This document shows, in pieces, positions 1 through 21,032 of a DNA stretch of 21,032 bases. The position numbers and the translations under genes were made by a program. How positions within the stretch are numbered: position 1 is the first letter of the stretch; each line of letters opens with the position of its first letter. The stretch is from IMG/VR virus record IMGVR_UViG_3300030104_003299, positions 338 through 21,369 of that record. One strand, written 5' to 3'. Under the pieces are notes generated by a model that had not been told where the DNA came from, did no database searches, and saw nothing but the letters and a program-made list of their open reading frames with translations. Source of the stretch: a virus.

Positions 1-75
1 TTTATACAGGCACTCCCTGGACCAGCTGATGTTGCAGTTGGAACCAGACTTATGTTTGCTACAGAACTTAGATAG
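1..75 (+). CDS. 3' end of an unidentified, probably structural phage gene (partial)
   Basis: Reading frame 1 is open from the first base and stops at TAG 73-75, leaving the last 24 residues, which end in FATELR. The gene starts outside the window. The peptide is too short to assign a family. Its position directly before a run of virion-type genes on the same strand suggests a structural role, which is an inference only. Confidence 0.6.
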   Translation, partial: FIQALPGPADVAVGTRLMFATELR

Positions 76-86
76 TACTTATTATT

Positions 87-245
87 ATGGCTAAAGGAAA
101 AATGCCTCCACAGCTTCTTGAATATTTTAAGAACAAAAATAAAAAGAAAGAAGATGGTAGTGGAGAAAAAATGTCTGATAAAGAAAAGCGTAAAGAAGCT
201 TTAGAAAAAGCTAGAGAAGCTAAAAATAAAAAAGAGGACAAATAG
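87..245 (+). CDS. Small highly basic/charged protein (52 aa)
   Basis: An ATG at 87 opens a 52-codon frame ending at TAG 243-245. The product starts MAKGKMPPQLLEYF and continues as an almost uninterrupted Lys/Glu-rich helix (KNKNKKKEDG, then KEKRKEALEKAREAKNKKED). No Cys, signal peptide or membrane segment is visible. It sits 11 bases after the preceding stop and 38 bases before the next gene, in line with the structural operon. Small MAKGKMPP-type proteins are familiar to me from T4-like marine phages, but I know of no demonstrated role. Candidate roles are a virion-associated or nucleic-acid-binding peptide. The frame looks real because of its spacing, its codon use and its clean charge pattern. 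Confidence 0.6.
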   Translation: MAKGKMPPQLLEYFKNKNKKKEDGSGEKMSDKEKRKEALEKAREAKNKKEDK

Positions 246-283
246 TACTCACGCTAAAATAAATCTAAAAGAAGGACAGTAAA

Positions 284-1063
284 TTGGCATCTACCTCTAC
301 AAATAAACAACCTATGATGTTGGATAGACCAGCATCTACCAGTACTCTTGTAAGAACACAAACAGGACAACTATTCTCCACTAGTTTGTTACCAACATCA
401 ATCGGTAACGTAACTAAGATATTTGATGTTGACCAAGCGTTGACGGATACTCAAATTAGTGGTGCATATATTGATGAGATATTTATCAGATATACAAAGG
501 ATGTCAGTAGAGTTATTGATTCTGTAACAGCATCTGCAGCCACATATACTAGAGCTGCTGCAGTTTTGACTGTTACTTTGAATAATCATAATTTTAAAGT
601 AGGACAAAAACTATTCTTTGATACACAGTCTGGTGGAGCTCCAGTTGAAGAAGTTACTGTAACAGCTGTAACTGGCACTAATACCTTTACTGCAAATTCT
701 TCTGCTTCTGGAACTATAAATAATAGCAATGTAAATATTCAAAAACCTGTTGATTTTGTATTCTACTTAACGAATGTAACAACAGTGACAGGAACATCAC
801 AATTTCTACCTTTATTTGTTGCTAATGTTGAATCTATTCCAGCTGACCAGAGTTTTAGTTTAAGTGAAAAATTAATACTTCCTTTTATAAACTCACCTGT
901 AGTTCATTCAGGATCAGCTAACTTTGGTGGTACTAACACCAGTTTTGCTCCTAAGTTAAGAGGATTAATGTTACCTCGTGGATCAGGTTTACATGTAGGT
1001 ATCAGTGGTACAGGATCTCTTACTAATGGATTCTATGTGAATGTTCAAGGTGGATATTACTAA
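284..1063 (+). CDS. Beta-rich virion/tail-type structural protein (259 aa, TTG start)
   Basis: The frame starts at TTG 284, with an AGAAGGA ribosome-binding site about nine bases upstream. The first ATG (codon 11) has no comparable site, so TTG is preferred. The protein is Thr/Ser/Val/Asn-rich, lacks Cys and has no signal peptide or TM segment. Residues about 86-153 form a compact beta domain (TYTR..TVTL.NH.FKVGQ..FFDTQSG.. ending NVNIQ) that also occurs three times in the 768-residue protein two genes downstream. Flanking regions (VDFVFYLTNVT, KLRGLMLPRGSGLHVGISGTG) look like a virion beta-sandwich. The next gene starts two bases after its stop, so they are co-translated. The role is probably a tail, baseplate or neck-associated component. 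The exact T4 counterpart is not recognisable. Confidence 0.75.
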   Translation: MASTSTNKQPMMLDRPASTSTLVRTQTGQLFSTSLLPTSIGNVTKIFDVDQALTDTQISGAYIDEIFIRYTKDVSRVIDSVTASAATYTRAAAVLTVTLNNHNFKVGQKLFFDTQSGGAPVEEVTVTAVTGTNTFTANSSASGTINNSNVNIQKPVDFVFYLTNVTTVTGTSQFLPLFVANVESIPADQSFSLSEKLILPFINSPVVHSGSANFGGTNTSFAPKLRGLMLPRGSGLHVGISGTGSLTNGFYVNVQGGYY

Positions 1064-1065
1064 AG

Positions 1066-1458
1066 ATGAATAGAGAACCTAGAGAGATAGCTTCTTCTAT
1101 TAATAGACCAGTACCAGTTGTTGGTCAGTTCTTAGATGAAACAGGTGCTAAAGATGCTGCGATAGATTTTGCAAAGAATTTTGTAAAGAGTAGATTTAAT
1201 AAAAAAGATAATAACAATAATAAAGAAGAGACTCTTTTAGAAAATAATGAAAATCAAAATATTAGTGCTGTAGAAAAAACTAGAAATCTTTTAAATAGAA
1301 TTAATCAGACAGGATTAACAGCAGATCTTTCAGGTGTAGGTTTTGAGAAAACATTTGGTGATAAGAATCAGGGAATAAATACTACTATTTTTGGTAGACA
1401 GGATTTTGGAGCACCTGCACAATATGGTGCAAGAGTAGGTTTTAATTATAAGTTTTAG
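1066..1458 (+). CDS. Uncharacterised structural-operon protein with Asn/Lys-rich linker (130 aa)
   Basis: The ATG at 1066 lies two bases after the previous stop. The protein has three parts. The N-terminus (about 1-45) contains RPVPVVGQFLDETGAKDAAIDFAKNFVKSRF, reminiscent of a short amphipathic helix. An Asn/Lys/Glu-rich linker follows (about 46-65, KKDNNNNKEE). The C-terminal region (about 85-130) is Gly/Phe-rich and beta-like, with alternating aromatic residues and a terminal ARVGFNYKF. A terminal Phe after alternating hydrophobics resembles the last strand of outer-membrane beta-barrels, but there is no signal peptide and the protein is too short for a barrel, so I give this little weight. 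It is sandwiched between two virion-type genes, so a minor virion role is likely. Confidence 0.6.
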   Translation: MNREPREIASSINRPVPVVGQFLDETGAKDAAIDFAKNFVKSRFNKKDNNNNKEETLLENNENQNISAVEKTRNLLNRINQTGLTADLSGVGFEKTFGDKNQGINTTIFGRQDFGAPAQYGARVGFNYKF

Positions 1459-1462
1459 ATAA

Positions 1463-3769
1463 ATGCCAAGAAGAAGATCTGGTTTTGGTACTTCTTTTGA
1501 TAATTCTTTTAAAGGTTTTTCTGATGCTGTATTAAAGAAAGAAAAATCAAATCAAGGAGATTATACTGACATACCTTATCAGTTTGTTCCTTTGGGTCGT
1601 CAGGATGATTACAGTGAAGTCAGATTCTATGACTTTGATAGTACATGGTGTAGATGGAGAAGAGGATATGAACTCTATGTTATAACTCAACAGTATTTAG
1701 GATCATCTGCTACAGGCAGAAATACGAGAGGGGATTTTAGAATGTTCTTTACATTCCAATTTTTCCCAGGTCTTTTTGTACCCGTAAGAATATTTACTTT
1801 TCCCAGTGCCGGTAATGAAGAAGGAGAACATACAGTTGGGATACGTGATGCTAATAGTCTTAACCTTTATGATCTTGGTTTACCTATTGATTCTGTTAGA
1901 TATGTCACTGCAGCAAAAGCAGGAACATATAACAAGAATGGGGCTACTGTTACTATCACCTTGGTGGGACATGGATTACGTGTAGGAGAAAGTGCCTTCC
2001 TTGATTACACATCAGGAACTGCAGTTGATGAAACATTAACTATAACCTCTGTAACTGAAGATACTTTTACATGCACAAGTGCAGCTTCAATAACAACAGC
2101 TGGAACTGTAAATGTTAGACAGGAATTTGCAGATACAACAGAAGGATTTGCTGATACCAGATGGACAGAACAAAGAGTAAAGATAAGAAGTATGCCAACA
2201 CCAGTTACTTTATTAGCTGGAGAAAGACTTGTTGATCGTGTAATAGAAAGAGATCCAGGAGTTAGTGGAACATACTCTCAATCAAACAATACGATAACTG
2301 TTACTTGTGGATCGGCTCATGGATTATCTACAGGTAATCAAGTATTCCTGCAGATATCAACAGGTACTGCACGAATAGGACTATATAAAGTCATAGTTAC
2401 AAGTACTACACAATTTACAGTGGAATCGATTGCAAGCGTGACAACTAGTGGGAATGTAAATGTAATCAGGAGAATAAAGGGATTTGATTTTAATAACTAT
2501 GTAGGCAATACAGTTACTGGAGTTGATTTAGCCACTGAAGAAATATTATTTAAACGTGAGGAAAGTTATGGTGTCCAGTTTACTAACAATAGAGCAAAGA
2601 CAGTAGTTCCTGCACCTAGAGGTTTTCTTGCATCACAGAATAGATTCCTTACAACAGAAGTTAGATATCAATGTAATTGTCCAGATTTTATGCGTCGTAG
2701 AAAATTTAATTTGTATAAGGATTCAACTGATGACAGATTCCCTAATACAGGTATTGAAAGTGTTATTCCAGGTACACGTCAAGACAGAGAGGGCAATGTA
2801 ATTGATACTAGGGACAATATTGGAGTACATAATGATTTTGGATATGCTCCAACATCTAATTTTTATGAGATACCTGAATACAATGATGATCCAGAAGCTT
2901 CTCTTCCTGGTCTTTTATATTATCAAACACGTTGGTGTAAACATATCTATGCTGCTTTATGGTCTATGAAACATGATGAAGGTAATGATAAATTTTCTTT
3001 TGAAGGACGATATCAACAGAGCGGACCTAATGTAACAATAACTATTACCAATCATGGTTTGCTTTCTAATAAACGAGTAAGCATTGATTTTACAAGTGGT
3101 GATTTATTAGATGGACAATACGTAGTCAGTTCTGTTCCAGATGAAAATACAATTGTAATTGTTTATCCTTTCTCTGGAACAACTCAAGGAGATTGCACTG
3201 TTAGTAATTTAAGAATACATGAATATGTGGATACATGGTTGCTCGAACCAAATGATCAACCAGCTGGTAATGCTTTAGATAGATTTTATAAAAACTTTGA
3301 TAAAGAACAGGACAGAACTAAAAAAGCAGCTGAACGTATGGCACTTTTAGGTTATGGATTACCTTGGACAGGAAATAAAGATATTGAGTTTGGACAGAGA
3401 AATGCACCTGAAGAAGTAGCTCAATTCGATCCTACTCTTGTGACTATGAAACTTACAGACACCATTAGACGTGATAATGGAGAATTAAATCGTGATGGTC
3501 AGATATTAAATAATGCAGCTACTACATTAATGTCTATGCAAAAAGTTCTTAACTTAGATTTCGATTTAATAGAAGACGTACGTATTGGATTAGTTAACCA
3601 GCCACTCACTGACTTTACACCAGACTTTCAGTTCGGGGAAGTAGAAGGAGGTACATATCTAAATGGAGAAAGAATAACAGGTGTGGGTATAAGCTCTATG
3701 GATTGCTCAACTTATAATCCAGGTGTGGAGCAAACCATAAATGTAGATGCAGGACTCTATATAAATTAA
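1463..3769 (+). CDS. Large virion-type protein with three HGL beta repeats and a SWIM-like Cys/His motif (768 aa)
   Basis: The ATG at 1463 follows the previous stop by four bases. Three copies of a beta domain with the signature G.Y....VT(I/V)T...HGL..G are seen at about residues 154-219, 269-337 and 515-584; the same domain occurs in the 259-residue protein. Phage proteins with HGL repeats of this kind are often matched to the FCCH domain of ubiquitin-activating enzyme E1 in profile searches (background knowledge, not tested here). Between repeats 2 and 3 lie C404-N-C406-P-D-F and W-C492-K-H494-I-Y-A, which together give CxC...CxH, the SWIM zinc-finger pattern, with an 85-residue spacer. The N-terminal 140 residues are aromatic-rich (TWCRWRRGYELYV, FFTFQFFPGLF). 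The role is probably a tail or baseplate-associated virion protein; the metal site may be structural. No T4 equivalent is recognisable. Confidence 0.8.
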   Translation: MPRRRSGFGTSFDNSFKGFSDAVLKKEKSNQGDYTDIPYQFVPLGRQDDYSEVRFYDFDSTWCRWRRGYELYVITQQYLGSSATGRNTRGDFRMFFTFQFFPGLFVPVRIFTFPSAGNEEGEHTVGIRDANSLNLYDLGLPIDSVRYVTAAKAGTYNKNGATVTITLVGHGLRVGESAFLDYTSGTAVDETLTITSVTEDTFTCTSAASITTAGTVNVRQEFADTTEGFADTRWTEQRVKIRSMPTPVTLLAGERLVDRVIERDPGVSGTYSQSNNTITVTCGSAHGLSTGNQVFLQISTGTARIGLYKVIVTSTTQFTVESIASVTTSGNVNVIRRIKGFDFNNYVGNTVTGVDLATEEILFKREESYGVQFTNNRAKTVVPAPRGFLASQNRFLTTEVRYQCNCPDFMRRRKFNLYKDSTDDRFPNTGIESVIPGTRQDREGNVIDTRDNIGVHNDFGYAPTSNFYEIPEYNDDPEASLPGLLYYQTRWCKHIYAALWSMKHDEGNDKFSFEGRYQQSGPNVTITITNHGLLSNKRVSIDFTSGDLLDGQYVVSSVPDENTIVIVYPFSGTTQGDCTVSNLRIHEYVDTWLLEPNDQPAGNALDRFYKNFDKEQDRTKKAAERMALLGYGLPWTGNKDIEFGQRNAPEEVAQFDPTLVTMKLTDTIRRDNGELNRDGQILNNAATTLMSMQKVLNLDFDLIEDVRIGLVNQPLTDFTPDFQFGEVEGGTYLNGERITGVGISSMDCSTYNPGVEQTINVDAGLYIN

Positions 3770-3771
3770 AT

Positions 3772-4203
3772 ATGACTATACAGATTCAAACTAGAAGATC
3801 AAGTTTATTAAATGATAGACCAGTACCAACTCGAATAGCAGCTGGTGAACTTTGTGTGAACATAAACTCTGGAGATCCTGGACTGTTTTTTGCTGACAAT
3901 GTTGCTTCTCCCAGCACAGGTTTAATTAAAGTTGGTCCTATTCATGTAGGATCTACTCAACCTAATAATGCACCCACTGGATTTAATAGCTTTTCCAAAG
4001 GTGAATCATGGCTTGATACATCGAGTACAGAACTATTTAGAGTTCATGATGGAACTGATTGGCAATATTCAAAAGCAATAGCTTCTATAACTAATACAGG
4101 TTTTCCATCTAATCCAGTTAATGGTCAACTACATTTCATAGAGTCAACAACTACTCTTCATATTTATAGAACTAGCATCGGTGGATGGACTGCGATAAAT
4201 TAA
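3772..4203 (+). CDS. Small tail-fibre-type protein with RR..A..GEL.VN N-terminal motif (143 aa)
   Basis: The ATG at 3772 is two bases after the stop of the 768-residue gene. The start IQTRRSSLLNDRPVP followed by GELCVNINSGDPGLFFAD resembles the N-terminal fold of many phage fibre and tropism-determinant proteins, which typically read ..RRG....P..GELAVN....LF..D. The middle carries KGESWLDTSS..LFRVHDGTDW and the C-terminus NGQLHFIESTTTLHIYR..GGWTAIN, a repeated W-D-type beta pattern common in marine phage fibres. A second small frame starts inside its last codons. The probable role is a fibre-associated virion component. Compare the 136-residue product at 7749, which has a related N-terminus. 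Confidence 0.65.
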   Translation: MTIQIQTRRSSLLNDRPVPTRIAAGELCVNINSGDPGLFFADNVASPSTGLIKVGPIHVGSTQPNNAPTGFNSFSKGESWLDTSSTELFRVHDGTDWQYSKAIASITNTGFPSNPVNGQLHFIESTTTLHIYRTSIGGWTAIN

Positions 4204-4337
4204 AAGAAGAATGTAATTGTAAACATTGCATGAATGTAAAAGAACAAATTAAACAAGCAGGAAAACAATGGAATGAAAAAAATAAAACAAAAACAGATAT
4301 CTGGTTCAAAGGAAGTAGAGATAGAGGATTGCGATAG
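4185..4337 (+). CDS. Overlapping mini-gene encoding a Cys-rich 50-aa peptide
   Basis: An ATG at 4185 inside the last codons of the preceding gene opens a 50-codon frame ending at TAG 4335-4337. The product begins MDCDKLKEECNCKHCMN and has Cys at positions 3, 10, 12 and 15, spaced C-x6-CxCxxC, a plausible metal-binding knuckle. A Lys-rich tail with W40 and ending KGSRDRGLR follows. Only a weak GGTGG lies upstream, so translational coupling to the preceding gene (19-base overlap) would be needed. It fills a space otherwise without a gene. It could be spurious; the clustered cysteines and the tiled overlaps are the arguments for it. Confidence 0.4.
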   Translation: MDCDKLKEECNCKHCMNVKEQIKQAGKQWNEKNKTKTDIWFKGSRDRGLR

Positions 4338-4419
4338 AAATCTAATCAAACTTAATCTCAAAGCAGAGAAATGTAAGACACGTAAGAAAGCTATAAAAAT
4401 ATTATCTAAACTTACTTAG
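4273..4419 (+). CDS. Overlapping mini-gene encoding a basic 48-aa peptide
   Basis: The ATG at 4273 lies in another frame within the preceding mini-gene (65-base overlap) and is preceded by GCAGGAAA, with AGGA about ten bases upstream, a reasonable ribosome-binding site. The product reads MKKIKQKQISGSKEVEIEDCDR, then LIKLNLKAEKCKTRKKAIKILSKLT, a very basic amphipathic helix with two Cys. The stop (4417-4419) overlaps by eight bases the end of the convergent minus-strand gene. No family is recognised. A small nucleic-acid-binding or virion peptide is possible. Expression is unproven. Confidence 0.4.
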   Translation: MKKIKQKQISGSKEVEIEDCDRNLIKLNLKAEKCKTRKKAIKILSKLT

Positions 4420-4666
4420 AGTTCTGTTTAATCATTAACTCAAGGATTCTATCCAGTTTTTGATGGACTATATCCATCTCACGAATGAAATCCTGTTTCA
4501 ATACGTAACCACGTACCATGTCATCCTCCACACGATTAATTTCATCTTGCAACTTGTTAAATCTTCTCTGAATTTTATCATTGAATCCATTTAAAGATTT
4601 TATAACACCAGTGAAAGCTGCTAGTCCACTGGTCACGGCAATGGCAATAACTTCTGGGTCCATCAA
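4412..4666 (-). CDS. Small membrane-anchored coiled-coil protein (84 aa)
   Basis: This minus-strand frame runs from ATG 4666 to the stop at 4412. Residues about 5-25 (VIAIAVTSGLAAFTGVIKSL) form a short hydrophobic segment. The rest is a charged helix with heptad hydrophobics (IQRRFNKLQDEINRVEDDM, then FIREMDIVHQKLDRILELMI), so the architecture is an N-terminal membrane anchor plus a cytoplasmic or periplasmic coiled coil. It is the only leftward gene in the first 14.6 kb and lies between two rightward structural blocks. Similar small anchor-coil proteins occur beside tail or lysis genes in marine phages; I cannot tell a holin regulator from a virion or exclusion protein. The start may be either of the first two Met codons. 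Confidence 0.65.
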   Translation of the reverse strand: MMDPEVIAIAVTSGLAAFTGVIKSLNGFNDKIQRRFNKLQDEINRVEDDMVRGYVLKQDFIREMDIVHQKLDRILELMIKQNSK

Positions 4667-4713
4667 ATCTTTTGTTTTTCTTTACTTCTATTCTAAAGGA
4701 TTTAACAACTTAC

Positions 4714-4721
4714 AATAAATA
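4714..4721 (+). promoter_or_regulatory. Candidate T4-type late promoter upstream of the 176-aa gene
   Basis: AATAAATA at 4714-4721 matches the NATAAATA late-promoter motif described for T4-like cyanophages. It lies about 20 bases before the ATG at 4742, in the short gap after the divergent minus-strand gene, where the rightward fibre block needs a new start. The match is to a short AT-rich octamer in AT-rich DNA, so chance occurrence is a real possibility. Confidence 0.4.
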
Positions 4722-4741
4722 TATACAGATTTTGAATTTAG

Positions 4742-5272
4742 ATGTCTAATGCTGAAGCAAATGTAGAAGGTGCTGTAAAAGTTCTGGTAGATATATTAAC
4801 AGCTAATGGATTCACTAAAACTCGTTCTCCTTATGAAAATAATTTCCGAGGCTTAGTTGATGCAATATTAGATTTAAAAGAAGGATTTCCTACTTTTTCT
4901 CCAGCAGATCGTATTGGATTCAATGCAACTGCATTTGAAAATGTAACTGCAGGAGATGCCTTATTTATGCGTACTTCTGATGGTCAAGTAGGAAAAGCTA
5001 GTGCAGCTAATGGTACTTTAGAAAATGCGATTGTCATAGGTTTTGCTAATACCACTGTTACCGCTAATGGTACTGTGAAAGTAATAGTTGCAGGAACAAT
5101 AACCCTTTCAGGTCTAGATGCTGGAGATCTTTATTTTCTATCACCAACTACAGCTGGAGCCATCACTCTTACACCACCATCTAGTGCAGGGCAGGCAGTA
5201 ACCCGTGTAGGTGAAGCTGCCACGACAACTCAATTTGCTACTCACATAGAACCCCCAGTTCTTTTAAGATAA
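4742..5272 (+). CDS. Fibre-associated beta protein, first of a tandem paralogue pair (176 aa)
   Basis: This is the first gene of the rightward fibre block. After an N-terminal helix-like part (about 1-55, containing SPYENNFRGLVDAILDLKEGF) comes a beta domain: F.NVTAGDALFMRTSDGQVGKA, then IGFANTTV, then LDAGDLYFLSPTTAGAI, then GQAVTRVGEAATTTQF ending EPPVLLR. The pattern ..GDALY.R.SDG.VGKA...LDAGD.YFLS.T.G..T..PP....V..VGEA is a recurrent module in phage tail fibres and appears again in the next gene. The stop and the next start overlap as TAATG, so the pair is translationally coupled. There is no signal peptide, TM segment or Cys. The role is likely a tail-fibre or baseplate decoration; no enzyme motif is seen. 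Confidence 0.7.
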   Translation: MSNAEANVEGAVKVLVDILTANGFTKTRSPYENNFRGLVDAILDLKEGFPTFSPADRIGFNATAFENVTAGDALFMRTSDGQVGKASAANGTLENAIVIGFANTTVTANGTVKVIVAGTITLSGLDAGDLYFLSPTTAGAITLTPPSSAGQAVTRVGEAATTTQFATHIEPPVLLR

Positions 5273-5739
5273 TGGCAGGAGAAACTAACCACAGTCCTTA
5301 CGCTCCTAATTTTGAAGGTGTCGTAGGTGCTCTCCTTGATTTCAAGGATACATCACCATCTGACTCAGCATTTAAACTTTTTGGTGTAGAGTTAACTTGT
5401 TTTGAAGATGTGACTCAGGGAAACGCACTTTATATAAGAGCTAGTGATGGAAAGGTAGGTAAAGCAAGAGCAAACGGAACATTAGATGAAGCAACTGTCT
5501 TTGGTATTGCAGAGACTACAAAAACTACAGGAGAACTTGTAAGAACGATAGTGGTGGGCCAAGCAGCAGTATCACAGACTTTAGATGCTGGAGATCTCTT
5601 CTTCCTTTCAGCTACAACACCAGGTCATCTTACTAAAACTCCCCCTTCAGGTACAAATCAATTTGTGACTTTAGTAGGAGAAGCTCCCAATAATACAGAA
5701 TTGACTGTCAAAATAAGACGGCCTATTCGATTGGGATAA
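5272..5739 (+). CDS. Fibre-associated beta protein, second tandem paralogue (155 aa)
   Basis: The start overlaps the preceding stop (TAATG). The protein repeats the architecture of the preceding one: SPYAPNFEGVVGALLDFKD at the N-terminus, then CFEDVTQGNALYIRASDGKVGKA, VFGIAETTK, LDAGDLFFLSATTPGHLT and FVTLVGEAPNNTEL. Aligned motif by motif, the two proteins are clearly homologous but well diverged, so this is an old duplication rather than a recent one. A single Cys (in ELTCFEDV) is unlikely to bind metal. A 73-base spacer without a gene follows, which starts with the stop-proximal AT-rich stretch and ends with AGAAG before the next ATG. Confidence 0.7.
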   Translation: MAGETNHSPYAPNFEGVVGALLDFKDTSPSDSAFKLFGVELTCFEDVTQGNALYIRASDGKVGKARANGTLDEATVFGIAETTKTTGELVRTIVVGQAAVSQTLDAGDLFFLSATTPGHLTKTPPSGTNQFVTLVGEAPNNTELTVKIRRPIRLG

Positions 5740-5812
5740 AATTGTTAAAGATAAAATAGAAGAATAATAAAAGTTTTTTATTAGATAAGGAACTAACAGT
5801 AGTAATTAGAAG

Positions 5813-7744
5813 ATGGCAACACGTAAGGCGATTACGCTGGTAAGTGGTTTATTTCAGGAAGTAAATACTCCTACGGATAAACTCGATTTTGCTGGTAACA
5901 CTACAGCCGACCTTGGAGAAAATACAAATTTATATTATACAAATGCTAGGGCTAGAGCAGCTGTCTCAGTAACTGATTCCGGAGGATTCGGTAGTCTTGC
6001 ATATAATAGTTCAACTGGAGTAATAACTTATGTAGGCACATCTAACTCAGATGTGAGAGGAGTATTAAGTGTAGCCTCTGGATCTGGCTTAACTTATAAC
6101 TCTGGAACTGGAGAGTTTGGAACCAGTGCAATACCTAACTCTCAATTAGCAAATGATGATGTAACTATCGGAGGCACTGCAGTTGCACTTGGTGCTACAG
6201 CATCAACTATTACTGGGCTAACTTCTTTAGCGTCTACGACACTAATTTCGGGCGTAGCTGATGCAGCAAACTCAATAGCTATAGCAAGTGGAAATATTAC
6301 ATTTGAAGGATCTACGGCTGATGCGAATGAAACTATATTGACTGCTGCTGATGCAAGTGGAGGAGATAAGACTCTTACTTTACCAAATGAAACAGGAACT
6401 ATATTAACTAATGCAACTTCAATCGCTAATAGTAATCTAGCTAATTCATCTATAACAATTGGAGGAACAAGTGTTTCTTTAGGAGCTACTCAGGGAACTT
6501 TTACAGGTTTAACCTCTTTAGCGTCTACTACTTTGATTTCAGGTACAGCGGATGGTGCGAATTCTATAACATTAGCAAGTGGAAATATTACATTTGAAGG
6601 ATCTACGGCTGATGCGAATGAGATAATACTTACAGCAGCTGATGCTTCCGGCTCAGATAAAACAATAACTTTACCCAATGCAACAGGTACAGTTGCATTG
6701 TTAAATACACTAAGTGTTGCTTCGGGATCAGGCTTAACTTACAATTCGGGTACAGGAGAATTTAGTACTAATGCTATTCCCAACTCCAAACTTGCTAACA
6801 GTACTATTACTATTGGTTCTACTTCTACTGCCCTGGGCAATAGTAATACGACGTTTGCTGGTTTATCTTCTATAACCTCTGCTGCTGTAGTAACTAATGA
6901 TAATGGTTTTAGAGTCAGAGACAATTCAGATAATACAAAACAACTAGCTTTTGAATGCTCAGGAATATCTGGTAGCACAACTAGAACATTAACTATTCCA
7001 GATGCAAATGGAACAATAGCAACACAGGCATATGTTAATGCTCAGATTACTGCTGAAGATTTAGATGTACAAACAGATTCAGGTAACTTTGATGTTGATT
7101 TAGATTCAGAGCCATTAATACTTACTGGCGGAACTGGAATAGATACAAGTGGATCAGGAACTACAGCTACCTTTGCCATAGATTCAACTGTTGCAACCCT
7201 TACTGGTTCACAGACTTTAACAAATAAAACACTAACAAGTCCTGTTTTAAATTCGACTATATCAGGAACTTCAATTAAAGATGAAGATGATATGGCTAGT
7301 GATTCCGCTAGTCATCTTGCTACCCAACAGTCAATCAAAGCTTTTTCATCAAATGCTTCTAATATAACTTCTGGAACACTTGCAGCAGCTAGAGTTGCAA
7401 CTTTAAATCAAAATACTACAGGTTCATCGGCTTCTTGTACAGGTAATGCTGCAACTGCAACTGCTTTACAGAATGCTAGAACTATTGCTGGAGTTAGCTT
7501 TGATGGAACGTCAAATATTTCATTAAACAATAATGCTATTACCAACGGAGCAGGATATATAAGCAGTCCAGAATTTGCAGACAATGTTTTCAGAGTAAAA
7601 GATAATTCAGATGCTTCTAAAAAAGTAGCGTTTGAATGTTCTGGTATTTCGGGTAGTACAACTCGAACTATGACCGTTCCAGATGCAAATGGAACAATTA
7701 GCACAGAAAGTTTTGCTACTGCAATAGCAGTGGCTTTAGGATAG
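5813..7744 (+). CDS. Repeat-containing tail-fibre protein (643 aa)
   Basis: The sequence is almost wholly Ser/Thr/Ala/Asn/Gly. The N-terminal region contains LYYTNARARAAVSVTDSGGFGSLAYNS, a motif typical of marine phage fibres. Two tandem units begin at about residues 110 and 207, each with S.LAN..(V/I)TIGGT...LGAT, GLTSLASTTLISG, NITFEGSTADANE and a TLPN.TGT end. A third, partial unit starts near 325. A separate element (FRV.DNSD....AFECSGISGSTTR with PDANGTI) occurs near residues 365 and 590, and a GNAATATALQNARTIAGVSFDG block near 545 recurs in the 476-residue fibre. Such modules form trimeric beta-helix or beta-prism shafts in known fibres (family knowledge). One start is evident (AGAAG then ATGGCAACACG). 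Host-receptor binding or a shaft role is inferred. Confidence 0.8.
   Translation: MATRKAITLVSGLFQEVNTPTDKLDFAGNTTADLGENTNLYYTNARARAAVSVTDSGGFGSLAYNSSTGVITYVGTSNSDVRGVLSVASGSGLTYNSGTGEFGTSAIPNSQLANDDVTIGGTAVALGATASTITGLTSLASTTLISGVADAANSIAIASGNITFEGSTADANETILTAADASGGDKTLTLPNETGTILTNATSIANSNLANSSITIGGTSVSLGATQGTFTGLTSLASTTLISGTADGANSITLASGNITFEGSTADANEIILTAADASGSDKTITLPNATGTVALLNTLSVASGSGLTYNSGTGEFSTNAIPNSKLANSTITIGSTSTALGNSNTTFAGLSSITSAAVVTNDNGFRVRDNSDNTKQLAFECSGISGSTTRTLTIPDANGTIATQAYVNAQITAEDLDVQTDSGNFDVDLDSEPLILTGGTGIDTSGSGTTATFAIDSTVATLTGSQTLTNKTLTSPVLNSTISGTSIKDEDDMASDSASHLATQQSIKAFSSNASNITSGTLAAARVATLNQNTTGSSASCTGNAATATALQNARTIAGVSFDGTSNISLNNNAITNGAGYISSPEFADNVFRVKDNSDASKKVAFECSGISGSTTRTMTVPDANGTISTESFATAIAVALG
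6282..6330 (+). repeat. Perfect 49-bp direct repeat, copy 1
   Basis: Bases 6282-6330 are identical to 6573-6621. Copies are 291 bases (97 codons) apart and in the same reading frame, encoding ASGNITFEGSTADANE. Surrounding unit sequence is more diverged at synonymous sites, so the identity exceeds what protein constraint alone would give. Confidence 0.9.
6573..6621 (+). repeat. Perfect 49-bp direct repeat, copy 2
   Basis: This is the partner of 6282-6330. In-frame recombination between the two copies would delete or add exactly 97 codons of the 643-residue fibre, leaving the frame intact. Confidence 0.9.
7418..7487 (+). repeat. Fibre-gene shared block, donor/recipient copy in the 643-aa gene
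   Basis: Bases 7418-7461 (44 bases) are identical to 9649-9692, and 7442-7487 (46 bases) are identical to 9802-9847, both inside the 476-residue fibre gene. The shared protein text is TGSSASCTGNAATATALQNARTI. The wider similarity extends upstream (AAARVATLNQNTTG), with scattered silent changes. Confidence 0.88.
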
Positions 7745-7748
7745 TATT

Positions 7749-8159
7749 ATGGCAACCCAAGTACAATTTAGAAGAGGAACAACAGGTCAGCACTCTGGAT
7801 TTACCGGAGCAGTCGGTGAAGTAACAGTAGATACGGAAAAGAAGACAGTCTGTATACATGATGCAACTACAGCAGGTGGATTTCCTTTATTAAAAGAAGA
7901 TGCTAGTAATTCTAGTCTGTCATTAGGATCACTATCCAGCTGTGCATTAAAGTTTGCAAGTGATCCAGATACTGGAATAATGAGCACTGGACAGGATCAG
8001 ATACAGCTGGTAACTGGAGGAGTTGCAAGGCTTACAATAGATTCATCAGGCACAGTGTCAATTCCAAATAACAGTAACCTGATTGTTTCAGGAAACCTGA
8101 CTGTTACAGGAGAACTCGATAGCTCGGCACAACTCGCTCTCATACTAGCTTTAGGATAA
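7749..8159 (+). CDS. Small fibre-type protein with QFRRGT N-terminal domain (136 aa)
   Basis: The ATG is four bases after the long-fibre stop. The start MATQVQFRRGTTGQHSGF followed by GAVGEVTVDTEKKTVCIHD.TTAGGFPL is a hallmark of many phage fibre N-termini (related in form to the N-terminal domain of tropism-determinant proteins). The middle has ALKFASDPDTGIMSTGQDQIQLVTGG, and the C-terminus VSGNLTVTGELD is a standard shaft motif. The DPDTGI element also appears as DTDTGIF in the 476-residue fibre. It has no membrane segment. Its role would be a short fibre component or adaptor between long fibre and tail, by context. Confidence 0.7.
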   Translation: MATQVQFRRGTTGQHSGFTGAVGEVTVDTEKKTVCIHDATTAGGFPLLKEDASNSSLSLGSLSSCALKFASDPDTGIMSTGQDQIQLVTGGVARLTIDSSGTVSIPNNSNLIVSGNLTVTGELDSSAQLALILALG

Positions 8160-8160
8160 T

Positions 8161-8502
8161 ATGGCAAACACCTTTAAGATTGATACTAAATCTTCAGTAA
8201 GTAATGCTGGAACAGGTAACTCAGGAACTAACGTAGTCACTGCAGGAGGTTCTGCAACTTTAGTTCTCTTAAGTATTTTAATCTCAAATAAAACAGCATC
8301 AAGTGCTCAGGTTGATGTTTTCCTGGTCACAAATAGTGGAGATGATGTATTTTTAATCAAGAATGCTCCAGTTCCTGCAGGATCATCGTTAGAAATAATA
8401 AGTGGATCGAAAATAATTATGGAGTCAAGTGATGTTCTGAGAATAAGTGCAGGTACGGCAAGTGCTTTAGATGCTGCAATAAGTTATTTAGAACAGACAT
8501 AA
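8161..8502 (+). CDS. Small beta-sandwich virion-type protein (113 aa)
   Basis: It begins one base after the preceding stop (taatATGG). After a Thr/Gly/Asn-rich lead (about 1-33), alternating hydrophobic stretches (ATLVLLSILISNKT, AQVDVFLVTNSGDDVFLIKNAPVPAGSSLEII, KIIMESSDVLRISAG) predict a compact beta-sandwich. The composition ASS.DV......VPAGSS......I.....D.L.......A.D is a form frequently met among phage virion accessory proteins. There is no Cys, TM segment or signal peptide. It sits in the middle of the fibre operon, so a fibre or tail decoration role is inferred; the family is not named with confidence. Confidence 0.65.
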   Translation: MANTFKIDTKSSVSNAGTGNSGTNVVTAGGSATLVLLSILISNKTASSAQVDVFLVTNSGDDVFLIKNAPVPAGSSLEIISGSKIIMESSDVLRISAGTASALDAAISYLEQT

Positions 8503-8503
8503 T

Positions 8504-8827
8504 ATGGCTTTAACACAGAATAGTGATCTTTCTAATTTACTTACTAAGTTCGAGATTCTTAAAGCTGAAGTTGCTTCTTTAGATGAAAGAATAAATGAAC
8601 ATAAAGTATTAGATCTAGAAGATGATACCTGGGAAAATGTCAGGAAGAAAAGAAATTATTTATTGAAGTCCAGTGATTGGACTACAAATCCGGATGCAAC
8701 TGTAGAGCAGTCTCAATGGGCTGCATATAGACAAATTCTTAGAGATCTACCTCAGACTTACAAAGATAAATCTCCTAATAAAGTTGTTTGGCCAACCCAA
8801 CCATCTGTTGCTGGTCCTAATACTTAG
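8504..8827 (+). CDS. Probable tail-fibre assembly chaperone (107 aa)
   Basis: The start codon follows the preceding stop directly. The N-terminal half is a helical heptad region (LTKFEILKAEVASLDERINEH, about 13-33). The second half has KKRNYLLKSSDWTTNPDATVEQSQWAAYRQILRDLPQTY and then VVWPTQPS. The pattern R..LL..SDW...PDA......W..YRQ.LRD.P......V.WP..P is the signature of phage tail assembly chaperones (Pfam Phage_tail_APC type), which fold or trimerise fibre tips and are not part of the finished virion in known cases. Its position amid fibre genes agrees. A second protein of related type follows the 801-residue adhesin. The stop codon lies inside an inverted repeat. Confidence 0.75.
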   Translation: MALTQNSDLSNLLTKFEILKAEVASLDERINEHKVLDLEDDTWENVRKKRNYLLKSSDWTTNPDATVEQSQWAAYRQILRDLPQTYKDKSPNKVVWPTQPSVAGPNT

Positions 8828-8859
8828 TAATTCCAAAGATTACTAACCTTAAAATAAGG
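8824..8859. promoter_or_regulatory. Two adjacent inverted repeats at the end of the chaperone-like gene
   Basis: TTAGTAAT (8824-8831) pairs perfectly with ATTACTAA (8839-8846) across a seven-base loop and includes the TAG stop. Immediately after, CCTTA (8847-8851) pairs with TAAGG (8855-8859) across AAA. Neither is followed by a T tract, so an intrinsic terminator is not the best reading; an mRNA 3'-end, a processing site or a translational control of the next gene (ATG 8890) is possible. The intergenic gap is only 62 bases and holds nothing else. Confidence 0.4.
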
Positions 8860-8889
8860 AGAGAAAAAGAATATTGTAGTTGATTATCT

Positions 8890-10320
8890 ATGCCATATAT
8901 AGGAAATGACATAAGAAGTAACGAAGATTACAAAATCATAGATGATATATCGAGTGGTTTTAATGGTAGTGAAACTTCGTTTGCTTTACAGGTTGGAGGA
9001 TCAGCACCTGTTCCTTTTCCGAAATTTGAATCACAATTATTAATATCGGTGAATGGTGTAGTTCAGGAACCTGATCCTTCAGGTTCTGCTGGATTTAGAT
9101 TATCTGGAACCAATATAGTATTTAGTTCTGCTCCTACTAACGGACATGCATTCTTCGGTGTAATCTATGCAGGTGCAGATTATGTTAATGCTGGTGGAAC
9201 ATTTCCTGATGGCACATCGGCTGTTCCAAGTATTACGTTTACCTCAGACACCGACACAGGAATCTTTAAAAGTGGTAGTGGATTAGTTTCTGTTGCTTCT
9301 AACGGAACTAAGGTTGCTACTTTCCCAACAGGTCAGGGGACAAATGGCCAGGTATTAACTACAGATGGAGCTGGAGTGCTCTCATATACCACTCCAAGTA
9401 CAACAGCTTCAGTAATCACAGTAGCCGATGAATCATCTGATACTACATGTTTTCCTATATTTACTACAGCAGCAACAGGTAATCTAGGTGCAAAAAGTGG
9501 ATCTAATCTAACATTTAATTCATCTTCTGGATTACTTACAGCTACAAGTTTTAGTGGATCTGGTGCTTCTTTAACATCTTTAAATGCATCAAACATATCT
9601 TCAGGAACAATAGCAGCTGCTAGAGTTGCAACTTTAAATCAAAACACGACAGGTTCATCGGCTTCTTGTACAGGTAATGCTGCAACTGCAACAGCTTTAG
9701 CTAATGCTCGAACAATAGCTGGTGTATCTTTTGACGGATCTGCAAACATTTCCTTAAACAACAATGCAATTACCAATGGAGCCGGCTATATAACCAGCTC
9801 TGGTAATGCTGCAACTGCAACTGCTTTACAGAATGCTAGAACTATTGGTGGAACATCCTTTGATGGGACTGCAAACATAACTCCAGCTAATGCTACAAAT
9901 GCAGATACAGTCGATAGTTTACATGCTTCTAGCTTTTTAAGATCTGATGCTAATGATTCTGCATCTGGAGTACTAACTCTAGAAAAAATTGTAGTTGGTG
10001 GTCTTTGTAGAGTTGATATTACAACACATGGTGGAGGGACAGTCACGATTGATATGGATACTTCCTGCCATCATTTAGTAAACATGACTGCAAACAGTAC
10101 TTTTGCTCAACCAAATAATCAAAATACAGGTCAGACTGGCTCAATATTTTTGGTTCAAGATGGTACAGGCTCAAGGACAGCATCATTCAACTCAGCATAT
10201 AAATTTGTAGGAGGTACTGCACCTACCCTCTCGACAGCAGCTAATGCAGTAGATAGGATAGATTATGTAGTAAAAGGAAGTAATGAAATACATTGTGCTG
10301 TTTCTCTTGATATTAAGTAA
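8890..10320 (+). CDS. Tail-fibre protein with cyanophage-type N-terminus (476 aa)
   Basis: The N-terminal domain (about 1-100) contains MPYIGNDIRSNEDYKIIDDISSGFNGSETSFALQ and LLISVNGVVQEPD followed by FFGVIYAG, a compact attachment domain I associate with marine phage fibres. The shaft follows: ITFTSDTDTGIFKSG, GQVLTTDGAGVLSYTTP, then two GNAATATAL..ARTI.G.SFDG..NI elements (about 258 and 305) shared at DNA level with the 643-residue fibre, then DTVDSLHASSFLRSDANDSASG, widespread in fibres. The C-terminal part (about 375-476) is distinct, with DMDTSCHHLVNMTANSTF and IFLVQDGTGSRTASF, ending VSLDIK; it likely forms the tip. Stop and next start are contiguous (TAA ATG). No catalytic motif is seen. 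Confidence 0.8.
   Translation: MPYIGNDIRSNEDYKIIDDISSGFNGSETSFALQVGGSAPVPFPKFESQLLISVNGVVQEPDPSGSAGFRLSGTNIVFSSAPTNGHAFFGVIYAGADYVNAGGTFPDGTSAVPSITFTSDTDTGIFKSGSGLVSVASNGTKVATFPTGQGTNGQVLTTDGAGVLSYTTPSTTASVITVADESSDTTCFPIFTTAATGNLGAKSGSNLTFNSSSGLLTATSFSGSGASLTSLNASNISSGTIAAARVATLNQNTTGSSASCTGNAATATALANARTIAGVSFDGSANISLNNNAITNGAGYITSSGNAATATALQNARTIGGTSFDGTANITPANATNADTVDSLHASSFLRSDANDSASGVLTLEKIVVGGLCRVDITTHGGGTVTIDMDTSCHHLVNMTANSTFAQPNNQNTGQTGSIFLVQDGTGSRTASFNSAYKFVGGTAPTLSTAANAVDRIDYVVKGSNEIHCAVSLDIK
9649..9692 (+). repeat. 44-bp block identical to 7418-7461
   Basis: The copy lies inside the 476-residue fibre gene. The flanks differ by scattered single bases, mostly silent, consistent with gene conversion or domain shuffling between fibre genes. 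Confidence 0.88.
9802..9847 (+). repeat. 46-bp block identical to 7442-7487
   Basis: This second copy in the 476-residue gene matches the 643-residue gene more closely over GNAATATALQNARTI than it matches the neighbouring copy at 9649, whose sequence changes to ALANARTI. That points to separate transfer events. Confidence 0.88.
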
Positions 10321-12726
10321 ATGGGTTTAACAGATTCGATTAGAGTAGGTGCTGCTGGAGTTTCTACAGGTTATGAAGTTGAAAGAAGTTTAAGATTTAA
10401 TCATCCTGATAATACATATTTAGTTTATCAACCTAGTTCTGACGGTAATAGACAGAAATGGACTTGGAGTGGTTGGGTTAAAAGAGTGCGTTTAGGTTCT
10501 ACAACGTACGGTCTTTTTACTTCTCAAAACAATGGAGATGGTGGCGGTAATAATGGTATTGCTTCAATATATTTTGGTAGTGATGATAGGATTCATGTCT
10601 ATTACGATACCACTGGCAGTAATCATAGTGGAGCGATTAATGATACAAGATATAGAGATCCTACTGCTTGGTATCACATTGTTTGGCAAGTAGATGCTGC
10701 TAATAGTACCTCAAAGATTTTTGTAAATGGTATTTCACAAAGTATAGGTTCAGGTCAACAGCCTGTTTCTGGATACAACTACACAATGAACCAATCTGGA
10801 AAGCGGATGACCTATGGTATTGATGCCTGGGATATGTACTCTCCAGCTAGTATCTATGTTGCAGAATGTCATTACAGTGATGGACAATTATATGATGCAG
10901 ATGTCTTTGCTGAAGAAGATTCGGTAACTGGGCAATGGGTTCCTAAAGCAAGTCCAGCAATTACATATGGTACAAATGGACATTATTTAAATTTTTCAGA
11001 TAATTCTGGAACGACAGCAACAACTCTTGGCAAGGATTACTCAGGGAATGGAAATAATTTCACACCATATAATTTTTCTGTAGCAGCTTGGCCTGCTAAT
11101 GATTCAGTTGTAGATACTCCTACAAATAATTTTGCAACTTTAAATGTTTTAGATAAACATGGAAATGTAAATACAGCAAATGGTAATTTAGAAACTAATT
11201 CGACAGCAGGTGGGGCTCATTTTCCTATATTTACATCGATGTCCATGAGAGGTGGTAAATATTATATGGAATATAAGAGACTGAATAATGATGATGGGAT
11301 GATCTTATCAATAATGAATATTGAACATGATGCTGGTTCGTTAAATACAGATTCAACTCCTGGTAATAATACGTCTGCTGTTAATAAAGTAGGATTTGGA
11401 ATACTTGCTGGAAGTGGTAGAACTTCTCATAATGGCACTCTTACTAATTATGGTTCTGCTTTAGGAACAAATGAAATAGGTATGTGTGCAGTTGACTTAG
11501 ATAATGGAAAAATATGGTGGGGCAAACAGGGTTCATTTTTCAATAGTGGAAACCCAGCGAACGGTACAAATGCAGCTTTTACAACGATAGATACAGATAC
11601 CACCTGGAATTTCTGTTTCCATGTATTAAATAATAATAATTTGGCAATAAATTGGGGTAGTCAAGGATTTACTTATACACCACCAACTGGTTTTGGTCGT
11701 TTATGTACTGCTGATCTTCCAGAAGTAGATATAAAAAATCCTGTTGAACATCATGAAACTTTATTATATACAGGTAATAATGGAAACCAAAATGTTACAG
11801 GTTTAGATTTTAATCCTGCATTTGTATGGGCTAAAAATAGGGTTAATGCTGGTTATCATCACGAATTATATGACACACAAAGAGGGAATAATAAGAGAAT
11901 TTTTACAAGTCAAACCTCGGCAGAAGCAACAGGATATTTACAATTTGGTCAAACTGGTGGGTTTTCTTTAACTAGTGGAGGAGGTATAAATACAAATAAT
12001 TCAAATCATGTTGCATGGTGTTGGGATGGAGGAACATCTACAGTTACAAACAACAGTGGTAGTAGAACAACACAAGTGAGAGCAGATCAAGATGTTGGGT
12101 TCAGCATTATAGAATTTAATTATGGTTCTGGAACTCAAACTCTAGGTCATGGTTTAGGTAAACCTCCGAAATGGATATTGGCAAAGCCTTTAAATAACTC
12201 AACTAATTGGGCAATTTATCATTCTGGTCTTGGTGCTAATGGTTGGTTTAACCTTAATACAAATGCAGCAACTCAAAATAATGCAGCAGTCTGGAATAAC
12301 CAATCACCATCTAATTCACTTATATATCTTGGCACAGGTATGGGCGGTCAAGGTGATGCGGTTATTTATGCCTGGTCTGAAATAATTGGTTTTAGTGCTT
12401 TCGGAACTTACTTTGGAAATGGCTCAACCAACGGACCTTACGTTCACACAGGATTTCAACCTGCATGGCTAATGTATAAGAATGTTCAACAAAATGGTGG
12501 TGAATGGTTTATCCGTGACAATAAAAGAGAAACAGGTAACCCAAATAATAAAACTTTAAAAGCACAAAGTTCTGGATCAGAAGTTCACAGTAGCCTTGTC
12601 GATACAGATTTTCTTTCAAATGGTTTTAAATTGCGAGAAACAAATGAAGGTACAAATAACAGTGGAATAAAATATATATTTATGGCTTTTGCTAAACACC
12701 CTGTTAAATACACTAGGGCCGTGTAA
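10321..12726 (+). CDS. Large lectin-like tail adhesin (801 aa)
   Basis: The start follows the previous stop with no gap. Residues about 20-195 look like a LamG/concanavalin-type lectin domain: SLRFNHPDNTYLVYQP, WTWSGWVKR, IASIYFGSDDRIHVYY, AWYHIVWQVD and KIFVNGISQS, then a IYVAECHYSDGQ element. A linker (GQWVPKASP..YGTNGHYLNFSD, DYSGNGNNFT, VVDTPTNNFATLN) leads to a middle beta domain (about 300-460, KYYMEYKRL, GFGILAGSGR, GMCAVDLDNGKIWWGKQG) of SPRY-like form. The C-terminal third (about 480-801) holds FNPAFVWAKNR, HVAWCWDGG, GLGKPPKWILAKPL, FQPAWLMYKNV, GFKLRETNEGTNNSG and YIFMAFAKHP, a pattern common in marine-phage adhesins. The product probably binds a cell-surface glycan at the fibre tip. 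A chaperone-like gene follows. Confidence 0.8.
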   Translation: MGLTDSIRVGAAGVSTGYEVERSLRFNHPDNTYLVYQPSSDGNRQKWTWSGWVKRVRLGSTTYGLFTSQNNGDGGGNNGIASIYFGSDDRIHVYYDTTGSNHSGAINDTRYRDPTAWYHIVWQVDAANSTSKIFVNGISQSIGSGQQPVSGYNYTMNQSGKRMTYGIDAWDMYSPASIYVAECHYSDGQLYDADVFAEEDSVTGQWVPKASPAITYGTNGHYLNFSDNSGTTATTLGKDYSGNGNNFTPYNFSVAAWPANDSVVDTPTNNFATLNVLDKHGNVNTANGNLETNSTAGGAHFPIFTSMSMRGGKYYMEYKRLNNDDGMILSIMNIEHDAGSLNTDSTPGNNTSAVNKVGFGILAGSGRTSHNGTLTNYGSALGTNEIGMCAVDLDNGKIWWGKQGSFFNSGNPANGTNAAFTTIDTDTTWNFCFHVLNNNNLAINWGSQGFTYTPPTGFGRLCTADLPEVDIKNPVEHHETLLYTGNNGNQNVTGLDFNPAFVWAKNRVNAGYHHELYDTQRGNNKRIFTSQTSAEATGYLQFGQTGGFSLTSGGGINTNNSNHVAWCWDGGTSTVTNNSGSRTTQVRADQDVGFSIIEFNYGSGTQTLGHGLGKPPKWILAKPLNNSTNWAIYHSGLGANGWFNLNTNAATQNNAAVWNNQSPSNSLIYLGTGMGGQGDAVIYAWSEIIGFSAFGTYFGNGSTNGPYVHTGFQPAWLMYKNVQQNGGEWFIRDNKRETGNPNNKTLKAQSSGSEVHSSLVDTDFLSNGFKLRETNEGTNNSGIKYIFMAFAKHPVKYTRAV

Positions 12727-12735
12727 AATACAATT

Positions 12736-13299
12736 ATGGCTTACAAACTAAACGGAAACACTCTTTCAATAGATAGACCATTCTCTGTTAATGAGATTAA
12801 TTATCCAGCTAATTGGCTTCGGTTATCTACTGCCGATGATCGTAAAGCTTTAGGTATCACAGAAGAATCTGACCCAGTTTTAAAAGATCAGCGTTTTTAT
12901 AATCCTGATGGTAGTGATAGAGAAATTGAAGATGTAAAAGCGACAGATCAGAATGGTGATCCTGTATTAAATATAAATGGTGACCAAGTTACTAACTTTG
13001 GTTTGAAAACTATTTTTAAAAATGAAGAAAAATATTTAGTACAGCAACTTTTAAACAAGTATGATTGGCAAGTCGTAAGAAAGTTTGAAAAAAGTATTGA
13101 GCTAGATCCTGCTATAGCTAAATATAGAGATGATTTACGTACAGCTTATGAAACGAGAAAAACAGAAATTGATGCGTGTAAAGATGCAGCAGCTTTAGAA
13201 ACTTTATTTATCTCTAAAACTGACGAAAAAGGAAATCATATAGGTTTTAATATGACTCAATATCCACAAGATCCAAATATTCTTTTGACATCATCATAG
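12736..13299 (+). CDS. Probable tail-fibre assembly/chaperone-like protein (187 aa)
   Basis: It lies nine bases after the adhesin stop. The N-terminus (MAYKLNGNTLSIDRPFSVNEINYPANWLRLST) is followed by ADDRKALGI and a QRFYNPDGSDREIED segment. The C-terminal half is helical: LLNKYDWQVVRKFEKSIELDPAIAKYRDDLRTAYETRKTEID. The element YDW.V.RK.E......P..I..YR...R is the conserved core of phage tail-fibre assembly proteins that directly follow their fibre gene (family knowledge). No signal peptide or TM segment is present. The order fibre then chaperone supports service to the 801-residue adhesin. It closes the fibre operon; a hairpin is found just downstream. Confidence 0.7.
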   Translation: MAYKLNGNTLSIDRPFSVNEINYPANWLRLSTADDRKALGITEESDPVLKDQRFYNPDGSDREIEDVKATDQNGDPVLNINGDQVTNFGLKTIFKNEEKYLVQQLLNKYDWQVVRKFEKSIELDPAIAKYRDDLRTAYETRKTEIDACKDAAALETLFISKTDEKGNHIGFNMTQYPQDPNILLTSS

Positions 13300-13309
13300 A
13301 GCACTCTTA

Positions 13310-13335
13310 AATTTTACTGGTTAGTTTGTAAAATT
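13310..13335. terminator. Inverted repeat closing the fibre operon
   Basis: AATTTTAC (13310-13317) pairs with GTAAAATT (13328-13335) across a ten-base loop, eight bases after the last tail gene stop. The stem is AT-rich and the T run lies within the stem, so rho-independent strength is doubtful. The position between two functional blocks makes a weak or bidirectional terminator the most natural reading. Confidence 0.35.
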
Positions 13336-13366
13336 ACAGTAGTATGTGCATATATGTTTATGAATA

Positions 13367-13918
13367 ATGTACAGACAAAGACCTTCAAGGTTAAATAAAA
13401 TTCTTATTGGTTCTTTAGGAATATTATTTGGTGTATCACATATTGCATTAATACTTGAGAAGAGTAATAGATTACCAATAATTAATCTTCCTGTAGGACC
13501 TTACACTACTTACCAGGTGGATGCTTCTGAATTTGGATATAAGATTTCATATATGGCTAATGATCCAAAGGTTTTAAATAGCGTAAAGAGAAGTGAAATA
13601 CCAAAAGGATTCTTTGGCAATAAGAAAGAAAAAATTCTAATTAAGAAAGAATTTACAATGAATGGTGAAGTGATTAATTCAAATACTTCACAAGGGGGCT
13701 CTGGACCAACAGATAAGGAGATAGCATGTTACAAGATAGAAGGAAGTGGAGAGTCTACAGGAAGGCTTGTAGGAGCTTCTGTAGGGGTTAAAGCAGCTCC
13801 AGTTGTAAGTAACATACCTGTTATAGGATGGCTGGCTGCAGGATGGGTTGCAATGTTTGGACAGGATAAAGGTGCAGAGATAGGTGGTCAGATAGCACAG
13901 GACTTTAATGACTGCTAG
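13367..13918 (+). CDS. Membrane-anchored protein with Gly/Ala-rich C-terminal hydrophobic region (183 aa)
   Basis: The ATG at 13367 gives a basic N-terminus (MYRQRPSRLNK) followed by a TM helix (about 11-30, ILIGSLGILFGVSHIALIL), the arrangement of an N-in signal anchor. The middle (about 45-105) is soluble, with GPYTTYQVDASEFGYKISYM and many Lys. The C-terminal part (about 132-178) is GRLVGASVGVKAAPVVSN then IPVIGWLAAGWVAMFG, a glycine-zipper-like hydrophobic stretch followed by GAEIGGQIAQDF. Cys121 and Cys183 could pair if the domain is periplasmic. The stop overlaps the next start (TAGTG), so the two are translationally coupled. Role unknown; lysis, superinfection exclusion or tail-associated membrane docking all fit. 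Confidence 0.65.
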   Translation: MYRQRPSRLNKILIGSLGILFGVSHIALILEKSNRLPIINLPVGPYTTYQVDASEFGYKISYMANDPKVLNSVKRSEIPKGFFGNKKEKILIKKEFTMNGEVINSNTSQGGSGPTDKEIACYKIEGSGESTGRLVGASVGVKAAPVVSNIPVIGWLAAGWVAMFGQDKGAEIGGQIAQDFNDC

Positions 13919-14652
13919 TGTCTGAGATACCAACCATAGGGATAGGTCAAATAAATGTTACTCCAATTTCTGTTCATAATATTAATCTTTCAATACCATT
14001 TACTCCACCTGTAACACTACAGATTGGATCTCCAATAGTTGATGTTCCAGGTTGTGTTAAATTTAATCCTGCAAATAAAAATTCCATAGAACTTGTTAAT
14101 CAGGATGAGAGAGGATCTCGCATTTTATGTGATGGTTCTGTCCCCTGGTTTGAGCCTATAGATTATCAACCAGAAAATCTTATATATGTACAGGAAGAAT
14201 CAGTTCCTGTTGTTGCACCACCTCCAGAAGCAAAGACAGATCAACCTGGTGTAGGTGAAATACCAAACACAGATACAAAAGAAGATGTACCCTGCCCTGG
14301 GCCTACTGACCAGAGGGTAGGAGATATGAGAAACGCAGAATCCAGAGAGAAAGTTGTTTCACATTCTCTTAGTCCAGATGGTCAAACCTGCATAACAAAC
14401 TACGAATTGACATCACCTGTTGAGAAATATCTACCTACAACGTCACAGATAAGCACAACAGCTGCAATCGCAGTCGTAGCAACCGCTGCAGCAGCTTCAA
14501 CACCCATATTATTAAGGTTAATAAAGCCAATAATAAAGCAGGCTATTAAGAGAATTAAGGCTTTGTTAGGTAAAAAAGAAGTAGAAAGATTTAAAGGATT
14601 GAAAAGAAAGAAGAAACTTATTTCGGAATCGAATGCTGATGATTCGGAATAA
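13918..14652 (+). CDS. Pro-rich protein with C-terminal membrane helix and basic tail (244 aa, GTG start)
   Basis: The GTG at 13918 overlaps the previous TAG by one base and reads M(V)SEIPTIGIGQINV. Residues 1-100 are Pro/Val/Ile-rich beta (PFTPPVTLQIGSPIVDVPG), with Cys46 and Cys71; Cys126 and Cys158 follow in a polar, Pro-rich stretch (PGPTDQRVGD, SPDGQTCIT). A hydrophobic Ala-rich helix (about 180-202, TAAIAVVATAAAASTPILLRL) is followed by a strongly basic tail (KPIIKQAIKRIKALLGKK, RFKGLKRKKK), the layout of a C-terminal anchor with a cytoplasmic basic tail. Its last 35 bases overlap the convergent minus-strand gene. With its coupled partner it probably forms a membrane complex; function unknown. 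Confidence 0.65.
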   Translation: MSEIPTIGIGQINVTPISVHNINLSIPFTPPVTLQIGSPIVDVPGCVKFNPANKNSIELVNQDERGSRILCDGSVPWFEPIDYQPENLIYVQEESVPVVAPPPEAKTDQPGVGEIPNTDTKEDVPCPGPTDQRVGDMRNAESREKVVSHSLSPDGQTCITNYELTSPVEKYLPTTSQISTTAAIAVVATAAAASTPILLRLIKPIIKQAIKRIKALLGKKEVERFKGLKRKKKLISESNADDSE

Positions 14653-15262
14653 CACCGTGAGGATTTGTCACTACAATATCTGCACAGATTTTATATGAAG
14701 GACTCTCAGGATGAAATGATACTCCGAGCTTTTTCTGCTCGGCACAGTGCTTTAATCTTGAAATCTCAAAGTCTAATCTTTTGTTAGCAACTAACTGAGC
14801 ATAGTATTGATTCTGCGTATCAGCAGCCTTCAGGCAGCCTTCATTATGACGTTTATCTAATGGGATGGATATTGTAGCTGAGATACCCCATCCAATATTG
14901 TGATTAGATTTCTGACCTGTCCTGGTAGGTTTGTAATAAAGAACAGATCCTGGATTATCTAATGCTCCATCATTGTTGGTATCACTGTTGTCGAACACTG
15001 GGTCCATATAAATATCTTCATACGGTTCCTTCCATGAATCACTTAGAGTTACAAACGGGGTGATGTTCAAAGTAGATCCCTGACACTGAACTCCATTGCC
15101 ATAAGTATTAGTTATGTAAGGACCCTGAAGCACCTGTATAGCTTGATTCGTAACGCTCCCTGATGAATTTGCTACTGGATTTGCAGTGGCTGACACACCT
15201 CCCACCTCATTGGCATAGACAGGAGCACCAAGAATATTCAGTGCAATCAGTATAAACTTTAC
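14618..15262 (-). CDS. Exported Cys-containing protein with calcium-loop-like motif; start codon unclear
   Basis: The open frame on the minus strand extends up to an ATG at 15430, but the first 56 codons would lie on top of the upstream gene in another frame and are not protein-like. A clear signal peptide (KFILIALNILGAPVYA, cut before NEVGG) begins right where the upstream gene stops. The codon there (15262-15260) is GTA, overlapping the TAA stop, not ATG/GTG/TTG. The mature part has TNQAIQVLQGPYITNTYGNG, four Cys (two possible disulfides), a loop SDTNNDGALDNPG matching the DxNxDGxxD calcium-loop pattern, TRTGQK, ATISIPLDKRH and a C-terminal helix ANKRLDFEISRLKHCAEQK. I recognise this as a type of protein recurrent in marine T4-like phages, of unknown role. 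It is the third gene of an exported trio. Confidence 0.65.
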   Translation of the reverse strand, partial: VKFILIALNILGAPVYANEVGGVSATANPVANSSGSVTNQAIQVLQGPYITNTYGNGVQCQGSTLNITPFVTLSDSWKEPYEDIYMDPVFDNSDTNNDGALDNPGSVLYYKPTRTGQKSNHNIGWGISATISIPLDKRHNEGCLKAADTQNQYYAQLVANKRLDFEISRLKHCAEQKKLGVSFHPESPSYKICADIVVTNPHGVIPNHQHSIPK

Positions 15263-15720
15263 TGGCTGAACGTGGAAACCGTGTCTGTGACTGAAGTTAC
15301 CTCGGTTGTTCTCTGGATTATTGTCTGAGATTTTAGTCCGGGTTGACTGAGAGTTGTTGTCAGTTGCCAAGGTTTGCTGGAATCTGTTACAGAGAAGTTC
15401 GGCATATTTGTAGCATCTAGGCTTGTCCACGTAGAATTAATCCCATTTACTGCTTGGGTCGTGCTTGTAGCAGGAGGAACCAAGCTATTACTATCTGTGC
15501 TTATATTATTACCTGTAACTGTATATTGCCAGCCTGTCTGATATTCAATCACATTTATGGTCTCGGTCACCGTAGAGCTAGTCTCAGTGTGACTGGTAAG
15601 ACTACCACTCTGAAAGTTTGGGACCACAGGAACGCCTTCTACAGGTACATTCAGTGAGCTTAATACGACCACAGGTATCACACTTTTCAGGATCTTCATT
15701 TTCTTTAACAGCAAAAGCAT
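15259..15720 (-). CDS. Exported Ser/Thr-rich beta protein (153 aa)
   Basis: Two starts compete: ATG 15720 (MLLLLKKMKILK) and ATG 15699 (MKILKSVIPVVVLSSLNVPVEG), the latter giving a more normal signal peptide, cleaved near residue 29-30 of the longer form. The mature protein is Cys-free and Ser/Thr-rich: GSLTSHTETSSTVTETINVIEYQTGWQYTVTG in the first half, then PGLKSQTIIQRTTEVTSVTDTVSTFSQ at the end. The TSVTDTxSTFSQ ending and TETIN motif fit a family I associate with cyanophage genomes, function unknown. It lies twelve bases after the first trio gene, and its stop coincides with the start region of the third. Export to the periplasm or the cell surface is inferred. Confidence 0.65.
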   Translation of the reverse strand: MLLLLKKMKILKSVIPVVVLSSLNVPVEGVPVVPNFQSGSLTSHTETSSTVTETINVIEYQTGWQYTVTGNNISTDSNSLVPPATSTTQAVNGINSTWTSLDATNMPNFSVTDSSKPWQLTTTLSQPGLKSQTIIQRTTEVTSVTDTVSTFSQ

Positions 15721-15732
15721 GATCTTTTAGTT

Positions 15733-16230
15733 TCATTTGATAGTGAGCTCACTAGTGAATTGACCTATAGCACTGGTACCTGCTCCCCCTCCAGTTATTG
15801 TAATGGCTCCAGCAGTTGTGATTGTGCCTGCTAAGTCACCTGCTGATCCTGATGCAGTTGATGTTTGACTACTGAAGTTACCTACCTGACCAACTGTAGG
15901 AGCACTAGTAGCAACCGCATCCCCTTGGGTAAAGGATTGCGTGAATGAATAGCTATTACCTGCAGTTTTCTGTGTAACCTCTAACGCAGGTATCGCACCA
16001 ACTCCTGATGATATAGTCAATGATCCAAGTCCGTCAGAAACTGCACTGCCACCTGTTGGTGTATATGTTGTATCCACCCCTGATCCACTTACCGAGTAAC
16101 TCGTCCCGATCCGTTCAACCTGTGTCGCTGCAGCATTTACCTGGAGCTGTATACTGCTAGATAATTTTGAAGTAATATCGGCTCTGACTGGGGCTGCAAA
16201 CAACAGAAGAAAAGGTAGTATCTTCCACAT
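15733..16230 (-). CDS. Exported Gly/Ser/Thr-rich beta protein (165 aa)
   Basis: This is the promoter-proximal gene of the minus-strand trio. The N-terminus MWKILPFLLLFAAPVRA-D is a textbook Sec signal peptide cleaved after residue 17. The mature region begins DITSKLSSSIQLQVNAAATQVERIGTSYSVSG and continues as low-complexity Gly/Ser/Thr/Ala beta sequence (GLGSLTISSGVGAIPALEV, SYSFTQSFTQGDA, TITTAGAITITGGGAG), ending QFTSELTIK. There is no Cys and no TM segment after the signal. The repetitive beta character might fit a fibre-forming or surface-associated protein, but no curlin or adhesin motif is convincing. No good ribosome-binding site precedes the ATG (ATAAACATC), so expression may depend on an unstructured leader. 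Confidence 0.65.
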   Translation of the reverse strand: MWKILPFLLLFAAPVRADITSKLSSSIQLQVNAAATQVERIGTSYSVSGSGVDTTYTPTGGSAVSDGLGSLTISSGVGAIPALEVTQKTAGNSYSFTQSFTQGDAVATSAPTVGQVGNFSSQTSTASGSAGDLAGTITTAGAITITGGGAGTSAIGQFTSELTIK

Positions 16231-16331
16231 GATGTTTATGTATAAATATTCATAAGTCTATCATCCACATAAATTAGATTTACGTATCAAAAATTGATGC
16301 TTGTAGACTATCTTTAGATACAATTTTAGAT
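16231..16331. promoter_or_regulatory. Divergent intergenic region between exported trio and two-TM gene
   Basis: This 101-base AT-rich region separates the leftward trio (ATG 16230) from the rightward gene (ATG 16332) and must hold promoters for both. It carries an exact TATAAATA (16241-16248, plus strand) and a small inverted repeat ATCAA-AAA-TTGAT near 16287. I see no matching late-promoter octamer pointing left, so the control of the trio is not visible to me. Confidence 0.4.
16241..16248 (+). promoter_or_regulatory. TATAAATA, candidate T4-type late promoter
   Basis: This is an exact match to the T4 late-promoter consensus, read rightward, 84 bases before the ATG of the two-TM protein. 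It lies in non-coding DNA, unlike other occurrences in this window, which fall within genes. It implies that the 16332-18756 chain could be transcribed late. Confidence 0.5.
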
Positions 16332-16766
16332 ATGTCTTGTCACGAAGATCATAAGGGAGAAGAAGATCCTAAAAAGAAAAAGAATGTCCTCCAGAAGATC
16401 AAAGAAAATATAGATGATAAAGAGGAACAATTAGCCTTTATCTCAGTCATAGTAAGGCTTGTCGTAGTTGGGTGGAGTGGTTTTATCGTCAGCTTAAACT
16501 ACATCTCTATACCAGGTTATGCAAATGAACCCAAGGATATCACCTTCCCGGCTTCGATTTTGACGGGGGTACTTAGTTCTTTTGGCGTTGAGGCAGCACG
16601 TAAAAGAGGAGATGGCACCATGAAGATGGATAAGAATCAGACTCCAAATTTAACTAAAGCTGACTTCGAAAAGCTTATAGAGAAGGCTTCACAATCTGCT
16701 CCTACTCAGATACTTCGTATCGAACAGGCACCTATAAAGATTGTTACCGAGAATAAATCACAGTAG
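16332..16766 (+). CDS. Two-transmembrane protein, holin-like candidate (144 aa)
   Basis: A charged N-terminus (MSCHEDHKGEEDPKKKKN, about 1-34) precedes TM1 (about 36-58, AFISVIVRLVVVGWSGFIVSLNYI), a short Pro/Gly loop (PGYANEPKDITFP) and TM2 (about 72-90, ASILTGVLSSFGVEAA). A polar tail of some 54 residues with LTKADFEKLIEKAS ends in KIVTENKSQ. Two helices joined by a short loop with charged ends resemble class II holins, but the loop and long tail also suit other phage membrane proteins. I recall similar proteins as conserved in T4-like cyanophages with no firm role. It stands directly across a divergent region from the exported trio, so a shared role at the envelope is plausible. The only Cys is Cys3. 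Confidence 0.6.
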   Translation: MSCHEDHKGEEDPKKKKNVLQKIKENIDDKEEQLAFISVIVRLVVVGWSGFIVSLNYISIPGYANEPKDITFPASILTGVLSSFGVEAARKRGDGTMKMDKNQTPNLTKADFEKLIEKASQSAPTQILRIEQAPIKIVTENKSQ

Positions 16767-16789
16767 TATTTGTTTAACTACATTTAATT

Positions 16790-17008
16790 ATGGAAACTGT
16801 AATCGCCAATCTTAAAAAACAACTGCTTGATCAGAGAACAGAACTTGGTACGAACATTAAAAATAGTGAGGATAATTTAATACGTACAAAGGAAGGTTTT
16901 TTAAAGGTGGAAGGTGCTCTTGAACTTATTAACATTATTGAGACAGAGATGTCTAAAGTAGAAAAACAAACAGATGAAGTTATTGAAGAGGTAATAGGGA
17001 GTAGCTGA
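16790..17008 (+). CDS. Small coiled-coil protein (72 aa)
   Basis: From ATG 16790 the product is a continuous charged helix with heptad-spaced Leu/Ile (VIANLKKQLLDQRTEL, NLIRTKEGFLKVEGALELINIIETEM). There are no Cys, TM segments or enzymatic motifs. The LKVEGALELI element suits dimerisation. The stop overlaps the next start (TGATG), so it is coupled to the following gene. Function unknown. Confidence 0.6.
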   Translation: METVIANLKKQLLDQRTELGTNIKNSEDNLIRTKEGFLKVEGALELINIIETEMSKVEKQTDEVIEEVIGSS

Positions 17009-17226
17009 TGACTGAAGAATTCACACAAGGAAGATTCAAGGCTCTGGGATTAGTATCTCAATATCTTAAATCTCCTTCTCGTGAGTTACTTCTTGAATCA
17101 ATTTACTGTGATGTCAAGGAAGAAGATCTACGCTGGGTAACAGAAAGATTTCATTATTACACACTCCGATTGTTAGAAGATGTTGAAGAAAAAATTAAAC
17201 ATTCTAGAGAATCCAGTAATAACTGA
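17008..17226 (+). CDS. Uncharacterised helical protein (72 aa)
   Basis: It starts on the overlapping TGATG of the preceding gene. The predicted product is mostly alpha-helical (FKALGLVSQYLKSPSRELLLESIYCDV, then WVTERFHYYTLRLLEDVEEKIKHSRES). It has one Cys and an aromatic cluster RFHYYT. No family is recognised. The coupling suggests it works with, or at a fixed ratio to, the preceding coiled-coil protein. Confidence 0.6.
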   Translation: MTEEFTQGRFKALGLVSQYLKSPSRELLLESIYCDVKEEDLRWVTERFHYYTLRLLEDVEEKIKHSRESSNN

Positions 17227-17239
17227 ATGAGGAAAATGT

Positions 17240-17635
17240 ATGCACATTAGGGTTGACCTAATGAAGCATGAATTGCCCATGTTCCATACGGAAAATGATT
17301 TATTACAAAACCTTGTTGTTACCAGGCCGAAGAGTGCGAGAAAGAAATTTAGAGAAAGTATTTTTGAATCGTGGGAATGGAGATGTATGTACTGCGATGA
17401 AGCACTGACAGAGATAACAGCTACGATTGATCATATAAAACCAAAAGTAAAAGGAGGTCATTCAACCAGAAATAATATGGGTCTCTGTTGCAGTAAATGT
17501 AACTCCAGTAAAGGATCACAATTGGTATTTGATTACTATAATAAATCTCATCCATGTTATTCAGAAGCGAGGGCTAGTAAAATAAAAGAATGGATTGATC
17601 AGCATTTTGTAGTATGGTCACTAACACCTGGATAA
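17240..17635 (+). CDS. HNH endonuclease (131 aa)
   Basis: The ATG at 17240 is preceded by TGAGGAAA, a good ribosome-binding site, which favours it over the out-of-frame ATG four bases upstream. The core is C49-M-Y-C52, then TIDHIKPKVKGG with D64-H65, N78-N79, then C83-C84-SK-C87-N88-SSKG. This is the HNH nuclease fold with two CxxC zinc knuckles, as in free-standing phage HNH enzymes and McrA-like nucleases. The last catalytic position is Asn (N88), the common HNN variant. All core elements are present, so activity is expected. It could be a homing endonuclease; no intron or obvious disrupted gene is seen next to it. It sits in a chain of small accessory genes. Confidence 0.88.
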   Translation: MHIRVDLMKHELPMFHTENDLLQNLVVTRPKSARKKFRESIFESWEWRCMYCDEALTEITATIDHIKPKVKGGHSTRNNMGLCCSKCNSSKGSQLVFDYYNKSHPCYSEARASKIKEWIDQHFVVWSLTPG

Positions 17636-17639
17636 ATTA

Positions 17640-17837
17640 ATGGAAGATTTTAGGAAAAGAGCACTTAATGATAGACCAGCAGCATTAGAAGCTAAATATG
17701 ATACAGATGATCCAGAACAAGCTAGAGAGTTAGGATTACCTGCAGAGGCTGATGTTTTTTTAAAGAGTTTTACAAAGAATTTGAAAGATAAATCTATGGG
17801 AGAATCTATGAGAGGATCTTCAGGAGGATATATGTAA
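17640..17837 (+). CDS. Small acidic/basic protein ending in GGYM (65 aa)
   Basis: It begins four bases after the HNH stop. The sequence opens MEDFRKRALNDRPAALEAKYDTDDPEQARELGLP and closes with a Met/Gly/Ser-rich tail (KDKSMGESMRGSSGGYM). It has no Cys or TM segment. The final Met codon and stop form ATGTAATG with the next start, the same junction as is found at the end of the following gene. Function unknown; the RPAALEAKYDTDDPEQ.R.LGLP text may be a recurrent marine phage motif, but I cannot name the family. Confidence 0.6.
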   Translation: MEDFRKRALNDRPAALEAKYDTDDPEQARELGLPAEADVFLKSFTKNLKDKSMGESMRGSSGGYM

Positions 17838-17992
17838 TGAGAGATGCTAAAGAATTCTTAGCTGATTATGATGTTGAGGGTGTTATTAGAAAAATTCAGG
17901 ATGAAAGAGGTCTTGAAGCAGGGGAAAGAGCTATGAAAGGTAAGGTTGGAAGAGAAATCAATGCCCCAGAGAGAGTGAGTAATTACATGTAA
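17837..17992 (+). CDS. Small protein ending in NYM (51 aa)
   Basis: The ATG at 17837 overlaps the preceding TAA by one base and the frame ends at TAA 17990-17992, whose last base begins the next gene. The product is helical and charged (MRDAKEFLADYDVEGVIRKI, then DERGLEAGERAMKGKVGREI) and ends APERVSNYM. It fills exactly the space between its neighbours with a one-base overlap on each side, which is strong evidence that it is a real gene. Function unknown. Confidence 0.65.
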   Translation: MRDAKEFLADYDVEGVIRKIQDERGLEAGERAMKGKVGREINAPERVSNYM

Positions 17993-18273
17993 TGGCTAGT
18001 CGTAAGGAGGCTAAAAGTAAAGCCCAGATGAGAAAAGATAAGATGAAATGTAATAAGCCCCAAAGGGCTCCAAAGGGTGCTAAACAAAAATATATAGTTA
18101 AAGCCTGTGATGATGGTAAACAAAAGATAGTAAGATTTGGTTACAGAGGTATGCAGGATTTCTTACAACATAAAGATCCTAAACGTAGAGCAAGTTTTAA
18201 AGCACGTCATAAGTGTTCAGAAAAGAAAGACAAACTTACTCCTGGCTGGTGGGCTTGTAACTATAATTGGTAG
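17992..18273 (+). CDS. Basic Cys/Trp-containing phage protein, DUF5754-like (93 aa)
   Basis: The ATG at 17992 overlaps the preceding stop. The N-terminus is highly basic (MASRKEAKSKAQMRKDKMKCNKPQRAPKGAKQKY). The core reads YIVKACDDGKQKIVRFGYRGMQDFLQHKDPKRRASFKARHKC, ending KKDKLTPGWWACNYNW. The KACDDG..KIVRFG....DP.RR.SF.ARH.C....DK.TPGWW.C layout, with paired Cys/His, is what I associate with DUF5754-type proteins of phages and large viruses, which have no assigned function. Cys20, Cys39, Cys75 and Cys88 with H73 could bind zinc. Binding to nucleic acid is suggested by the charge, not shown. Confidence 0.7.
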   Translation: MASRKEAKSKAQMRKDKMKCNKPQRAPKGAKQKYIVKACDDGKQKIVRFGYRGMQDFLQHKDPKRRASFKARHKCSEKKDKLTPGWWACNYNW

Positions 18274-18307
18274 TTGCTAAAAGCAAATTTCACGATAGTT
18301 TAGTGTC

Positions 18308-18499
18308 ATGCAATGTTACTACTGTAAATCTGAATTAATTCAAAAAAGTTCTAATCGTCTGGATAATGATGACGATTATCGAAATACTTTTGATTTTGTT
18401 ACTTATCTGGACTGTCCCAGATGTGGAGCTACGGTAGAAACTTATCGAAGACCAATACACGTTATTTCTAAATTACACACCAAGAGGGAAGCAGCATGA
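18308..18499 (+). CDS. Zinc-knuckle mini-protein, first of two neighbours (63 aa)
   Basis: The start MQCYYCKSEL gives C3xxC6, and LDCPRCGATVE gives C36xxC39, a rubredoxin/zinc-ribbon four-Cys site. The segment between is acidic (NRLDNDDDYRNTFDF). The C-terminus PIHVISKLHTKREAA is basic. The stop overlaps the start of the next gene (ATGATG), whose product has the same C-x2-C ... C-x2-CG design. No nuclease, polymerase or transcription-factor motif is attached. Function unknown; small zinc ribbons in phages often bind host RNA polymerase or nucleic acid (general knowledge, not shown here). Confidence 0.65.
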   Translation: MQCYYCKSELIQKSSNRLDNDDDYRNTFDFVTYLDCPRCGATVETYRRPIHVISKLHTKREAA

Positions 18500-18756
18500 T
18501 GAACTGTTGGCACTGTGGACCAGATGTTCAGTTAATCTGGGGAGCAGATTTTAGTGGAGAAGACTATTGTAATGATGAGATTTCTATAGTTACTAATCTT
18601 TCTTGTCCTAAATGTGGATCATATGTAGAAGTATATTTACCAAAAGATGAATACAGACCTGATTTTTCTGAAGATTTAATAGAAAAAAATAAGAAAGAAC
18701 CTATAGACACTGCTCCATGTTCTGTTGAAGAAGATATACCTGTTTGTGATATCTAA
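18496..18756 (+). CDS. Zinc-knuckle mini-protein, second of two neighbours (86 aa)
   Basis: It overlaps the preceding gene by four bases (ATGA). C4xxC7 (MNCWHCGPD) and C37xxC40 (LSCPKCGSYVEVYLP) repeat the zinc-ribbon layout of its neighbour, with a similar spacing (29-32 residues) and an equivalent acidic insert (FSGEDYCNDEIS). A longer acidic tail (DEYRPDFSEDLIEKNKKEP, ending DIPVCDI) is added. Similar spacing and the shared xxCPxCGxxVExY motif show the two genes are paralogues. The stop codon TAA lies within four bases shared with the minus-strand stop of the oxygenase gene. Confidence 0.65.
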   Translation: MMNCWHCGPDVQLIWGADFSGEDYCNDEISIVTNLSCPKCGSYVEVYLPKDEYRPDFSEDLIEKNKKEPIDTAPCSVEEDIPVCDI

Positions 18757-19547
18757 ATAAGAGACCAGGCTCTATACCATTTAGTAAGAATATATTTTTT
18801 ACCTTTGATAGGAGGCATTGCCTCATGCATAGTTTTATAATTAGGCCAACCAAACCCATAAAGATTATTCCAAAAAACAGCCAGTCCACGTTCAGGTTTA
18901 ATTTTTAGATCAAGATATTTAAAATGTGTTTCACCACCTTCTTCTACATCATTTAAATAAATCATAAAAGTCCAGGTTCTCTGTCCCATCCATTCGGTAT
19001 AAGTTTTGTATTCTGCAGAGAAAGGATGATAGGAATCCCAGTGAGCTTTGTAGAATTCACCTTCTTCATATTTCTGACCCTGTATAGATTCTCCTAAGAA
19101 AGGATCTAAATCTAAATAATGTCCTATCTTTATAGTTAGATCAGCTCCTAATTTTGTTAGATGAGGACTGAAATTACAGGTCATAGATGTTCTATATGGA
19201 GATACCATTACTCTGTCATCTTCATTAGAAACTGATGAAGGATGTAATTCAGTTTCCATGTATTCAATAGCTTCTTTACATTCTTCTTCACTTAAAAAAT
19301 TCTTTTGCAGGTATATCTGTGTGAAAGGATACTTTAATTTTTCTGCTGTATCAGGTATCTGCAGGTCATAAAACTTTTTAAAATTAACAAATCTAGGTTT
19401 CTTTTTGAACTCATGTATCTTCATTAATTCTTTTATTTCATCTTCACCACAGTCATAATATTCTTCCATATGTCTCATAATCTGTGCTTTACTTGCACCA
19501 CTGATGGCTGAGATTAAGAAATCCTGTTCTGCTGCTTCAGTAATCAT
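18753..19547 (-). CDS. 2OG-Fe(II) oxygenase, prolyl-4-hydroxylase-like (264 aa)
   Basis: This is a minus-strand gene from ATG 19547. The catalytic beta-helix core is at about 150-262: YEEGEFYKAHWDSY provides H169-x-D171; a WTFMIYLNDVEEGGETHF strand pair follows; then PERGLAVFWNN; then TMHEAMPPIKGKKYILTKWYR with distal H241 and K251, ten residues later, as expected for 2-oxoglutarate binding. This is the HxD...H...K signature of the P4H family, and all four ligands are present, so it should be active. Residues 1-75 are an N-terminal helical extension (GASKAQIMRHMEEYYDCGEDEIKELMKIHE) outside the core. Substrate is unknown: protein prolyl or lysyl side chains are possible; no collagen-like repeat is seen in this window. 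Such oxygenases are common in T4-like cyanophages. Its stop overlaps the convergent zinc-knuckle gene. Confidence 0.88.
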   Translation of the reverse strand: MITEAAEQDFLISAISGASKAQIMRHMEEYYDCGEDEIKELMKIHEFKKKPRFVNFKKFYDLQIPDTAEKLKYPFTQIYLQKNFLSEEECKEAIEYMETELHPSSVSNEDDRVMVSPYRTSMTCNFSPHLTKLGADLTIKIGHYLDLDPFLGESIQGQKYEEGEFYKAHWDSYHPFSAEYKTYTEWMGQRTWTFMIYLNDVEEGGETHFKYLDLKIKPERGLAVFWNNLYGFGWPNYKTMHEAMPPIKGKKYILTKWYRAWSLI

Positions 19548-19769
19548 AGAGTCTAGAATAGTAATAGATCTAAATATGTTCGAGTGGAACCATTTGTCTT
19601 TACTTTTATTATCATCTTTTATTCGATAAATGCTAGTAGTTCCTACATGTTAAATCAGGGTTTGAAGAGAAGTGAAGATAAATTTCATACAAAATCTCTA
19701 AGAAAAAATAGAGTTTATGAAGATTGACAGCTATGGCACCTATAGTTTCTGCTGTTAGGATGGGAAATA
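19548..19769. other. 222-base region between divergent genes
   Basis: This gap separates the leftward oxygenase from the rightward NblA-like gene, so it should hold promoters for both. I see no exact TATAAATA on either strand, only weaker forms (CGATAAATG near 19624, GATAAATTT near 19677). Two very short plus-strand frames occur: 19647-19727 (26 codons, basic, MLNQGLKRSEDKF...) and 19733-19777 (14 codons, MAPIVSAVRMGNNG), the second overlapping the start of the next gene. They might be leader peptides, but neither has enough support to be called a gene. Confidence 0.4.
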
Positions 19770-19994
19770 ATGGTTGATTTAATGGAAACAGAACTGTCAA
19801 TGACTGAACAGTTTGCAATTCATGCCTCTGCTATTGCAATCAAAGAGTTTGATCGTGAAGAGCTGGAGGAGGCTTTTGTTGAGATGCTTTACAATAAAGC
19901 AGTAGAACGTCAGACTTTCATAGCAATTATGAAAGAACATGGCATTGATGCTGATATCAAACTATCTTTCCTAAACGCTAATCAAGTCCCTTAA
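19770..19994 (+). CDS. NblA-like protein, candidate phycobilisome-degradation adaptor (74 aa)
   Basis: The product is small and entirely helical. ELSMTEQFAIHASAI resembles the first helix of NblA (ELSLEQQF.I......), and EELEEAFVEMLYNKAVERQTFIAIMKEHGIDAD resembles the second (...DFLV.LYEQMV.RE.....LLK.....D..). NblA proteins are about 55-65 residues; here 74 including short ends. In cyanobacteria NblA binds phycobiliproteins and targets the antenna to Clp protease; freshwater and some marine cyanophages carry nblA (established knowledge). This would supply amino acids or adjust light harvesting in infection. The start could also be ATG 19782 (METEL), which would better match NblA length. The assignment rests on pattern matching by eye; a generic helical protein is the alternative. 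Confidence 0.5.
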   Translation: MVDLMETELSMTEQFAIHASAIAIKEFDREELEEAFVEMLYNKAVERQTFIAIMKEHGIDADIKLSFLNANQVP

Positions 19995-19999
19995 TACAA

Positions 20000-20380
20000 A
20001 TGGCTACTCGTACAATTTCAGGTACTCTAGACACTCTCGAAACAGACGGTGCTGAGATAACCTATGTCGGATCAACAGATGCCTGTGATCGCAGTGAAAA
20101 TATTCGTGGTTTCCGTGTTAACCCAGGTGGCACAGGAGACATAATCGTAACAATTGATAGAAGCACAGGTGTTAAATCAGTTGAGATCTTTCAAGAAGAT
20201 GTCTATGCAGGATCTTCTGCTCCTACCGGATATAAAGGGTTCAGTAATATTGAACAAAATGGTAAAGGTAAAGGTGCTGTCGGTATGACAGTTACTAACG
20301 CTGCTAAAGATTACCTTGTCATATTGAAAACAGATGGTTATTCTGAGGTCACCTTTGGTGGCACAGTAGATGTCCCTTAA
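20000..20380 (+). CDS. Uncharacterised beta-rich protein (126 aa)
   Basis: The ATG at 20000 follows the preceding stop by five bases. The sequence is strand-rich and polar: MATRTISGTLDTLETDGAEITYVGSTDACD, then IRGFRVNPGGTGDIIVTIDRSTGVKSVEIF, then KGKGAVGMTVTNAAKDYLVILKTDGYSEVTFGGTVDV. No signal peptide or TM segment is present. The FRV.PGG.GDI.VTID pattern, a beta-sandwich-like form, is often seen in virion proteins or secreted domains, but I assign no family. Its last 11 bases overlap the start of the lysozyme-like gene. Confidence 0.6.
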   Translation: MATRTISGTLDTLETDGAEITYVGSTDACDRSENIRGFRVNPGGTGDIIVTIDRSTGVKSVEIFQEDVYAGSSAPTGYKGFSNIEQNGKGKGAVGMTVTNAAKDYLVILKTDGYSEVTFGGTVDVP

Positions 20381-21032
20381 ATTAAATACTTCTTATTTAA
20401 ACGAACACTCTTTAAGAATAATAAAACACTACAATCTGGCCAGAACTCTAATGGGTTCTGGTCGTTTTGCTTCTTATAAGGATCATGGAGAATCAATATG
20501 GAGAATAGGATATGGAAGTATGGAGATACATGGAAAGGTTGTTACACATAGAACTCGTGCAACTGAAAAAGAAGTAGATGAACAATTAAATACGGATTTA
20601 CAGATACTATCTCACAAGCTTTCAAAGATAGTATTCTGGCCATTGAATCCGAAAAAGAAAGCAGCTGTTATTAGTTATGCATTTAGTAATGGATTTATTC
20701 CATTTAAAAATTCTCAGCTGTTAGAACTTATTAACTCAGGCTGTCACAAGAAAAAATTGATTAAAGAGTGGTCTCCTTTTATTAATAAAGCTTGGTTAAA
20801 TAAGTCTGATTTTATTATTGATCAACGTAGATCTGAACTTAATTTATTCTTAGCAGCAGATAAGGAAGTTCCTACTTTTCTACCTCATAAATGTAAATCA
20901 AAGTATTGCCTTTTAAACATACATGAAACATATAATGGGAACGTAAACCAAATTAAAGGTATTAATTATCTAGAAAAAAAGATTCAAGAACTTGATCCTT
21001 CAGGGGACGTTTTACGTCGATTTTTCCGTTAT
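20370..21032 (+). CDS. GH24 lysozyme-like protein, active-site residues apparently lost (partial, at least 221 aa)
   Basis: An ATG at 20370 (overlapping the previous gene) opens a frame that runs to the window end without a stop. FASYKDHGE..WRIGYGS (34-50), AVISYAFSNGFIPFKNSQLLELIN (99-122) and DQRRSELNLFLAA (151-163) match the phage GH24 lysozyme core (..AY.D..G..TIGYGH, ..FAFN.G...F..S.LL..LN, ..RR..E..LF). T4 lysozyme uses Glu11, Asp20, Thr26. Asp20 is matched by Asp38, but the position of Thr26 is Arg45, the GYGH His is Ser50, and no Glu stands at the expected place (Gly29, or Asn22 if a gap is allowed). So peptidoglycan cleavage may be weak or absent. The tail beyond 165 (CKSKYC, NYLEKKIQELDPSG) is not lysozyme. 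The function may be structural or cell-wall binding. Confidence 0.65.
   Translation, partial: MSLKLNTSYLNEHSLRIIKHYNLARTLMGSGRFASYKDHGESIWRIGYGSMEIHGKVVTHRTRATEKEVDEQLNTDLQILSHKLSKIVFWPLNPKKKAAVISYAFSNGFIPFKNSQLLELINSGCHKKKLIKEWSPFINKAWLNKSDFIIDQRRSELNLFLAADKEVPTFLPHKCKSKYCLLNIHETYNGNVNQIKGINYLEKKIQELDPSGDVLRRFFRY

Follow-up and report, generated by a model that had tools for sequence, protein, structure and literature searches.

In our reading, a short gene near the end of a viral contig encodes a divergent NblA-superfamily protein and belongs to the core genes of the S-EIV1 cyanophage lineage, and its product most likely serves as an adaptor for proteolysis. We put the probability of this reading at about 0.6. 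The whole stretch of DNA analyzed (21,032 nucleotides, referred to as the window) makes up most of this contig, which is 21.4 kb long.

The gene and its conserved neighborhood

The 74-codon open reading frame at positions 19770–19994 (+ strand) was confirmed, and its product is as the original prediction described it, with ELSMTEQF in helix 1 and a second motif in helix 2. The gene and its surroundings comprise the following features:

18753–19547, − strand: 2OG-Fe(II) oxygenase gene, divergent upstream (PF13640, E = 4.2e-14)
19753–19761, + strand: extended −10-type motif TGTTAGGAT, a putative promoter (consensus in relatives, TGNTARRAT)
19782–19994, + strand: nblA-like gene, 70 aa from the favored start codon (74 aa if translation begins at 19770)
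20000–20380, + strand: next gene downstream, a conserved neighbor encoding a 126-aa protein without a Pfam match
20370–21032, + strand: phage lysozyme gene (PF00959, E = 9.3e-13), which runs past the end of the window

The start codon had been left undecided between 19770 and 19782, and both are possible. Since relatives begin with MDANALDLP, METNVLELS or MLDLD, and since the conserved promoter-like motif ends 20 bases upstream of 19782 and 8 bases upstream of 19770, the second ATG (19782) is favored. Judged from the sequence, the 70-aa product is therefore the more likely one.

Relatives of the gene were found in IMG/VR at 12, 18, 183 and then more than 300 places as the alignment was broadened, and those examined showed about 50–100% identity. 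They share the core [QE]F-x-[ILV]-HA ... DR[DE]ELEEAF ... K ... Q-x-F ... [ILV]-[LM]-K-[ED]-HGIDA, in which the lysine corresponding to K55 of the window protein is invariant. The dN/dS ratio (Nei-Gojobori) was about 0.08 between the window and relative L006 and 0.09–0.14 among close relatives, indicating that the protein is under purifying selection, which is strong in the low-GC clade. Given more than 180 places with relatives and these low ratios, we conclude that the reading frame is a real gene and did not arise by chance.

The 126-aa gene lies directly downstream in 83 of 83 loci, all of which were found through the nblA-like gene itself, and a lysozyme gene then follows in 81 of them; the remaining two contigs (L056 and L061) end before that point. 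The divergent 2OG oxygenase, named as a neighbor at the outset, is indeed present in the window and adjoins the nblA-like gene in many relatives, though not in every one. TGNTARRAT occurs within 60 nt upstream of the gene in 26 of 26 representatives, mostly 20–35 nt before the start, compared with a mean of 0.25 and a maximum of 3 in shuffled upstream regions. These 26 regions are homologous and hence not fully independent, with proteins reaching down to about 50% identity. In the window, the exact form of the motif occurs once. No obvious −35 box was seen at normal spacing. The motif may be a lineage-specific promoter, and it would be a putative driver of the nblA-like/126-aa/lysozyme block, a function that we infer from sequence. 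The conservation of the block in all 83 loci, each of them found via the nblA-like gene, led us to reject the idea of a sporadic auxiliary gene; the gene looks like a core gene of the lineage. The label of auxiliary metabolic gene, which the original prediction had used, is doubtful for a gene that sits in a conserved, lysozyme-linked block.

Relationship to NblA

When the window protein alone was compared with the Pfam NblA model (PF04485, curated cut-off 25 bits), there was no match. Half of the relatives (12 of 24) matched the model, with a best E of 7e-4, and none of those tested reached the cut-off (15.5–19.3 bits, and 16–17 bits for the S-EIV1 homologue). A phmmer search of the PDB (177,635 sequences) with the window protein nevertheless ranked the NblA structures 3cs5 and 1ojh first and second (E = 0.013 and 0.065). 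With a family profile built from 24 relatives, 3cs5 was again first (E = 7.4e-6) and 1ojh second (E = 0.0079), while the next, unrelated chain had an E of 0.14. We then aligned this profile by hhalign with 12 NblA proteins taken from cyanobacterial plasmids, viral contigs, cyanophages and PDB entries. The alignment gave a probability of 96.7%, an E of 3.3e-10 and a score of 52.1, whereas 200 column-shuffled profiles reached at most 19.7 and the reversed profile 10.4. Two other candidates, DUF3231 (E = 0.02 with the window protein) and the ribonucleotide reductase N-domain, were rejected, as each matched fewer relatives and none significantly. A PHROGs search gave no useful match. The proposed resemblance to NblA thus stands as remote homology detected by family profile and hhalign, although it fails as a PF04485 match. 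Profile comparison indicates that the gene is a real, remote relative of NblA, and since the window protein has no Pfam NblA match and the relatives tested all stay below the cut-off, it is assigned to a divergent subfamily.

Beyond the significant profile match, the family shares with cyanobacterial NblA (PF04485; 3cs5, 1ojh) the length and spacing of the two helices, LSxxxQF before helix 1 and, toward the end of helix 2, a Lys that lines up in the alignment. K55 aligns with K53 and I53 with L51 of Anabaena NblA, two residues that we take to be involved in phycobiliprotein binding. Identity to the cyanobacterial proteins, however, is only about 20–25%; the conserved motifs DRDELEEAF and HGIDA were not observed in NblA, and where NblA has WGL, the phage family has HGIDA and a C-terminal extension of 8–15 residues.

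An AlphaFold2 model of the window protein (mean pLDDT 77, pTM 0.44) contains helices at 11–25 and 29–56, and a control model of a genuine NblA contains helices at 8–20, 26–38 and 44–55; after a three-residue offset, the helices of the window protein are at positions equivalent to those of the control. The model, of moderate confidence, predicts a helix-loop-helix monomer of about 60 residues, in agreement with the two-helix product expected of an NblA. By analogy with NblA, the product would presumably form a homodimeric four-helix bundle. Foldseek found no PDB chain with the window model, only noise in BFVD, but since the model of the genuine NblA also missed NblA, this result carries no weight.

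NblA proteins encoded by phages, divergent marine forms included, are already known (PMC9602691), and the present family is a further divergent subfamily. The freshwater cyanophages Ma-LMM01 and PaV-LD likewise carry an NblA homologue, but theirs score above the Pfam cut-off, belong to unrelated phages and are not detected by our family profile. For S-SCSM1 (ORF237) and S-TIM5, among the marine cyanopodoviruses and cyanomyoviruses, divergent homologues were recognized by HHpred (PMC9602691). Both belong to other phage lineages, and ORF237, with 54 aa and a different sequence, also goes undetected by the family profile.

Phage lineage and likely hosts

The gene had been ascribed to a marine T4-like phage. 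This proved wrong, as the window and its relatives carry genes of the S-EIV1 lineage. Of 15 long contigs that contain the nblA-like gene, 14 encode an S-EIV1-type family A DNA polymerase (43–75% identity); the window's own contig is not long enough to reach it. A 59.8-kb relative (G002) has an S-EIV1-like primase and other replication genes, and the window shares with S-EIV1 an HNH gene (41%), a gene for a 93-aa basic protein (39%) and genes of the virion region. These gene comparisons place the window phage in the S-EIV1 lineage. T4-like affiliation was rejected on the same grounds, the sole DNA similarity being a 72-base match to P-SSM2 and P-SSM5. The window also contains two overlapping reading frames (14618–15430 and 15259–15720, both − strand) that are 88% and 94% identical to their counterparts in G002.

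S-EIV1, the founding isolate, infects freshwater Synechococcus. With the single window protein, tblastn against named phages returned only noise, and S-EIV1 was reached via a diverged relative. Searched with the family profile, the S-EIV1 genome yielded a single place, the hypothetical protein AHV82245 (E = 4.4e-5), and the Pfam NblA model independently picked out this reading frame as well (E = 5.9e-4). Like the window gene, it lies beside a lysozyme gene, but it follows that gene instead of preceding it and lacks the promoter motif; the protein has 31% identity, an acidic C-terminal tail and no conserved Lys. The nblA-like gene occurs in its standard form in contig G017, the polymerase of which shares 75% identity with its S-EIV1 counterpart. 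A survey of photosynthesis genes listed the S-EIV1 group with hli and ptoX but without nblA (PMC5332604). In the S-EIV1 lineage the subfamily seems to be fixed, and accessible records and literature do not annotate it there.

A search of genome contigs gave a sole match, in a Bacteroidetes MAG. The phage-like contig concerned (L022, QQUU01000116.1) has the block and is a fragment of an S-EIV1-type phage, so its placement in that MAG is probably a binning error. A Photo_RC gene pair resembling purple-bacterial pufLM (L112) is also present in this MAG.

Close relatives of the window phage carry high-light-inducible (hli) genes and three more distant contigs carry psbA, which shows the host to be cyanobacterial. 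Contigs G007 and G008 encode the nblA-like gene at 68–69% identity. Their PsbA proteins group with those of Prochlorococcus phages (support 94/89) and are parted from six Synechococcus phages by a 100/99 branch; one Synechococcus phage, S-SSM7, falls on the Prochlorococcus-phage side. Nucleotide psbA rankings agree with the protein tree. S-EIV1 itself has no psbA, unlike these two contigs of its lineage (L114 and L113). The GC content of the window is low (36.4%), and its DNA matches are confined to Prochlorococcus phages. Both observations agree with the PsbA grouping, although the window showed no host gene of its own; for the low-GC marine branch, Prochlorococcus is the probable host. This genus has neither phycobilisomes nor nblA (PMC7439483).

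Proposed function and alternative readings

As an adaptor of ClpC, NblA binds phycobiliproteins and hands them over for degradation (PMC7966870; PMC4103541), and phage NblA proteins cause phycobilin loss (PMC9602691). The two-helix product is probably expressed, along with the 126-aa protein and the lysozyme, from a promoter of its own, and by homology it would dimerize as NblA does. Its N-terminal motif would recruit the host chaperone ClpC, and the end of helix 2, with the family Lys that aligns to NblA, would bind a phycobiliprotein. Substrates could be phycobilisome subunits or, in Prochlorococcus-type hosts, leftover phycoerythrin, which ClpC-ClpP would then degrade during infection. Dimer, ClpC binding, substrate, timing and benefit to the phage are steps that we infer, as is phage control of the host antenna. 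We counted against the adaptor reading the missing PF04485 match of the window protein and the sub-threshold scores of the relatives tested, the replacement of WGL by HGIDA and a tail, the low pTM of the model, the Prochlorococcus-type psbA of relatives in view of a genus without phycobilisomes and nblA, and the linkage to lysozyme, which points to late expression. A different substrate is possible, given that the C-terminus is replaced and that the hosts are probably Prochlorococcus.

A possible, though not likely, alternative is that the protein descends from NblA but was repurposed, as a ClpC adaptor or decoy whose substrate, either handed over or shielded, lies outside the phycobilisome; it would be conserved because the lineage infects both hosts that have phycobilisomes and hosts that lack them. 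The psbA grouping of G007 and G008, the GC content and DNA matches of the window, a host genus devoid of phycobilisomes and nblA, the strong purifying selection in the low-GC clade and a C-terminal end unlike that of NblA are all consistent with it. On the other hand, S-EIV1 infects Synechococcus, and for the window's own clade a Prochlorococcus host is putative. Moreover, Prochlorococcus retains residual phycoerythrin, which could itself be an NblA target. Broad-host cyanophages also exist, S-SCSM1 infecting both genera (PMC9602691). In a more speculative form, which we regard as rather doubtful, Prochlorococcus phages would carry and retain a protein descended from NblA that steers ClpC toward a new substrate, whether remaining phycoerythrin or an unrelated protein of the host, and thus acts as a general phage-borne Clp adaptor.

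It is quite improbable that the protein is no NblA at all but a small helical accessory of the late or lysis module, for instance in lysis timing or virion assembly, with a convergent similarity. Its tight linkage to the 126-aa gene in every locus, and to lysozyme wherever the contig reaches, would fit such a role, as would the failure of any curated family to reach its own cut-off and the ease with which small helical proteins give chance matches. However, the family profile ranks NblA first with a clear gap after it, shuffled and reversed profiles score below 20 against 52, the S-EIV1 homologue was found by two independent profiles, and the protein sequence has no long hydrophobic segment of the kind expected of a holin.

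Under the adaptor reading, which we prefer, one may ask what a protein that promotes antenna breakdown would do where the antenna is missing, as the gene is conserved in phages with Prochlorococcus-type psbA. This reading also offers a candidate function for a core gene, so far labeled hypothetical, in a widespread lineage of cyanophages, one that is testable in the isolate S-EIV1.
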